Assembly (NCBI RefSeq): GCF_007556705.1
Contig: NZ_VJOL01000004.1
Coordinates: forward strand, 1 to 64,000
Origin: Tepidimonas thermarum
GTDB taxonomy: Bacteria; Pseudomonadota; Gammaproteobacteria; Burkholderiales; Burkholderiaceae_C
Reading direction: 5' to 3'
DNA length: 64,000 bases
This document shows, in pieces, positions 1-64,000 of the stretch. Below the pieces are notes generated by a model. That model saw nothing but the letters and a program-made list of their open reading frames with translations, had not been told where the DNA came from and did not search any database. Position 1 is the first letter of the stretch. Each line of letters starts with the position of its first letter. Made by a program: the position numbers and the translations under genes.

Positions 1-679
1 GTATCAAGGCACGCCGCAAGGCGGGCCGCTGAGTCCGCTGCTGGCGAACGTGCTGCTGGATGAAGTGGATAAAGTGCTGGAAAGGCACGGCCACTGCTTC
101 GTGCGCTATGCCGACGACTGCAACGTCTATGTGCGCAGTTGGAAAGCCGGCGAACGAGTGATGGCGTTGCTGCGCAAGTGCTACGGCAAGCTACGGCTCA
201 AGGTCAATGAGGCCAAGAGTGCGGTGGCGAGCGTTGCGGGAAGAAAGTTTCTGGGCTACAGCTTCTGGTTTGCCAAAGATGGGGTGAAGCGCCGGGTGGC
301 CGACAAGCCGCTGGCGACGTTCAAGCAGAGGATCAGGCAACTGACCCGACGCTCGAGCGGACGCAGCATGGAGGAGGTCATCGACAGGCTCAAGCCCTAT
401 CTATTGGGATGGAAAGCCTACTTTGGGCTGGCGCAAACGCCAGGAGTCTGGCGCGCGCTGGACGAATGGCTGCGCCACCGACTGCGGGCGATCCAACTCA
501 AACACTGGAGGCGGGGTAGCACGATCTACCGGGAACTGATCAACTTGGGCGCTGCCGAGCATGTAGCAAAGCGGGTGGCAGGTAATTCTCGCTGCTGGTG
601 GCGGAATAGCGCGGGAGAACTCAACCGGGTGCTGACCATCGCTTATTTCGACCAACTTGGCCTACCCCGACTCTCATGA
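1..679 (+). CDS. ltrA: Group II intron reverse transcriptase/maturase, C-terminal part (5' truncated by window)
   Basis: Reading from base 2 the frame is open at the window edge and gives TPQGGPLSPLLANV, which is RT block 4, then FVRYADD with the catalytic YADD aspartates, then RT blocks 6-7 (KFLGYSF) and the alpha-helical maturase domain X (a LKPYLLGWKAYFGLAQ segment). The C-terminus carries a WWRNS motif and ends in LPRLS, as in many bacterial LtrA-type proteins. The protein binds its own intron RNA, assists splicing and copies the intron during retrohoming. No frameshift or internal stop is seen, so it is probably active. Only the N-terminal fingers and the start are missing, and they lie outside the window. 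Confidence 0.92.
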   Translation, partial: YQGTPQGGPLSPLLANVLLDEVDKVLERHGHCFVRYADDCNVYVRSWKAGERVMALLRKCYGKLRLKVNEAKSAVASVAGRKFLGYSFWFAKDGVKRRVADKPLATFKQRIRQLTRRSSGRSMEEVIDRLKPYLLGWKAYFGLAQTPGVWRALDEWLRHRLRAIQLKHWRRGSTIYRELINLGAAEHVAKRVAGNSRCWWRNSAGELNRVLTIAYFDQLGLPRLS

Positions 680-691
680 CCTCAACTTCTC

Positions 692-769
692 GAACCGCCC
701 GGTGCGGACCCGCATGCCGGGTGGTGTGGGAGGGGCTCGGTCAGGCATACTGACCGCCCCTATCCCTAT
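692..769 (+). ncRNA. Group II intron domains V and VI with 3' splice site
   Basis: Domain V: ACCGCCCGG (694-702) pairs with CCGGGTGGT (717-725, one G-U pair). An upper stem TGCG (703-706)/CGCA (711-714) and a two-base bulge at 715-716 complete the typical shape. Domain VI: GGG (728-730) pairs with CCC (764-766), AGGGG (731-735) with CCCCT (757-761), and CGGTCAG (738-744) with CTGACCG (750-756) around a GCATA loop. A762 is left unpaired as the candidate branch adenosine. Both domains look intact, which argues for a splicing-competent ribozyme. Confidence 0.8.
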
Positions 770-782
770 GCCCCTTGCCCGC

Positions 783-2924
783 ATGAGTGCAACCACCACC
801 GGTATCGAGCTGCGCGTGTCGTCCCGCCGTCTGGCGTCGGTGGTGGAGTTGCTGTCGTCGATGCGCTTTGCCATCGCGCTGCTGACGGTGATTTGCATCG
901 CCTCGGTGGTGGGGACGGTGCTCAAGCAGCACGAGCCGATCAACAACTACGTCAACCAGTTTGGCCCGTTTTGGTCCGAGGTGTTCGGGGCGCTGGACCT
1001 GTACGCGGTCTACAGCGCCTGGTGGTTTTTGCTGATCCTGGCGTTTTTGGTGGTGAGCACGACGCTGTGCATCGTGCGCAACACGCCCAAGATCCTGGCC
1101 GATTTGCGCCAGTACAAAGAGCACGTGCGGGAGCAAAGCCTGCACGCCTTCCACCACAAGGCGCAGGCCGATGTGCCCGAAGCGCCCCGCGCGGCCGCCG
1201 AGCGTATCGGGCAGGGCTTGCTGGCGCGGGGGTGGAAGGTGCGCCTGGCCGCGCGCGAGACGCCGACCGGCACCGGGTGGATGGTGGCGGCCAAAGCCGG
1301 TGCGGCCAACAAAATCGGCTATCTGGCGGCGCACGCGGCCATCGTCATCATTTGCATCGGGGGGCTGCTCGACGGGGACCTGATGGTGCGCGCCCAGATG
1401 TGGTGGGGTGGCAAAGAGCCGTTTCGCGGCGGCGGCCTGATCGCCGATGTGGCGGAGCGCCACCGCCTCAGCGACGCCAACCCGACGTTTCGCGGCAACC
1501 TGCTCGTGACCGAAGGCACGCGCTCCGGTGTGGCGGTGCTGCCGCAGGCCGAAGGCGTGATCCTGCAGGAGCTGCCCTTTGACGTCGAGCTCAAAAAATT
1601 CATCGTCGAGTACTACCCAACGGGCATGCCGCGACTGTTTGCCAGCGAGATCGTGATCCACGACCGCTACACGGGTGAGTCGCGCCCGGCACGCGTCGAG
1701 GTCAACCATCCGGTCGAACACCGGGGCATCCAGATTTACCAGTCCAGCTTCGACGACGGCGGGTCGCTGGTCAGGCTGCGGGCGCTGCCCATGGGGGCGG
1801 CGGTCAAACCGTTCGAGGTGCAGGGGCGCATCGGTGAGGCGACGACGCTGACCAACGGCGACGAACGCCTGCGCCTGGAGTTCACCGGTTTGCGTGTGAT
1901 CAACGTGGAAAACCTCAGCGGCCCGACGGCCGCTGGTGCCGATGTGCGCAAAGTGGACCTGCGCAGCGCGATCGAGGCGCGCCTGGGGGCGGGCAACAAA
2001 ACCGCGACCGAGCGCAAGCTGCAAAACGTCGGCCCCAGCGTCACCTACAAGCTGCGCGACGAGGCGGGGCAGGCGCGCGAATTTCACAACTACCAGCTGC
2101 CCATCGAGGTGGACGGCCAGCGCGTGTACCTGTTGGGGGTGCGCGATACGCCGGCCGAGCCGTTTCGCTACCTGCGCGTGCCGGTGGACGACCACGACGG
2201 CATCGACGGCTTCGTGCGCTTGCGCGCGGCGCTGGCCGATCCGGCGCTGCGCCAGGCCGCGGTGCGGCGCTATGTGGCGATGGCGGCGCAGGACCAGCCG
2301 CCCGCGGTGGCGCAGGCGCTGGCAGGTTCTGCGCGGCGCGCGATCGACCTGTTTGCCGGCGATGACCCCGAAATCGAGCGCCTGCCCCACAACGGCGCAC
2401 CGCGCCTGGGTGGCTTGCAGGCGTTGTCCGCGTTCATGGAGGCCCACATCCCCGAGGCCGAGCGCGAGCGTGCGGGTGAGGTGCTGCTGCGGCTGCTCAA
2501 CGGCACGCTGTTCGAGCTCTATCAACTGAGCCGGGAGCGCGCCGGCCTGCCCGCCGCCGCGCGCGACGAGGCCACCGCCGCGTTCATGACGCAGGCGGTG
2601 CTGAGCCTGTCGGACGCCTTTTTCTATCCCGCGCCGCTGGTGTTGCAGCTCACCGACTACGAGCACGTGCAGGCCAGCGTGTTCCAAGTGGCACGCGCCC
2701 CCGGAAAAACCATCGTGTACCTGGGGTGTTTGTTGCTGATCATCGGGGTTTTTGCCATGCTCTACGTGCGCGAGCGCCGCCTGTGGGTGTGGTTGGCGCC
2801 GACGGGTGACGGTGCCCGGGCGACCATGGCGCTGTCGAGCAACCGCAAACTGCTCGACAACGACCGCGAGTTCGACGGCCTGCGCGGCCTCTTGCATCCC
2901 ACCGCCTCCGAGGGTTCGACATGA
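783..2924 (+). CDS. resB: Cytochrome c biogenesis protein ResB (Ccs1), system II haem handling subunit
   Basis: A 713-residue membrane protein that with CcsB/ResC moves haem across the inner membrane and ligates it to apocytochromes c. Hydrophobic segments lie near the N-terminus (LLSSMRFAIALLTVICIASV and WWFLLILAFLVVSTTLCIV), at IGYLAAHAAIVIICIGGLL, and at the C-terminus (TIVYLGCLLLIIGVFAMLYV). The large region between is periplasmic and includes the ResB signature around 'VEVNHPVEHRGIQIYQSSFDDGG'-like sequence. The start at 783 gives MSATTTG, matching the usual N-terminus; an in-frame ATG at 768 would overlap the intron end. Neither start has a ribosome binding site nearby, because the intron ends 13 bases upstream. 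It overlaps ccsB by four bases (ATGA), so the two are translationally coupled. Confidence 0.93.
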   Translation: MSATTTGIELRVSSRRLASVVELLSSMRFAIALLTVICIASVVGTVLKQHEPINNYVNQFGPFWSEVFGALDLYAVYSAWWFLLILAFLVVSTTLCIVRNTPKILADLRQYKEHVREQSLHAFHHKAQADVPEAPRAAAERIGQGLLARGWKVRLAARETPTGTGWMVAAKAGAANKIGYLAAHAAIVIICIGGLLDGDLMVRAQMWWGGKEPFRGGGLIADVAERHRLSDANPTFRGNLLVTEGTRSGVAVLPQAEGVILQELPFDVELKKFIVEYYPTGMPRLFASEIVIHDRYTGESRPARVEVNHPVEHRGIQIYQSSFDDGGSLVRLRALPMGAAVKPFEVQGRIGEATTLTNGDERLRLEFTGLRVINVENLSGPTAAGADVRKVDLRSAIEARLGAGNKTATERKLQNVGPSVTYKLRDEAGQAREFHNYQLPIEVDGQRVYLLGVRDTPAEPFRYLRVPVDDHDGIDGFVRLRAALADPALRQAAVRRYVAMAAQDQPPAVAQALAGSARRAIDLFAGDDPEIERLPHNGAPRLGGLQALSAFMEAHIPEAERERAGEVLLRLLNGTLFELYQLSRERAGLPAAARDEATAAFMTQAVLSLSDAFFYPAPLVLQLTDYEHVQASVFQVARAPGKTIVYLGCLLLIIGVFAMLYVRERRLWVWLAPTGDGARATMALSSNRKLLDNDREFDGLRGLLHPTASEGST

Positions 2925-4291
2925 CGTCTGCTTCCCAAACCATCGACCTCAAACTCGACAAGCGCCGCGCTGCGTCGGACGGTGACGCACGCGGCTGGCT
3001 GGCCCGCCGCACCGCGTGGGACTGGGCCTATGCGCTGCTGGCCGTGGTGGGTGCCGCGGCGGCGTTTTGGCAATGGGGCCACGCCATGGACGGCTACGAC
3101 AAGGCCATCTTGGTCGGTGCCGTGCCCAGCCTGGTGGCGCTGGCGTGGTTCTGGCGCCCCGTGCAGCCGCTGACGGTGGTGGTGGCGCTGCTGTCCTTGC
3201 TGGCCATTGGGCTGTACCAGGTGGATGGCCGCGCGGATCTGGCCCGTGCGGAACAGGTGTTTGCGCTCAAATACTTTTTGTCCAGCCAGTCGGCCATCCT
3301 TTGGATGAGCGTGCTGTTTTTCATGAGCACGGTGTTTTACTGGATCGGGCTGCTGGCCCCGCGTGGGGGCGAGACCGCTGAGCGCTTGGGTTCGCGCTTG
3401 GCCTGGGTGGCGGTGACGCTGGCGCTGGTGGGCACCATGGTGCGCTGGTACGAGAGCCACCAGATCGGCAACGGCATCGGGCACATCCCTGTGAGCAACC
3501 TGTACGAGGTGTTCGTGCTGTTTGCCTGGCTGACCGCGGCCTACTACCTGTACTACGAAGACCGCTACCAAACGCGCAGCATGGGGGCGTTTGCCATGCT
3601 GATCGTCAGTGCCGCGGTGGGCTTTTTGCTGTGGTACACCGTGGTGCGTGAGGCGCACCAGATCCAGCCGCTGATCCCGGCGCTGCAGAGCTGGTGGATG
3701 AAGCTGCACGTGCCGGCCAACTTCATCGGCTACGGCACGTTTGCGATTGCGGCGATGCTGGCCTTTGCCTACCTGATCAAGCAAAGCGCGGGCGAGACGA
3801 GCTGGGTCAAGCTCGCGCCGCTGTGGCTGTTGGGCATCGTCTTGTGCTTTGAGCCGTTGGTGTTTCGGCAGGACGCGGCAGCCAAGGGCAGCAGCTACTG
3901 GTTCGTGTACTTTGGCGTGTCGGCCTTGATCGTCGGCGGCATCCTGGCGGCGCGGCGGCGCATCGCGGCGCGGCTGCCCAGCCTGCAAGTGCTCGACGAT
4001 GTGATGTACAAGGCGATCGCCGTCGGCTTTGCGTTTTTCACCATCGCCACCGTGCTGGGTGCGCTGTGGGCGGCCGAAGCCTGGGGCGGCTACTGGAGCT
4101 GGGACCCGAAGGAGACCTGGGCGCTGATCGTCTGGCTCAATTACGCGGCGTGGCTGCACATGCGCCTGATGAAAGGCCTGCGCGGCACCGTCGCCGCGTG
4201 GTGGGCCTTGGTGGGGCTGGGCGTGACGACGTTCGCCTTCCTGGGCGTCAACATGTTCCTCAGCGGCCTGCACAGCTACGGCGCGCTCTAA
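2921..4291 (+). CDS. ccsB: Cytochrome c biogenesis protein CcsB (ResC/CcsA family haem lyase)
   Basis: A 456-residue polytopic protein and partner of ResB. The haem-binding WWD motif is visible near the C-terminus as WGGYWSWDPKETWALIVW, and conserved histidines occur in flanking segments (for example 'KLHVPANFIGYG' and 'AAWLHMRL', and 'SGLHSYGAL' at the end). It has about eight to ten hydrophobic segments, as expected for the family. It starts inside the resB stop (ATGA at 2921-2924). Together the two genes form a complete system II cytochrome c synthetase that would mature cytochrome c1 (petC, 50082) and other c-type cytochromes. It is followed after 18 bases by msrP. Confidence 0.95.
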   Translation: MTSASQTIDLKLDKRRAASDGDARGWLARRTAWDWAYALLAVVGAAAAFWQWGHAMDGYDKAILVGAVPSLVALAWFWRPVQPLTVVVALLSLLAIGLYQVDGRADLARAEQVFALKYFLSSQSAILWMSVLFFMSTVFYWIGLLAPRGGETAERLGSRLAWVAVTLALVGTMVRWYESHQIGNGIGHIPVSNLYEVFVLFAWLTAAYYLYYEDRYQTRSMGAFAMLIVSAAVGFLLWYTVVREAHQIQPLIPALQSWWMKLHVPANFIGYGTFAIAAMLAFAYLIKQSAGETSWVKLAPLWLLGIVLCFEPLVFRQDAAAKGSSYWFVYFGVSALIVGGILAARRRIAARLPSLQVLDDVMYKAIAVGFAFFTIATVLGALWAAEAWGGYWSWDPKETWALIVWLNYAAWLHMRLMKGLRGTVAAWWALVGLGVTTFAFLGVNMFLSGLHSYGAL

Positions 4292-4309
4292 GACGCCAGG
4301 GCACAGGCC

Positions 4310-5287
4310 ATGACGCCGCCACGCCCCAGCGAGATCACGCCGCGGGCGGTGTATGCGTCCCGGCGGCAGTGGCTTGTGCGCGCCGGCATGGCTGCGGCCG
4401 GGGCGTGGGGCGGCTCCCTCGTGCCCGGCGCCGCGGCGGCGGCCCCTGCCACGGCGCCGCGTCCCCAGCGCCTGGCGGCCCTGCCGGCCGTGGCCAGCAC
4501 GCTGGCGGGTGCGCGCACCGACGAGGCGCTGACGCCCTATGCGCTGGTCAGCGGCTACAACAATTTTTACGAGTTCAGCACCGACAAGGAGGAGCCCGCA
4601 CGGCTGGCGGCGCGCATGCGGCTGCGTCCGTGGGCGGTGCAGGTGGACGGTTTGGTGGCCAAGCCGCAAACCCTGGACATCGACGATTTGCTGCGCCTGG
4701 CCCCGCTGGAGGAGCGCATCTACCGCCTGCGCTGTGTCGAGGGCTGGTCGATGGTGGTGCCCTGGATCGGCTATTCGCTGTCGGCGTTGATCGAGCGCGT
4801 GCAGCCGCTGGGCAGCGCCAAGTACGTCGAATTTCACAGCTTGGCCGATCGCGAAACCATGCCCGGCGTGCGCTCCAGCGTGCTGTTGTGGCCGTATGTG
4901 GAAGGCCTGCGTATGGATGAAGCACGCCATCCGCTGACCCTGCTCGCCCTGGGCCTTTATGGCGAGGTGCTGCCGCCGCAGAACGGGGCGCCGGTGCGCG
5001 TCGTGGTGCCGTGGAAGTACGGCTTCAAGAGCGCCAAGTCGATCCTGCGCATCCGCTTCGTGGAGCGCCAGCCCGCCACCGCCTGGAACGTGGCCGCGCC
5101 GCACGAGTATGGCTTTTACGCCAACGTCAATCCCGACGTGCCGCACCCGCGCTGGAGCCAGGCCACCGAGCGCCGCTTGGGGCAGGGTGGCATTTTTGCC
5201 CCACGGCGGCCGACGCTGCCGTTCAACGGCTACGCCGAGCAGGTGGGCCACCTCTACGCGGGGATGGACCTGCGGCGTTTTTACTGA
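4310..5287 (+). CDS. msrP: Protein-methionine-sulfoxide reductase catalytic subunit MsrP (YedY), periplasmic molybdoenzyme
   Basis: A 325-residue molybdopterin enzyme that reduces oxidised methionines in periplasmic proteins. The N-terminus carries a twin-arginine leader: [10 protein letters not shown] around residues 17-26, then an alanine-rich hydrophobic stretch to about residue 46, so it should be exported folded by the TatABC system encoded at 42991-44542. The sulfite-oxidase fold is recognisable, with molybdenum-ligand Cys142 in the [15 protein letters not shown] motif and the [18 protein letters not shown] segment near the C-terminus. Length matches the family. The msrQ start follows within two bases of its stop. 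Confidence 0.95.
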
Positions 5288-5288
5288 C

Positions 5289-5933
5289 GTGGACCGTTGG
5301 CTGCGCGCGGCCCAACCGTGGGTGCTGCTGGCGCTGGGCGCCCCGGCGGTGTGGCTGTGGGGGCTGGCGCTGGCCGATCGGCTGGGCGCCAATCCGGCAG
5401 AGGCGCTGATCCGTGGCCTGGGCCTGTGGGCGCTGCGGCTGCTGTGGCTGACGCTGCTGGTCACCCCGCTGCGGCAGTGGACGGGCTGGCACGCACTGGC
5501 CCGCTGGCGCCGCGGTCTGGGGCTGTGGGCGTTCGCCTACACGGCGCTGCATCTGCTGGCCTATGCCTGGCTGGACCAGGGCGGCGTGGTCGTGGCCATC
5601 GTGCGGGACGTGGCGCAGCGGCCGTTCATCCTGGTCGGCGCGCTGGCGCTGCTGCTGCTCGTGCCGCTGGCAGCGACGTCGTTCGACCGCGCCATCCGCC
5701 GACTGGGGGCGGCACGCTGGCGCGCCCTGCACCGGCTGGTGTACGGGGTGGCGCTGCTGGCCCTGCTGCACTGGTTCTGGATGCGCAGCGGCAAACGCGT
5801 CTACGGCGAGGTGGCGGTGTATGCCGCGGTGCTGGCCTTGCTGTTGGGCTGGCGGCTGCGCGCTGCCATCAGTCGAGCGCGAGCGCGCGCTCCTGCCGCC
5901 ACAGGTCGGCCACCGTCTCGCGCGCGCGGATGA
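5289..5933 (+). CDS. msrQ: Protein-methionine-sulfoxide reductase haem-binding subunit MsrQ (YedZ)
   Basis: A 214-residue inner-membrane b-type haem protein that passes quinone-derived electrons to MsrP. The GTG start at 5289 is chosen because it lies just after the msrP stop and gives MDRWLRAAQPW, matching the family N-terminus; the longer frame upstream overlaps msrP. Haem-ligand histidines are visible in FAYTALHLLAYAWLDQG and in LHRLVYGVALLALLHWFW. It has five or six hydrophobic segments. The arginine-rich tail overlaps the end of lysA on the opposite strand by 65 bases, an unusually long convergent overlap. Confidence 0.93.
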   Translation: MDRWLRAAQPWVLLALGAPAVWLWGLALADRLGANPAEALIRGLGLWALRLLWLTLLVTPLRQWTGWHALARWRRGLGLWAFAYTALHLLAYAWLDQGGVVVAIVRDVAQRPFILVGALALLLLVPLAATSFDRAIRRLGAARWRALHRLVYGVALLALLHWFWMRSGKRVYGEVAVYAAVLALLLGWRLRAAISRARARAPAATGRPPSRARG

Positions 5934-7167
5934 GCTGCGCTTGTGCGCCGCTGACCAGCACCTCGGCCGCTTTGCCGCGCGTGTTGTAGTGGCTGGCCAT
6001 GCTCATGCAGTAGGCACCGGCCGAGCCCACGGCCAGCCAGTCGCCGGGCCGCACCGCCAGCGCCCGATCACGCCCCAGCCAGTCGCCGCTTTCGCACACC
6101 GGCCCGACGACGTCCCAGACCGTTGGTGGTTCGGTGCGGGGCCGCACCGGCGCGATCGCGTGGTAGGCCTCGTACATGGCCGGGCGCGGCAGGTCGTTCA
6201 TCGCCGCGTCCACGATCAGAAAATGTTTGCTGCTCCCCGGCTTGGTGTAGAGCACTTCGGTGACGCAAATGCCCGCATTGCCGACCAGAGAGCGGCCCGG
6301 CTCCAGCAGCAGGCGGCGATGGCCGTGGCCGCGCGCGTCCAGCCGCGCCAGCAGCGCCTGCCACAGCGCGTCGGGTGTGGGCGGGTGCTCGCCATGGTAT
6401 TCGATGCCCAGGCCGCCACCCAGGTCCAGGTGGTGCAGGGGGATGCCTTCGGCTTCGATGGCCTCCACCAGATCGAGCACACGCTCCAGCGCATCCAGAT
6501 AGGGCGCGACGCTGGTGATTTGCGAGCCGATGTGGCAATCGATGCCCACGACGGACAAACCGCGCAGGCTGGCGGCGTGGCGGTAGGCGTCGAGCGCCTC
6601 CTCGTGCGCGATGCCGAATTTGTTGTCCCGCAGCCCGGTTGAGATGTAGGGGTGGGTTTGCGCATCGACGTCCGGGTTGACGCGCAGGCTGACGGGCGCG
6701 CGCACCCCGCGCTCGCGCGCAACCTCGTCGAGCACATCGAGTTCGGCTCGGCTCTCGACGTTGAAGCAGCCGATGCCGACGTCAAGCGCACGTCGCATTT
6801 CGGCACGCGTCTTGCCCACGCCGGAAAAAACGATGCGCTGCGGCGCCGCGCCGGCGCGCAGGGCGCGCTCGAGCTCACCGCCCGAGACGATGTCGAAGCC
6901 GCACCCGGCGCGCGCAAACACCTCCAAGATGGCGAGGGTGGAATTGGCCTTCATCGCGTAGCAGATGAGGGCGTCGCGCCCCTGCAGCCCGCGCTGGTAG
7001 GCCGCGACCGCGGCGCGCATGGCCGTTGCCGAGTAGACGAACAGTGGCGTGCCGTGCTCCCGCGCCAGATCGGCGACGCGCACGTCCTCCACCCACAGCT
7101 CCCCGTCGCGGTAGGCGATGTAGGGGGCGCCAGGCAAATAGGGGGGCGACGGCTCAGCGGGGGGCAT
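5869..7167 (-). CDS. lysA: Diaminopimelate decarboxylase
   Basis: A PLP enzyme of fold type III that converts meso-diaminopimelate to L-lysine, the last step of lysine synthesis. The PLP lysine lies in the [16 protein letters not shown] motif, with the glycine-rich phosphate site [11 protein letters not shown] and the active-site cysteine motif VCESGDWLG further on. The start at 7167 gives [13 protein letters not shown], 432 residues; an upstream in-frame ATG at 7179 is also possible. A start at 7251 would overlap most of lptM and is rejected. It overlaps lptM by 14 bases, so they probably form one transcript. Its last 65 bases overlap msrQ. Confidence 0.95.
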
Positions 7168-7327
7168 GGGGTGCGGCATGGGGCGTGGTCGTGGCGGCGG
7201 GGGGGCTGTCGGCCGGCGCAGGCGGCAGCACGAGCGGTCCTTTTTGCCCACATCCGCTCAGGGACATGGCCCAAACGGCAACCAGCAGCCACGCGCGGCC
7301 GCCTACAATGGCGCGGATCGAAGGCAT
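7154..7327 (-). CDS. lptM: LptM-like small lipoprotein (YifL family)
   Basis: A 57-residue predicted lipoprotein. The N-terminus is a short signal with lipobox LSGC (Cys26), followed by the family signature [12 protein letters not shown]. YifL/LptM proteins act in the outer membrane, where LptM helps mature the LptD-LptE lipopolysaccharide translocon. Linkage to lysA is the usual arrangement in proteobacteria. A TAGAAT hexamer seven bases before the ATG suggests a leaderless or near-leaderless transcript. It is divergent from cyaY with 16 bases between start codons. Confidence 0.85.
7304..7309 (+). promoter_or_regulatory. Predicted -10 element for cyaY
   Basis: TACAAT on the plus strand, 34 bases before the cyaY ATG at 7344 and inside the divergent lptM coding sequence. 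No good -35 is visible. Confidence 0.3.
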
Positions 7328-7334
7328 GGCAGCG

Positions 7335-7340
7335 ATTCTA
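7335..7340 (-). promoter_or_regulatory. Predicted -10 element for lptM-lysA
   Basis: TAGAAT on the minus strand lies seven bases before the lptM ATG, which puts the transcription start at or within a base or two of the start codon. No clear -35 is seen. It is one of several genes here with this spacing. Confidence 0.4.
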
Positions 7341-7343
7341 GCG

Positions 7344-7676
7344 ATGACCGATCTCGAATACCTGGACCGGGCCGAGGCGGCCCTCAAGGCGGTGGAGCTC
7401 AACTGCGACCGCCTCAACGAAACCACCGATGCGGACATCGACAACCAGCGCGTGGGCGGCATGATCACGCTGACCTTCCGCAACGGCAGCCAGATCGTGA
7501 TCAACCTGCAAAAGCCGCTGCACGAAATCTGGATGGCGGCGCGCTCCGGCGGCTACCACTACCGCTTCGATGGCCAGCGCTGGATGGACACCAAGGGCGC
7601 GGGGGAGTTTTTTGCCCACCTCTCGCGCGAGGCGTCGGCCCAGGCCGGCATGCCGCTGACCTTCACCCCGATGTGA
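7344..7676 (+). CDS. cyaY: CyaY, bacterial frataxin homologue
   Basis: A 110-residue cytosolic iron-binding protein that modulates iron-sulfur cluster assembly by IscS. The family core is clear: acidic helix 1 ([17 protein letters not shown], then [10 protein letters not shown]), the strand sequence [29 protein letters not shown] and [19 protein letters not shown]. The start at 7344 (MTDLEYLD) matches the family. In-frame ATGs at 7326 and 7308 would add N-terminal residues not usual for CyaY. It is divergent from lptM-lysA and convergent with mrcA. Confidence 0.93.
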
Positions 7677-7697
7677 TCGCCGCGCCCGCGCGCACCG

Positions 7698-7712
7698 GGG
7701 CGGTTGCCGCCC
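7698..7712. terminator. GC-rich hairpin between convergent cyaY and mrcA
   Basis: GGGCGG (7698-7703) pairs with CCGCCC (7707-7712) around a TTG loop. It lies in the 48-base gap between the two stop codons. It has no T-tract on either strand, so termination is only suggested by position. Confidence 0.3.
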
Positions 7713-7724
7713 ACGCGCGGCCCC

Positions 7725-10106
7725 TTACGGCCGGAACAGGTCCAGGATGCTGCGCTTTTCGCGCGGGTCGCTGGCGTCGCCGTCGGGCGGCGCCTCACCA
7801 CGGGGCAGGGTGGCCGCGTCCTCGAACCCCAGGCGCCTGACGTAGCTGCCGTCGGCGTATTCCTCGTACACCCAATCTCCGCCCGCGAAGGCGACGCCAG
7901 ACGGTGGCGGGATTTCCTGCACCGGCACGTCGCGCAGCGCTTGCCCCATGAAATCGATCCAGATCGGCAAGGCCAGCGCCCCGCCCGTGGCGCGCCGCCC
8001 CAGGTTGCGCGGCGTGTCGTACCCCAACCACGCGGCGGCGGCCAGCGTCGGGTGAAAGCCCACGAACCACGCATCCTGCGCGTCGTTGGTGGTGCCGGTT
8101 TTGCCGTAGAGGTCGGGCCGCTTGAGCGTGGCCTGTGCGCGCGCCGCGGTGCCCGAGCGCGTGATTTCGTTGAGCAGCTGGCTCATCACAAAGGCGTTGC
8201 GCGGCGGCAGCGTCCGGTTGGTCTCATCGGGGGCTTGGGGCGGCACATCGAGCAGCACGCGGCCCTTGGGGTCGGTGATGCGGGTGATGAGCACCGGCGG
8301 CAGGTAGTGCCCGCCATTGGCAAACACGCTGTAGCCGGCCGCCATTTCCAGTGGCGTGACGGCCCCCGCGCCCAGCGCCATGGTCAGGTAGGGTGGATGC
8401 TTGGCGGGGTCCAGCCCAAAGCGCGTGATCCACTGCTGCGCCGATTGGGTGCCGACCGCACGCAACACCTGGATCGAGACCATGTTTTTGGACTTGGCCA
8501 GCGCGCTGCGGATGGTCATCGGCCCCTCGTACTGCCCGTCATAGTTTTTCGGCTCCCACGGCTTGCCGCCGGTGACGCTGGCCGGGAAAAACAACGGCGC
8601 GTCGTTGACCACGGTGGCGGGCATGATGCCTTTTTCCAGCGCTGCGGAGTAGATGAACGGCTTGAAGCTGGAGCCAGGCTGGCGCTGCGACTGGGTGACG
8701 CGGTTGAATTGGTTGCGCTCGTAGTCAAAGCCGCCGACCAGCGCGCGGATGCCGCCATCGCGCGGGTCCACGGCGACGAATGCCGCTTCCACCTCCGGCG
8801 TTTGGGTCAGGTACCAGCCCTGCGGTCCTTTGACGATGCGCACCACCGCCCCGGGGCGCAGCTTGAGGCTGGGGGGGGCCTGCTCGCTCAGGCCCGAGCG
8901 CACCGCATCCAGACCGGCGCCGGTGATTTCGATGGGCGTGTCGTCGCCGCGCACGACCACCACGCGCCGTGGGTCTGCCGACAGCACCACGGCGGTCAGC
9001 AGCGGCTCGTTGTCGGGTACGGCGCTCAGCGCCTCGTCGATCGCGGCCGCGCGGGCGGCCGGGTCGCTGGGCAGGTCGATGAAGCGCTCGGGCCCGCGGT
9101 AGAACTGGCGGCGCTCGAAATCCACGATGCCTTGCCGCACGGCCCGCCAAGCGGCGCGCTGCAGGGCGGGGTCGATGGTGGTGTGCACCTGCAAGCCGGC
9201 GGTGTAGGCGTCTTCGCCATAGCGGTTGACGATGATCTGGCGCACCATCTCGGTGATGTATTCCGCGTGGATGCCCGGGTCGCTTGGGCGGCGCAGGCGC
9301 AGCGGCTCTTCGCGGGCGGCGCGCGCTTGGGCTTCGGTGATGAAGCCGTTTTCGAGCATGCGGTCGATGATGTAGAGCTGCCGTGCGCGCGCCCGCTTGG
9401 GGTTGCTGATCGGGTTGTAGGCCGACGGCGCCTTGGGCAAGCCGGCCAGCAGCGCCGCCTCGGCGATGGTCAGTTCCTGGAGCGATTTGCCAAAGTAGGT
9501 GCGCGCGGCGGCCGCAAACCCGTACGAGCGCTGCCCCAGGAAAATCTGGTTCATGTAGATCTCGAGGATTTGCTCTTTGGTCAGCAAATGCTCGAGCTTG
9601 AAGGTGAGCAAGATCTCATAGATCTTGCGCAGGTAGCTCTTTTCGCTGGAAAGGTAGACGTTGCGCGCCACCTGCATGGTGATGGTGGAGGCGCCTTGGC
9701 TCTTGGCTTCGCCCAGGTTGGCCAGCGCCGCGCGCAGCAGGCCGCGGTAGTCCACCCCGCCATGCTCGAAGAAGCGCGCGTCCTCGATGGCGAGCACGGC
9801 GTTGATCATCACCGGCGGAATGTCCTCGAACGGCACGACGATGCGCCGCTCCTCGCCAAATTCGCCCAGCGGTGTGCCGTCGCGCGCGTACACCCGCAGC
9901 GGCAACTTGGGGCGGTAGTCGGCCAGCTCGCTGACATCGGGCAGGTTGGGGTACGCCATGGCCAGCGCCAAGGCGATCAGCATGGCCAGGGCCAGCCCGG
10001 CGGCCACCGCGGCCCCGATGGCCCCGAACAGCCAGCGCCGCCACCGCGGCGCTGAGGCAGGGGTGGGGGCAGGCGCGGGGGAGGGCGGGGTGGTGTGTCG
10101 CGGCAT
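7725..10106 (-). CDS. mrcA: Penicillin-binding protein 1A, bifunctional peptidoglycan glycosyltransferase/transpeptidase
   Basis: A 793-residue class A PBP. It has a proline-rich cytoplasmic head, one membrane anchor (about residues 27-50) and a GT51 glycosyltransferase domain with catalytic Glu108 in IEDARFFEHGGVD and the later ASTITMQVARN motif. An OB-like insert follows at about 330-430. The transpeptidase has nucleophile Ser479 (SSFK), SKN at 539-541 and KTG at 669-671. It polymerises and cross-links peptidoglycan at the inner-membrane surface. Divergence from pilMNOPQ is widely conserved in beta- and gammaproteobacteria. All catalytic motifs are intact. Confidence 0.97.
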   Translation of the reverse strand: MPRHTTPPSPAPAPTPASAPRWRRWLFGAIGAAVAAGLALAMLIALALAMAYPNLPDVSELADYRPKLPLRVYARDGTPLGEFGEERRIVVPFEDIPPVMINAVLAIEDARFFEHGGVDYRGLLRAALANLGEAKSQGASTITMQVARNVYLSSEKSYLRKIYEILLTFKLEHLLTKEQILEIYMNQIFLGQRSYGFAAAARTYFGKSLQELTIAEAALLAGLPKAPSAYNPISNPKRARARQLYIIDRMLENGFITEAQARAAREEPLRLRRPSDPGIHAEYITEMVRQIIVNRYGEDAYTAGLQVHTTIDPALQRAAWRAVRQGIVDFERRQFYRGPERFIDLPSDPAARAAAIDEALSAVPDNEPLLTAVVLSADPRRVVVVRGDDTPIEITGAGLDAVRSGLSEQAPPSLKLRPGAVVRIVKGPQGWYLTQTPEVEAAFVAVDPRDGGIRALVGGFDYERNQFNRVTQSQRQPGSSFKPFIYSAALEKGIMPATVVNDAPLFFPASVTGGKPWEPKNYDGQYEGPMTIRSALAKSKNMVSIQVLRAVGTQSAQQWITRFGLDPAKHPPYLTMALGAGAVTPLEMAAGYSVFANGGHYLPPVLITRITDPKGRVLLDVPPQAPDETNRTLPPRNAFVMSQLLNEITRSGTAARAQATLKRPDLYGKTGTTNDAQDAWFVGFHPTLAAAAWLGYDTPRNLGRRATGGALALPIWIDFMGQALRDVPVQEIPPPSGVAFAGGDWVYEEYADGSYVRRLGFEDAATLPRGEAPPDGDASDPREKRSILDLFRP

Positions 10107-10174
10107 GGCAGGGCCGACAGGGCCGAGGTGATGTCGGGGCCGGGATGGCCGTTGTTCCTCGCAACGGTCGCCGG

Positions 10175-10180
10175 ATTATA
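10175..10180 (-). promoter_or_regulatory. Predicted mrcA promoter -10 (TATAAT)
   Basis: A perfect TATAAT on the minus strand, 68 bases before the mrcA ATG, with no convincing -35. The predicted start near 10168 puts a hairpin, CCGTTG (10149-10154)/CAACGG (10162-10167), at the extreme 5' end of the mRNA, where it could protect the message. Confidence 0.5.
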
Positions 10181-10195
10181 GGGAGCACGGCAGTT

Positions 10196-10209
10196 TGCCC
10201 GGACGGCCG
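10196..10209 (+). repeat. 14-base direct repeat, copy 1 (mrcA side)
   Basis: TGCCCGGACGGCCG, identical to 10330-10343. It lies where the -35 region of the mrcA promoter would be. Confidence 0.6.
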
Positions 10210-10329
10210 CACGGCGCGCGCTGTGTCGGTTTCAGGCAACGCTTGCGGCCGATACCGCGCGATCGCACAACCGATGGCGCTGTGCGCCGCGCATCATTGC
10301 TGCTAGGATTGATAGCACAGGCACCATGC

Positions 10330-10343
10330 TGCCCGGACGGCCG
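10330..10343 (+). repeat. 14-base direct repeat, copy 2 (pilM side)
   Basis: TGCCCGGACGGCCG, identical to copy 1 at 10196-10209. Here it forms part of a short dyad (CCCGG, ACGG, CCGGG) that ends 18 bases before the pilM start codon. Confidence 0.6.
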
Positions 10344-10361
10344 GGTCTTTGGGGGTAGGAG

Positions 10362-11444
10362 TTGACCATACTCGCATCATTGTTGCGCCGCGGGCCCGCG
10401 CCGCTGCTGGGCATCGACATCAGTTCGACCACCCTCAAGCTGGTCGAATTGGATCGCGCACGCGACGGCGGCTACGTGCTGCAGCACTGCGCGATCGAGC
10501 CCCTCGAGCGCGGCTGGGTCGCCGAAGGCAACATCGAAAAATTCGACGAGGTTGCCGAGGCCCTGCGCCGCTTGGTGCGCAAGGCGGGCACCCGCACCAA
10601 AAACGTGGCCCTGGCCCTGCCCGGCTCGGCCGTGATCACGCGCAAGGTCCATTTGCCCGCCGGCCTATCCGAGGACGAGCTGGAGGTGCAGGTCGAGGCT
10701 GAGGCGGCGCAGCTCATTCCCTTTCCGCTGGCGGAGGTGGCGCTCGACTTCTGCGTCGTCGGGCCGTCGTCCACGGCACAGGGCTACGACGAGGTGCTGG
10801 TGGCCGCGTCGCGTAAGGAGCGCGTGTCCGACCGGCAGGGCTTGGCCGAAGCCGCCGGCCTCAACCCGGTGATCATGGACATCGAGCCCTATGCATCGCG
10901 GCTGGTGGCGCGGCGCGCGATCGAGCGGCTGCCCAAGGTGGGGTCGCGCCGGCTCGTCGCGCTGTTCGAGATCGGGTCGCAATCCACCGCCCTGCAGGTC
11001 ATCCAGGACGATGACATGGTGTACGAGCGCGACCAGCCCATCGGCGGCGCGATGCTGACGCAGGCCATCGCGCGCCAGTACGGGTTGTCGCCCGAAGAGG
11101 CCGAGCAGAAAAAGAAACTCGGCGCCGGGTTGCCAGCGGACTACCCCCAGACAGTGCTGCAACCCTACCTGGAGACGCTGGGCCAGGAGTTGGGCCGCGC
11201 CTTGCAGTTTTTCTTCACCAGCACACCGCACAACCGGGTGGACCATATCCTGCTGTCCGGGGGCGGGGCCAGTCTGCCCGGGCTGGCCGAGGCCGTCACG
11301 GCCCAGACCGGGTTTTCCGCCAGTGTGCTCAATCCGTTTGATGGCATGACGGTGGCGCCCTCGATTCCCGCGGCTCGCCTGGCCGTGGAAGCCACGTCGT
11401 ATCTGATCGCCACGGGCCTGGCGTTGCGGAGGTTCGTGCCATGA
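10362..11444 (+). CDS. pilM: Type IV pilus assembly protein PilM (actin-like ATPase fold)
   Basis: A 360-residue cytoplasmic protein with the FtsA/MreB-like fold. It binds the N-terminal tail of PilN and joins the inner-membrane alignment complex to the pilus motor. Nucleotide-site motifs are visible: LLGIDISSTTLKLVEL at the N-terminus and ILLSGGGASLPGLAEAV near the C-terminus. There is no ATG at the 5' end. The best start is TTG at 10362 (MTILASLLRRGPAPLLGID). An AGGAG at 10357-10361 abuts it with no spacer, and a GGGGGT lies five bases upstream, so translation initiation is probably weak. It overlaps pilN by four bases. Confidence 0.93.
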   Translation: MTILASLLRRGPAPLLGIDISSTTLKLVELDRARDGGYVLQHCAIEPLERGWVAEGNIEKFDEVAEALRRLVRKAGTRTKNVALALPGSAVITRKVHLPAGLSEDELEVQVEAEAAQLIPFPLAEVALDFCVVGPSSTAQGYDEVLVAASRKERVSDRQGLAEAAGLNPVIMDIEPYASRLVARRAIERLPKVGSRRLVALFEIGSQSTALQVIQDDDMVYERDQPIGGAMLTQAIARQYGLSPEEAEQKKKLGAGLPADYPQTVLQPYLETLGQELGRALQFFFTSTPHNRVDHILLSGGGASLPGLAEAVTAQTGFSASVLNPFDGMTVAPSIPAARLAVEATSYLIATGLALRRFVP

Positions 11445-12061
11445 TGGCCATCAACCTGCTGCCGCACCGCGTGTGGGCGCGCAAAAAGCAGCGCGAGGCG
11501 TTTTATCGCCAGTTGGGATTGGCAGCGGTGGCGGGTTTGGCCGTTGCCGCGTTGATCTACACCGTGTTCGAGGCGCGCATCGCGACCCAGGAAGGGCGCA
11601 ACCGCCTGCTGCAGACGGAAATTGCTCGGCTCGATCAGCAAATCAAGGAAATTGCCACCTTGCAGACCGAGCTAGACGCCATGAAGGCGCGGCAGGACGC
11701 GGTCGAAAACCTGCAGGCCGACCGCAACCTGCCGGTGCATCTGCTCAACGAGCTGGTGCGGCGCTTGCCCGATGGGGTGTACTTGCGCTCCATCAAGCAA
11801 GAAGGCGCCAACATTTCGATCACCGGTACCGCCCAGTCGCAGGAGAGGGTCTCGGAGCTGCTGCGCAACCTCTCCAACAACAGCCCGTGGTTGCGCCAGC
11901 CGCAGCTGATCGAAATCACGGCCGGCACGATGAATTTCAACCCCGGCGGGCAGCGACGCGTCTTCCAGTTCTCGCTGCGCGTCGTGCAGGGCAAAGGCGA
12001 GGCGGGCGCCCAGGCGGCCGAGCGGCCACGGGCCGCTGCCGCCCCGGGCGGGGCGGCGTGA
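11441..12061 (+). CDS. pilN: Type IV pilus inner-membrane protein PilN
   Basis: A 206-residue bitopic protein. The cytoplasmic N-terminus begins with the conserved INLLPHR motif that inserts into PilM. One transmembrane helix (about residues 24-45) follows, then a periplasmic coiled coil rich in Q, E and R and a ferredoxin-like domain that dimerises with PilO. The start overlaps the pilM stop (ATGATG at 11441, stop TGA at 11442). Two adjacent ATGs are possible. It ends in an alanine- and proline-rich tail. Confidence 0.94.
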   Translation: MMAINLLPHRVWARKKQREAFYRQLGLAAVAGLAVAALIYTVFEARIATQEGRNRLLQTEIARLDQQIKEIATLQTELDAMKARQDAVENLQADRNLPVHLLNELVRRLPDGVYLRSIKQEGANISITGTAQSQERVSELLRNLSNNSPWLRQPQLIEITAGTMNFNPGGQRRVFQFSLRVVQGKGEAGAQAAERPRAAAAPGGAA

Positions 12062-12084
12062 GCAACGCAAGCGGACGGTGCACG

Positions 12085-12762
12085 ATGGCCTCGAAACGCA
12101 AAACATCCATCGACTGGTCGGCCCTGCAACAGACGGTGCAGCGCCAGTTCAGCGGGCTGGACCCCAACGATCCTTCGCGCTGGCCGGTCCTGCCGCGCGT
12201 GCTGCTGTTGACGGGCGTGGCCGTGGCCATTGTGGTGGGCTTGTGGTATGCCTGGCTGTCGGATCGGCGCGACGCGCTCGACGCTGCCGTGCGGCGCGAG
12301 GGCGAGTTGCGCACCGAGTTCACCCAGAAGGTCAACAAGGCGGCGGCGCTCGATGCGCTCAAGGCGCAACTGGAGCAGGTGCGGCAGTACGTCACGCAGC
12401 TCGAAAAGCAACTGCCCAACCGCGCCGAAATGGACGCGTTGCTGTCCGACATCAACCAGGCCGGCATCGGCCGCGGCCTGCAATTCGAGCTGTTCCGCCC
12501 GGGTCAGGAGGTGGTGCGCGACTACTACGCCGAGCTGCCCATCACGGTGCGCGTCAGCGGCACGTACCACGACATTGGCATGTTCGTCGCCGATGTCGCA
12601 CACCTGTCGCGCATCGTCACGCTCAACAACCTCTCCATCAACCCGGTGGCCAACCGCAATGATTTGCTGACCATGGAAGCCACGGCCAAGACCTTCCGCT
12701 ACCTCGACCCCGATGAGGTGCTGGCGCAAAAGGGGACGAGCGCAAAAGGGGGCAAGAAATGA
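12085..12762 (+). CDS. pilO: Type IV pilus inner-membrane protein PilO
   Basis: A 225-residue bitopic protein and PilN partner. It has a short cytoplasmic N-terminus (WSALQQTVQRQFSGLDPNDPSRWP), a membrane helix near residues 37-57, a coiled coil and a C-terminal periplasmic ferredoxin-like domain. The ATG at 12085 gives MASKRKTSID, the usual family start. A GTG at 12058 overlapping the pilN stop (GTGA) would add nine residues and would allow translational coupling, so it remains a real alternative. It overlaps pilP by four bases. Confidence 0.92.
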   Translation: MASKRKTSIDWSALQQTVQRQFSGLDPNDPSRWPVLPRVLLLTGVAVAIVVGLWYAWLSDRRDALDAAVRREGELRTEFTQKVNKAAALDALKAQLEQVRQYVTQLEKQLPNRAEMDALLSDINQAGIGRGLQFELFRPGQEVVRDYYAELPITVRVSGTYHDIGMFVADVAHLSRIVTLNNLSINPVANRNDLLTMEATAKTFRYLDPDEVLAQKGTSAKGGKK

Positions 12763-13322
12763 GGGGACACACACGCGTGGCACCGCCCCTCACCTGGACG
12801 GCCGCGTTGGTGGTTGGGGTTCTGGTGCTGGGCTGCTCTGGCGCGGCGCAGGACGATTTGACGCAGTGGATGGCCCAGCAGCGCGCGGGGGCACAACCCA
12901 AGGTTCAACCCATCCAACCCCCGCTGGCCTACCAGCCGCAGGCGTACGTCGGCATCGATGCGCTGTCGCCGTTCAGCGACGAAAAACTCACCCGCGTGTT
13001 GCGCAGCGACTCGGCCACGGCGGGGATGTCGCGTTTGCTGGAAGCCGAAATGCGCCGGCGTCGTGAGCCGCTGGAGGAGTTCCCCCTCGACACCATGGCG
13101 ATGGTGGGGCTGCTCGACAGGGGCGGCCAGCGGGTGGCGCTGGTGCGGGTCAATGGCATGCTCTATGCTGTGCGGCCTGGCCATTACCTGGGACAAAACT
13201 TTGGGCGTGTGACCGCCATCACCGACAACCAGATCACCCTGCGTGAGATCGTGCAGGATGCCGCCGGTGAATGGATCGAGCGCACCGCCACCCTGCAGCT
13301 TCAGGAAGGAACCGGTAAATGA
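12759..13322 (+). CDS. pilP: Type IV pilus lipoprotein PilP
   Basis: A 187-residue inner-membrane lipoprotein that links the PilN-PilO complex to the PilQ secretin. The signal peptide ends in lipobox VLGC (Cys26). A flexible proline- and glutamine-rich linker follows, and then the beta-sandwich HR domain (GMLYAVRPGHYLGQNFGRVTAI). Length is normal for the family. Both ends overlap neighbours by four bases, so the five pil genes read as one tightly coupled operon. Confidence 0.94.
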   Translation: MRGHTRVAPPLTWTAALVVGVLVLGCSGAAQDDLTQWMAQQRAGAQPKVQPIQPPLAYQPQAYVGIDALSPFSDEKLTRVLRSDSATAGMSRLLEAEMRRRREPLEEFPLDTMAMVGLLDRGGQRVALVRVNGMLYAVRPGHYLGQNFGRVTAITDNQITLREIVQDAAGEWIERTATLQLQEGTGK

Positions 13323-15514
13323 CCGTCACCCATCGACCACACGCTCGGCGCGCTCGGTTTGGGCAGATCTGGCGCTCGCTGCTGGGCGCCGTGCTCGCGC
13401 TGGCGGCCTGCGGCTGGGCGCACGCCCAAGGCACCATCCGATCCGTGACCGCCAGTGTCAGCGCCGGCAACGAGGTGGTGCGCATCGAGACCAGCGAGCC
13501 GCTCAAGGCCCTGCCCGCGGCCTTCACCATCCAGACACCGGCGCGCATTGCGTTGGACTTCCCCGCAACCACCAACGGGACGGGGCGGGGGCTCGTCGAG
13601 GTCAACCAGGGCAACCTGCGCTCCATCAACCTCATCGAGGCCGGTGGGCGCACGCGGCTGGTGCTCAACCTCATCCGCGCCGTGCCCTACGAAGCGCAGG
13701 TGCAGGGCTCGGCGCTGCTGGTCACGCTGCAAAGCGCACCGGCCGCCAGCGCCACCGTCCCCAGCGGCGCGGCCACCACCACGTTCGAAAGCGGCGCGGC
13801 TGCCTCGACTGGCGTGAGTGCGCTGCGCGATATCGACTTTCGTCGCGGCACCGACGGTGCGGGGCGTGTGCTGATCGAGCTGGGTGACCCCCAGACCGGC
13901 GTGGACATTCGACCGCAGGGGCGGTCGCTGGTGGTCGAGTTCCTGCGCACCGCGTTGCCCGAAGGCCTGCGCCGGCGCCTGGACGTGACCGACTTTGGCA
14001 CGCCCGTGCGCACCGTCACCGCCACCCAGGCGGGCGACCGCGTGCGGCTGTTGGTGGAAAACACTGGGGAATGGGAGCACAGCGCCTACCAAAGCGACAA
14101 CCAGTTCGTGCTGGAGGTGCGCCCGGTCAAGCCCGACCCGAACCGGCTGGTGCAGGGCCCGAAGTACAGCGGCGAAAAGCTCTCGCTCAATTTCCAGAAC
14201 ATCGACGTGCGCTCGCTCCTGCAGGTGATCGCGGACTTCACCAACTTCAACATCATCACCACCGATGCGGTGCAGGGCAACCTGACCCTGCGCCTCAAGG
14301 ACGTGCCCTGGGACCAAGCGCTCGACATCATCCTCGAAGCCAAGCAGTTGGGCATGACCCGCACGGGCAACGTGATTCGGGTCGCACCGAAGAAGGACCT
14401 GGACGCCGAGGCCTTGGCGCAGCGCGAGGTGACCAAGAAGCTGGAGGACTTGGAGCCGTTGCGCACCGAAGTGTTCCGTCTGAACTTTGCCAAGGCGGAC
14501 GATGTGGTGGCGACCCTGAAGGATGCTACCGCCAGCGGTGGCGGGCAAAACCAGACCACCAACCGGCTGCTGTCGCCGCGCGGCTCCGCGATTGCGGACA
14601 AGCGCACCAACCAGGTCTTCGTGACCGATGTGGCCGAGCGACTGGAATCGGTGCGCGACTACATTCGCCGTGTCGACAGCCCGAAACGCCAGGTCATGAT
14701 TCAGGCCCGTCTCGTCGAGGCCCGGGAGGGTTTCGGGCGTGCCCTGGGCGTGCGCCTAGGGGGCGCGGATTTGCGCACGATACGTGGTGGTGACGCCGGC
14801 TACAACATCGGTGGCGGCGCGCGTGTCGCGTTCGGGGGTTCGTACGATGCGATCACGGCGACCACGGGCGAGTCGGCGGTGGCGCTCAACGGTCAAAATA
14901 CGTCGTTTGTCAACCTGCCAGCGCGCACCACGATCAACAACGCGGACATTCCGCGCTTGGCGCTGTCGCTCTTCAGCCCATCGGCGAACCGCTTTCTCAA
15001 CCTCGAACTGTCGGCGCTGGAGTCGGACAACAACGGACGCATCATCTCCAGCCCCAAAATCGTCACCAGCGACCTGAACAAAGCCGCCATCAAACAGGGC
15101 GATCAGCTCCGCTTCATCCAACGGCGCACCAACGCCACTGGAGCGCTGGAGGACCTGATCGTCACCATCGACGCGAATTTGCTGCTGGAAGTAACGCCCC
15201 AAATCACGCCGGCCGGCAAGGTGTTGTTGACGCTTAAGGCCACCAAAAACCAACTGACGGGGATTACCCAGGCCGGCCCGCAACTGGCGGTCAAAGAAGT
15301 CGAAACCGAAGTGATGGTGGACAACGGGGGCACCGTGATGATCGGTGGTATTTTTGAGCAGGAAGAGACCAACAGTGTCGACAAGGTGCCGGTGTTGGGT
15401 GACGTGCCGGTGGTGGGCAACCTGTTCAAAACCCGCAACAACACCAGCAGCAAAAAAGAACTGTTGATCTTTGTGACACCCGTGATTTTGGATGAGGGCC
15501 TCGCTACCCAGTAA
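13319..15514 (+). CDS. pilQ: Type IV pilus secretin PilQ
   Basis: A 731-residue outer-membrane channel through which the pilus leaves the cell. A Sec signal peptide ends about residue 39 (GWAHAQG). Two AMIN domains that bind peptidoglycan follow, then a secretin/TonB N-terminal domain (LSLNFQNIDVRSLLQVIADFTNFNII), an N1-type domain (KRTNQVFVTD) and the C-terminal secretin domain with VPVLGDVPVVGNLFK near the end. All expected parts are present and in order. It closes the pilMNOPQ operon. The next gene starts 38 bases later with its own strong ribosome binding site. Confidence 0.96.
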   Translation: MTVTHRPHARRARFGQIWRSLLGAVLALAACGWAHAQGTIRSVTASVSAGNEVVRIETSEPLKALPAAFTIQTPARIALDFPATTNGTGRGLVEVNQGNLRSINLIEAGGRTRLVLNLIRAVPYEAQVQGSALLVTLQSAPAASATVPSGAATTTFESGAAASTGVSALRDIDFRRGTDGAGRVLIELGDPQTGVDIRPQGRSLVVEFLRTALPEGLRRRLDVTDFGTPVRTVTATQAGDRVRLLVENTGEWEHSAYQSDNQFVLEVRPVKPDPNRLVQGPKYSGEKLSLNFQNIDVRSLLQVIADFTNFNIITTDAVQGNLTLRLKDVPWDQALDIILEAKQLGMTRTGNVIRVAPKKDLDAEALAQREVTKKLEDLEPLRTEVFRLNFAKADDVVATLKDATASGGGQNQTTNRLLSPRGSAIADKRTNQVFVTDVAERLESVRDYIRRVDSPKRQVMIQARLVEAREGFGRALGVRLGGADLRTIRGGDAGYNIGGGARVAFGGSYDAITATTGESAVALNGQNTSFVNLPARTTINNADIPRLALSLFSPSANRFLNLELSALESDNNGRIISSPKIVTSDLNKAAIKQGDQLRFIQRRTNATGALEDLIVTIDANLLLEVTPQITPAGKVLLTLKATKNQLTGITQAGPQLAVKEVETEVMVDNGGTVMIGGIFEQEETNSVDKVPVLGDVPVVGNLFKTRNNTSSKKELLIFVTPVILDEGLATQ

Positions 15515-15552
15515 ACGCGGCGTGTGTTGGATGGTTTTTGAAGGAGTATCCT

Positions 15553-16710
15553 GTGATCAAGCGGTGGATGGGATGGTTGGGCTTGGCCCTGACAGCATGG
15601 TTGGTGGCGTGTGGGGGGGGCGGGGGCTCGCCCGGCAGCAACCCCAACGAGGGTGCGCTGACGGTAGGTGGCGTGACGGCGGTGACGCTCATGCCCGGTG
15701 AGGCGCGAACGCTGCCCGTGTCGGGTGGTGTGCCGCCTTACCGCGTGGTCAGCCAGGAGCAGGCCATCGCCGTCGCGGCGCTCGACGCCAATAGCTTGGT
15801 CATTGGCGGGCAAAACGCAGGCGACACCCAAGTGACCGTAACCGACCGTGCAGGAACTGCCGTCTCGCTGGCGGTGAAAGTGGGGACGAGCATCCCGCTG
15901 TACACGACGGCGCCTGCTTCGTTACAGCTGGGTGTGGGCCCGAGCGAGGCGCGCACCTTCCGCGTGGCCGGTGGCGTCAAGCCGTATGTCATCACGGGCA
16001 ACGCCCCGCTGGTTGCGACGGTCACCCAGCTCGATGCCGAGCAGTGGCGCATACAAGGTGTGGCCATTGGTGATATGAAGGTGCGTATACGGGATGCTGC
16101 GGGTACGGAGCTGGAGGTCGCCGTGACCGTGGGCTCTCCGGAACTGCGTATTTCGTCGGACAAGCTGACGTTGCAGATCGGCATACCGGCGACCGTGGTG
16201 CTGTCCGGCGGCCAAAAGCCGTATTCGATTGCTGGTGGCATTCCGGCGGTGATACAGGTACGGCCGGTGACGGGCTCGGACAGCGCCTTTGAGATCACGG
16301 GACTGCTGGCAACAGGGGACGTCGATGTCGTGTTTTCGGATGTGACGGGTAAAACGGTCAAGGTCACCGTGACCGCAAACGTTGCGACCACACAGATTCG
16401 CGTCTCACCGTCTGCTCTCACGCTCGGTGAGCAGTCGGGTGAATCGGTGAAATTTAGTGTTTTCACGGCAGCAAAAGATGACCTGTCCGTTTTCAGCAGC
16501 AATCCGTCGTTGTTTGCGATTTCGGGCGTGACCAAGCCCGAATTCAATGCCGACGGTTCGGTCAAGACCTATGGATCCTTCACGGGGACGGTGTCCGGGA
16601 CCACCTGCGTATCTGCCAATACGCCTGTGACCATCACGGTCGTGGATAGCAATGGTTCGGTGGGTACGGCGACCGTGACGGTGGCGAACACCAACACGGC
16701 TTGCCCCTGA
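15553..16710 (+). CDS. Uncharacterised lipoprotein with four tandem beta-sandwich-like repeats, between pilQ and aroK
   Basis: A 385-residue protein I do not recognise as a named family. The GTG start at 15553 is set by AAGGAG at 15541-15546, six bases upstream. A signal peptide with lipobox LVAC (Cys20) is followed by a glycine/serine linker. Then come four units of about 80 residues rich in V, T and G that resemble bacterial Ig-like (BIG) folds. Units 1-3 share a GG-x2-PY motif at residues 58-63, 140-145 and 219-224; unit 4 lacks it and contains the only other cysteines (352 and 384), which could form a disulfide. The codon choice looks less GC-rich than in the neighbours. Its stop overlaps aroK by one base. 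It could be a surface or pilus-associated lipoprotein, but that rests only on position. Confidence 0.8.
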
Positions 16711-17255
16711 TGACGGGAGGCGCGTATCTCATCGGCCTCCCCGGCACGGGCAAAACCACGGTCGGGCGGCAGTTGGCGCGGCGGCTGCAGCTGCCCTTCG
16801 TCGACGCCGACCAGGTGATCGAGGCGCGCACCGGCTGCACGATTCGCGAATTCTTCGTGCGCGAGGGCGAGGCCGCGTTTCGCGACCTTGAGGAGGCGGT
16901 GATCGACGAGCTCACGCAGGGGCCGCCCTGCGTGCTGTCCACCGGCGGCGGCGCCGTGCTGCGGCCGGCCAACCGGCGGCATTTGCGCGAGCGGGGGCGG
17001 GTGTTTTACCTGCGCTCGTCGCCGGAGGAACTGGCGCGGCGCTTGCGGCACGACCGCACGCGCCCGCTGTTGCAGGTGGCCGACCCGGTGCAGCGCTTGC
17101 GCGAGCTGTATGCCCAGCGCGACCCGTTGTACCGCGAGACGGCGCACTACACCATCGAGACCGGGCGCCCCTCGGTGGCGACCCTGGTCAACATGATCGT
17201 GATGCAGCTGGAGTTGGGCGCCGCCGCGCCGCCGGTGCCGGCCGCTGGCGGCTAA
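16710..17255 (+). CDS. aroK: Shikimate kinase
   Basis: A 181-residue P-loop kinase that phosphorylates shikimate at the 3-hydroxyl in aromatic amino-acid synthesis. Walker A is GLPGTGKTT. The shikimate-binding DADQVIE motif, the RDLEEAV segment, STGGGAVLR and the lid [11 protein letters not shown] are all visible. The start at 16710 overlaps the upstream stop by one base; a TTG at 16701 would lie in the upstream gene. The pilQ-aroK-aroB order is typical, except that a lipoprotein gene is inserted here. Confidence 0.96.
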
Positions 17256-17258
17256 ACT
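17253..17258 (+). promoter_or_regulatory. -10-like element (TAAACT) before aroB
   Basis: TAAACT overlaps the aroK stop codon and ends six bases before the aroB ATG, the spacing shared with several other starts here. It may drive a leaderless aroB message inside the operon. Confidence 0.3.
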
Positions 17259-17264
17259 CCGGCC

Positions 17265-18422
17265 ATGGACGCGACTCTCTCGCCCGGCGGTGCGGCCGGT
17301 GATGCAGCGGTGGCGCGCGTGCCGCATGGGCCGGCGCACGTGGTCACCATTGATTTGGGGCAGCGCAGTTACCCCATACTGATCGGTGCGGGGTTGCTGC
17401 GTGAGCCTGCGACCTGGGCCGGCTTGCCGCGGGCCTCGACCGCGGTGATCGTGAGCAACACCACGGTGGCCCCGTTGTACGCGGCGGCACTGCACGCAGC
17501 GCTTGCCCCCCACTACCCGCGCGTGCTGGAGGTGGTGCTGCCCGACGGCGAGGCCCACAAGGACTGGCCGACGCTCAACCGCATCTTCGACGCGCTGCTC
17601 GAGCAGGCGTGCGACCGCAAGACCGTGCTGCTGGCGCTGGGCGGCGGCGTCATCGGCGACATGACCGGGTTTGCCGCCGCGTGCTACATGCGTGGCGTGC
17701 CCTTTGTGCAGGTGCCCACCACGCTGCTGGCGCAGGTGGATTCCTCGGTCGGCGGCAAGACCGCCATCAACCACCCGCTGGGCAAGAACATGATCGGCGC
17801 GTTTTACCAGCCGGTGCGGGTGGTGTGCGACCTGGATACGCTGGCCACGTTGCCGGCGCGCGAGTACAGCGCCGGCTTGGCCGAGGTCATCAAATACGGG
17901 CCGATTTTCGATCCGGCGTTTTTGGACTGGATCGAGGCCCACCTGGGGGCACTCATGGCGCGCGATCCGGTGGCCGTTGCCTACGCGGTGCGCCGCAGCT
18001 GCGAAATCAAAGCCGCCGTGGTCGGCGAGGACGAGCGTGAATCCGGCCTGCGCGCCATCCTCAACTTTGGCCACACGTTTGGCCACGCCATCGAGGCGGG
18101 GCTGGGCTATGGGGCTTGGCTGCATGGCGAGGCGGTGGGCTGTGGCATGGTGATGGCGGCCACGCTGTCGCAGCGCCTGGGCCGGGTGTCGCAGGCTTAT
18201 GTGGAGCGGCTTACCCGCCTGACGGCCGCGGCAGGCCTGCCCACGCGTGCGCCCGTGCTGGGGCCCGACAACGCCGCGCGCTACCTGGCGCTGATGCGGG
18301 TGGATAAAAAGGCCGAAGGCGGTGCGATCCGCTTCGTCGTGGTGGACGAGCAGGGCCACGCCGCGCTGCAGGCGGTGCCGGACGCGGTGGTGGCCGAGGT
18401 CATCGAGGCGTGCAGCCGCTGA
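17265..18422 (+). CDS. aroB: 3-Dehydroquinate synthase
   Basis: A 385-residue NAD- and zinc-dependent enzyme that cyclises DAHP to 3-dehydroquinate. NAD-binding and active-site motifs are visible: [53 protein letters not shown], and the zinc ligands in [11 protein letters not shown] and [11 protein letters not shown]. The N-terminus is slightly longer than average ([16 protein letters not shown]), but the ATG at 17265 fits the gap after aroK. dgt follows four bases after its stop. Confidence 0.96.
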
Positions 18423-18426
18423 GGCC

Positions 18427-19605
18427 ATGACCCTGGCGCCGTATGCCTGCGATCCAGCGCGCAGCCGCGGGCGACGTTACCCCGAGCCGGCGGCACCGAC
18501 GCGCAACCCGTTTCAACGCGACCGCGACCGCGTGATCCACTCCACCGCGTTTCGGCGGCTGGTGTACAAGACCCAGGTGTTCCTCAACCACGAAGGGGAC
18601 TTGTTTCGCACCCGGCTGACGCATTCGCTGGAGGTGGCCCAGCTCGGGCGCAGCATCGCGCGCGCGCTGGGTCTGCACGAGGATTTGGTGGAGGCCATCG
18701 CGCTGGCGCACGACCTGGGGCACACGCCCTTTGGCCATGCCGGGCAGGACGCGCTCAACGCCTGCCTGCACGAGGACAACGGCCCTGCCGCGCAGGAGCC
18801 GCGCGGGCCGGATGAACCGCACGGCGGCTTCGAGCACAACCTGCAGAGCCTGCGCGTGGTGGATGAGCTGGAAGCGCGCTACCCCGCATTCGACGGCCTC
18901 AACCTGTGTTTTGAAACCCGTGAGGGCATCCTCAAGCATTGCTCGCGTGCCAACGCCGCGTGGCTGGAGACGCGCGAGCCGGACGGCGTGGGTGCGCGCT
19001 TCCTGCGCGGGGCGTCGCCCTCGCTGGAGGCGCAACTGGCCAATGTGGCCGATGAAATCGCTTACAACGCCCACGACATCGACGACGGTGTGCGCAGCGG
19101 CCTGCTGACGCTGGAGCAGCTCGAGGCGGTGGCGCTGTTCGATGAGCATCGGCGCGCGGCCCTCAGCGACCACCCCACGCTGCGCGGGCGGCGCCTGTTG
19201 TACGAGACCATACGGCGCATGTTGAGCGCCCAGGTCTACGACGTGATCGATGCCACCCGGCAGGCGCTGCGCGAGGCGGGTGTGCAAACGCTGCAGGACG
19301 TGCGCGCGCACCCGCCGCTGTTGCGGTTTTCGGCCGGGATGCGCGAGGCCTCGGCGGCGCTCAAGCGCTTTTTGTTGAACCACCTCTACCGCCACCCGCA
19401 GGTGATGGAGACCACGGGGCGGGCGCGGCAGGTGGTGGCCGACCTCTACCGCGTGTATTGCGCAGACCCGGCGCTGCTGCCCCCCGGCAGCCGGCGCGAA
19501 GGCCTGTCGTTGCGCCGCCAGGTGGCGGATTACATCGCGGGCATGACCGACCGCTTTGCCATCCGTGAGCACGAGCGGCTGACCGGGCAGCGGTTGTTTG
19601 GGTAG
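18427..19605 (+). CDS. dgt: dGTPase-like HD-domain triphosphohydrolase
   Basis: A 392-residue protein of the deoxyguanosinetriphosphate triphosphohydrolase-like family, which hydrolyses dNTPs to nucleoside and triphosphate. The HD metal-binding residues are seen in TRLTHSLEVAQLGRSIAR and in AHDLGHTPFGHAGQDAL; ADEIAYNAHDIDDG supplies the last aspartate. Start MTLAPYACDPARSRGRR at 18427 lies four bases after aroB. The exact substrate is not predictable from sequence. The MFS gene follows four bases after the stop. Confidence 0.92.
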   Translation: MTLAPYACDPARSRGRRYPEPAAPTRNPFQRDRDRVIHSTAFRRLVYKTQVFLNHEGDLFRTRLTHSLEVAQLGRSIARALGLHEDLVEAIALAHDLGHTPFGHAGQDALNACLHEDNGPAAQEPRGPDEPHGGFEHNLQSLRVVDELEARYPAFDGLNLCFETREGILKHCSRANAAWLETREPDGVGARFLRGASPSLEAQLANVADEIAYNAHDIDDGVRSGLLTLEQLEAVALFDEHRRAALSDHPTLRGRRLLYETIRRMLSAQVYDVIDATRQALREAGVQTLQDVRAHPPLLRFSAGMREASAALKRFLLNHLYRHPQVMETTGRARQVVADLYRVYCADPALLPPGSRREGLSLRRQVADYIAGMTDRFAIREHERLTGQRLFG

Positions 19606-19609
19606 CGTC

Positions 19610-20854
19610 ATGCACGATCGCCCCGCGCCGACGCCCACGCCGCGCAGCGCGTTGCCGGTGCAGGCGCGCCTGATCGTGGCGGTGGGCATCGCCAGTGCGC
19701 TGCACGTGGGCAAGCTGCCGCCCGCGTTGCCGCTGCTCGCGCAGGAGCTGGGCCTGACCCTGGTGCAGGGGGGCTTTTTGCTGTCCATGATCCAGTTCGC
19801 GGGCATGACCTTGGGCGCGCTGCTGGGCCAGTTGGCGGACCGGCTGGGGCCGCGGCGGGTGATGATGGTGGGACTGGTGCTGTTGGCGGCGGGCAGCGCG
19901 CTCGGGGCTGTGGCGCCAGGCGCGGCGGCGCTGCTGGGCACGCGCGGCCTTGAGGGGGTCGGGTTCCTCATGACCGTGTTGCCTGCGCCCGCGTTGCTGC
20001 GCCGCACGGTCACCGAGCCGGGCCCGCTCAACCGCGCGCTGGGCTGGTGGGGGGCGTACATGCCGATCGGCGCGGCCACCGGCTTGCTGGTGACGCCGCT
20101 GGCGTATGCCACCATCGGGTGGCGCCTGACCTGGGCTGTGCTGGCCGTGCTGGCGGCGCTGTGCGCGGCCGGGGTGCGCGTGTACGTGGCGCCGGATGGC
20201 CCGCGCGCGCGCGACGCACAGGCATGGGCGGCCCTTCGGCACGGGTTGCACACCACGCTGTCTGCGCCGGGGCCGTGGCTTGTGGCCAGTGCGTTTTTGA
20301 TGTACTCCGGCCAATGGCTGGCGGTCGTCGGGTTTTTGCCCACCCTCTACACCGAAGCCGGTTGGTCGCCGGCGCGCGTGGGCTGGGCCAGCGCGCTGGT
20401 GGCAGGTGTCAATCTGACCGGCAACATTGCGGCCGGCCGCTTGCTGGCGCGCGGCGTGGCACCGCGGTCGCTGCTCTGGACGGGCTATGGCGCCATGGCC
20501 CTTGGCGCCGTGGGCACTTTCACGGCAGGCGCGGGGCTGGCCTATGCATCGGCGCTGGTGTTTTCCGCCGTCGGTGGCCTGATCCCGGGGACCTTGTTTG
20601 CGCTGGCGGTGCGGCTGGCACCGGGGCCGCAGACGGTTTCGACGACGGTGGGCTGGGTGCAGCAATGGTCGTCGCTGGGGCAGTTCGTGGGCCCGCCGTT
20701 GGTGGCGGCGCTGGCGGCCCGGGTTGGCGGCTGGCAGTGGACGTGGACGGTCAACGTGGCGTGCTGCGCGGTGGGCGCGCTGCTGGCCGCGGCCCTGCAC
20801 GCGCGCCTGGCGCAGCAGGTGCGCGCACCGCGCCCCGGGCAGGAGGGCGCCTGA
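19610..20854 (+). CDS. Major facilitator superfamily transporter
   Basis: A 414-residue inner-membrane transporter with about twelve hydrophobic segments. The MFS signature between helices 2 and 3 is visible as GALLGQLADRLGPRRVMMVG. It looks most like the CynX/NimT-type branch, but substrate cannot be deduced. The ATG at 19610 gives MHDRPAPTPTPRSALPVQ, four bases after dgt. The next gene begins directly after its stop with no intervening base. Confidence 0.85.
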   Translation: MHDRPAPTPTPRSALPVQARLIVAVGIASALHVGKLPPALPLLAQELGLTLVQGGFLLSMIQFAGMTLGALLGQLADRLGPRRVMMVGLVLLAAGSALGAVAPGAAALLGTRGLEGVGFLMTVLPAPALLRRTVTEPGPLNRALGWWGAYMPIGAATGLLVTPLAYATIGWRLTWAVLAVLAALCAAGVRVYVAPDGPRARDAQAWAALRHGLHTTLSAPGPWLVASAFLMYSGQWLAVVGFLPTLYTEAGWSPARVGWASALVAGVNLTGNIAAGRLLARGVAPRSLLWTGYGAMALGAVGTFTAGAGLAYASALVFSAVGGLIPGTLFALAVRLAPGPQTVSTTVGWVQQWSSLGQFVGPPLVAALAARVGGWQWTWTVNVACCAVGALLAAALHARLAQQVRAPRPGQEGA

Positions 20855-21592
20855 ATGGCGCGCTTGCCGCGCTTGGCGGTCACCGGTCTGCCGCACCTGG
20901 TGGTGTGGCAGGGGCACAACCGCCAGCTCGTCTTCGTGGACGATGAAGACCGCGCGGCCTTCGTCGCGCTGCTGGCCGAAGCCGTGGCGCGCGAGGGCGT
21001 GGAGGTCCACGCCTGGGTGCTGCTCGACACGGCACTATGGCTGCTCGTCACACCCCGGCGGGACGGCGCCCTGTCGCGCCTGATGCAAGACATCGGCCGC
21101 CGCTACGTGCGGCGCTTCAACCAGCGGCACGGCCGCAGCGGCACGTTGTGGGAGGGGCGTTACCGCGCCTCCGTGGTGGCCCCGGCCGAGGTGCTGACGG
21201 CCATGGTGTGGCTGGATCACGAACCGGTGCGCGCCGGCCTGGCGCCGTCACCCGACGGCTGGCCGTGGTCCACCCACCGCGCCTACGTGGGCCTGGCGCC
21301 GCTGCGCGATGTGCAGCCGCCGCCCCCTTGGTGGGCCTTGGGCGACACGCCTTTTGCCCGCGAAGCCGCCTACCGGGAGCAGGTGCGCGCGGGGCTGCCG
21401 GCCACGCGCGAGCAGGCGTTGCGGGAGGCCGCGCTCAAGGGCTGGCCGATTGGGGACGCAGCCTTTTTGGCGGGGTTGGAGGCCCAAACCGGCCGCCGCA
21501 CCCGCCCGGCCCGGCCCGGGCGCCCCCGTAAACCACCGGTTGATCTGTCCCCAAAAAACTCTACTACTCGAAAGACAGATAAAAAATTGTGA
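20855..21592 (+). CDS. REP-associated (Y1/RAYT-type) transposase homologue lacking the HUH and tyrosine residues
   Basis: A 245-residue protein with the overall sequence of the IS200-like Y1/RAYT family: N-terminal ARLPRLAVTGLPHLVVWQGHNRQLVF, then WVLLDTALWLLVTP, the arginine-rich GRRYVRRFNQRHGRSGTLWEGRYRAS, and a PVRAGL segment. In active members the second motif contains His-x-His (as in NHVH or NHFH). Here those positions are Ala60 and Trp62. The YRYIE-type tyrosine region reads MVWLDHEPVRA, so no tyrosine remains there. The C-terminus is basic and proline-rich. The frame is intact, so it may be a domesticated nucleic-acid binding protein and not a mobile element. It abuts the MFS gene. 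Confidence 0.75.
   Translation: MARLPRLAVTGLPHLVVWQGHNRQLVFVDDEDRAAFVALLAEAVAREGVEVHAWVLLDTALWLLVTPRRDGALSRLMQDIGRRYVRRFNQRHGRSGTLWEGRYRASVVAPAEVLTAMVWLDHEPVRAGLAPSPDGWPWSTHRAYVGLAPLRDVQPPPPWWALGDTPFAREAAYREQVRAGLPATREQALREAALKGWPIGDAAFLAGLEAQTGRRTRPARPGRPRKPPVDLSPKNSTTRKTDKKL
21541..21558 (+). repeat. 18-base direct repeat, copy 1
   Basis: TGATCTGTCCCCAAAAAA, matching 17 of 18 bases of the copy at 21590-21607. It lies inside the 3' end of the RAYT-like gene. Short repeats of this sort often flank RAYT genes. Confidence 0.6.
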
Positions 21593-21607
21593 TCTGACCC
21601 CAAAAAA
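21590..21607 (+). repeat. 18-base direct repeat, copy 2
   Basis: TGATCTGACCCCAAAAAA, 49 bases downstream of copy 1. Its first three bases supply the TGA stop codon of the RAYT-like gene. Confidence 0.6.
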
Positions 21608-21612
21608 TCCAC

Positions 21613-21641
21613 TTGCTGTTTTTGCTGCGATGCACTATCCT
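21613..21641 (+). promoter_or_regulatory. Predicted gltBD promoter
   Basis: TTGCTG (21613-21618) and TATCCT (21636-21641) are separated by 17 bases and lie 35 bases before the gltB start. They fit a moderate sigma-70 promoter. Confidence 0.45.
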
Positions 21642-21676
21642 GTGGTCGTTTTTGTCAACCGACCCAGGAGTCCGGC

Positions 21677-26464
<4,788 letters not shown>

Positions 26465-26499
26465 CCCTCCCCGAGCAACGCATCACGAGGCATACGATC

Positions 26500-27966
<1,467 letters not shown>

Positions 27967-28003
27967 GCGCCTGCGGCGTCCGGCGCGATTGCGGGTTATC
28001 CCG

Positions 28004-28009
28004 TATGAT
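28004..28009 (+). promoter_or_regulatory. Predicted -10 element for the mla operon
   Basis: TATGAT lies 43 bases before mlaF in the 85-base gap after gltD. No -35 of quality is visible at the usual distance. Confidence 0.35.
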
Positions 28010-28014
28010 AGGCA

Positions 28015-28033
28015 CAGCCGGCTTGGCCGGCTG
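28015..28033 (+). terminator. Hairpin in the gltD-mlaF gap
   Basis: CAGCCGGC (28015-28022) and GCCGGCTG (28026-28033) form an eight-base-pair stem with a TTG loop, followed by TTGTCATTTTG. It could end the gltBD message. If transcription starts at the TATGAT just upstream, it would be the first structure of the mla leader. Confidence 0.4.
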
Positions 28034-28051
28034 TTGTCATTTTGTGCATTC

Positions 28052-28879
28052 ATGGCGTCCAGCACCTGTCTCGTCGAACTGCGCAACCTCACCTTCGGGT
28101 ACGGGGATGGCCGCACCGTGCTCGACCGGGTCAGCCTGCACGTGCCGCGCGGCAAGGTGACGGTGCTCATCGGCACCTCCGGCGGTGGCAAGACGACGCT
28201 GCTGCGCCTCATCGGCGGGCAGCTGCGCGCGCGCAGCGGCCAGGTGTTGTTCGACGGCCTGGACGTGGGTGCGCTCGACCGCGACGGCCTGTACGCGGTG
28301 CGCCGGCGCATGGGCATGCTGTTTCAGTTTGGGGCCTTGTTCACGGACATGTCGGTGTTCGACAACGTGGCCTTTCCGCTGCGCGAGCACACCCTGCTGT
28401 CCGAGGCGCTGATCCGCGACATCGTGCTCATGAAGCTGCACGCCGTCGGTCTGCGTGGCGCGCGTGACCTCATGCCGGGCGAGCTCTCCGGCGGCATGGC
28501 GCGGCGTGTGGCGCTGGCGCGCGCGATTGCGCTCGATCCGGAGCTCATCATGTACGACGAGCCGTTCTCGGGCCTGGACCCGATCTCGCTGGGCACGGCG
28601 GCGCGGCTGATCCGCCAGCTCAACGACACCCTGGGGCTGACCAGCATCATGGTCTCGCACGAGCTCGAGTCGACCTTTGCCGTGGCCGACCACATCATCG
28701 TGCTGGCCAACGGGCGCGTGGCGATGGAGGGCACCCCGGACGAGGTGCGCCACAGCGACAACCCGCTGATCCAACAGTACGTCAGCGCGTCGCCGGACGG
28801 GCCGGTGCGCTTTCACTACCCGGCGCCCGCGGTGGAGCAGGATTTTGGGCCCGCCGGCCCCGTGGGGGGGCCGCGATGA
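28052..28879 (+). CDS. mlaF: Phospholipid transport ABC ATP-binding protein MlaF
   Basis: A 275-residue ATPase of the MlaFEDB complex, which moves phospholipid between the inner and outer membranes to keep outer-leaflet asymmetry. Walker A is GTSGGGKTT, the signature is LSGGMARRVALARA, Walker B is LIMYDEP, and the H-loop is VSHELES. The start at 28052 gives MASSTCLVELRNLTFGYGDG; an upstream in-frame start would read through the leader hairpin. The C-terminus is a little extended. It overlaps mlaE by four bases. Confidence 0.95.
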   Translation: MASSTCLVELRNLTFGYGDGRTVLDRVSLHVPRGKVTVLIGTSGGGKTTLLRLIGGQLRARSGQVLFDGLDVGALDRDGLYAVRRRMGMLFQFGALFTDMSVFDNVAFPLREHTLLSEALIRDIVLMKLHAVGLRGARDLMPGELSGGMARRVALARAIALDPELIMYDEPFSGLDPISLGTAARLIRQLNDTLGLTSIMVSHELESTFAVADHIIVLANGRVAMEGTPDEVRHSDNPLIQQYVSASPDGPVRFHYPAPAVEQDFGPAGPVGGPR

Positions 28880-29658
28880 GGTGGTGGCATCCGGCCGATG
28901 TGGGCTTTGCGGTACGGGCCAAGCTGGCCGATCTGGGGCTGGGCGCACGCCTGTTCATGCGGCTGTTCGTGGGCAGTTGGGGCAGCTTTCGGCGCTTTGG
29001 GCTGATCCGCGACCAGATCCACTTTCTGGGCAACTACTCGCTGTCGATCATTGCGGTGTCGGGCCTGTTCGTCGGCTTTGTGTTTGGCCTGCAGGGTTAC
29101 TACACGCTGCAGCGCTACGGCTCGGCCGAGGCCTTGGGGCTGCTGGTGACGCTGAGCCTGGTGCGCGAGCTGGGGCCGGTGGTCACGGCGCTGCTGTTTG
29201 CCGGGCGCGCGGGCACGTCGCTGACCGCCGAAATCGGCCTCATGAAGGCCGGCGAGCAGCTCAGCGTCATGGAAATGATGGCGGTGGACCCGATCGACCG
29301 TGTGCTGGCGCCCCGTTTTTGGGCGGGGGTGATCGTCATGCCCTTGTTGGCCGCGGTGTTCAGCGCCATGGGCATCATCGGCGGCTGGGTGGTGGGCGTG
29401 CTGATGATCGGGGTCGATGGCGGCGCGTTCTGGAGCCAGATCCAAGGGGGCGTGGACGTTTGGTCCGATGTCGGCAACGGCATGATCAAGAGCCTGGTGT
29501 TTGGCATCGCGGTGACGTTCATCGCGCTGCTGCAGGGGTTCGAGTCGCACCCCACCCCCGAGGGCGTTTCGCGCGCGACCACACGCACCGTGGTGATGGC
29601 CTCGCTCACGGTGCTGGGGCTGGACTTCATCCTCACGGCGATGATGTTCAGCATCTGA
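28876..29658 (+). CDS. mlaE: Phospholipid transport permease MlaE
   Basis: A 260-residue inner-membrane permease (MlaE/YrbE family) with five or six hydrophobic segments. Family motifs are visible: LVRELGPVVTALLFAGRAGTSLTAEIG, MEMMAVDPIDRVLAPRFWAGV and the C-terminal GVSRATTRTVV. It is the membrane core on which MlaF and the MlaD ring sit. The start overlaps the mlaF stop (ATGAGG). Confidence 0.95.
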   Translation: MRWWHPADVGFAVRAKLADLGLGARLFMRLFVGSWGSFRRFGLIRDQIHFLGNYSLSIIAVSGLFVGFVFGLQGYYTLQRYGSAEALGLLVTLSLVRELGPVVTALLFAGRAGTSLTAEIGLMKAGEQLSVMEMMAVDPIDRVLAPRFWAGVIVMPLLAAVFSAMGIIGGWVVGVLMIGVDGGAFWSQIQGGVDVWSDVGNGMIKSLVFGIAVTFIALLQGFESHPTPEGVSRATTRTVVMASLTVLGLDFILTAMMFSI

Positions 29659-29677
29659 CAGGGAAGGCACTACGGTG

Positions 29678-30148
29678 ATGCAACGATCCAAAATCGACGT
29701 CTGGGTGGGCTTGTTTGTGCTGATTGGCGCAGCGGCCATCCTGTTTCTGGCGCTGCAGGCGGCCAATTTGCTGAGCCTGAGCTTCAACCCCACCTACCGG
29801 GTGACGGCGACGTTCGACAATGTCGGCTCGCTCAAGCCCAAGGCGGCGGTGCGCAGCGGCGGGGTGGTGGTCGGGCGGGTGGAGTCGATCGCCTTTGACG
29901 ACAAGACCTTTCAGGCCCGTGTGGTGTTGGCGCTGGAGTCGCGCTACGCCTTCCCCAAGGACAGCTCCTTCAAAATCCTGACCAGTGGGTTGCTGGGCGA
30001 GCAGTATGTCGGCCTGGAGCCGGGCGGGTCGGACGCCAACCTGGCTGATGGCGATGTGGTCACGCAAACCCAGTCGGCGGTGGTGCTGGAAAACCTCATC
30101 GGGCAGTTTTTGTTCAACAAAGCCGCCGAGGCGGGAGGTGGGCAATGA
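29678..30148 (+). CDS. mlaD: Phospholipid transport substrate-binding protein MlaD (MCE domain)
   Basis: A 156-residue bitopic protein with one N-terminal membrane helix (VGLFVLIGAAAILFLALQAA) and a periplasmic MCE domain (YRVTATFDNVGSLKPKAAVRSGGVVVGRV). It forms the hexameric ring through which lipid passes. The ATG at 29678 gives MQRSKIDVWVG; a GTG one codon earlier is also possible. GGAAGG lies ten bases upstream. It overlaps mlaA by four bases. Confidence 0.95.
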   Translation: MQRSKIDVWVGLFVLIGAAAILFLALQAANLLSLSFNPTYRVTATFDNVGSLKPKAAVRSGGVVVGRVESIAFDDKTFQARVVLALESRYAFPKDSSFKILTSGLLGEQYVGLEPGGSDANLADGDVVTQTQSAVVLENLIGQFLFNKAAEAGGGQ

Positions 30149-30867
30149 AGCGCGTTTGGCGGCGGCAGCGCCGCGCCGGCACGGCGGTGCTGGCGTGCAC
30201 GGTCCTGCTGCAAGTGGGGTGCGCCAGCGGGCCCGACGCGCATCCGCGCGACCCGCTGGAGCCGTTCAACCGGGGCGTCTACCAGTTCAACGAAGCGGTG
30301 GACCGCGCCGTGCTCAAGCCCGTGGCCGAGGGTTATGTGGCGGCCGTGCCGGGGCCCGTGCGCACCGGTGTGGGCAACTTTTTTGGCAACCTGCGCGATG
30401 TGTGGTCGGCGCTCAACGCATTGTTGCAGGCGCGCGCCCAGCCCGCGGCGGAAAACGCGATGCGCGTGGCCGTCAACACCGTGTTTGGGCTGGGCGGGGT
30501 GCTGGATGTGGCCAGCGAAATGGGCCTCCCGCGCACCACGCTGGATTTTGGCCACACCCTCGGACGCTGGGGCGTGCCCACGGGGCCCTACCTGGTGCTG
30601 CCGCTGCTGGGCCCCTCCACCGTGCGCGAGACGGTGGCGCTGCCGCTGGACCGCCGCGGCGACGCCGTGGCGCAGGGCATCGACGACGTTGGCACCCGCA
30701 ACGGTGCGCAGGCGCTGCGCCTGGTGGACACGCGCGCGACGCTGTTGCGCGCCGGTGACATGCTGGAGCAGGCCGCGCTGGACAAGTACAGTTTTACCCG
30801 CGACGCCTACCTGGCGCGCCGGCAGCGCCAGGTCGAGGCCGCGCGTGGCGAGGACGAGCGTGAGTGA
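30145..30867 (+). CDS. mlaA: Outer-membrane lipoprotein MlaA (VacJ)
   Basis: A 240-residue lipoprotein. The signal peptide ends in lipobox VGC (Cys26). The VacJ core is clear: DPLEPFNRGVYQFNEAVDRAVLKPVAEGY, GNFFGNLRDVWSALNALLQ and LDFGHTLGRWGVPTGPYLVLPLLGPSTVRE. It removes misplaced phospholipid from the outer leaflet and hands it to MlaC. In E. coli mlaA is unlinked to mlaFEDCB; here it sits within the operon between mlaD and mlaC, as is common in this order. Confidence 0.95.
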   Translation: MKRVWRRQRRAGTAVLACTVLLQVGCASGPDAHPRDPLEPFNRGVYQFNEAVDRAVLKPVAEGYVAAVPGPVRTGVGNFFGNLRDVWSALNALLQARAQPAAENAMRVAVNTVFGLGGVLDVASEMGLPRTTLDFGHTLGRWGVPTGPYLVLPLLGPSTVRETVALPLDRRGDAVAQGIDDVGTRNGAQALRLVDTRATLLRAGDMLEQAALDKYSFTRDAYLARRQRQVEAARGEDERE

Positions 30868-30926
30868 GGCTGTAACCATGGGTAAACCGCCGGAACTCCA
30901 AACCGCTTGAAGATCCCCAACCGTCC

Positions 30927-31607
30927 ATGAACATGACCGTGGTTTCTGCAACCCCCACCGTGACCTCTGCGACCCTTGCGCGCCGCCAGTGGCTGGCGGG
31001 CGCGGCCCTTGCCGCGCTGGCGCTGCCCCTGTGGCCCCTGGCCGCGCGCGCACAGCAGACATTGGAAGCCCCCGATGCGCTGATCCAGCGCGTCGCCAGC
31101 GAGGTCTTTGACATCGTCAAGCGCGACCCGGCACTGCGCAGCGGCGATCTGGGGCGCATCATGGAGCTGGTCGACACCAAGCTCATGCCGCACGTCAACT
31201 TCGAGCGCATGACCGCATCGGCCGTTGGCCGCTATTGGCGCCAGGCCACGCCTGAGCAGCGTCAGCGCCTGCAGGCCGAGTTCAAAACCCTGTTGGTGCG
31301 CACCTACTCGGGCGCATTGACCCAGATCCGCGACCAAACGCTGGTGATCCGGCCGCTGCGCGCGGCCCCCGGCGCGACCGAGGTCGTCGTGCGCTCCGAA
31401 ATCCGCGGCAAAGGCGATCCGATCCAGCTCGACTACCGGCTGGAGCAAACCCCCACCGGCTGGAAGGTGTATGACCTCAACGTTTTGGGGGTGTGGTTGG
31501 TCGAGACCTACCGCACCCAGTTTGCACAGGAGATCAGTGCCAAAGGCATCGACGGCCTGATCGCCGCCTTGGCCGAGCGCAACCGCGCCAACGCCCAGTC
31601 GGGGTGA
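30927..31607 (+). CDS. mlaC: Periplasmic phospholipid-binding protein MlaC
   Basis: A 226-residue soluble lipid shuttle between MlaA and MlaD. The mature domain is clear (QRVASEVFDIVKRDPALRSGD, KLMPHVNFERMTASAVGRYWRQATPEQ, LLVRTYSGALTQ, GWKVYDLNVLGVWLVETYR). The leader contains ARRQWLAGAALAALALPL with arginines 19 and 20, so export is probably through Tat, unlike the Sec leader of the E. coli protein. The start at 30927 has another ATG two codons later. Confidence 0.93.
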   Translation: MNMTVVSATPTVTSATLARRQWLAGAALAALALPLWPLAARAQQTLEAPDALIQRVASEVFDIVKRDPALRSGDLGRIMELVDTKLMPHVNFERMTASAVGRYWRQATPEQRQRLQAEFKTLLVRTYSGALTQIRDQTLVIRPLRAAPGATEVVVRSEIRGKGDPIQLDYRLEQTPTGWKVYDLNVLGVWLVETYRTQFAQEISAKGIDGLIAALAERNRANAQSG

Positions 31608-31631
31608 GCCGCCGTGGTGGCCCCATCCCCC

Positions 31632-31907
31632 ATGACCCTGCCCCCGGTTCCGGCCACGCTGACGCACGCCCAAGCCGAGGGCTATCTGGACCAATGCCGC
31701 GCGGCGCTTGCCGCGGCGGGCACGGGCGCGCACGTGGTGCTCGACGCCAGTGCGCTGCACGAATTCGACTCCTCCGCGCTGGCGGTGCTGCTGGCCGTGC
31801 GGCGCGAGGTGCTGGCCCGTGGCGCCACCTGGGTGGTGCAGGGCTTGCCCGAGCGCGCGCGCGTGCTGGCGGGCCTGTATGGGGTGGGGGAGTTGCTGCC
31901 GGCGTAA
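31632..31907 (+). CDS. mlaB: MlaB-like STAS-domain protein
   Basis: A 91-residue STAS-domain protein that binds MlaF and is needed for assembly and activity of the transporter. The core strand-helix is visible: HVVLDASALHEFDSSALAVLLAVRREV. The ATG at 31632 gives MTLPPVPATLTHAQAEGY; a GTG at 31614 would add six residues. It closes the mla set. The next gene begins 12 bases later with a TAAAAT hexamer that overlaps the mlaB stop codon. Confidence 0.85.
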   Translation: MTLPPVPATLTHAQAEGYLDQCRAALAAAGTGAHVVLDASALHEFDSSALAVLLAVRREVLARGATWVVQGLPERARVLAGLYGVGELLPA

Positions 31908-31910
31908 AAT
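31905..31910 (+). promoter_or_regulatory. -10-like element (TAAAAT) before the ABC exporter gene
   Basis: TAAAAT overlaps the mlaB stop codon and ends nine bases before the ATG at 31920, predicting a very short leader. Confidence 0.35.
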
Positions 31911-31919
31911 GGTCGGTTT

Positions 31920-32846
31920 ATGTCCGCCGCCGTTTCCTTTGAGCACGTCAGCAAGCGCTTCGATACGGCGCGTGGTCCCCTGCAGGCCCTGCAGGGGGTT
32001 GCCTTCGACATCCAACCCGGGGAGTTTTTCGGCTTGCTCGGGCCCAACGGGGCGGGCAAAACCACGCTCATCAGCATTCTGGCTGGGCTGAGCCGCCCGA
32101 GCAGCGGGCGTGTCACGGTGTTTGGCGCGGATGTGCAGGCCGAGCCAATGCAGGCGCGGCGGCGCCTGGGCATCGTGCCGCAGGAACTGGTGTTCGATCC
32201 CTTCTTCACCGTGCGCGAGGCGCTGCGCTTCCAGTCGGGCTATTTCGGCATCCGCGACAACGACGCCTGGATCGATGAACTCCTGGCCGGCTTGGGCCTG
32301 GCCGACAAGGCCGACACCAACATGCGCCAGCTCTCCGGTGGCATGAAGCGGCGCGTCATGGTGGCCCAGGCGCTGGTGCACCGGCCGCCGGTCATCGTGC
32401 TGGATGAGCCCACCGCCGGCGTCGATGTCGAGCTGCGCCAGACGCTGTGGGCCTTCATCTCGCGCCTCAACCGCGATGGCAGCACCGTGCTGCTGACGAC
32501 GCACTACCTGGAAGAGGCCGAGGCGCTGTGCGGCCGCATCGCCATGCTGCGCGCGGGACGCGTGATCGCGCTGGAGCGCACCGCGGACCTGTTGCAACGC
32601 GCCTCGTCCAACGTGCTGCGCTTCAAAACCGATCAGGCGCTGCCGCCGGCGCTGGCGGCGCGCGCGCGCGTCACCGGGCGCATCGCCCAGGTCAAGGTGC
32701 ACGACGCCTACGAGGTCGAGCGCACGCTGGCCATGCTGCGCGAGGCGGGCATCGTCATGGAGGACATCGAGGTCCACAAGGCGGATTTGGAGGATGTGTT
32801 TTTGGAGCTCATGGCGGATCAGCGCGACGCGGAGGCACGCGCATGA
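31920..32846 (+). CDS. ABC-2 type exporter ATP-binding protein (YadG-like)
   Basis: A 308-residue ATPase. Walker A is GPNGAGKTT, the Q-loop is VPQELVFD, the signature is LSGGMKRRVMVAQAL, Walker B is VIVLDEP and the H-loop is LTTHYLEEAE. A C-terminal regulatory extension follows. It pairs with the permease at 32843, which it overlaps by four bases. E. coli YadGH is the closest named pair. The substrate is unknown; linkage to mla and murA suggests an envelope component, but that is inference. Confidence 0.9.
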   Translation: MSAAVSFEHVSKRFDTARGPLQALQGVAFDIQPGEFFGLLGPNGAGKTTLISILAGLSRPSSGRVTVFGADVQAEPMQARRRLGIVPQELVFDPFFTVREALRFQSGYFGIRDNDAWIDELLAGLGLADKADTNMRQLSGGMKRRVMVAQALVHRPPVIVLDEPTAGVDVELRQTLWAFISRLNRDGSTVLLTTHYLEEAEALCGRIAMLRAGRVIALERTADLLQRASSNVLRFKTDQALPPALAARARVTGRIAQVKVHDAYEVERTLAMLREAGIVMEDIEVHKADLEDVFLELMADQRDAEARA

Positions 32847-33598
32847 GTGGCTGGCAAACCCTGTTGTGGAAAGAGGTGCTGCGGTTTTGGAAGGTGGCCT
32901 TCCAAACCGTGGCGGCGCCCATCGTCACCGCCATCCTGTACCTGTTGATCTTTGGCCATGTGCTGGAGGAGCACGTGCAGGTGTACGACGGCGTCGGCTA
33001 CACCGCGTTTTTGCTGCCCGGGCTGGCGATGATGAGCTTGCTGCAAAACGCGTTTGCCAACAGCTCGTCGAGCCTGATCCAGAGCAAGATCATGGGCAAC
33101 CTGGTCTTTTTGCTGGTGGCGCCGCTGTCGCACCGCGCCTGGTTCGCGGCCTACGTCGGGTCGTCCGTGCTGCGCGGATGGGTCGTGGGCGCGGGGGTGT
33201 TGCTGGTGACCGCCTGGGCGGCGGATCTGCGCTGGGCGCACCCCGGCTGGATCGTGGTGTTTGCCGTGCTGGGGGCGGCGCTGCTGGGGTCGCTGGGGGT
33301 GATCGCAGGGCTGTGGGCGGAAAAATTCGACCAGATGGCCGCGTTCCAGAACTTCATCATCATGCCGATGACGTTTCTGTCGGGTGTGTTTTACTCCATC
33401 CACTCGCTGCCGCCGTTTTGGCAGCGGGTCAGCCACCTCAACCCATTTTTCTACATGATCGACGGGGCGCGGTACGGCTTTTTTGGCGTCAGCGACGTCT
33501 CGCCATGGCTGAGCCTGGCCGTGGTGGGCGGGGCCTTCGTCGCCGTGGCGGCGCTCACCTTGCATCTGCTGCGCATAGGCTACAAGATCCGCCATTGA
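32843..33598 (+). CDS. ABC-2 type exporter permease (YadH-like)
   Basis: A 251-residue membrane protein with six hydrophobic segments and the ABC-2 permease pattern, including the C-terminal motif FLSGVFYSIHSLPPFWQRVSHLNPFFYMIDGARYGFFG. The start MSGWQTLLWKEVLRFWKV at 32843 overlaps the ATPase stop by four bases, so the two form one exporter. Confidence 0.9.
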   Translation: MSGWQTLLWKEVLRFWKVAFQTVAAPIVTAILYLLIFGHVLEEHVQVYDGVGYTAFLLPGLAMMSLLQNAFANSSSSLIQSKIMGNLVFLLVAPLSHRAWFAAYVGSSVLRGWVVGAGVLLVTAWAADLRWAHPGWIVVFAVLGAALLGSLGVIAGLWAEKFDQMAAFQNFIIMPMTFLSGVFYSIHSLPPFWQRVSHLNPFFYMIDGARYGFFGVSDVSPWLSLAVVGGAFVAVAALTLHLLRIGYKIRH

Positions 33599-33698
33599 CA
33601 GCAGGCGTTGCCGCGGCAGACCCGGTGTTGGGTCGTCGCCCGTGGCGCCTGCGTTCCCGTTGCATCGTTTTTTGCCCGCTTGCCCTGGATGGCCTTCC

Positions 33699-33953
33699 AT
33701 GACCGCTGAACAGCTCCACGCCCTGATTGCCGCCGGCCTGCCCTGTGACCACCTGGAGGTGACCGGTGATGGTCGCCACTGGGCGGCCGTGATCGTCTCG
33801 CCCGCCTTTGAGGGGCGGCGCGCGGTGCAGCGCCACCAAATGGTCTATGCCACATTGGGCGCGCGCATCGACAACGACGAGGTGCATGCGCTGTCCATGA
33901 AGACCTACACCCCGACCGAATGGCAGGCGGCGCAGGCCGCCGGGGCCCGGTAA
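33699..33953 (+). CDS. BolA/IbaG-type protein (YrbA family)
   Basis: An 84-residue small protein with the BolA fold: [37 protein letters not shown] followed by [17 protein letters not shown]. Family members pair with monothiol glutaredoxins and carry or sense 2Fe-2S clusters; IbaG (YrbA) lies next to murA in many proteobacteria, as here. The start at 33699 ([13 protein letters not shown]) is preferred to an upstream in-frame ATG at 33642, which would add residues of low complexity. Confidence 0.88.
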
Positions 33954-33963
33954 GGACGCTGGC

Positions 33964-35238
33964 ATGGACCGTTTGCTGATCCGCGGTGGCCAGCGCCTGC
34001 ACGGCGAGGTGGTCGTCTCCGGCGCCAAGAATGCGGCGCTGCCCGAGCTGTGCGCCGCGCTGCTGACCGATGCCGCGGTGACCTTGCGCAACGTGCCGCG
34101 GCTGCGCGACGTGGCCACGATGCGCGCCTTGCTCGAGCGCATGGGCGTGCAGGTGCGCACGCATGGCGAGCGCGGTGGCATGACGCTGCAGGCCGCCGAC
34201 CCGCTGGAGCCGGTGGCGCCGTACGAGCTGGTCAAGACCATGCGCGCCTCGATCCTGGTGCTCGGGCCGCTGCTGGCGCGCTGCGGGCGTGCGCGCGTGT
34301 CGTTGCCGGGCGGCTGCGCGATCGGCTCGCGGCCGGTCGATCAGCACCTCAAGGGCCTGCAGGCCATGGGGGCCGACATGGCCGTGGAGCATGGCGACAT
34401 CGTGGCGCGTCTGCCCGCGGGGCGCACGCGCTTGCGCGGTACGCGCATCACCACCGACATGGTCACCGTCACCGGCACCGAGAACCTGATGATGGCCGCC
34501 ACCTTGGCCGAGGGCGAGACGGTGCTCGAAAACGCCGCCCAAGAGCCCGAGGTGGTCGATCTGGCCGAGCTGCTCATCCGCATGGGCGCGCGCATCGAGG
34601 GGCACGGCACCAGCCGCATCCACATCCAGGGCGTGCCCGCGCTGCATGGCGCCGAGCACGACGTGGTGGCCGACCGCATCGAGGCCGGCACCTTTTTGTG
34701 CGCCGTGGCCGCCACCGGTGGCGAGGCGTGGCTGCGCGGCGGGCGCGCGCAGCATCTGGACGCCGTCATCGACAAGCTCACCGACGCCGGTGTGACGGTG
34801 CAGGCCGAGGCCGCGGGCATCCGGGTGCGCTCGCCGGGCGCGGCGGCGCTCAAAGCGCAAAGTTTTCGCACCACCGAATACCCGGGTTTCCCCACCGACA
34901 TGCAGGCGCAGTTCATGGCCCTCAATGCGGTGGCGCAGGGCCCCAGCGCCGTGACCGAGACCATTTTCGAAAACCGCTTCATGCACGTGCAGGAGCTGGT
35001 GCGGTTGGGCGCGCAGATCCGCATCGACGGGCGCACCGCCTTCGTCGAGGGGGGCAGCCGGCTCTCGGGTGCGACCGTCATGGCCACCGATTTGCGGGCG
35101 TCGGCCAGCCTGGTCATTGCCGGTCTGGTGGCCGAGGGTGAGACGGTGGTCGATCGCATCTACCACCTCGACCGTGGCTACGACCAGATGGAACGCAAGC
35201 TGCAGGCCTTGGGGGCCGATATCGAGAGGATGGCATGA
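33964..35238 (+). CDS. murA: UDP-N-acetylglucosamine 1-carboxyvinyltransferase
   Basis: A 424-residue enzyme that adds enolpyruvate to UDP-GlcNAc, the first committed step of peptidoglycan synthesis. The N-terminal substrate motif [10 protein letters not shown] and catalytic Cys118 in [19 protein letters not shown] are present, so it should be fosfomycin-sensitive. The [12 protein letters not shown] and [10 protein letters not shown] motifs are also seen. Length is normal. It overlaps hisG by four bases, which couples cell-wall and histidine genes in one transcript. Confidence 0.97.
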
Positions 35239-35939
35239 CTGCCGAGACCGTCACCCTGGCCCTGTCCAAAGGGCGCATCTTCGACGAAACGCTGCCACTG
35301 CTGCGCGCCGCCGGCATCGAGGTGCTGGAAAACCCCGAAACCTCGCGCAAGCTCATCCTGCCCACCAACCAGCCGGATGTGCGCGTGGTGCTGGTGCGCG
35401 CCACCGATGTGCCGACCTATGTCGAGCACGGCGGCGCCGACCTGGGGGTGTGCGGCAAGGACACGCTGATCGAGCACGAGGCGGCGCGTGGCGATGCGGC
35501 CACGGTGGGGCTGTACCGGCCGCTGGACCTGGGGATTGCGCGCTGCCGCATGAGCGTTGCGGTGCCGGCCGACTTCGACTACGCGCGTGCGGTGCGGCAG
35601 GGCGCGCGCCTGCGCGTGGCCACCAAGTACGTGGCCATTGCGCGCGAGTTTTTCGCCAGCAAGGGCGTGCACGTGGACCTGATCAAGCTCTACGGCAGCA
35701 TGGAGCTGGCGCCGCTGACCGGGCTGGCCGACGCCATCGTCGATTTGGTCTCCACCGGCAATACGCTCAAGGCCAACCGCCTGGTCGAGGTGGAGCGCAT
35801 CATGGACATCTCCTCGCAACTGGTGGTGCGGCCCACGTCGCTCAAGCTCAAGCGCGCGCGCATTCGCCCCCTGCTGGAGGCCTTTGCGCGCGCGGTGGGG
35901 ACGCCGGCGACGCCAACTGCTGCGACAATCGGGGCATGA
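35235..35939 (+). CDS. hisG: ATP phosphoribosyltransferase, short form (HisG-S)
   Basis: A 234-residue enzyme for the first step of histidine synthesis. Motifs include [41 protein letters not shown] and the PRPP loop [18 protein letters not shown]. It lacks the C-terminal ACT-like regulatory domain of long HisG, so it should work with HisZ as a hetero-octamer. hisZ is not in the window. It overlaps murA and hisD by four bases each. Confidence 0.96.
35924..35929 (+). promoter_or_regulatory. -10-like element (GACAAT) before hisD
   Basis: GACAAT in the 3' end of hisG, six bases before the hisD ATG. It may be an internal, leaderless promoter of the his operon. Confidence 0.3.
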
Positions 35940-37279
35940 CTGCCGCTGACACCTTGCTTGCCCGCCCCCTGCGGCTCGACAGCGCCGCGCCCGACTTCGA
36001 CGCGCAGCTGACCCAGCGCCTGCAGTGGTCGGCTGCGACCGACGCCGCCATCGAGGCGCGCGTGGCCGAGATCCTGGCCGACGTGCGCGCGCGTGGCGAC
36101 GCGGCGGTGCTGGACTACACGCGGCGTTTCGATGGCCTGTCTGTGACCAGCGTGGCCGAGCTGGCAATCGGCGCCGATGCGCTGCGCGCCGCGTTCGAGG
36201 CCATCCCGGCCCACCAGCGCGATGCGTTGCAGGAAGCTGCCGCCCGCATCCGCCGCTACCACCAGGCGCAGCTCGACGCCTGCGGCCGCTCGTGGCAGAT
36301 GCGCGACGCCGACGGCACGCTGCTTGGGCAGAAGGTCACGCCGCTGGACCGCGTCGGCATCTATGTGCCGGGGGGCAAGGCGGCCTACCCGTCCAGCGTG
36401 CTGATGAACGCCATCCCCGCACACGTGGCGGGCGTGCCCGAGATTGTCATGGTGGTGCCCACGCCGCGTGGCGAGCGCAACCCGCTGGTGTTGGCCGCGG
36501 CGCACGTGGCCGGGGTCAGCCGCGCGTTTGCGGTGGGCGGCGCGCAGGCCGTGGCCGCGCTGGCGTATGGCACCGCGACCATCCCCCGGGTGGACAAAAT
36601 CACCGGGCCGGGCAACGCGTATGTCGCAAGCGCCAAAAAACATGTGTTTGGTACCGTGGGCATCGACATGATCGCCGGGCCCAGCGAAATCCTGGTGCTG
36701 GCCGACGGCACCACCCCCCCCGATTGGGTGGCGATGGACCTGTTCAGCCAGGCCGAGCACGACGAGCTGGCGCAGTCGATCTTGCTCTGCCCCGATGCCG
36801 CTTACCTGGACGCGGTGCAAGCCGCCATCGATCGGCTGCTGCCCACCATGCCGCGGCGCGCGATCATCGCCAAAAGCCTCAACGACCGCGGCGCGTTGAT
36901 CCGCACCCGCGACATGGCCGAGGCGTGCGCGATCAGCAACCGCATCGCGCCCGAGCACCTGGAAGTCGCCAGCCGCGAGCTGCGGCGCTGGGAGCCGCTG
37001 CTGCGCCACGCCGGGGCCATCTTCCTGGGGGCCTACACCAGCGAAAGCTTGGGCGACTACTGCGCCGGCCCCAACCACGTGCTGCCCACCAGCGGCACGG
37101 CGCGCTTTTCCAGCCCGTTGGGCGTGTACGACTTTCAAAAGCGCTCCAGCCTGATCGAGGTCAGCGCCGAGGGGGCGCAGACGCTGGGCCGCATCGCGTC
37201 GGTGCTGGCGCACGGCGAAGGCCTGACCGCGCACGCGCGCGCAGCCGAGCTGCGCCTGCGGGCGGAGGGTGGGGCATGA
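35936..37279 (+). CDS. hisD: Histidinol dehydrogenase
   Basis: A 447-residue zinc enzyme that oxidises histidinol to histidine in two NAD-dependent steps. Motifs include [56 protein letters not shown], the zinc-site stretch SQAEHDEL and IAPEHLEV. The start at 35936 overlaps the hisG stop (ATGA) and gives [15 protein letters not shown]. It overlaps hisC by four bases. Confidence 0.97.
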
Positions 37280-38373
37280 GCGACCGCCTGGACGCGGCGC
37301 TGCAGCGCATCCGGCGCGATGTGCAGGGCATGCACGCCTACGCCATCCAGGACGCGACCGGCCTGATCAAGCTGGACGCGATGGAAAACCCTTACCGCCT
37401 GCCCGCAGCGCTGCAGCAGGCGCTGGGGGAACGGTTGGGGGCCGTGGCCATCAACCGCTACCCCGGGCCGCGCATCGAGGATCTCAAGCGCGCGCTGGCG
37501 GCGCACATCGGGTTGCCCGCGGGCGCGGCGCTGATGCTGGGCAACGGGTCGGACGAGCTCATCAGCCTGCTGGCCATGGCCTGCGACCAGCCCGGCGCCA
37601 CGATCCTGGCGCCGCTGCCCGGCTTCGTCATGTACGAGATGTCGGCACGGCTGCAGGGGCTGCGCTTCGTGGGCGTGCCGCTGCGCGCCGATTTCGAGCT
37701 CGACGCCGACGCCATGGTCGAGGCCATCGCGCGCGAGCGTCCGGCCATCACCTACCTGGCCTATCCCAACAACCCCACCGCCAACCTGTGGCAGCCAGCG
37801 GCCATGCGCCGTGTCATCGACGCGGTGGCAGCGGTGGGCGGCCTGGTCGTGGTGGACGAGGCCTACCAGCCTTTTGCCAGCCACACCTGGCTCGACGAAT
37901 GGCGGGCAGAGCCGGCGGCGCACGGGCACGTGCTCGTCATGCGCACGCTGTCCAAATTTGGTCTCGCTGGCGTGCGGCTCGGCTACCTGGTCGGGGCGCA
38001 GCCGCTCGTGCACGAGCTCGACAAGGTGCGCCCGCCGTACAACGTCAGCAGCCTCAACGCCGAGTGCGCGCTGTTTGCGCTGGAGCACGCCGATGTCTTT
38101 GCCGAGCAGGCGGCGGCGATTCGCGCCGAGCGCGAGCGGCTGCTGGCGGCGCTGGCGGCGCTGCCCGGGGTGCAGCCCTATCCCAGCCAGGCCAACATGA
38201 TCCTGGTGCGTGTGCCCGACGCCACGAAGGCATTCACCGGCTTGCGTGCGCGCGGGGTGTTGATCAAGAATGTTTCTACAATGCACCCGATGCTGGCCCA
38301 TTGCCTGCGCCTGACCGTGGGCACCCCGGCCGAAAACGACGCGCTGCTTGCGGCGCTGCCGCCTTCGCTATGA
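37276..38373 (+). CDS. hisC: Histidinol-phosphate aminotransferase
   Basis: A 365-residue PLP aminotransferase. The GNGSDELI phosphate motif, the [10 protein letters not shown] motif, VVDEAYQPF, the PLP lysine in [15 protein letters not shown] and the C-terminal LRLTVG arginine are all visible. It converts imidazole-acetol phosphate to histidinol phosphate. It starts inside the hisD stop and ends inside the hisB start. Confidence 0.96.
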
Positions 38374-38987
38374 CCACCTTGCCTGCTCCCAGCGCCGCTG
38401 CCCGCACCGCGGACGTCCAGCGCGTGACGGCCGAGACCCAGATCCGCGTGCGCGTGGACCTCGACGGCACCGGCCGCGCCCGGCTCGACACCGGCATCGG
38501 CTTCTTCGACCACATGCTCGACCAGATCGCCCGCCACGGGTTGATCGACCTCGAGATCGAATGCCGCGGCGACTTGCACATCGACGGCCACCACACGGTG
38601 GAAGATGTTGGCATCACTCTCGGGCAGGCGGTGGCGCGCGCGGTGGGCGACAAGCGCGGCATCCGCCGCTACGGTCACGCCTACGTGCCGCTGGACGAGG
38701 CCTTGTCGCGCGTGGTGGTGGATTTTTCCGGCCGCCCGGGGCTGCACCTGGACGTGCGCTTTACCGCTGGTATGATTGGGCAGTTCGACACCCAGTTGGT
38801 GCACGAATTTTTTCAAGGCTTCGTCAACCACGCCGGGGTGACGCTGCACATCGACAACCTCAAGGGCCACAACGCCCACCACCAATGCGAGACGATCTTC
38901 AAGGCTTTTGCGCGCGCGCTGCGTGCCGCGGTGGAGCGCGATCCGCGGTTGGGCGACGCCGTGCCCTCGACCAAGGGCAGCCTGTGA
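38370..38987 (+). CDS. hisB: Imidazoleglycerol-phosphate dehydratase (monofunctional HisB)
   Basis: A 205-residue manganese enzyme. Metal-binding histidine motifs are present as [40 protein letters not shown] and [14 protein letters not shown]. The HAD phosphatase domain fused to HisB in enterobacteria is absent, so histidinol phosphatase must be encoded elsewhere. It overlaps hisC by four bases. Confidence 0.97.
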
Positions 38988-39021
38988 GGCTGGCGTTTTC
39001 TGCACTGCGTTCCCGGCTACG

Positions 39022-39714
39022 ATGAACACCCTGCTGCCACGCGAGACGGTCGCGGTCGTCGATTACGGCATGGGCAACCTGCGCTCGGTGGCGCAGGCGG
39101 TCATGCACGCGGCGCTGGCCACCGACCATGTCGATGTCGTCGTCACGGACAACCCGCAGGTCGTGCGCGATGCGCACCGCGTCGTCTTGCCAGGGCAGGG
39201 CGCCATGCCCGATTGCATGGCCGAGTTGGAGCGCAGCGGTCTGCGTGCGGCGGTGCTGCACGCGGCTGCGAACAAGCCGCTCTTTGGCGTGTGCGTCGGC
39301 ATGCAAATGCTGCTCGACCATTCAGAGGAGGGCGACACCCCAGGGCTGGGCCTGATCGGCGGGCGGGTGGTGCGCTTTCGCCTCGAGGGGCAGCAACAGC
39401 CCGACGGCAGCCGCTACAAAGTGCCGCAAATGGGCTGGAACCGCGTCTGGTACGGCTTCGAGCACGGCGCGGCGGAGCACGCGGCGCCGCACCCGCTGTG
39501 GGCGGGCATCCCGGACGGCAGCTATTTTTACTTCGTGCACAGCTACCACGCCCATCCTGCGGACCCCGCGCACGTGGCGGCGGTGACCGACTATGGCGTG
39601 CGCTTTGCCAGCGCGATTGCGCGCGACAACCTGTTTGCCACCCAGTTTCACCCCGAAAAGAGCGCCGACCAAGGGTTGGCGCTGTACCGCAACTTTTTGC
39701 ACTGGAACCCTTGA
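39022..39714 (+). CDS. hisH: Imidazole glycerol phosphate synthase, glutamine amidotransferase subunit
   Basis: A 230-residue class I glutaminase that feeds ammonia to HisF. The catalytic cysteine is in [12 protein letters not shown], the oxyanion strand in LPGQGAMPD, and the His-Glu pair in TQFHPEKS. It starts at 39022 ([19 protein letters not shown]), 34 bases after hisB. Confidence 0.96.
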
Positions 39715-39728
39715 AGCCCTGACGAGCC

Positions 39729-40469
39729 ATGCTGCTGATTCCCGCCATCGACCTCAAAGACGGCCAGTGCGTGCGCCTGAAACAAGGCGATATGGACCAG
39801 TCCACCGTGTTCAGCGACGACCCGGCCGCCATGGCGCGCCACTGGGTCGAGCAGGGCGCCCAGCGTCTGCACCTGGTGGACCTCAACGGCGCGTTTGCCG
39901 GCAAGCCCAAAAACGAGGCCGCCATCCGCAGCATCCTGCGCGAAGTGGGGGATGACATCGACGTCCAGCTCGGCGGCGGCATCCGCGACCTCGACACCAT
40001 CGAGCGCTACCTCGACGCGGGACTGCGCTACGTCATCATCGGCACCGCCGCGGTCAAAAACCCGGGCTTTTTGCAGGATGCCTGCACCGCCTTTGGTGGG
40101 CACATCATCGTCGGTCTCGACGCCAAGGACGGCAAGGTGGCCACCGACGGTTGGAGCAAGCTCACCGGCCACGAGGTGGTGGACCTGGCGCGCAAGTTCG
40201 AGGACTATGGCGTCGAGGCCGTCATCTACACCGACATCGGGCGTGACGGCATGCTGACCGGCATCAACGTCGAGGCCACCGTGCGCCTGGCGCAGGCGCT
40301 GTCGATCCCGGTGATCGCCTCGGGGGGGCTGTCGGGGCTGGAGGACATCCGGCGTCTGTGCGCGGTCGAGTCCGAAGGCGTCGAAGGCGTCATCTGCGGA
40401 CGCGCGATCTACAGCGGTGACCTCGACTTTGCCGCCGCGGTGCGGCTGGTCGACGGCCTGGGCGCCTGA
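39729..40469 (+). CDS. hisA: ProFAR isomerase
   Basis: A 246-residue (beta/alpha)8 isomerase of the histidine pathway. The N-terminal [15 protein letters not shown] with catalytic aspartate, [12 protein letters not shown], the second catalytic aspartate in [13 protein letters not shown] and the phosphate loop [13 protein letters not shown] are present. It starts 14 bases after hisH and lies two bases before hisF. Confidence 0.97.
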
Positions 40470-40471
40470 CC

Positions 40472-41281
40472 ATGCTGGCCAAGCGCATCATCCCGTGTCT
40501 GGACGTGACCGGCGGGCGCGTCGTCAAGGGCGTCAACTTCGTCGCCCTGCGCGACGCCGGCGACCCGGTGGAAATCGCCGCGCGTTACAACGAACAGGGG
40601 GCCGATGAGCTGACCTTCCTCGACATCACCGCCACCAGCGACGGGCGGGACCTGATTCTGCCGATCATCGAGGCGGTGGCCAGCCAGGTGTTCATTCCGC
40701 TGACCGTGGGCGGCGGCGTGCGCACCGTGGAGGACGTGCGCCGGCTGCTCAACGCCGGCGCGGACAAGGTTAGCTTCAACTCCGCGGCCATTGCCAACCC
40801 GCAGGTGGTGCGCGATGCCGCGGGCAAGTACGGCTCGCAGTGCATCGTCGTGGCCATCGACGCCAAGCGCCGCAGCGCCGAGGACGCCCAGCGCCCGGGC
40901 CCTGACGGCCAGCCGATCGGGCCGGGGTGGGACGTCTATTCACACGGCGGCCGCAAGAACGTCGGGCTGGACGCCGTGGCCTGGGCGCGCCAGATGGCCG
41001 CCTACGGCGCGGGCGAGATCCTGCTGACCAGCATGGACCGCGACGGCACGCAGGCCGGCTTCGACCTCGAGCTCACGCGCGCGGTCAGCGACGCCGTGCC
41101 GGTGCCGGTGATCGCCTCCGGCGGCGTGGGCACCCTGGACCATCTGGTGGATGGCATTCGCCTCGGCGGCGCCGATGCGGTGCTGGCGGCCAGCATCTTC
41201 CACTACGGCGCCTACACGATCGCCCAGGCCAAGGAACACCTGGCGCGGGCGGGCATTCCGGTGCGGAGGTCAACGGCATGA
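40472..41281 (+). CDS. hisF: Imidazole glycerol phosphate synthase, cyclase subunit
   Basis: A 269-residue (beta/alpha)8 cyclase that with HisH makes IGP and AICAR. The [22 protein letters not shown] start, [13 protein letters not shown] and [14 protein letters not shown] motifs are typical, and [13 protein letters not shown] closes the phosphate site. It overlaps hisI by four bases. Confidence 0.97.
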
Positions 41282-41676
41282 CCGACTGGCTCGATCGCAT
41301 CAAGTGGGACGCGCAGGGGCTGGTGCCCGTGATCGCGCAGGAGCAGCGCACCGGCGACGTGCTCATGTTCGCCTGGATGAACCGCGAAGCGCTGCAAAAA
41401 ACCGCCGAACTGGGCCGCGCGGTCTACTACAGCCGCTCGCGCGGTCGCCTGTGGGTCAAGGGCGAGGAGTCCGGCCATGTGCAGCAGGTGCACGAAATCC
41501 GGCTCGACTGCGACGACGACGTGGTGCTGCTCAAGGTCACGCAGTTGGGCCACGAACCCGGCATCGCCTGCCACACCGGGCGCCACAGCTGCTTTTATCA
41601 GCGCCTGGACACGCAGCGTGGCCAGTGGCAGGCCGTCGACCCCGTCCTCAAGGCCCCCGAGACCATCTACCGCTGA
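41278..41676 (+). CDS. hisI: Phosphoribosyl-AMP cyclohydrolase
   Basis: A 132-residue zinc enzyme, here separate from HisE. It carries [32 protein letters not shown], the metal triad region [11 protein letters not shown] and the cysteine motif [11 protein letters not shown]. It starts at 41278, overlapping the hisF stop by four bases. Confidence 0.96.
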
Positions 41677-41680
41677 CGCC

Positions 41681-42097
41681 ATGACCGACACCGCCACGCC
41701 ACTCGACACGCTGCTGCGCCTGGCCGCCGTCATCGACAGCCGCAAACCGGCCGCCGGCGGCGACCCGGAGCGCAGTTACGTGGCGCGCCTGCTGCACAAG
41801 GGGCCCGATGCCTTCCTCAAAAAAATCGCCGAGGAAGCCGGTGAGGCCATCATGGCCGCCAAGGATTTGCAGCACGGTGCGGGCAGCGCACAGGCGTTCG
41901 TGGGCGAGGTGGCCGACCTGTGGTTTCACAGCCTGATCGCGCTGGCGCACTTTGGGCTGGGCCCGCAAGACGTGGTGGCCGAACTGGCGCGCCGTGAAGG
42001 CCTGTCCGGCCTGGAAGAAAAAGCCCTGCGCAAGGCGCGCGCGCGCGAGGCGGCCGAGGCCAACCGTGCGTCAACCGCACCGGAGTCATCGCCATGA
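41681..42097 (+). CDS. hisE: Phosphoribosyl-ATP pyrophosphohydrolase
   Basis: A 138-residue all-alpha NTP-PPase. The signature is [31 protein letters not shown] and [20 protein letters not shown], with the acidic EEAGE metal site. The C-terminus is extended by a charged, low-complexity tail ([21 protein letters not shown]). It overlaps the next gene by four bases. Confidence 0.95.
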
Positions 42098-42486
42098 CCG
42101 ACCCCCGCGACGAGCCGATCGACGTCACGCCCACGCGCGTGGCGCCACGCGCGGACGTGGACCCGCAGCGCCTGGCCAGCCTGCGCCAGCTCACCTTCGT
42201 GATCTACCTGCTCTACGCCCTGTCGTGGTTCGTCGGCATCACGGCGCTGGTGGCCATCATCATCAACTACGTCAAGCGCGAAGACGTCGCCGGCACGCTC
42301 TACGAGAGCCATTTCACCTGGCAGATTCGCACCTTTTGGTGGGGGCTGCTGTGGGCGGTGCTGGGCGGCCTGACGCTGGTGTTTGGCGTCGGCTTGATCG
42401 TGCTGGGCGCGGCGTTTGTCTGGACGCTGTACCGGCTGGTCAAGGGGTTTTTGTACTGGAACGACCGCCGGCCGCTGCCGGTGTAA
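42094..42486 (+). CDS. Small integral membrane protein, DUF4870-like
   Basis: A 130-residue protein. A soluble N-terminus of about 30 residues is followed by three hydrophobic segments ([52 protein letters not shown] and [17 protein letters not shown]). The pattern, with [25 protein letters not shown] between the first two, resembles DUF4870-type proteins. No function is known. It is translationally coupled to hisE and sits before hinT, so it may simply ride with the his operon. Confidence 0.7.
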
Positions 42487-42505
42487 TCCTGTCCGTCACT
42501 GCACC

Positions 42506-42865
42506 ATGTCACACGATCCCAACTGCATCTTTTGCAAGATCATCGCGGGCCAGATTCCCAGCCGCAAGGTGTACGAGGATGACGAGCTCTACGCCTTCCA
42601 CGACATCCAGCCCTGGGCGCCCGTGCATTTTCTGATCGTGCCCAAGGTGCATATCCCCTCGATGGCGCAACTGACGCCCGAGCACGAGCGGCTCATGGGG
42701 CGGCTGATGGTGCTGGCGCCACGCCTGGCGCTGGAGCAGGGCTGCCTGCCGTATCCGCAAGGGGGGTTTCGCATCGTGTGCAACACGGGCGAGCACGGCG
42801 GGCAGGAGGTGCACCACCTGCACGTGCACGTCATCGGCGGACCGCGCCCCTGGCGCAAGGGGTAG
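42506..42865 (+). CDS. hinT: HIT-family nucleotide hydrolase (HinT)
   Basis: A 119-residue purine nucleoside phosphoramidase of the histidine-triad family. The N-terminal CIFCKIIAGQIPSRKVYEDD, the EHGGQEVHHLHVHVIGG triad and the C-terminal PWRKG are standard. It starts at 42506 (MSHDPNC), 19 bases after the membrane gene. A short hairpin, GCACC (42901-42905)/GGTGC (42909-42913), lies in the gap before tatA. Confidence 0.95.
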   Translation: MSHDPNCIFCKIIAGQIPSRKVYEDDELYAFHDIQPWAPVHFLIVPKVHIPSMAQLTPEHERLMGRLMVLAPRLALEQGCLPYPQGGFRIVCNTGEHGGQEVHHLHVHVIGGPRPWRKG

Positions 42866-42939
42866 GGCCTGCGCGGTCGCGGGCGTTTGGGGCACAATCC
42901 GCACCAACGGTGCGCCGTGGGTGAACCCGGCGCGCTGCG

Positions 42940-42945
42940 TAGAAT
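42940..42945 (+). promoter_or_regulatory. Predicted -10 element for tatABC
   Basis: TAGAAT lies 45 bases before the preferred tatA start. It is also exactly six bases before an in-frame ATG at 42952. Confidence 0.4.
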
Positions 42946-42990
42946 CCCACCATGGTATCGGGGCCGGCTGCCCCGTCGTTGGAGTCAAAC

Positions 42991-43227
42991 ATGGGCAGTT
43001 TTTCCATTTGGCACTGGTTGGTCGTGCTGCTGATCGTGGTGCTGGTCTTTGGCACCAAGAAGCTCAAGAACCTGGGTTCGGACTTGGGCGCGGCGGTCAA
43101 GGGGTTCAAAGATGGCATGGCGCAAGGCACGACGTCCGACAGCAACGGCGCGCCCGCGCCGCAGGTGAGCGCGGACAAGACCGCCGAGAAGACCACCATC
43201 GACGTCGACGCCAAGACCAAGTCGTGA
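42991..43227 (+). CDS. tatA: Sec-independent translocase subunit TatA
   Basis: A 78-residue protein that oligomerises to form the Tat pore. It has an N-terminal membrane helix ([21 protein letters not shown]), the [14 protein letters not shown] hinge and amphipathic helix, and a charged tail. The ATG at 42991 is chosen because GGAG lies six bases upstream and MGSFSIWHW is the standard start. An in-frame ATG at 42952 would add 13 residues before the helix and is less likely. It heads tatABC. Confidence 0.95.
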
Positions 43228-43243
43228 GCGCAGCCCGTCCGGC

Positions 43244-43738
43244 ATGATCGATCTCGGCATTTCGAAGCTGGCCCTCATCGGGGTCGTGGCGCTGGTCGTC
43301 ATCGGCCCGGAAAAGCTGCCACGCGTGGCGCGCACCGTCGGCGCTTTGCTGGGGCGGGCGCAGCGCTACGTGTCCGAGGTCAAGGCCGAGGTCAACCGCA
43401 CCATCGAGCTCGAGGAGCTCAAGCGCATGAAGGAGTCGGTCGAGCGCACCGCACGCGACGTCGAGTCGCAGGTCAGCAGCACGGCCGCCGAGTTCGAGCG
43501 CGAATGGTCCGAGGTCACCGCCGGCCTGGACGGCGCGACCGCGTCGGCGCCCTCGGCGCCGGACCTGTCCTCGATCGGGACCCCGGTGTACCCGCAGTAC
43601 CGGCGTCCCAAGAAGAACTTTCGCCTCAAGCGCCAGGCCGTGCCGCAGTGGTACAAGGCCCGCGCCGGTGTGCGCACGCGGGCCCTGTCCGGTGCGGCGC
43701 GCGTGGCGCGCTACCGCCCCAAAACCCTGACGCGCTGA
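43244..43738 (+). CDS. tatB: Sec-independent translocase subunit TatB
   Basis: A 164-residue protein that with TatC recognises twin-arginine leaders. The N-terminal helix and glutamate are seen in [33 protein letters not shown], followed by an amphipathic helix and coiled-coil region. The last 45 residues are strongly basic ([30 protein letters not shown]), unlike the short neutral tail of E. coli TatB. It lies 16 bases after tatA and three before tatC. Confidence 0.95.
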
Positions 43739-43741
43739 TCC

Positions 43742-44542
43742 ATGGCCGACCCCCGAGAGCCCGCCGACGAACTCGCCGGCACCGAGCAGCCCTTTGTCGC
43801 GCACCTGATGGAGCTGCGCGACCGCATCCTCTACGCCCTGGCCGGCGTGGGCGTGTGCATGGTGCTGCTGGCCATCTGGCCGGGCCCCAGCGGCCTGATC
43901 GACTGGATCGCCGTGCCGATCCGCGCCCACATGCCGCCGGACGTCAAGCTCATCGCGGTCGGGGTGTTCACGCCGTTTTTCGTGCCGCTCAAGGTGCTCA
44001 TGATGGCCGGCTTGCTCATGGCGTTGCCATGGGTGATCTACCAGATCTGGGCCTTCGTGGCGCCGGGCCTGTACAGCCACGAAAAGCGCTTTGCGCTGCC
44101 GCTGATCATCATTGGCAGCGTGCTGGCCTACCTGGGCATCGCGTTCGTGCAGTTTTTCGTGCTGGACAAGATGTTTGCCTTCATCCAGGGCTTCACGCCG
44201 GCCAGCGTCAATGCCACGCCGGACATTGCCTCGTATGTGGAGGCGATCCTGTCGCTCTACCTCGCCTTTGGTCTGGCATTCCAGGTGCCGGTGGTGGTGA
44301 TGCTGCTGGTGCGCTTTCAGATGATCACGGTGGAGCAGCTCAAGGCGTTTCGCGGCTACTTCATCGTCGTGGCGTTCATCATCGCCGCCATCGTCACGCC
44401 GCCGGATGTGATCTCGCAGCTCGCCCTGGCCATCCCGATGACCCTGCTGTACGAGTTGGGCATCCTGGGGGCGCGTTGGTTTGCCCGTGGCGCCGCACCT
44501 GCAGACGGCGACGCCACCGACCAGGACGGGCGCAGCCCCTGA
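43742..44542 (+). CDS. tatC: Sec-independent translocase subunit TatC
   Basis: A 266-residue polytopic receptor for twin-arginine signals, with six hydrophobic segments. The conserved PFVAHLMELRDRILYAL start, the FTPFFVPLKV and LPWVIYQIWAFVAPGLYSHEKR stretches, and the later AFIIAAIVTPPDVISQLALAIPM segment are present. Only two bases separate its stop from the stop of the convergent protease gene. Confidence 0.96.
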   Translation: MADPREPADELAGTEQPFVAHLMELRDRILYALAGVGVCMVLLAIWPGPSGLIDWIAVPIRAHMPPDVKLIAVGVFTPFFVPLKVLMMAGLLMALPWVIYQIWAFVAPGLYSHEKRFALPLIIIGSVLAYLGIAFVQFFVLDKMFAFIQGFTPASVNATPDIASYVEAILSLYLAFGLAFQVPVVVMLLVRFQMITVEQLKAFRGYFIVVAFIIAAIVTPPDVISQLALAIPMTLLYELGILGARWFARGAAPADGDATDQDGRSP

Positions 44543-44544
44543 GC

Positions 44545-45681
<1,137 letters not shown>

Positions 45682-45740
45682 CGTCGGCGTATCTTTCTTC
45701 CACCGGCCCCCTCGCCGGTATGCCCCTGCACGCAGCAGGG

Positions 45741-45754
45741 TTGATGTGGGTCAA
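45741..45754 (+). promoter_or_regulatory. Predicted FNR/Anr-type binding site
   Basis: TTGAT-GTGG-GTCAA matches nine of the ten conserved positions of the FNR consensus (TTGAT-N4-ATCAA). Its centre, 45747.5, lies 41.5 bases upstream of the start predicted from TTCAAT at 45777-45782, which is the class II activation distance. Confidence 0.6.
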
Positions 45755-45776
45755 GGTGTCGTGCGCCGTCCGCGGC

Positions 45777-45782
45777 TTCAAT
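45777..45782 (+). promoter_or_regulatory. Predicted -10 element for the 48-residue membrane protein gene
   Basis: TTCAAT matches TATAAT at four of six bases and gives a start near 45789 with a 27-base leader. No -35 is seen, as expected for an FNR-activated promoter. Confidence 0.45.
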
Positions 45783-45815
45783 AGGGCAGCGATTGACCCA
45801 TCGCAGGAGCGGAGC

Positions 45816-45962
45816 ATGAAAGCGATTGTGGACCTTTTTTCGACCGATTACGGCCTCATGAGCGCGGGCGTCATCCTTTTCATCATCGTCATGGCGGTGT
45901 GGTTCCAGCGCTTTTTCGCGCGCAAGATCGCCGAGTCCGAGCGCGCCGCGCGCAAGCCCTGA
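45816..45962 (+). CDS. Small single-pass membrane protein, DUF3149 type
   Basis: A 48-residue protein. It starts MKAIVDLFSTDYGLMSAGVILFIIVMAVWFQRFF, one membrane helix flanked by an acidic N-terminus and a basic C-terminus (ARKIAESERAARKP). The pattern of an LFS-D-GLMS start plus a membrane helix fits DUF3149. GGAG at 45811-45814 just precedes the ATG. Function is unknown. The upstream FNR-type site suggests oxygen-limited expression, and thus a possible respiratory role by inference only. It is divergent from the protease gene. Confidence 0.8.
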   Translation: MKAIVDLFSTDYGLMSAGVILFIIVMAVWFQRFFARKIAESERAARKP

Positions 45963-45981
45963 GGACCCCCGCCGGCGGTGC

Positions 45982-45987
45982 GACAAT
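45982..45987 (+). promoter_or_regulatory. -10-like element (GACAAT) before the Nif3-like gene
   Basis: GACAAT ends six bases before the ATG at 45994, predicting transcription start at or next to the start codon. Confidence 0.35.
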
Positions 45988-45993
45988 GCGCGC

Positions 45994-46806
45994 ATGACCG
46001 CACCGTCCTTATCTGACCATGGCCACGGCGCGCCGGGCGCGGCCCGCGAGGCGACGCGCGAGGCCGTGCTGGCGACCCTGGACGACCTGCTCGAGCCGGC
46101 GCGTTTTCAGGATTACGGCCCCAACGGTCTGCAGGTCGAGGGCCGCGCAACCATCCGGCGCCTGGTCAGCGGCGTGACGGCGAGCTTGGCGCTCATCGAG
46201 GCCGCCATCGGGGCGGGTGCCGACGCCATCCTGGTGCACCACGGCCTGTTCTGGCGCGGCCAGCGCGGCACGGTCACGGGTTGGATGAAGGCGCGGCTGC
46301 AGCGCCTGCTCGCACACGACATCAACCTGTACGCCTACCACCTGCCGCTGGACGCGCATGCCGACCTGGGCAACAACGCCCAACTCGGGCATCGGCTGGG
46401 CTTTGTGCCCGAGGGGGATGCCTGGTCGCGCTTCGGCGATCAACAGCTGGGCTTTCTGGGGCGGTGCGACGCCACCGATGCCAGCGCGTTGGCCGCGCGC
46501 GCGCAGGCGGCACTCGGGCGCGCCGTGACCTGCGTGCCGGGCGATGGCCGTGTCATCCGCCGCGTGGCCTGGTGCAGCGGCGGCGCACAGGGCTATTTCG
46601 AAGCGGCCATCGCCGCCGGGGCCGATGCGTTCCTCACCGGTGAAATCTCCGAGCCGCAGGCGCATCTGGCGCGGGAGACGGGTGTGGCCTTTCTCGCCTG
46701 TGGCCACCACGCCACTGAGCGCTACGGCGCCCCGGCCGTCGGCGCGTACCTGGCCGCGCGGCTGGGCATCGAGCACCGCTTCATCGACATCGACAACCCG
46801 GCCTGA
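45994..46806 (+). CDS. Nif3-like dinuclear metal-centre protein (YbgI family)
   Basis: A 270-residue protein of the NIF3/YbgI family. The dinuclear metal ligands are visible in ADAILVHHGLFWRGQ, in NLYAYHLPLDAH and in ACGHHATERYGA, with the GADAFLTGEISE segment before the last. Members are toroidal cytosolic hexamers; the reaction is still not settled (GTP cyclohydrolase I-like activity has been proposed for some). It overlaps pdxA by one base, so the two are co-transcribed. Confidence 0.9.
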   Translation: MTAPSLSDHGHGAPGAAREATREAVLATLDDLLEPARFQDYGPNGLQVEGRATIRRLVSGVTASLALIEAAIGAGADAILVHHGLFWRGQRGTVTGWMKARLQRLLAHDINLYAYHLPLDAHADLGNNAQLGHRLGFVPEGDAWSRFGDQQLGFLGRCDATDASALAARAQAALGRAVTCVPGDGRVIRRVAWCSGGAQGYFEAAIAAGADAFLTGEISEPQAHLARETGVAFLACGHHATERYGAPAVGAYLAARLGIEHRFIDIDNPA

Positions 46807-47855
46807 TGGACACACCCGCACCGCCGACCGCCGACCCCGTCGCCCCGCTGGCCATCACCATGGGCGATGCCGCCGGCATCGGCCCGGAAATCGTGGCCGA
46901 GGTGTTTCGGCGCCGGCCCACGTGGTCGTCGCGCTGTGTGGTGGTGGGCGATGTGGCCGTGATGCGCCGCGCGGTGCGCGTCACCGGTGGTGGGCTGCCC
47001 ATCGCGGTGCTGGATGGGCCGGCCGAGGCGCGCCAGGTGCCGCCGCGCTGCCTGCCGCTGTGGCCGGCGCTCACGCTGCCGAGCCTGCCGGCGTTCGGTC
47101 AGGTCAGTGCCGCGGCCGGGCGCGCCGCGGCCGAGGCGGTGACCATCGCGGCGCAGGCCGCGCTCGCCGGGGAAGTCGCGGGGCTGGTCACCGCGCCCTT
47201 GCACAAGGGCGCGCTCGCCGCCGCCGGCATCGACGTGCCGGGACATACCGAGCTGTTGCAGGCGCTGGCGGCACGCCATCGGGGGCTGACGCCGGCGCAG
47301 CTTCCCGTGCGCATGATGCTGTCCAACGCCGAGCTGCGCACCGTGTTGGTGAGCATCCATGTGTCCCTGCGGGCGGCCATCGAGGCCGTGACCGCGTCCG
47401 CGGTGTGGGAGACGCTGCGCATCACCCACGAGCATTTCACCGGGCTGCTGGGCTGGCCAAGCTGTCGCATCGCCGTGGCCGGCCTCAACCCGCACGCCGG
47501 GGAAGGCGGGCTGTTCGGGCGTGAGGAGATCGACGCGATCGCCCCGGCCGTCGCGCGTGCGCGCGCTGCCGGCTGGGACGTCAGCGGCCCCCACCCGCCG
47601 GATACGGTGTTCATGCGCGCCCGCGCCGGCGAATTCGACGTCGTGATCGCGATGTACCACGACCAGGGGTTGATCCCGGTCAAATACCTGGGGTTGGCGC
47701 ATGGCGTCAACACCACGCTGGGGCTGCCCTTTGTGCGCACCAGCCCCGACCATGGCACGGCGTTCGATTTGGCGGGGCAGGGACGCGCCGATCCGTCCAG
47801 CCTGATGGCGGCGGTGCAGGCCGCCTGGGCGGCCCTGCGGCAGCCGGTGGCCTGA
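46806..47855 (+). CDS. pdxA: 4-Hydroxythreonine-4-phosphate dehydrogenase
   Basis: A 349-residue enzyme of the deoxyxylulose 5-phosphate-dependent pyridoxal phosphate pathway. The ITMGDAAGIGPEIVAEVF start, VTAPLHKGALAAAG, the metal-binding histidine in DVPGHTELLQ, NPHAGEGGLFGREE, AMYHDQGLIPVKYLG and the C-terminal PDHGTAFDLAGQGRADPSS are all present. It starts on the last base of the Nif3-like gene stop. Confidence 0.96.
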   Translation: MDTPAPPTADPVAPLAITMGDAAGIGPEIVAEVFRRRPTWSSRCVVVGDVAVMRRAVRVTGGGLPIAVLDGPAEARQVPPRCLPLWPALTLPSLPAFGQVSAAAGRAAAEAVTIAAQAALAGEVAGLVTAPLHKGALAAAGIDVPGHTELLQALAARHRGLTPAQLPVRMMLSNAELRTVLVSIHVSLRAAIEAVTASAVWETLRITHEHFTGLLGWPSCRIAVAGLNPHAGEGGLFGREEIDAIAPAVARARAAGWDVSGPHPPDTVFMRARAGEFDVVIAMYHDQGLIPVKYLGLAHGVNTTLGLPFVRTSPDHGTAFDLAGQGRADPSSLMAAVQAAWAALRQPVA

Positions 47856-47901
47856 GCAGCGTCCGCGCGCGCCTTGCGGGTTTGTCCGGAGCGCGATCCA
47901 T

Positions 47902-47907
47902 TACAAT
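47902..47907 (+). promoter_or_regulatory. Predicted -10 element for petABC
   Basis: TACAAT in the 143-base gap between pdxA and petA. Candidate -35 hexamers (for example TTGTCC at 47882) are badly spaced. An ATG begins five bases downstream. Confidence 0.45.
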
Positions 47908-47912
47908 GGCAA

Positions 47913-48002
47913 ATGGTTTTCGTGCGGCCGCGCCATCCGTTGCGATGCGTCGGGTGGGGTGTGCCGTTTCGCCAGCACCATTCTGAAAGTCCTCCCCCAT
48001 GA
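47913..48002 (+). CDS. Putative short leader ORF coupled to petA
   Basis: An ATG at 47913 opens 29 codons (MVFVRPRHPL, ending HSESPPP) with no stop until TGA at 48000-48002, which overlaps the petA ATG at 47999 as ATGA. The -10-like TACAAT ends only five bases before the ATG, so the ORF would be leaderless. petA itself has no clear ribosome binding site, so coupling would make sense. The peptide has no known motif. A 29-codon open frame is not rare at this GC content, so the call rests on the overlap and spacing. Confidence 0.25.
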   Translation: MVFVRPRHPLRCVGWGVPFRQHHSESPPP

Positions 48003-48598
48003 GCGAAGCCACCGTAGACCAAGACCGCCGGACCTGGCTCATCACCTCGTGCGCCGTGGGTGGCGCGGGTGCCGCCGCCGTGGCAGTCCCCTTCGTCAGT
48101 TCGTTTGCGCCCTCCGAGCGTGCCAAGGCGGCCGGGGCGTCGGTCGAGGTGGACGTCTCCAAGCTGCAACCCGGCGAAAAAGTGGTGGTGGAGTGGCGCG
48201 GCAAGCCGGTGTGGGTCATGCGCCGCACGCCCGAGCAACTGGCCTCGCTCGAGAAGGTCGAAGCTCAGCTGGCCGACCCAAACTCGGACCGCAAGGCCTA
48301 TCCGACCCCGGCGTACGCCAAGAACCGGCACCGCTCGATCAAGCCCGAGTATTTGGTGGCGGTGGGTATCTGCACGCACCTGGGGTGCTCGCCGGTGGAC
48401 AAGCTCCAGCCCGGGCCGCAGCCGTCGCTGCCCGACGACTGGCAGGGCGGCTTCCTGTGCCCCTGCCACGGTTCGACCTTCGACATGGCTGGCCGCGTGT
48501 TCAAGAACAAGCCGGCGCCGGACAATTTGGAAATTCCGCCGCACCACTACGTGTCCGAGACCGTGGTGCTGATCGGCGAGGATCCGCCCAAGGCCTGA
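47999..48598 (+). CDS. petA: Ubiquinol-cytochrome c reductase Rieske iron-sulfur subunit
   Basis: A 199-residue subunit of the bc1 complex. A twin-arginine leader (QDRRTWLITSCAVGGAGAAAVAVP, arginines 10 and 11) is retained as the membrane anchor, so Tat inserts it. The 2Fe-2S ligands are in GICTHLGCSP and in LCPCHGSTFD. Between them is the proteobacterial insert KLQPGPQPSLPDDWQGG. Only a weak GAAAG lies before the start. It is followed by petB after 41 bases. Confidence 0.97.
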   Translation: MSEATVDQDRRTWLITSCAVGGAGAAAVAVPFVSSFAPSERAKAAGASVEVDVSKLQPGEKVVVEWRGKPVWVMRRTPEQLASLEKVEAQLADPNSDRKAYPTPAYAKNRHRSIKPEYLVAVGICTHLGCSPVDKLQPGPQPSLPDDWQGGFLCPCHGSTFDMAGRVFKNKPAPDNLEIPPHHYVSETVVLIGEDPPKA

Positions 48599-48639
48599 AG
48601 CAGCGCCCCCGTACCGAATTTACGCACTAGGGAACCACC

Positions 48640-50061
48640 ATGGCCGAATTCAAGGAAGCCCCCCCCAACGCGTCCCGCGGCGAGCAGCTCCTGACCTGGA
48701 TCGACAACCGCTTTCCGCTGAGCAAGCTCTACAAAGAGCATTTGTCCGAGTACTACGCGCCGAAGAATTTCAACTTCTGGTACTTCTTCGGCTCGCTGGC
48801 CCTGCTGGTGCTGGTGATCCAGATCGTCACCGGCATCTTCCTGGTGATGCACTACAAGCCCGACGCGTCGCTCAATACCGCCGGTGTGCCGGTGGCGTTT
48901 GCCTCGGTCGAGTACATCATGCGTGACGTGCCGTGGGGCTGGCTGATCCGCTACATGCACTCCACCGGCGCCTCGGCGTTCTTCGTCGTGGTGTACCTGC
49001 ACATGTACCGCGGCCTGATCTACGGCTCGTACCGCAAACCGCGCGAGCTGGTGTGGATTTTTGGTGTGGCGATCTTCCTGTGTCTGATGGCCGAGGCCTT
49101 CATGGGCTACCTGCTGCCCTGGGGCCAGATGTCGTACTGGGGCGCGCAGGTGATCGTCAACCTGTTCTCGGCCATTCCGTTCATTGGCCCGGATCTGGCG
49201 ATCCTCATCCGCGGGGACTACGTGGTCAGCGACGCGACGCTCAACCGCTTCTTCAGCTTCCACGTGATCGCGGTGCCGCTGGTGCTGCTGGGGCTGGTGG
49301 TGGCGCACATCATCGCGCTGCACGAAGTGGGCTCCAACAACCCCGATGGCATCGAGATCAAGGCCACCAAAGACGCCAGCGGCAAGCCGCTCGACGGCAT
49401 TCCGTTCCACCCCTACTACACCGTGCACGACATTCTGGGCGTGTCGGTGTTCCTGATGGTGTTTTCGGCCATCGTCTTCTTCGCGCCCGAGCTGGGTGGC
49501 TACTTCCTCGAATACAACAACTTCATCCCGGCCGACCCGATGGTGACGCCGCCGCACATCGCGCCGGTGTGGTACTTCACGCCGTTTTATTCGATGCTGC
49601 GTGCCACCACGACCGAGATGATGTACGTGCTGGTCGCGGTCGTGCTCCTGGGCGCGGTGCTGGCGGCGCTCAAGTCCTCGGGCGGTGCGGTGGCCAAAGC
49701 CGGCTGGCTCGTGGGCGCGCTGGTGCTGGCGGCGCTCATGCTCAGCATCGACGCCAAGTTCTGGGGCGTGGTCGTCATGGGCGGCGCCGTGATCATCCTG
49801 TTCTTCCTGCCCTGGCTGGACAACAGCCCGGTCAAGTCGATCCGCTACCGTCCGGCCTGGAACAAGTACCTCTACGGTCTGTTCGTGATCAACTTCTTGA
49901 TCCTGGGTTACCTGGGTGTGCTGCCGCCGTCGCCGGTGGGTGAGCGCGTCTCGCAGGTGGGCACGCTGTTTTACTTCGGCTTCTTCCTGCTGATGCCGTG
50001 GTGGAGCCGTCTGGGCGAGTTCAAGCCCGTGCCCGCCCGCGTCAACTTCCAGGCCCACTAA
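48640..50061 (+). CDS. petB: Cytochrome b of the bc1 complex
   Basis: A 473-residue integral membrane subunit. Haem ligands are His107 and His121 (RYMHSTG, YLHMYRG) and His208 and His223 (FSFHVIAVP, VAHIIALH); the second pair is 15 residues apart. The Qo-site motif that is PEWY in mitochondria reads PVWY (residues 309-312, in IAPVWYFTPFYSML). About eight or nine hydrophobic segments are seen, with a longer C-terminal region than minimal cytochrome b. The start MAEFKEAPPN follows the sequence GGGAACCACC. petC starts 20 bases later. Confidence 0.97.
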   Translation: MAEFKEAPPNASRGEQLLTWIDNRFPLSKLYKEHLSEYYAPKNFNFWYFFGSLALLVLVIQIVTGIFLVMHYKPDASLNTAGVPVAFASVEYIMRDVPWGWLIRYMHSTGASAFFVVVYLHMYRGLIYGSYRKPRELVWIFGVAIFLCLMAEAFMGYLLPWGQMSYWGAQVIVNLFSAIPFIGPDLAILIRGDYVVSDATLNRFFSFHVIAVPLVLLGLVVAHIIALHEVGSNNPDGIEIKATKDASGKPLDGIPFHPYYTVHDILGVSVFLMVFSAIVFFAPELGGYFLEYNNFIPADPMVTPPHIAPVWYFTPFYSMLRATTTEMMYVLVAVVLLGAVLAALKSSGGAVAKAGWLVGALVLAALMLSIDAKFWGVVVMGGAVIILFFLPWLDNSPVKSIRYRPAWNKYLYGLFVINFLILGYLGVLPPSPVGERVSQVGTLFYFGFFLLMPWWSRLGEFKPVPARVNFQAH

Positions 50062-50081
50062 ATCTCCAGGAGTCGAATCCC

Positions 50082-50852
50082 ATGAAGCGATGGATTGCCA
50101 CGGGTCTGGTGGCCCTCGGTGCGATGTTCGGGGCGGTGGGTACGCTGCACGCGGCCGGCACCAGCTTCCCCATGGACAAGGCGCCGCACCTGACCAACGA
50201 CACGGCGGCGCTGCAAAACGGCGCCAAGATCTTCGTCAACTACTGCCTGAGCTGCCACTCGGCCTCGTTCGTGCGCTACAACCGCCTGACCGAAATCGGT
50301 CTGACGGAAAAGCAAATCCGCGAGAACCTGATGTTCACCACCGACAAGGTGGGCAACCAGATGATCGCGGCGATCGACCCCAAGCAGGCCAAGGCGTGGT
50401 TTGGCGCCCAGCCGCCGGATCTGTCGCTGGTAGCGCGTTCGCGCGCGGCGCAAATGAGCTACAGCGGCACCGACTACCTCTACACCCTGCTGCGCGGCTA
50501 CTACCGCGATCCCAACCGGCCCACCGGCTGGAACAACGTTGCCTTCCACAACATCGGCATGCCGCACCCGTTGTGGGAGCTGCAGGGCGAGCGCAAGCCC
50601 ATCTTTGAAAAAGTCGTCAGCCACGGCCACGAGGCCGAGGTGTTCCGCGGGTGGGAGGTCGTCAAGCCCGGCAAACTCTCCGAGGCCGAATACGACCGCA
50701 CCGTCGCCGAGCTGGTGGCGTTTTTGGAGTGGATGGGCGAGCCGGCCAAGAACGATCGCATCCGCCTCGGTGTGTGGGTGCTGGTCTTCCTGGGCGTGTT
50801 CACCGTGATCGCCTGGCGTCTCAACGCCGCGTACTGGAAAGACGTCAAATAA
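50082..50852 (+). CDS. petC: Cytochrome c1
   Basis: A 256-residue haem c subunit. A Sec signal (MKRWIATGLVALGAMFGAVGTLHAAG) leads to a mature start near residue 26. The haem motif is CLSCH (NYCLSCHSASFVRYNRL) and the sixth ligand methionine is probably in the NIGMPHPLWEL region. A C-terminal anchor (LGVWVLVFLGVFTVIAWRLN) is present. Its haem should be attached by the ResB-CcsB pair at 783-4291. AGGAG lies 11 bases upstream. Tandem hairpins follow the stop. Confidence 0.97.
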   Translation: MKRWIATGLVALGAMFGAVGTLHAAGTSFPMDKAPHLTNDTAALQNGAKIFVNYCLSCHSASFVRYNRLTEIGLTEKQIRENLMFTTDKVGNQMIAAIDPKQAKAWFGAQPPDLSLVARSRAAQMSYSGTDYLYTLLRGYYRDPNRPTGWNNVAFHNIGMPHPLWELQGERKPIFEKVVSHGHEAEVFRGWEVVKPGKLSEAEYDRTVAELVAFLEWMGEPAKNDRIRLGVWVLVFLGVFTVIAWRLNAAYWKDVK

Positions 50853-50861
50853 CGTCGGTCT

Positions 50862-50879
50862 GACCGGTTGAAACCGGTC
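50862..50879 (+). other. Stem-loop downstream of petC
   Basis: GACCGGT (50862-50868) pairs with ACCGGTC (50873-50879) around TGAA. It has no T-tract of its own and lies just before the stronger terminator, so it may stabilise the pet mRNA 3' end. Confidence 0.5.
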
Positions 50880-50882
50880 TGC

Positions 50883-50929
50883 ACAGTGGGTGAGCCAGCC
50901 AGCCGGCGGCCATCCACTGTTTTGCTTTG
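50883..50929 (+). terminator. Predicted terminator of petABC
   Basis: ACAGTGG (50883-50889) pairs with CCACTGT (50914-50920) over a 24-base structured loop, followed directly by TTTTGCTTTG. It separates the pet operon from sspA. The sspA start lies 17 bases after the T-rich tract, so partial read-through is possible. Confidence 0.5.
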
Positions 50930-50946
50930 TCGAGGAGCGAAATGCC

Positions 50947-51558
50947 ATGATGGTTTTGTACTCGGGCACCACCTGTCCGTATTCGCACCGCTGCCGCTTC
51001 GTGTTGTTCGAAAAGGGCATGGACTTCGAGATCCGCGATGTCGATCTCTACAACAAGCCCGAAGACATCGCGGTCATGAACCCCTATGGGCAAGTGCCGA
51101 TCCTGGTCGAGCGCGACCTGATCCTGTACGAGTCCAACATCATCAACGAATACATCGACGAGCGCTTTCCGCACCCGCAGCTCATGCCGGGCGATCCGGT
51201 GGACCGCGCGCGCGTGCGGCTGTTTCTGCTCAATTTCGAGAAGGAGCTCTTTGCCCACGTCTCGGTGTTGGAGCAGCGCACCCCGAAGCCGACCGACAAG
51301 CAGATCGAAAAGGCCAAGGCGCACATCCGCGATCGGCTCACGCAGCTCGCGCCCGTGTTCCTGAAGAACAAATACATGCTGGGCGAAAACTTTTCGATGC
51401 TGGACGTGGCGATTGCCCCGCTGCTGTGGCGCCTGGACCACTACGGCATCGAGCTCAACAAGAACGCCGCGCCGTTGCTGAAGTATGCCGAGCGCATCTT
51501 TTCGCGCCCGGCGTTCATCGAGGCGCTGACCCCGTCGGAAAAGGTCATGCGCAAGTGA
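50947..51558 (+). CDS. sspA: Stringent starvation protein A (GST-fold RNA polymerase-associated protein)
   Basis: A 203-residue protein of the SspA family, which binds RNA polymerase and alters sigma-70 transcription under stress. The GST-like N-terminus is MMVLYSGTTCPYSHRCRFVLFEKGMDFEIRDVDL, then NPYGQVPILVERDLILYESNIINEYIDERFPHPQL. The ATG at 50947 is followed by a second ATG, and GAGGAG lies 10 bases upstream. It overlaps sspB by one base. The pet-ssp linkage is usual in betaproteobacteria. Confidence 0.95.
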   Translation: MMVLYSGTTCPYSHRCRFVLFEKGMDFEIRDVDLYNKPEDIAVMNPYGQVPILVERDLILYESNIINEYIDERFPHPQLMPGDPVDRARVRLFLLNFEKELFAHVSVLEQRTPKPTDKQIEKAKAHIRDRLTQLAPVFLKNKYMLGENFSMLDVAIAPLLWRLDHYGIELNKNAAPLLKYAERIFSRPAFIEALTPSEKVMRK

Positions 51559-52070
51559 TGGACGCCGATTTGCCTTCGACGCGGCCCTATCTGGTGCGCG
51601 CGCTGCACGAGTGGTGCACCGACAACGGCCTGACACCCTATGTGGTGGTCGCGGTCGATGAGCGCGTGCAGGTGCCGCGCGAGTATGTGCGCGATGGCCA
51701 GATCGTGCTCAACATCAGCTTCGATGCCACCAGCGGGCTGCGCCTGGGCAACGATGTGATTGCCTTCAAGGCACGCTTTGGCGGCGTGCCGCGCGAGGTG
51801 GTGATTCCGGTGGAACACGTGATCGCCATTTACGCGCGGGAAAACGGCCAGGGCATGGCCTTTCCGGCCCCCGAACCGGCCAGCGGCCCCGCCGAGCCCG
51901 CGGGGGGCCCGCCGCGCTTTCAGGTCGTGGCGGCCGAGGGCGATGGCGCCACGCCGAAGGTCCCGACCGCACCCGCCCCCGCGCCAGACGGTGGTGCGCC
52001 TGCGGACGAAGGCGGCCACGATCGGCCGCCCCCGGGGGGCAAGCGTCCGGCGCTGACGCGGGTCAAGTGA
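51558..52070 (+). CDS. sspB: ClpXP protease specificity-enhancing factor SspB
   Basis: A 170-residue adaptor that delivers ssrA-tagged proteins to ClpXP. The substrate-binding domain is RPYLVRALHEWCTDNGLTPYVVVAVD through VVIPVEHVIAIYARENGQGMAF. A long proline- and glycine-rich linker leads to the ClpX-binding tail KRPALTRVK, matching the conserved RPxLxxVK-type end. It starts on the last base of the sspA stop. Confidence 0.95.
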   Translation: MDADLPSTRPYLVRALHEWCTDNGLTPYVVVAVDERVQVPREYVRDGQIVLNISFDATSGLRLGNDVIAFKARFGGVPREVVIPVEHVIAIYARENGQGMAFPAPEPASGPAEPAGGPPRFQVVAAEGDGATPKVPTAPAPAPDGGAPADEGGHDRPPPGGKRPALTRVK

Positions 52071-52081
52071 CGCGCTCGGGC

Positions 52082-52087
52082 TACAAT
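52082..52087 (+). promoter_or_regulatory. Predicted -10 element for tRNA-Thr
   Basis: TACAAT 82 bases before the tRNA. Two dyads follow in the leader: GCGGTC (52102-52107)/GACCGC (52115-52120) and GTGTGACGC (52129-52137)/GCGTCGCAC (52146-52154). Confidence 0.35.
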
Positions 52088-52169
52088 CACCGCATTGCGG
52101 GGCGGTCTCGTGTGGACCGCGCCGCAGCGTGTGACGCCATAGCGTGCGTCGCACCCTAATGCGCATCGC

Positions 52170-52245
52170 GCCGCTTTAGCTCAGTTGGTAGAGCACCCGC
52201 CTTGTAAGCGGTAGGTCGTCTGTTCGAGTCAGACAAGCGGCACCA
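52170..52245 (+). tRNA. tRNA-Thr (anticodon TGT)
   Basis: A 76-base cloverleaf with acceptor GCCGCTT/AAGCGGC, D-arm TTAGCTCAGTTGGTAGAGC and the anticodon loop CTTGTAA, with TGT at 52203-52205. The T-arm is CTGTTCGAGTCAG, and CCA is encoded at the 3' end. It reads ACA and, by wobble, other threonine codons. Confidence 0.97.
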
Positions 52246-52270
52246 CCCACCGTCTTCGCTGCACCGCCCC

Positions 52271-53875
52271 ATGTTCGGCTCATCCAGGCCCCTGGCTGCG
52301 GCCACGGCTGCGCCCGAACCGCGGGTGTGGTGGCTGCTGTGGGGCGTGGTCCTGGCCGTGGCGGTGTGGGGCCGGCAATTGCTGCCCATCGACGAGACGC
52401 GCTACGCCGCCGTCGCCTGGGAGATGTGGCGCGATCAGCACTGGCTCTATCCCACGCTCGACGGCGGTTTTTATGCGCAAAAGCCGCCCCTGCTGTTTTG
52501 GTTGACGCTGGCCGTCTGGGCCGTCGTCGGGGTGGCCGATTGGGTGCCGCGTGCCATCGTCGCGATCATGGGGCTGGCGACGATCGCCGCCAGCGCCCGG
52601 CTGGCGCAGCGCCTGTGGCCGCACACGCCTGCCGTGGCGCGCTGGGTGCCGGCCACGTTTGGGCTGGTGCTGATCTGGTTGCTGTTTGCACCGGCGTGGT
52701 ACTTCGACATCCCCAACGCGCTGTGGTGTGTGGTGGGTGTGCATGGGCTGTTGGACCTTGCGGCGCGGCGCTGGGGGCGTGGGGCGGCGCTGCTCGCCCT
52801 GGCCTTCGTGGCCGGTGTCTTCACCAAAGGCCCGATGGTGCTGCTCACCGTAGGGGCGGCGGCGGTGTGGGCGCCGCTGTGGGGGCCGCGCTGGGTGGGC
52901 TGGCAGCAGCCGCCGCTGTGGAAGGCCGCTGTGGTGGTGGCGCTGACGGCGGTGCTCGGCCTGGCGGTCTATGCCGGTTGGCTGGCATGGGCCAGCGCGC
53001 ACGCGGGCGAGGCGGTGTGGCGCGCGGTGCTCGGGGCGCAGGCTGTCGATCGGCTCTCCGACGACGCCGATCACGCGTCGCCCTTTTGGTGGTACGCGCC
53101 CCAGCTGCTGTGGATGCTGTGGCCGGCCTGGGCGGTGGCGCTGGCCCTGCTGCGCCGCCGTGGGTCGGTGCAGGGGGATGCCGGCACGGGGCTGGTGTGG
53201 GGCACGTTTGCGCTGCTGTTGCTCGTGTTGTCGCTGGCGGCCGGCAAGCGCGGCCACTACCTGATGGGCTGGGTTCCCCTGGGGGCCGTCTGGTTGGCGG
53301 CGCGCCTGGCGACGGCGGACCTGCGCGTCGCCCCCGCGTGGGGGTGGCGCGTGCTGGCGGCGCTGCCAGCCCTCGTGGTGGGGGCGGCGCTGGCGGTGTG
53401 GGTGGGACGCCCGCAGGTGGTGCAGGCCTATCCCTGGGCGGGCCCGGCGCTGCAAGCGGTGGGGGCGGCGTTGGTGGTGTGGGCGTTGGTCATGGCGTGG
53501 CCGGCGCGCGATGCCGCACGCTGGGTGCAGCGCCTTGCCGCGGGGGGTATCGGCCTGGTGCTGTTGCACGTCGCGGTTGCGCATGCCATGGGGCCGTCGT
53601 TTCAGCTGCGCGCGCTTGCCGAACAGGTTGGCGAGGCCATGCGCGCCGGGCACCCGGTGGCCTGGACCGACGGGCGCTTTCATGGGGTGCTGAGCTTCTA
53701 CGGGCGCCTGCCGCGTACGCCCGAGCTGCTGGCGCCGGAGCAGGCCGCGCAGTGGCTGGCGCGTCACCCCGATGGCTGGGTGCTGGTGCGCAGCAAACCC
53801 GCGCCCGATGAGCGCCCCCCCCACTGCGTGCCGTACCGCTCGGGCTGGTTGTGCATCGTGCGAGCGGGCACGTAA
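52271..53875 (+). CDS. ArnT/PMT-type membrane glycosyltransferase
   Basis: A 534-residue polytopic protein of the GT-C fold (PMT/ArnT family, GT83-like). The N-terminal catalytic loop is PIDETRYAAVAWEMW, with the acidic DE pair, followed by YPTLDGGFYAQKPPLLFWLTL, a typical ArnT-like segment. About 10-12 hydrophobic segments occupy residues 20-435, followed by a soluble C-terminal domain. It probably transfers a sugar from a polyprenyl-phosphate donor to lipid A or another envelope acceptor; the acceptor cannot be told. Its stop is three bases from the 3' end of the convergent tRNA-Ser. Confidence 0.85.
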   Translation: MFGSSRPLAAATAAPEPRVWWLLWGVVLAVAVWGRQLLPIDETRYAAVAWEMWRDQHWLYPTLDGGFYAQKPPLLFWLTLAVWAVVGVADWVPRAIVAIMGLATIAASARLAQRLWPHTPAVARWVPATFGLVLIWLLFAPAWYFDIPNALWCVVGVHGLLDLAARRWGRGAALLALAFVAGVFTKGPMVLLTVGAAAVWAPLWGPRWVGWQQPPLWKAAVVVALTAVLGLAVYAGWLAWASAHAGEAVWRAVLGAQAVDRLSDDADHASPFWWYAPQLLWMLWPAWAVALALLRRRGSVQGDAGTGLVWGTFALLLLVLSLAAGKRGHYLMGWVPLGAVWLAARLATADLRVAPAWGWRVLAALPALVVGAALAVWVGRPQVVQAYPWAGPALQAVGAALVVWALVMAWPARDAARWVQRLAAGGIGLVLLHVAVAHAMGPSFQLRALAEQVGEAMRAGHPVAWTDGRFHGVLSFYGRLPRTPELLAPEQAAQWLARHPDGWVLVRSKPAPDERPPHCVPYRSGWLCIVRAGT

Positions 53876-53878
53876 GGG

Positions 53879-53971
53879 TGGCGGAGAGAGAGGGATTCGA
53901 ACCCTCGATACGGGGAAGACCCGTATACCGGATTTCGAGTCCGGCGCATTCGACCACTCTGCCATCTCTCC
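53879..53971 (-). tRNA. tRNA-Ser (anticodon CGA)
   Basis: A 93-base class II tRNA with acceptor GGAGAGA/TCTCTCC and anticodon loop CTCGAAA (CGA). It has the long variable arm (TACGGGTCTTCCCCGTA), the T-arm GGGTTCGAATCCC and an encoded CCA. It reads UCG codons. It lies on the same strand as trpS, 50 bases after its stop. Confidence 0.96.
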
Positions 53972-53989
53972 GCGGTCGACAAGCCTGCC

Positions 53990-53995
53990 ATTGTA
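53990..53995 (-). promoter_or_regulatory. -10-like element in a dyad before tRNA-Ser
   Basis: TACAAT on the minus strand, 18 bases before the tRNA. It is enclosed by a perfect eight-base inverted repeat, AAGCCTGC (53981-53988) and GCAGGCTT (53996-54003). The dyad may instead be the trpS terminator. Confidence 0.4.
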
Positions 53996-54021
53996 GCAGG
54001 CTTGCGCGTGGTCGCCGGCGC

Positions 54022-55314
54022 TCACGCCTCGCGCAAGGTGGCCAGCGCAGCCTCGATCTGCTCGGGCGTGGCCTGCGCTTGCAGCAGCGGATGCAAGTCG
54101 GCGCAGGCGGCCCAGCCTTCGGCCTTGAGGCGTGCCACCGCCTGGCCGGCGGCCTTGGGCGCATCGAACCCGCGGCTTTGCAGCAGCACATGGCCCTTGG
54201 CGTCGGTGAGCTTGAAGTAAAAACGCCCGTCGCTTTCGCGGTATTGCTTCAAGAGCGGCGGCGCCGTCCGCTCGGCAGCGGGGGCGGGCTGCGCACTGGC
54301 GGCCAGGTCGTCCAGCGGGCGCAAACCCACCGCATGGCGCAAGCGCGCGGTCAACGGTGTGGCCACCGCACGCGCCTTGGCCGCGCCCGCACGCAAAATC
54401 GCCTCCACACGCTCGGGCGCGGCCATGAGCGCGTCGTAGGTGGCGCGCATGGGGGCGATTTCGCGGTCGATGCGCTCGAACAGCCGTTGCTTGGCGTCGC
54501 TCCAGGCAATGCCGGCGGCAAAGTCGCGTGCCAGCTCGGCGCTTTCCTGCGGCGTGGCAAACGCCTGGTAGAGCTGAAACACCGCGCTGCCCTCGGTATC
54601 TTTGGGCTCGCCAGGTGCCTTGGCGTCGGTGACGATGCCCATGATCAGGCGGCGTAGCTGCTCGCGCGGTGCAAAGAGCGGGATGACGTTGTCGTAGCTC
54701 TTGCTCATCTTGCGCCCGTCGAGCCCCGGCAGCGTGGCCACCTGTTCGTCGATGACCGCCTCGGGCAGGGTGAAGTGCTCGCCGTAGCGGTGGTTGAAGC
54801 TGCTGGCCAGGTCGCGTGCCATCTCGACGTGCTGGATCTGGTCGCGCCCGACGGGCACGCGGTGGGCGTTGAACATCAGGATGTCGGCCGCCATGAGCAC
54901 CGGGTACATGAACAGGCCCATGGTGACGCCGTCGTCGGCGTCACGCCCCTCGGCGGTGTTTTTGTCCACAGCGGCCTTGTAGGCGTGGGCGCGGTTGAGC
55001 AGCCCTTTGCCGCACACGCAGGCCAGCAGCCAGGTCAGCTCGGGGATTTCCGGGATGTCGGACTGGCGATAGAACGTGACGCGATCGGGGTCGAGCCCGC
55101 AGGCGATCCAGGTGGCGGCGATTTCCAGCGTCGAGCGCTGCACGCGCGCCGGATCGTGGGTGGAGATGAGCGCGTGGTAGTCGGCCAAAAACAAAAAACT
55201 GTCGATGCCCGGCTCGCGGCTGGCGCGCACCGTGGGGCGAATGGCGCCGACGTAATTGCCCAGGTGCGGGGTGCCGGAAGGTTTGATGCCGGTGAGGACG
55301 CGAACGGTGCTCAT
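54022..55314 (-). CDS. trpS: Tryptophanyl-tRNA synthetase with C-terminal extension
   Basis: A 430-residue class Ic synthetase. The HIGH-like motif is TPHLGNYVGA, and GRKMSKSYDNVIPL carries KMSKS. DQIQHVEMARDLA and the other core motifs are normal. E. coli TrpS ends at about 334 residues. Here about 77 more residues (354-430) form an added domain, LLKQYRESDGRFYFKLTDAKGHVLLQSRGF, then a helical tail, which resembles a DUF1508-type (YegP-like) beta unit. Its role is not known. The start at 55314 gives MSTVRVLTGIKPSG. Confidence 0.95.
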   Translation of the reverse strand: MSTVRVLTGIKPSGTPHLGNYVGAIRPTVRASREPGIDSFLFLADYHALISTHDPARVQRSTLEIAATWIACGLDPDRVTFYRQSDIPEIPELTWLLACVCGKGLLNRAHAYKAAVDKNTAEGRDADDGVTMGLFMYPVLMAADILMFNAHRVPVGRDQIQHVEMARDLASSFNHRYGEHFTLPEAVIDEQVATLPGLDGRKMSKSYDNVIPLFAPREQLRRLIMGIVTDAKAPGEPKDTEGSAVFQLYQAFATPQESAELARDFAAGIAWSDAKQRLFERIDREIAPMRATYDALMAAPERVEAILRAGAAKARAVATPLTARLRHAVGLRPLDDLAASAQPAPAAERTAPPLLKQYRESDGRFYFKLTDAKGHVLLQSRGFDAPKAAGQAVARLKAEGWAACADLHPLLQAQATPEQIEAALATLREA

Positions 55315-55368
55315 GGATGCGGACGATGCAACGGGGTGGGGCGGCGTGGCCAGCGGGCGGTGTGGCGC

Positions 55369-56037
55369 TCAAAACAGCAACCAGCGCAGCGGCGCGAGCA
55401 GCCATTCGATGACCTGGGCGGTCAGCTGCATCAGCGGCCGCAGCCACAGGGTGCTGACCACACCGGTGATGACCAGCGCCATGACGATGAAAAAGCCATA
55501 GGGCTCGACGCGCGACAGCGCCAGCGCCTGGCGCATCGGCAACAGCCCGACGAGGATGCGGCCGCCATCCAGCGGCGGCAGCGGAAACAGGTTGAAGGCG
55601 AACATCACGATGTTGACCAACACGCCGGCGCGCGCCATGCCGTTGAAAAACGGCTCTTGCACGCCGGCGGCCACCAGCGCATACCCGAGGGCTGCCCAGG
55701 CGATGGCTTGGGCCAGATTGGCCGCGGGGCCGGCCAGCGCCACCCACACCATGTCGCGCTTGGGGTGGCGCAGCCGCCCGAAGTTGACCGGCACCGGCTT
55801 GGCGTAGCCGAACAGAAACGCCCCCGCCGTGGCAAAGTACAGCAGCAGCGGCATGGCGATGGTGCCGATGGGGTCGATGTGCGCCAGTGGGTTGAGGGTG
55901 ATGCGGCCCAAGCGATCGGCGGTCGGGTCGCCGCAATGGCGCGCCGCGTAGCCGTGCGCGGCTTCGTGCACGGTGATGGCGAACAGCACCGGCAGCGCGT
56001 ACACCGCCACGGTCTGGATGATGTGGGCCAAGTCCAT
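55369..56037 (-). CDS. Site-2-type membrane zinc metalloprotease (M50B)
   Basis: A 222-residue polytopic protein with the zinc motif HEAAH (residues 24-28, in FAITVHEAAHGYAARHCGDPTADRLGR) and the third ligand in NLFPLPPLDGGRI. It is the small rhomboid-like S2P form without a PDZ domain, common in bacteria, whose substrates are mostly unknown. It lies between trpS and yciO on the same strand. GACAAT lies seven bases before the start. Confidence 0.9.
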   Translation of the reverse strand: MDLAHIIQTVAVYALPVLFAITVHEAAHGYAARHCGDPTADRLGRITLNPLAHIDPIGTIAMPLLLYFATAGAFLFGYAKPVPVNFGRLRHPKRDMVWVALAGPAANLAQAIAWAALGYALVAAGVQEPFFNGMARAGVLVNIVMFAFNLFPLPPLDGGRILVGLLPMRQALALSRVEPYGFFIVMALVITGVVSTLWLRPLMQLTAQVIEWLLAPLRWLLF

Positions 56038-56044
56038 AGCGCCG

Positions 56045-56050
56045 ATTGTC
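56045..56050 (-). promoter_or_regulatory. -10-like element (GACAAT) before the site-2 protease gene
   Basis: GACAAT on the minus strand ends seven bases before the ATG at 56037, predicting a leaderless message. Confidence 0.3.
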
Positions 56051-56067
56051 GCAGGTGGCGCGACGGC

Positions 56068-56703
56068 TCACAGGCCCAGTGCGGCCAGCGCTCCGCGTCC
56101 TTCGCGCAGCACCAGCGGCTCCTCGCCGCGCCCCATGGGCGTCAAATCGACCACGGTGGTCGGCGCCATGGGGCAGGCACCGGCGTCGATGACCACCGCC
56201 ACGGCGTGCTCCAGCCGTTCGCGGATGGTGTGCGCATCGTTGAGCGGTGCGTCGTCGCCGGGCAGGATCAGCGTGGTGCCCAAAAGCGGTGCGCCGTGCG
56301 CTTCGATCAGCGCCAGCAACGCCCGGTGCTGCGGCACCCGCAGCCCGATGGTTTTGCGCGACGGATGGCTGACGCGGCGGGGGACCTCTTTGCTGGCTTC
56401 GAGGATGAAGGTGTAAGGGCCGGGCGTGGCGGCCTTGAGCAGCCGGTATTGACGGTTGTCCACGCGGGCGTAATTGGCCAGCTCCGACAGGTCGCGGCAC
56501 AGCAGCGTCAGGTGGTGGCGCTCGTCCACGCCGCGGATGCGCCGCAGCCGCTCCACCGCGGCCTTGTCGTCCAGATGGCAGACCAACGCATAGCTGGAGT
56601 CGGTGGGCACCGCCAGCACCGCACCACCCTGCAGCGCTTGCACAGCCTGGCGCAGCAGGCGCGGCTGCGGGTTGTCGGGGTGGACCTCGAACAGTTGGGC
56701 CAT
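56068..56703 (-). CDS. YciO-type protein of the Sua5/YrdC family
   Basis: A 211-residue protein of the threonylcarbamoyl-AMP synthase superfamily. The fold motifs GGAVLAVPTDSSYALVCHLDDK, KAATPGPYTFILEASKEVPRR and KTIGLRVPQH are visible. Its start with FEVHPDNPQPRLL and 'ATPGPYTFIL' are typical of the YciO branch, in which threonylcarbamoyl-AMP synthesis is not the established role. It is followed by the site-2 protease. Confidence 0.9.
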   Translation of the reverse strand: MAQLFEVHPDNPQPRLLRQAVQALQGGAVLAVPTDSSYALVCHLDDKAAVERLRRIRGVDERHHLTLLCRDLSELANYARVDNRQYRLLKAATPGPYTFILEASKEVPRRVSHPSRKTIGLRVPQHRALLALIEAHGAPLLGTTLILPGDDAPLNDAHTIRERLEHAVAVVIDAGACPMAPTTVVDLTPMGRGEEPLVLREGRGALAALGL

Positions 56704-56712
56704 GGGCTGGCG

Positions 56713-57570
56713 TCAGTGGACGATGCGATCGGCCAGCAATTCCCACACCGGCGTCAAGCGTCCTTCCAGGTAGGGCAGACCGCCCAGGTCGCAGTGCGAC
56801 TCGTCGGGACTGTGAAAATCACTGCCGCGCGAGGCGGCCAGGCCGAACTCCAGCGCCAGGTCGGCGTAGCGCGCGGCTTCGGCGCTGCTGTGGCTGCCCG
56901 TGACCACTTCGACGGCTTGTCCGCCGTGGGCTTTGAATTCGGCAAACAGGGCGTACTCCTGCGTCGGGTTGGGGTGGGCGTAGCGGGCCGGATGGGCGAT
57001 GACGGCCACACCACCGGCGTCGCGGATCCAGCGCACCGCGTCGCCCAGGGCCGCCCAGCGGTGTTCCACGTAGCCGGGCTTGCCGTCGGTCAGAAAGCGC
57101 CGAAACACCTCGTGGGTGTCGTGGCAGACGCCGGCTTCGACCAGGTAGCGCGCAAAATGCGTGCGCGAGATCAGTTCCGGGTTGCCAACGTACTTGAGCG
57201 CGCCCTCGAAGGCACCGCGGATGCCGACGGCCGCAAGCTGATCGGCCATCTCGCGCGCGCGCCGCTCGCGCCCGCCACGGGTGTGCGCCAGCCCGGCCAC
57301 CAGCTGGGGATCGTCCGGGTCCACGCCCAGGCCGACGATGTGCACGGTCAGGCCGGCGAAGGTGACCGAGATCTCCACCCCGCTCAGGTAGGGCAGGCCA
57401 AGCGCGCGTGCCGCCGCGGCCGCCCGGTGCTGGCCGCCGACTTCGTCGTGGTCGGTCAGCGCCCACAACTCCACGCCGTTGGCTTTGGCGCGCGCAGCGA
57501 GCGCCTCGGGTTCGAGTGTGCCGTCCGAGACGGTGGAGTGGCAGTGCAGGTCGGCGTTGAGGATGGTCAT
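56713..57570 (-). CDS. rnm: PHP-domain 5'-3' exoribonuclease / 3',5'-nucleotide bisphosphate phosphatase (RNase AM, YciV)
   Basis: A 285-residue PHP hydrolase. Metal ligands are visible in ADLHCHSTVSDG (His9, His11), LWALTDHDEVGG, YLSGVEISVTF, AVIAHPARY and the C-terminal RGSDFHSPDESHCDLGG. Members hydrolyse pAp and trim 5' ends of RNA. It is divergent from murJ with 38 bases between starts. TACAAT lies nine bases before the ATG. Confidence 0.9.
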   Translation of the reverse strand: MTILNADLHCHSTVSDGTLEPEALAARAKANGVELWALTDHDEVGGQHRAAAAARALGLPYLSGVEISVTFAGLTVHIVGLGVDPDDPQLVAGLAHTRGGRERRAREMADQLAAVGIRGAFEGALKYVGNPELISRTHFARYLVEAGVCHDTHEVFRRFLTDGKPGYVEHRWAALGDAVRWIRDAGGVAVIAHPARYAHPNPTQEYALFAEFKAHGGQAVEVVTGSHSSAEAARYADLALEFGLAASRGSDFHSPDESHCDLGGLPYLEGRLTPVWELLADRIVH

Positions 57571-57579
57571 GACCGGGCC

Positions 57580-57585
57580 ATTGTA
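57580..57585 (-). promoter_or_regulatory. -10-like element (TACAAT) before rnm
   Basis: TACAAT on the minus strand ends nine bases before the rnm start, giving a leader of only a few bases. Confidence 0.4.
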
Positions 57586-57595
57586 GGCGCGCCGC

Positions 57596-57601
57596 TACAC
57601 T
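57596..57601 (+). promoter_or_regulatory. -10-like element (TACACT) before murJ
   Basis: TACACT ends seven bases before the murJ ATG, on the opposite strand from the rnm element and only ten bases from it. Confidence 0.35.
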
Positions 57602-57608
57602 GGCGCCG

Positions 57609-59171
57609 ATGTCGCTGTTCAAATCCGCATCCCTGGTGTCGTTGTGGACGTTGGCCTCGCGCGTCACCGGCCTGGCGCGCGAGCTGCTCATCGCGTCCAC
57701 CTTTGGCGCCAGCGCCTTGACCGACGCGTTCAACGTCGCCTTTCGCATCCCCAATTTGCTGCGCCGGTTGTTTGCCGAAGGCGCGTTTTCGCAAGCGTTC
57801 GTGCCGGTGCTGGCGGCCACGCGCGAGCGCGAGGGGGAGGCTGCCACGCGCGAGCTGATCGACCGCGTGGCCAGCGTGCTGCTGGCGGCGCTGCTGTTGA
57901 CCTGTGCGCTGGGGGTGCTGGGGGCGCCGCTGCTGGTGTGGGCGATGGCGGCGGGGCTGCGCCAAAGCCCGCACAGCTTCGAGGTGGCGGTGGTGTTGAC
58001 GCGCTGGATGTTCCCCTACATCGGCTTTATGTCGCTGGTGGCGCTGAGTGCGGGCATTCTCAACACCTGGCGGCGCTATGCGGTGCCCGCGGTCACGCCG
58101 GTGCTGCTCAACGTGGCGATGATCGGGGCCGCCTGGTGGGGCGCGCCAGCCTTGGCGCGCTGGGGGCTGGAGCCCATTTACGCCTTGGCGGGTGGCGTCA
58201 TGCTGGGCGGGGCCTTGCAGTTGGCCGTGCAGGTGCCGGCGTTGGTGCGCCTGGGGCTGTGGCCGCGCGTGCGCCTGGGCCCGCGTGCCTTGCGTGCTGG
58301 CTGGCAGCATCCGGGCACGCGGCGCATCCTGACGCTGATGGCCCCGGCGTTGCTGGGTGTGGGGGTGGCGCAGATTTCGCTGCTCATCAACACCCAGATC
58401 GCCTCGCACCTGACGCCGGGCAGCGTGTCGTGGCTGACCTACGCGGATCGGCTGATGGAATTTCCGACCGCGTTGCTCGGGGTGGCGTTGGGGGTGGTGC
58501 TGTTGCCGCAGCTGTCGGCGGCGCAGGCGGCGGGGGACGCGGCGCGTTACAGCGAGCTGCTCGATTGGGGCTTGCGCTGGGTGGTGCTGCTGGCCGTGCC
58601 CTGTGCGGTGGGCCTGTTGGTGCTAGCGCAGCCCCTGGTGGCGGTGCTCTACCACTATGGCGCCTTCAGCGCGGCGGACGTGCGCCAGACGGCGCTGGCG
58701 CTGATGGGCTACGGTGTGGGGCTGCTGGGGTTGATCGCGATCAAGGTGCTGGCGCCCGGGTTTTACGCGCGGCAGGACATCCGCACCCCGGTGCGCATTG
58801 CGGTGGCGGTGCTGCTGTTTACGCAGGCCATGAATGCGGTGTTGGTGCCCCACCTGGCGCATGCCGGGCTGGCGCTGGCCATTGGTCTGGGGGCGCTGCT
58901 CAATGCCGGGTGGCTGCTGGGGGGGCTGCTGCGCCGCCGCGCGTATGTGCCGCGGCCGGGCTGGGGGCGCTATGGCGTGCAGGTGCTCTCGGCCGCGGTG
59001 GCGCTGGCCGTGTACCTGTTGTGGTTGTCCCAGGTGTATGACTGGACGCATGCGGGCGCGCGCTTGACGCGCATCGGGGTGCTGCTGGCCGGGTTGGCCG
59101 GGGCGGCTGGGGTGTATTTTGGGGTGTTGGCGCTGGCGGGTTTGCCGTTGCGCCAGTTTGTGCGAAAGTAG
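57609..59171 (+). CDS. murJ: Lipid II flippase MurJ (MviN)
   Basis: A 520-residue flippase of the MOP superfamily with about 14 hydrophobic segments. The conserved start SLVSLWTLASRVTGLARELLIASTFGASALTDAFNVAFRIPNLLRRLFAEGAFSQAFVPVLA includes the arginines needed for transport. It moves lipid II across the inner membrane for PBPs such as PBP1a. It is followed four bases later by the SirB1-like gene. Confidence 0.96.
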   Translation: MSLFKSASLVSLWTLASRVTGLARELLIASTFGASALTDAFNVAFRIPNLLRRLFAEGAFSQAFVPVLAATREREGEAATRELIDRVASVLLAALLLTCALGVLGAPLLVWAMAAGLRQSPHSFEVAVVLTRWMFPYIGFMSLVALSAGILNTWRRYAVPAVTPVLLNVAMIGAAWWGAPALARWGLEPIYALAGGVMLGGALQLAVQVPALVRLGLWPRVRLGPRALRAGWQHPGTRRILTLMAPALLGVGVAQISLLINTQIASHLTPGSVSWLTYADRLMEFPTALLGVALGVVLLPQLSAAQAAGDAARYSELLDWGLRWVVLLAVPCAVGLLVLAQPLVAVLYHYGAFSAADVRQTALALMGYGVGLLGLIAIKVLAPGFYARQDIRTPVRIAVAVLLFTQAMNAVLVPHLAHAGLALAIGLGALLNAGWLLGGLLRRRAYVPRPGWGRYGVQVLSAAVALAVYLLWLSQVYDWTHAGARLTRIGVLLAGLAGAAGVYFGVLALAGLPLRQFVRK

Positions 59172-59175
59172 GCGC

Positions 59176-60027
59176 ATGAACTGGGCCGCAGGGGCGCCGT
59201 CGTCGCTCGACTACTTTGCTGCGCTGGTGGCGCAGGATGAAGGGTTTCCGCTGCTGGAGGCCACCGCCGCCGTTGCGCTCGACGAATACCCCGATTTGGA
59301 CCTGCAGGCCGTGCTCGACGGGGTGGACCGTTTGCTGGAGCGGCTGCGCCGGCGCCTGCCCGCGGACGCTGGCCACCTGCACCGCCTGCGCATGCTCAAC
59401 CAGTTCTTTTTTCACGATCTGGGGTTTGCCGGCAACGTCAACGATTACTACGACCCCGAAAACAGCTACCTGCACACCGTGCTGCGCACGCGCCGGGGCA
59501 TCCCGATCAGCCTGGCCGTGATCTGGTTGGAGCTGGCGCAGGGGATACGCCTGCGCGCGGCGGGCATCAATTTTCCCGGCCACTTTTTGGTCAAGGTCCA
59601 GCTGCCGCAAGGGCAGGTGGTGATCGATCCGATGACGGGGCAGTCGCTCAGCCACGAGGACCTGGCCGAGCGGCTGGAGCCCTACAAGCGCCGCCACGGG
59701 CTGGTGGGCGATTTCGATGTGCCCGTCGGCCTGTACCTGCAAGCGGCCGCGCCCCGCGACATCCTGGCGCGGGTGTTGCGCAACCTCAAGGAAATCCACC
59801 GCACCCAGGAGGACTGGGCGCGCATGATCGCGGTGCTCGACCGCCTGATCGTGCTGCTGCCCGACGCCTGGACCGAGGTGCGCGACCGCGGCTTGGCTTG
59901 GGCCGAGTTGGGTCAGCCCGCCCGCGCGCTGCCCGACCTGGACGCTTACCTGGCCCACGCCGAGGACCCGCTGGACGCGCAGGCCATTGCCGAGCGGGTG
60001 CGGGAACTGCGGCGCAACGCCGGCTGA
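59176..60027 (+). CDS. SirB1-family transglutaminase-like / TPR protein
   Basis: A 283-residue protein. The transglutaminase-like part has YYDPENSYLHTVLRTRRGIPISLAVIWLELAQGI, then GINFPGHFLVKV, where the catalytic-type histidine is in FPGHFLV; the position normally held by cysteine reads serine or leucine, so catalysis is doubtful. A TPR-like C-terminus follows (LARVLRNLKEIHRTQEDWARMIAVLDRLIVLLPDAWTEVRDRGL). The family has no proven function. It starts four bases after murJ and is convergent with purM across 54 bases. Confidence 0.85.
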   Translation: MNWAAGAPSSLDYFAALVAQDEGFPLLEATAAVALDEYPDLDLQAVLDGVDRLLERLRRRLPADAGHLHRLRMLNQFFFHDLGFAGNVNDYYDPENSYLHTVLRTRRGIPISLAVIWLELAQGIRLRAAGINFPGHFLVKVQLPQGQVVIDPMTGQSLSHEDLAERLEPYKRRHGLVGDFDVPVGLYLQAAAPRDILARVLRNLKEIHRTQEDWARMIAVLDRLIVLLPDAWTEVRDRGLAWAELGQPARALPDLDAYLAHAEDPLDAQAIAERVRELRRNAG

Positions 60028-60081
60028 GCGCGCCCCGACGCGCCCGGGTGCCGCCGCGGTGGGTGTGCCGTGGCCGGCCGC

Positions 60082-61113
60082 TCAGGCCACCACGACCGGC
60101 GCAGCGTCGCCGCGCGGCGCGATGGTGCCGATGGTGTAGACCGTCTCGCCCTGCGCGCGCAGCGTGGCCGCGGTGGCGTCGGCGTGTGGCGGCGCGACCA
60201 CCACGACCATGCCGATGCCGTTGTTGAAGGTGCGGTTCATCTCGTGGTCGTCGACGCCGGCGGTGCGCTGCAGCCACGCAAACAGCTCGCTTTGCGGCCA
60301 GCTGCCCTTGACCAGGTGCGCCGCCAGCCCGTCGGGCAGGACGCGCGGGATGTTTTCCAGCAGGCCGCCACCGGTGATGTGCGCCAGCGCCTTGATCGGG
60401 TGCTGTTGCAGCGCGGCCAGCACCGGCTTGACGTACAAGCGCGTCGGCGCCATCACGGCCTCGCGAAACGGCCGCCCGTCCAACGACGACGGCAGGTTGG
60501 CGCCGGCGCGCTCGATGCACTTGCGCACCAGGCTAAAGCCGTTGGAGTGCACGCCATTGGAGGCCAGGCCCAGCACCACGTCGCCGGGCTGGACATCGGC
60601 GCCGGTGAGGATGCGCGACTTTTCCACCACGCCGACGCAAAAGCCCGCCAGGTCGTATTCGCCCGGGGGGTACATGCCGGGCATTTCGGCCGTTTCGCCG
60701 CCGATGAGCGCGCAGCCGGATTCCTCGCAGCCTCGGGCGATGCCGGCCACCACGCGCGCGGCGGTGTCCACCTCCAGCTTGCCGCAGGCAAAGTAGTCCA
60801 AAAAGAACAGCGGCTCGGCCCCTTGCACCAGCACGTCGTTGACGCTCATGGCCACGAGGTCGATGCCCACGCCGTCGTGCATGTCCCACTCGAACGCGAG
60901 CTTGAGCTTGGTGCCCACGCCGTCGGTGCCGCTGACGAGCACCGGCTCGCGGTAGCGCCGCGGCACCTCGAACAGCGCGCCAAAGCCGCCGATGCCGGCC
61001 AGCACGCCCTCGCGCAACGTGCGCTTGGCCAGCGGCTTGATGCGCTCGACGAGCGCATCCCCGGCGTCGATGTCCACGCCGGCGTCCTTGTAGGAAAGAG
61101 GGGTCGTATTCAT
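60082..61113 (-). CDS. purM: Phosphoribosylformylglycinamidine cyclo-ligase (AIR synthetase)
   Basis: A 343-residue ATP-dependent enzyme of purine synthesis. The [20 protein letters not shown] start, [35 protein letters not shown] and [11 protein letters not shown] motifs are standard, as is [16 protein letters not shown]. The start at 61113 (MNTTPLSYK) is preferred over a longer in-frame start, because TACAAT lies 21 bases upstream. Confidence 0.97.
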
Positions 61114-61134
61114 GGGGTCGGTAAAATTCCCACG

Positions 61135-61140
61135 ATTGTA
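61135..61140 (-). promoter_or_regulatory. Predicted -10 element for purM
   Basis: TACAAT on the minus strand, 21 bases before the purM start. No clear -35 is present. Confidence 0.35.
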
Positions 61141-61201
61141 CGGGTGGCCCGGTCCCGCCGGGTCGGGCGGGCGCCGCCTGTGCTGCCGCGATCGCTTTTT
61201 C

Positions 61202-62293
61202 ATGTTGCTCACCGATACCCAACGACAGGCCCTGCTGTGGCTGGCCGTGGCCGCGGCTGCGTGGTGGGGCGTGTCGTTGCTCGCCCCGGTGTTGCTGCCT
61301 TTCGTGCTGGCGGCGGTGATGGCCTACGCCCTGCGGCCCGTGGTCGATGCGCTGGCGCGGCGCCGCGTGCCACGCTGGCTCGGGGCGGGCGTGGCGATCG
61401 CGCTGTTGATGCTGTTGCTGTTGGCGGTGGTGCTCATCATCGTGCCGGTGGTGACCCAGCAGTGGCCGCTGCTGCGCGAGCAGATTCCGCCGCTGCTGGA
61501 GCGGCTCAACGCCGCGCTGGTGCCGCTGGCGCAGCGGCACGGGTTGGACATCGCCATCGACGTCGAGGGCGTGCGGGCGCTGTTGCGCCGCCTCATCAGC
61601 GGGCACGAGGGGCAGTTGCTCGACCAGGTGCTGGCGTCGCTGCGCATCGGCGGCAGCGCGTTGCTGGCGGTGCTGGGCAACCTGGTGCTGATGCCGGTGG
61701 TGGCGTATTACCTGCTGCTCGATTGGTCGGCGGTGGTGGCGCGCGTGTTGGCGCTGGTGCCACCGCGCTGGCGGCTCGCCGTGGACGGGCTGGCCGCCGA
61801 GGTGGACGCGGTGCTGGGGCAGTATTTGCGCGGGCAGCTGCTGGTGATGGGGGCGCTGGCGGTGTTCTACACCGCAGGGCTGGCGTTGGTCGGGCTCAAG
61901 CTGGCGCTGCCGATCGGGGTCTTCACCGGGCTGGCAGTGTTTGTGCCGTATCTGGGCTTTGGTTTGGGGCTGGTGCTGGCGCTGTTGGCGGCGGTGCTGC
62001 AGTTTCAGAGCCTCACCGGCGTGCTGCTGGTCGGGGCGGTGTACGCGGCGGGACAGGTGATCGAGAGCTTCTTTCTCACCCCGCGGCTGGTGGGCGAGCG
62101 CATCGGCTTGCACCCCATCGCGGTCATCTTTGCGTTGATGGCGTTTGGCCACTTGTTCGGCTTTGTGGGGGTTTTGATCGCGCTGCCGGCGTCGGCCGTG
62201 CTGCTGGTGGCCGTGCGGCGGCTGCAAGCCCTCTACGTCAGCAGCCCCTGGTACCGGCTGCGCGAGGCGGCGCCACCGCGCGGGGAGGATTGA
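61202..62293 (+). CDS. AI-2E family membrane transporter (PerM-like)
   Basis: A 363-residue protein with about eight hydrophobic segments. The family motifs [47 protein letters not shown] and [16 protein letters not shown], with the C-terminal [23 protein letters not shown], are clear. Members have been linked to autoinducer-2 or ion export, but no substrate can be assigned here. It is divergent from purM by 88 bases, and hda starts two bases after its stop. The purM-perM-hda order is typical. Confidence 0.9.
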
Positions 62294-62295
62294 GC

Positions 62296-62985
62296 GTGGA
62301 GCAGCTCGTGCTCGACCTGGGGTTGGCGCCGGTGCCGACGCTGGCCAACTTCGTGCCCGACGGCAACGAGGCGGCGTGGACGCATCTGCGGCTGTGGTTG
62401 CAGGGCCAGCCGCGCGCGCCGCTGCCCATCTACCTGTGGGGGCCGGCCGGCAGCGGCAAAACCCACCTGCTGCGCGCCATCGCGCAGGCGTTGGCGGCGC
62501 GTGGTGAATCCGTCGGCTGGCTCGATGCCGCCACCGCGCACCCGGGCCCGTTTGACGACGACTGGTCGGTGGTGTTGCTCGATGATGTGCAGCGCTACAC
62601 CCCCGAGCAGCAGGCGGTGGCCTTCAACTGGTTCGTCAACGCCCAGTCGCCGGCCGTGGGGGCGCAGCGCGCCGTGCTCGCCGCGGGCGATCGGCCGCCG
62701 GCCGACCTGGCCTTGCGCGACGATTTGCGCAGCCGCCTGGGGTGGGGACATGTGTTCCAGCTGCATCCGCTCGACGAGCCGGCGCGGCGTGCCGTCCTGC
62801 GCCGCGCGGCCGATGCGCGCGGCGTGGCGCTGTCGGACGAGGTGATGGATTTCATGCTCAACCGCTTTGCGCGCGATTTGTCCAGCCTGATGGCGCTGCT
62901 CGACCGCCTCGACGGCTACGCCTTGCGCACCCAGCGCGCCATCACCGTCCCGTTGGTGCGCGCGATGTTGGCCGATGGGGCGTAA
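62296..62985 (+). CDS. hda: DnaA regulatory inactivator Hda
   Basis: A 229-residue AAA+ protein that with the DNA-bound beta clamp stimulates ATP hydrolysis by DnaA after initiation. The N-terminus EQLVLDLGL contains the clamp-binding QLVLDL. Walker A is GPAGSGKT (49-56), Walker B is VVLLDDVQRY, and sensor and arginine-finger regions follow (RLGWGHVFQLHPLDE). The GTG at 62296 is chosen because GGAGGA lies six bases upstream; a TTG at 62290 would abut it. Confidence 0.94.
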   Translation: MEQLVLDLGLAPVPTLANFVPDGNEAAWTHLRLWLQGQPRAPLPIYLWGPAGSGKTHLLRAIAQALAARGESVGWLDAATAHPGPFDDDWSVVLLDDVQRYTPEQQAVAFNWFVNAQSPAVGAQRAVLAAGDRPPADLALRDDLRSRLGWGHVFQLHPLDEPARRAVLRRAADARGVALSDEVMDFMLNRFARDLSSLMALLDRLDGYALRTQRAITVPLVRAMLADGA

Positions 62986-63037
62986 GCGCCAGCCCACCCG
63001 TCGCGGCCGCTGACCCCCTGAACCGGATCCCAAGACC

Positions 63038-63775
63038 ATGCCCCTTGCCGACCCAAGCCCATCGACACCCCCCACGGCCCCGGCGGCCGAGGGCGCGCGC
63101 GTGCCGGTGGCGTTGTTCGACCTCGACCACACGCTGCTGCCGCTCGATTCGGACTACGCGTGGGGCGTGTTCACCACCCGCATCGGTTGGACCGACCCGG
63201 TGGCCTTTGCGCGCCGCAACGACGCGTTTTTTGCCGACTACCAAGCGGGCCGGCTGGACGTGCACGCGTACGTGCGCTTTGCCACCGAAGCGGTGCGCGT
63301 GCGCGGCCCGCAGGCCGCGGCGCAGGCGCACGCGCGCTTCATGGCCGACGTGATCGAGCCGGCGATCCGGCCGGCGGCGCGGGCGCTGGTGGCGGCGCAC
63401 CGCGCGCGCGGTGATCGGGTGGCCATCGTCACCGCCACCAACGAATTCGTCACCCGCCCCATCGCCCAGGCGTTGGGGGTGGAGGCGCTGATCGCGGTGG
63501 AACTGGAGCGCGGGCCGGATGGCTGGATCACCGGGGCGATCCGCGGCGTGCCCTCGTTTCGCGAGGGCAAGGTCACGCGCGTGGGCGACTGGCTGGCGGC
63601 CCAAGGTCTGGACTGGGACCGCGCGCACGTGACGTTTTATTCCGACTCCCTCAACGACTTGCCGCTGCTCGAGCGCGCCGACGTGCCGGTGGCCACCAAC
63701 CCCGGCGATGGCTTGCGGCAACTGGCGCGCCAGCGCGGCTGGCGTATCCTCGACCTGTTCGAGCCCGAGACATGA
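63038..63775 (+). CDS. HAD-IB family phosphatase (SerB/histidinol-phosphatase-like)
   Basis: A 245-residue HAD hydrolase. Catalytic motif I is FDLDHTLLPLDSD (nucleophile Asp28), motif II is IVTATNE, motif III includes REGKVTRV and motif IV is YSDSLNDLPLLE. It matches the subfamily IB hydrolases often annotated as phosphoserine phosphatase. The his operon in this window lacks a histidinol phosphatase, and some HAD-IB proteins have that role, so it is one candidate. It overlaps pcnB by four bases. Confidence 0.88.
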   Translation: MPLADPSPSTPPTAPAAEGARVPVALFDLDHTLLPLDSDYAWGVFTTRIGWTDPVAFARRNDAFFADYQAGRLDVHAYVRFATEAVRVRGPQAAAQAHARFMADVIEPAIRPAARALVAAHRARGDRVAIVTATNEFVTRPIAQALGVEALIAVELERGPDGWITGAIRGVPSFREGKVTRVGDWLAAQGLDWDRAHVTFYSDSLNDLPLLERADVPVATNPGDGLRQLARQRGWRILDLFEPET

Positions 63776-64000
63776 TCAAAACCCTGATCGACAAACTGCT
63801 GGACAAGACGGTGCGCCCCACGCTGCGCCGCTCGCGTTTTGGCAAGCGCGAGGACGTGCCGGTGTCCGTGCACGGCATCGACCCCTCGTTGGTGGATGGC
63901 CGCGCGCTGGACGTGGTGCACACGCTCAAGCGTGCCGGCTACGAGGCCTACATCGTTGGCGGCGCCGTGCGCGATTTGCTGCTGGGGTTGCGGCCCAAGG
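63772..64000 (+). CDS. pcnB: Poly(A) polymerase, N-terminal part (3' truncated by window)
   Basis: The first 76 residues of a class II nucleotidyltransferase. The start MIKTLIDKLLDKTVRPTLRRSRFGKRE leads to VDGRALDVVHTLKRAGYEAYIVGGAVRDLLLGLRPK, with the GGAVRDLLLG nucleotide motif. PcnB adds poly(A) tails that promote RNA decay. The catalytic aspartates lie beyond the window. The hda-HAD-pcnB order is typical of Burkholderiales. Confidence 0.93.
   Translation, partial: MIKTLIDKLLDKTVRPTLRRSRFGKREDVPVSVHGIDPSLVDGRALDVVHTLKRAGYEAYIVGGAVRDLLLGLRPK

Follow-up and report, generated by a model that had tools for sequence, protein, structure and literature searches.

Why should a bacterium keep a transposase that has lost its active site? 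The question is raised by a gene of Tepidimonas thermarum, found in the 64,000 nucleotide stretch of DNA analysed here (the window). A sequence-only reading had described an intact 245-residue frame with the motifs of RAYT-type transposases, whose catalytic residues are replaced. The frame is indeed whole, and its product scores above the cut-off of the Pfam Y1_Tnp profile (25.5 bits, cut-off 23). With the NCBIfam profile REP_Tyr_transpos (NF047646) it reaches 51.7 bits, below the curated cut-off of 80, and no match for the protein was found in PHROGs. The start was also correctly placed, the ATG lying directly after the TGA of the preceding ORF. Coordinates of the locus are collected in Table 1.

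Table 1. Features of the dead RAYT locus, in window positions. The names of neighbouring genes are those we presume from their sequence and, for the MFS transporter, also from the earlier reading.
Feature	Positions	Strand	Basis
presumed aroB and dgt, common upstream neighbours	17265..19605	+	
presumed MFS transporter, upstream neighbour, inconstant among relatives	19598..20854	+	
RAYT/TIRYT-derived protein, catalytically dead, 245 aa	20855..21592	+	profile, alignment, AlphaFold model
codons 60-62 (Ala-Leu-Trp), replacing the HUH motif	21032..21040	+	
codons 119-123 (Trp ... Glu), replacing the catalytic Tyr ... Asn of Y---NP	21209..21223	+	
C-terminal three-helix region (predicted), residues 166-212	21350..21490	+	predicted from model
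box 1, TCTGTCCCC, terminal-repeat motif, within the 3' end of the RAYT ORF	21544..21552	+	
box 2, TCTGACCCC, directly 3' of the RAYT stop codon, start 49 bp past the start of box 1	21593..21601	+	
likely gltB promoter, TTGCTG-N17-TATCCT, starting 11 bp after box 2	21613..21641	+	geometry shared with relatives
presumed gltB, glutamate synthase large subunit, GTG start, proposed target	21677..26464	+	

The two histidines of the His-x-His motif are replaced by Ala60 (21032-21034) and Trp62 (21038-21040), in a segment that aligns free of gaps between the conserved HA[YW]VL and LL.TP blocks. Trp119 (21209-21211) stands at the position of the catalytic tyrosine, and helix 110-121 of the window protein holds no tyrosine. 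In the Y---NP motif, for which the roles of Y and N are given in the accessible part of Quentin 2018 (PMC6006769), the asparagine, a metal ligand, has become Glu123. Chance or misalignment is ruled out by the gap-free blocks at HUH and by agreement across the genus. So is a sequencing accident, since both motifs are missing in all 11 Tepidimonas genomes examined, while the paralogue on contig C96 keeps them. This paralogue, the one other family member that a genome search found in the organism, has NHVH and MRYVELNP, a full active site. An alignment with relatives, along the lines of the check proposed earlier, placed the loss in 11/11 Tepidimonas genomes examined and in five related genomes of the same dead clade. 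It had been argued that orthologues keeping HUH and Tyr would point to recent decay. Other genera of the family do keep both, but the catalytic loss is at least as old as Tepidimonas, and is therefore not recent.

The fold appears to have outlived the active site. An AlphaFold model of the window protein, made with 65 relatives, has a mean pLDDT of 92.5, and its best PDB match is 4er8, the REP-associated tyrosine transposase of E. coli (Z 16.7, with 159 residues superposed at rmsd 2.5). A profile search against the PDB also gave 4er8 (E 0.0004), instead of the viral clamp proteins to which the single protein had two weak phmmer matches. The TnpAREP fold is thus predicted to be retained although the active-site residues are gone. 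The E. coli enzyme, which shares this fold, is 165 residues long against 245 for the window protein; it cuts REP DNA and has the HuH, Tyr and Asn that the window protein lacks (PMC8266576 and PMC6006769, accessible parts). TIRYTs of subclass 2.1 are characterised by a helix-turn-helix-like domain at the C-terminus. For the C-terminal region of the window protein, in which three helices are predicted, neither a Pfam HTH nor, for the region alone, a Foldseek/PDB match at E 0.001 was found, a missing match being no proof.

The dead copies are under selection. The dN/dS comparison suggested by the sequence-only reading yielded an omega (NG86) of 0.15-0.35 in 13 scored pairs of dead copies, meaning purifying selection. 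In 14 intact pairs omega was 0.08-0.21, and 0.01-0.15 for gltB in the same pairs; the pairs share members and so overlap. The 37 dead proteins all fall within 225-250 aa, whereas after 0.3 changes per site a simple neutral simulation left 1.4% of copies free of stops, and 0-0.15% after 0.5-1.0. Sixteen positions conserved at 90% or more in intact copies fall to 60% or less in dead ones: H15, N21, N22, Y54, V55, N59, H60, H62, C116, Y119, L122, N123, R126, A127, H156 and L199 (letters of the intact copies). The ratio of conservation in dead to intact copies is lowest in the Tyr helix (0.65, residues 111-131) and the HUH strand (0.69, residues 52-67). It is 0.77 for the N-terminal strand (residues 1-28), 1.02 for 29-51, 0.90 for the helix 68-95, 0.94 for 96-110 (GTLWEGR), 0.87 for 132-147, 0.81 for 148-190 and 0.96 for 191-225. 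The drop is largest at the active site, yet it also occurs outside. Some general relaxation is real, as omega is about twice as high in dead as in intact copies and the drop extends to the N-terminal strand and to 148-190. A pseudogene is ruled out by omega, regional conservation and the full length of the dead ORFs. The earlier description of a domesticated, non-catalytic protein fits dead copies that are full length, under purifying selection, most relaxed at the active site and, in the model, still folded as TnpAREP.

How widespread is the gene, and how often has it died? At E 1e-30, an orthologue or close relative was found in 365 of 399 genomes of the family (132 of 141 genera). Each of the 11 Tepidimonas genomes examined has the gene. 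We compared 106 orthologues linked to gltB. Both genes lie on the same strand in all 106 loci, with a gap below 400 bp in 104. A dgt match was present in 52 of the 85 loci having at least 2.4 kb of upstream sequence, and the MFS gene was a less regular neighbour than dgt. The stable partner of the RAYT gene is gltB, not the MFS gene. Sixty-nine of the 106 orthologues are intact and 37 dead, with both motifs lost in 29, Tyr alone in 5 and HUH alone in 3; most of these loci were chosen for their resemblance to the dead window protein, so 37/106 should not be taken as the proportion of dead copies. A fairer value, from family relatives taken one per genus, is 8 dead out of 25. A named set of 80 loci, overlapping the 106, comprised 9 dead and 71 intact copies; that of Hydrogenophaga pseudoflava CZa25-1 is dead, and that of Variovorax paradoxus ISL-3 (L216) is not among the dead rows. 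Tepidimonas fonticaldi AT-A2 also has a dead copy. Rows left out were L111, a 100-base stretch, and the second copies in L102 and L105.

Placed on a gltB protein tree, the dead or intact label changes state 16 times, at least 12 changes being forced by starred (supported) branches; this is a quick tree, in which L054 fills only 12% of the columns. We read these changes as losses because regain of an active site is unlikely. Tepidimonas falls within a clade of 16 dead rows. RAYT and gltB protein distances are correlated (Spearman 0.61 over 104 rows, against 0.28 for the highest of 500 permutations), as expected under mainly vertical inheritance.

What is kept together with the gene is a pair of boxes in the gltB promoter. 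The consensus consists of T[ACG]TGTCCC[CT] followed, on the same strand and 47-50 bp apart, by TCTGACCCC or a close variant of it, and an A/T tail goes with each box. Letter shuffles never (0/1060) gave a pair with at least 16 of 18 matches, which was found in 35/37 dead and 68/69 intact loci. L100, L150 and L131 have no clean pair, their boxes being diverged or rearranged. In the named overlapping set, the pair was present in 8/9 dead and 68/70 intact loci, one locus being too short. A TTG...N16-18...TA...T element starts 9-12 bp after box 2 in 95/103 loci, versus 12/2060 letter shuffles; its commonest hexamers are TTGGCA and TATGCT, its commonest distance to box 2 is 11 bp and its commonest spacer 17. 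A strict sigma-70 consensus scan did not call the putative promoter of the window. Among the 11 Tepidimonas genomes, identity is 0.98 and 0.94 in the boxes, 0.26 (random level) in 16 bp of the spacer and 0.41 in the upstream flank; the box values are biased upward by the use of their own consensus to locate them, their place and distance being fixed nonetheless. The spacing of about 49 bp is no whole number of helical turns. In many loci, inspection by eye shows TTGCANTGCACTA, a motif of TGCA type that overlaps the spacer of the gltB promoter (21619-21641 in the window); a similar motif is seen in the RAYT-less L158 and L159, and is possibly the site of another regulator.

A strict pattern of the pair plus TTG occurs in 167/399 genomes, at one place each, and never in a reversed control; G321 counts one place twice, and coordinates were compared with RAYT or gltB for part of the 167. 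The looser TGTCCCC-N30-45-CTGACCCC occurs once in the T. thermarum genome, and elsewhere also at G+C-rich places in G015, G021 and G058 and in repeats of G057. Single TSTGWCCCC sites are in excess in the T. thermarum genome (38 versus 16 in the control), and from this excess there may be further targets beyond gltB. A repeat family was rejected for that genome, as 19 of the 20 other TCTG[AT]CCCC places are G+C-rich (55-77%) and have no A/T tail; the remaining one is the site before the C96 paralogue. A box hairpin was also rejected as a conserved feature, its excess being weak in intact loci and nil at box 2 in dead ones.

Taken on the opposite strand, the boxes fit GGGGWSAS, the motif of TIRYT terminal repeats in the accessible parts of PMC3733652 and PMC6006769. 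L104, a catalytic relative from another family, has perfect inverted ends that carry the box motif, GTGGGGTCAGACTCCAC on one side and GTGGAGTCTGACCCCAC on the other. The genome harbouring it (G057, from another family of the order; TIRYT at L104 2632-3363) also has dispersed repeats of the form TGTCCCCTTTTCC...GGAAAAGGGGACAG...CTGACCCC at four places of contig C1, a live-looking counterpart of the gltB boxes. The intact second RAYT of the T. thermarum genome (C96:256-969, L001) has GGGGTCAG upstream, and the long ORF after it is presumably a methyltransferase.

At the window locus the right-end motif occurs twice, and no GGGGWSAS was found within 400 bp upstream of the gene. A left-end GGGG[AT]CAG at most 120 bp upstream is present in 24/68 intact and 1/37 dead loci (Fisher 8e-5; 27/71 and 0/9 in the named set), a difference that is not significant on 12 independent pairs (median sign-test p 0.125). 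The rarity of the left end in dead loci is in line with its loss once cutting was lost, as a trend only.

Are the boxes found where RAYT is not? In none of 18 RAYT-less gltB promoters, each examined over 450 bp, was the pair present. Six are from the family, in genomes that gave no match at 1e-30 and with the stretch itself free of RAYT. The other 12, from the order, represent 11 genomes without a match at 1e-5; in 5 of these 12 the gltB is of a distant type (37-40% identity), which leaves 13 close comparisons. L156, L160, L162 and L177, whose promoter or enough upstream sequence is missing, were not counted, and neither was G164 (L153), which has boxes and no detected RAYT but whose contig ends 185 bp upstream. 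G065, G116 and G159 have no match at 1e-30 yet do carry a divergent RAYT; their boxes are related but rearranged, and only L157 passes the pair score. In L155 and L161 (G116 and G065), the box-2 side is turned round, GGGGACAG, upstream of gltB, giving an inverted repeat that is perhaps the ancestral form of the site. Genome-wide, the strict pattern occurs in 166/365 genomes with a RAYT match and 1/34 without (1e-30, Fisher 1.6e-7); 14 of the 34 were counted by absence from the match list, and several of the 34 are incomplete. Part of this association would be expected simply because gene and boxes are linked.

Linkage is broken in five genomes. RAYT and gltB are 0.9 kb apart in G026, some 5.7 kb in G388, some 7.6 kb in G329 and some 5.6 kb in G428 (the gammaproteobacterium Stenotrophobium rhamnosiphilum); in G211 they sit on separate contigs. 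The box pair is at gltB in 5/5. G388 and G329, of one genus, perhaps represent one event. The RAYT genes of G211 and G428 are dead and still present, though apart from gltB. These separated loci argue most strongly that the boxes do not simply travel with the gene, and fit an action in trans. In L072 (G026), box 1 begins about 0.76 kb after the RAYT stop. In L237 (S. rhamnosiphilum, 3712-12732) the order is aroB-dgt-dead RAYT, then response regulator-like and sensor kinase-like ORFs, then gltB with its boxes, which reflects either old synteny or transfer between classes.

We observe that catalytic residues are lost while the gene is long kept in one position under purifying selection, with relaxation strongest at the active site, and that the boxes are conserved, stand in a fixed geometry and co-occur with the gene. 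To account for this, we propose that the exapted transposase probably serves as a DNA-binding regulator of gltB, for which catalysis is dispensable. This protein would bind the boxes, and binding would alter gltB expression in either direction. Conserved sites at one promoter, a fixed geometry and co-occurrence with the gene, all seen here, are features of a promoter-specific regulator. In an ancestor of the Burkholderiales compared here, a transposase of the TnpAREP/RAYT branch (TIRYT type) would have settled upstream of gltB, where it has since mostly remained; its right terminal repeat would have turned into a part of the gltB promoter, the two same-strand boxes. The protein would then have been kept for binding the boxes and thereby setting gltB transcription. 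Box 2, next to the -35 element, is where an activator or repressor beside RNA polymerase would sit, and box 1 would lie slightly under five helical turns further upstream. As cutting would be unneeded for the promoter job, HUH, Tyr and metal-ligand residues could be lost, as has happened many times and, in Tepidimonas, before its species split. A shift from single-strand to duplex recognition would fit a box 2 hairpin that is weakly paired in intact loci and absent in dead ones. For the wider claim, that the whole lineage, catalytic or not, has been kept family-wide as a dedicated glutamate synthase regulator, with cutting dispensable since the transposon end joined the promoter, we see the arguments as evenly balanced.

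The strongest of the other explanations, which we still regard as unlikely, is that the boxes are a gltB promoter element used by RNA polymerase or another regulator, a relic of an old insertion, while RAYT does something else (for instance, binds single-stranded DNA) and is linked to them by history only. The fixed distance between boxes and promoter, the presence of boxes at gltB where RAYT is elsewhere, and the boxes of G164 would all suit it. It does not predict that the boxes match both the terminal-repeat motif of the family (PMC3733652 and PMC6006769, accessible parts) and the exact ends of the catalytic L104, that the pair is missing from 18/18 counted RAYT-less promoters, or that the RAYT gene is still kept in the separated cases. 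That the dead copies are instead functionless relics on their way out seems highly improbable: their omega does exceed that of intact copies, catalytic loss is frequent, and 34/399 family genomes have no match at E 1e-30 (at least 3 of them with a divergent RAYT), but 37/37 dead ORFs are full length where neutral simulation leaves few free of stops, omega stays well below 1 with the largest conservation drop at the active site, and all 11 Tepidimonas genomes examined keep the gene.

Could the dead protein be a guard, covering the fossil transposon end at gltB or pairing with a catalytic paralogue, and so blocking cutting there? The catalytic paralogue in the T. thermarum genome, preceded by GGGGTCAG, would give it something to guard against. 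We nevertheless think this very improbable, as a second match (E up to 1e-5) exists in only 2/11 Tepidimonas genomes and intact orthologues keep the same boxes. An action on RNA, or on a single-stranded hairpin of the boxes, for example in a RAYT-gltB transcript, appears about equally improbable. The arms of box 2 in intact loci pair slightly better than shuffled partners (5.69 vs 5.26, sd 0.14), and catalytic L104 has hairpin-like ends; against this, dead loci show no excess at box 2 (4.66 vs 4.68) and a small arm excess at box 1 (5.31 vs 4.88, sd 0.20), no Rfam match was found in 20500-22200, and the boxes lie upstream of the likely gltB transcription start.

Regulation of gltB by an exapted transposase can be set against known systems, on the accessible parts of the papers cited. 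With TIRYT/TnpAREP subclass 2.1 (Di Nocera 2013, PMC3733652; Quentin 2018, PMC6006769) the window protein shares the Y1 fold, a C-terminally extended length, low copy number and a right-end GGGGWSAS, and we infer that it belongs there. The TIRYTs of PMC3733652 keep HUH and Tyr, both lost here, and have GGGGWSAS terminal inverted repeats on both sides, whereas the window locus has no left-end motif and its right end is a gltB promoter element. In PMC6006769, Quentin et al. kept only sequences with HuH and Y, so dead copies would be absent from their tree. The nearest parallel in kind, by analogy, is TldR, the nuclease-dead TnpB repressors (PMC13418256), where a protein of IS200/IS605-type transposons has likewise been inactivated repeatedly and linked to host genes, and has kept DNA binding. 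TldR derives from the RNA-guided TnpB; the window protein corresponds to the Y1 transposase, and the site proposed for it is a former end of its own transposon, now in a promoter.

Earlier work had described the enzyme family and its largely vertical inheritance, and had put forward the idea of domestication (PMC6006769, PMC8266576, accessible parts), and RAYT-type transposases are described as housekeeping-like in behaviour, with an uncharacterised host benefit (PMC6006769, accessible part). In the accessible part of a review of recruited mobile elements (PMC8987985), the term RAYT is absent. What is new here is the two terminal-repeat boxes in the gltB promoter, kept alongside a dead RAYT. 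Our literature search, whose coverage did not extend to Bertels et al. 2017, found no report of a dead RAYT at gltB. That work reportedly concerns domesticated RAYTs and may bear on novelty.

The candidate target is a named gene with two candidate sites, and catalytic knock-outs abound in nature, so that the host benefit of a RAYT becomes testable at one promoter. If the proposal is true, a RAYT-type transposase would have a host function, and a dozen or more natural catalytic knock-outs would show that the benefit does not need catalysis. A Y1 transposase would then have become a transcription factor by way of its own terminal repeat, a route beside the RNA-guided one of TldR.
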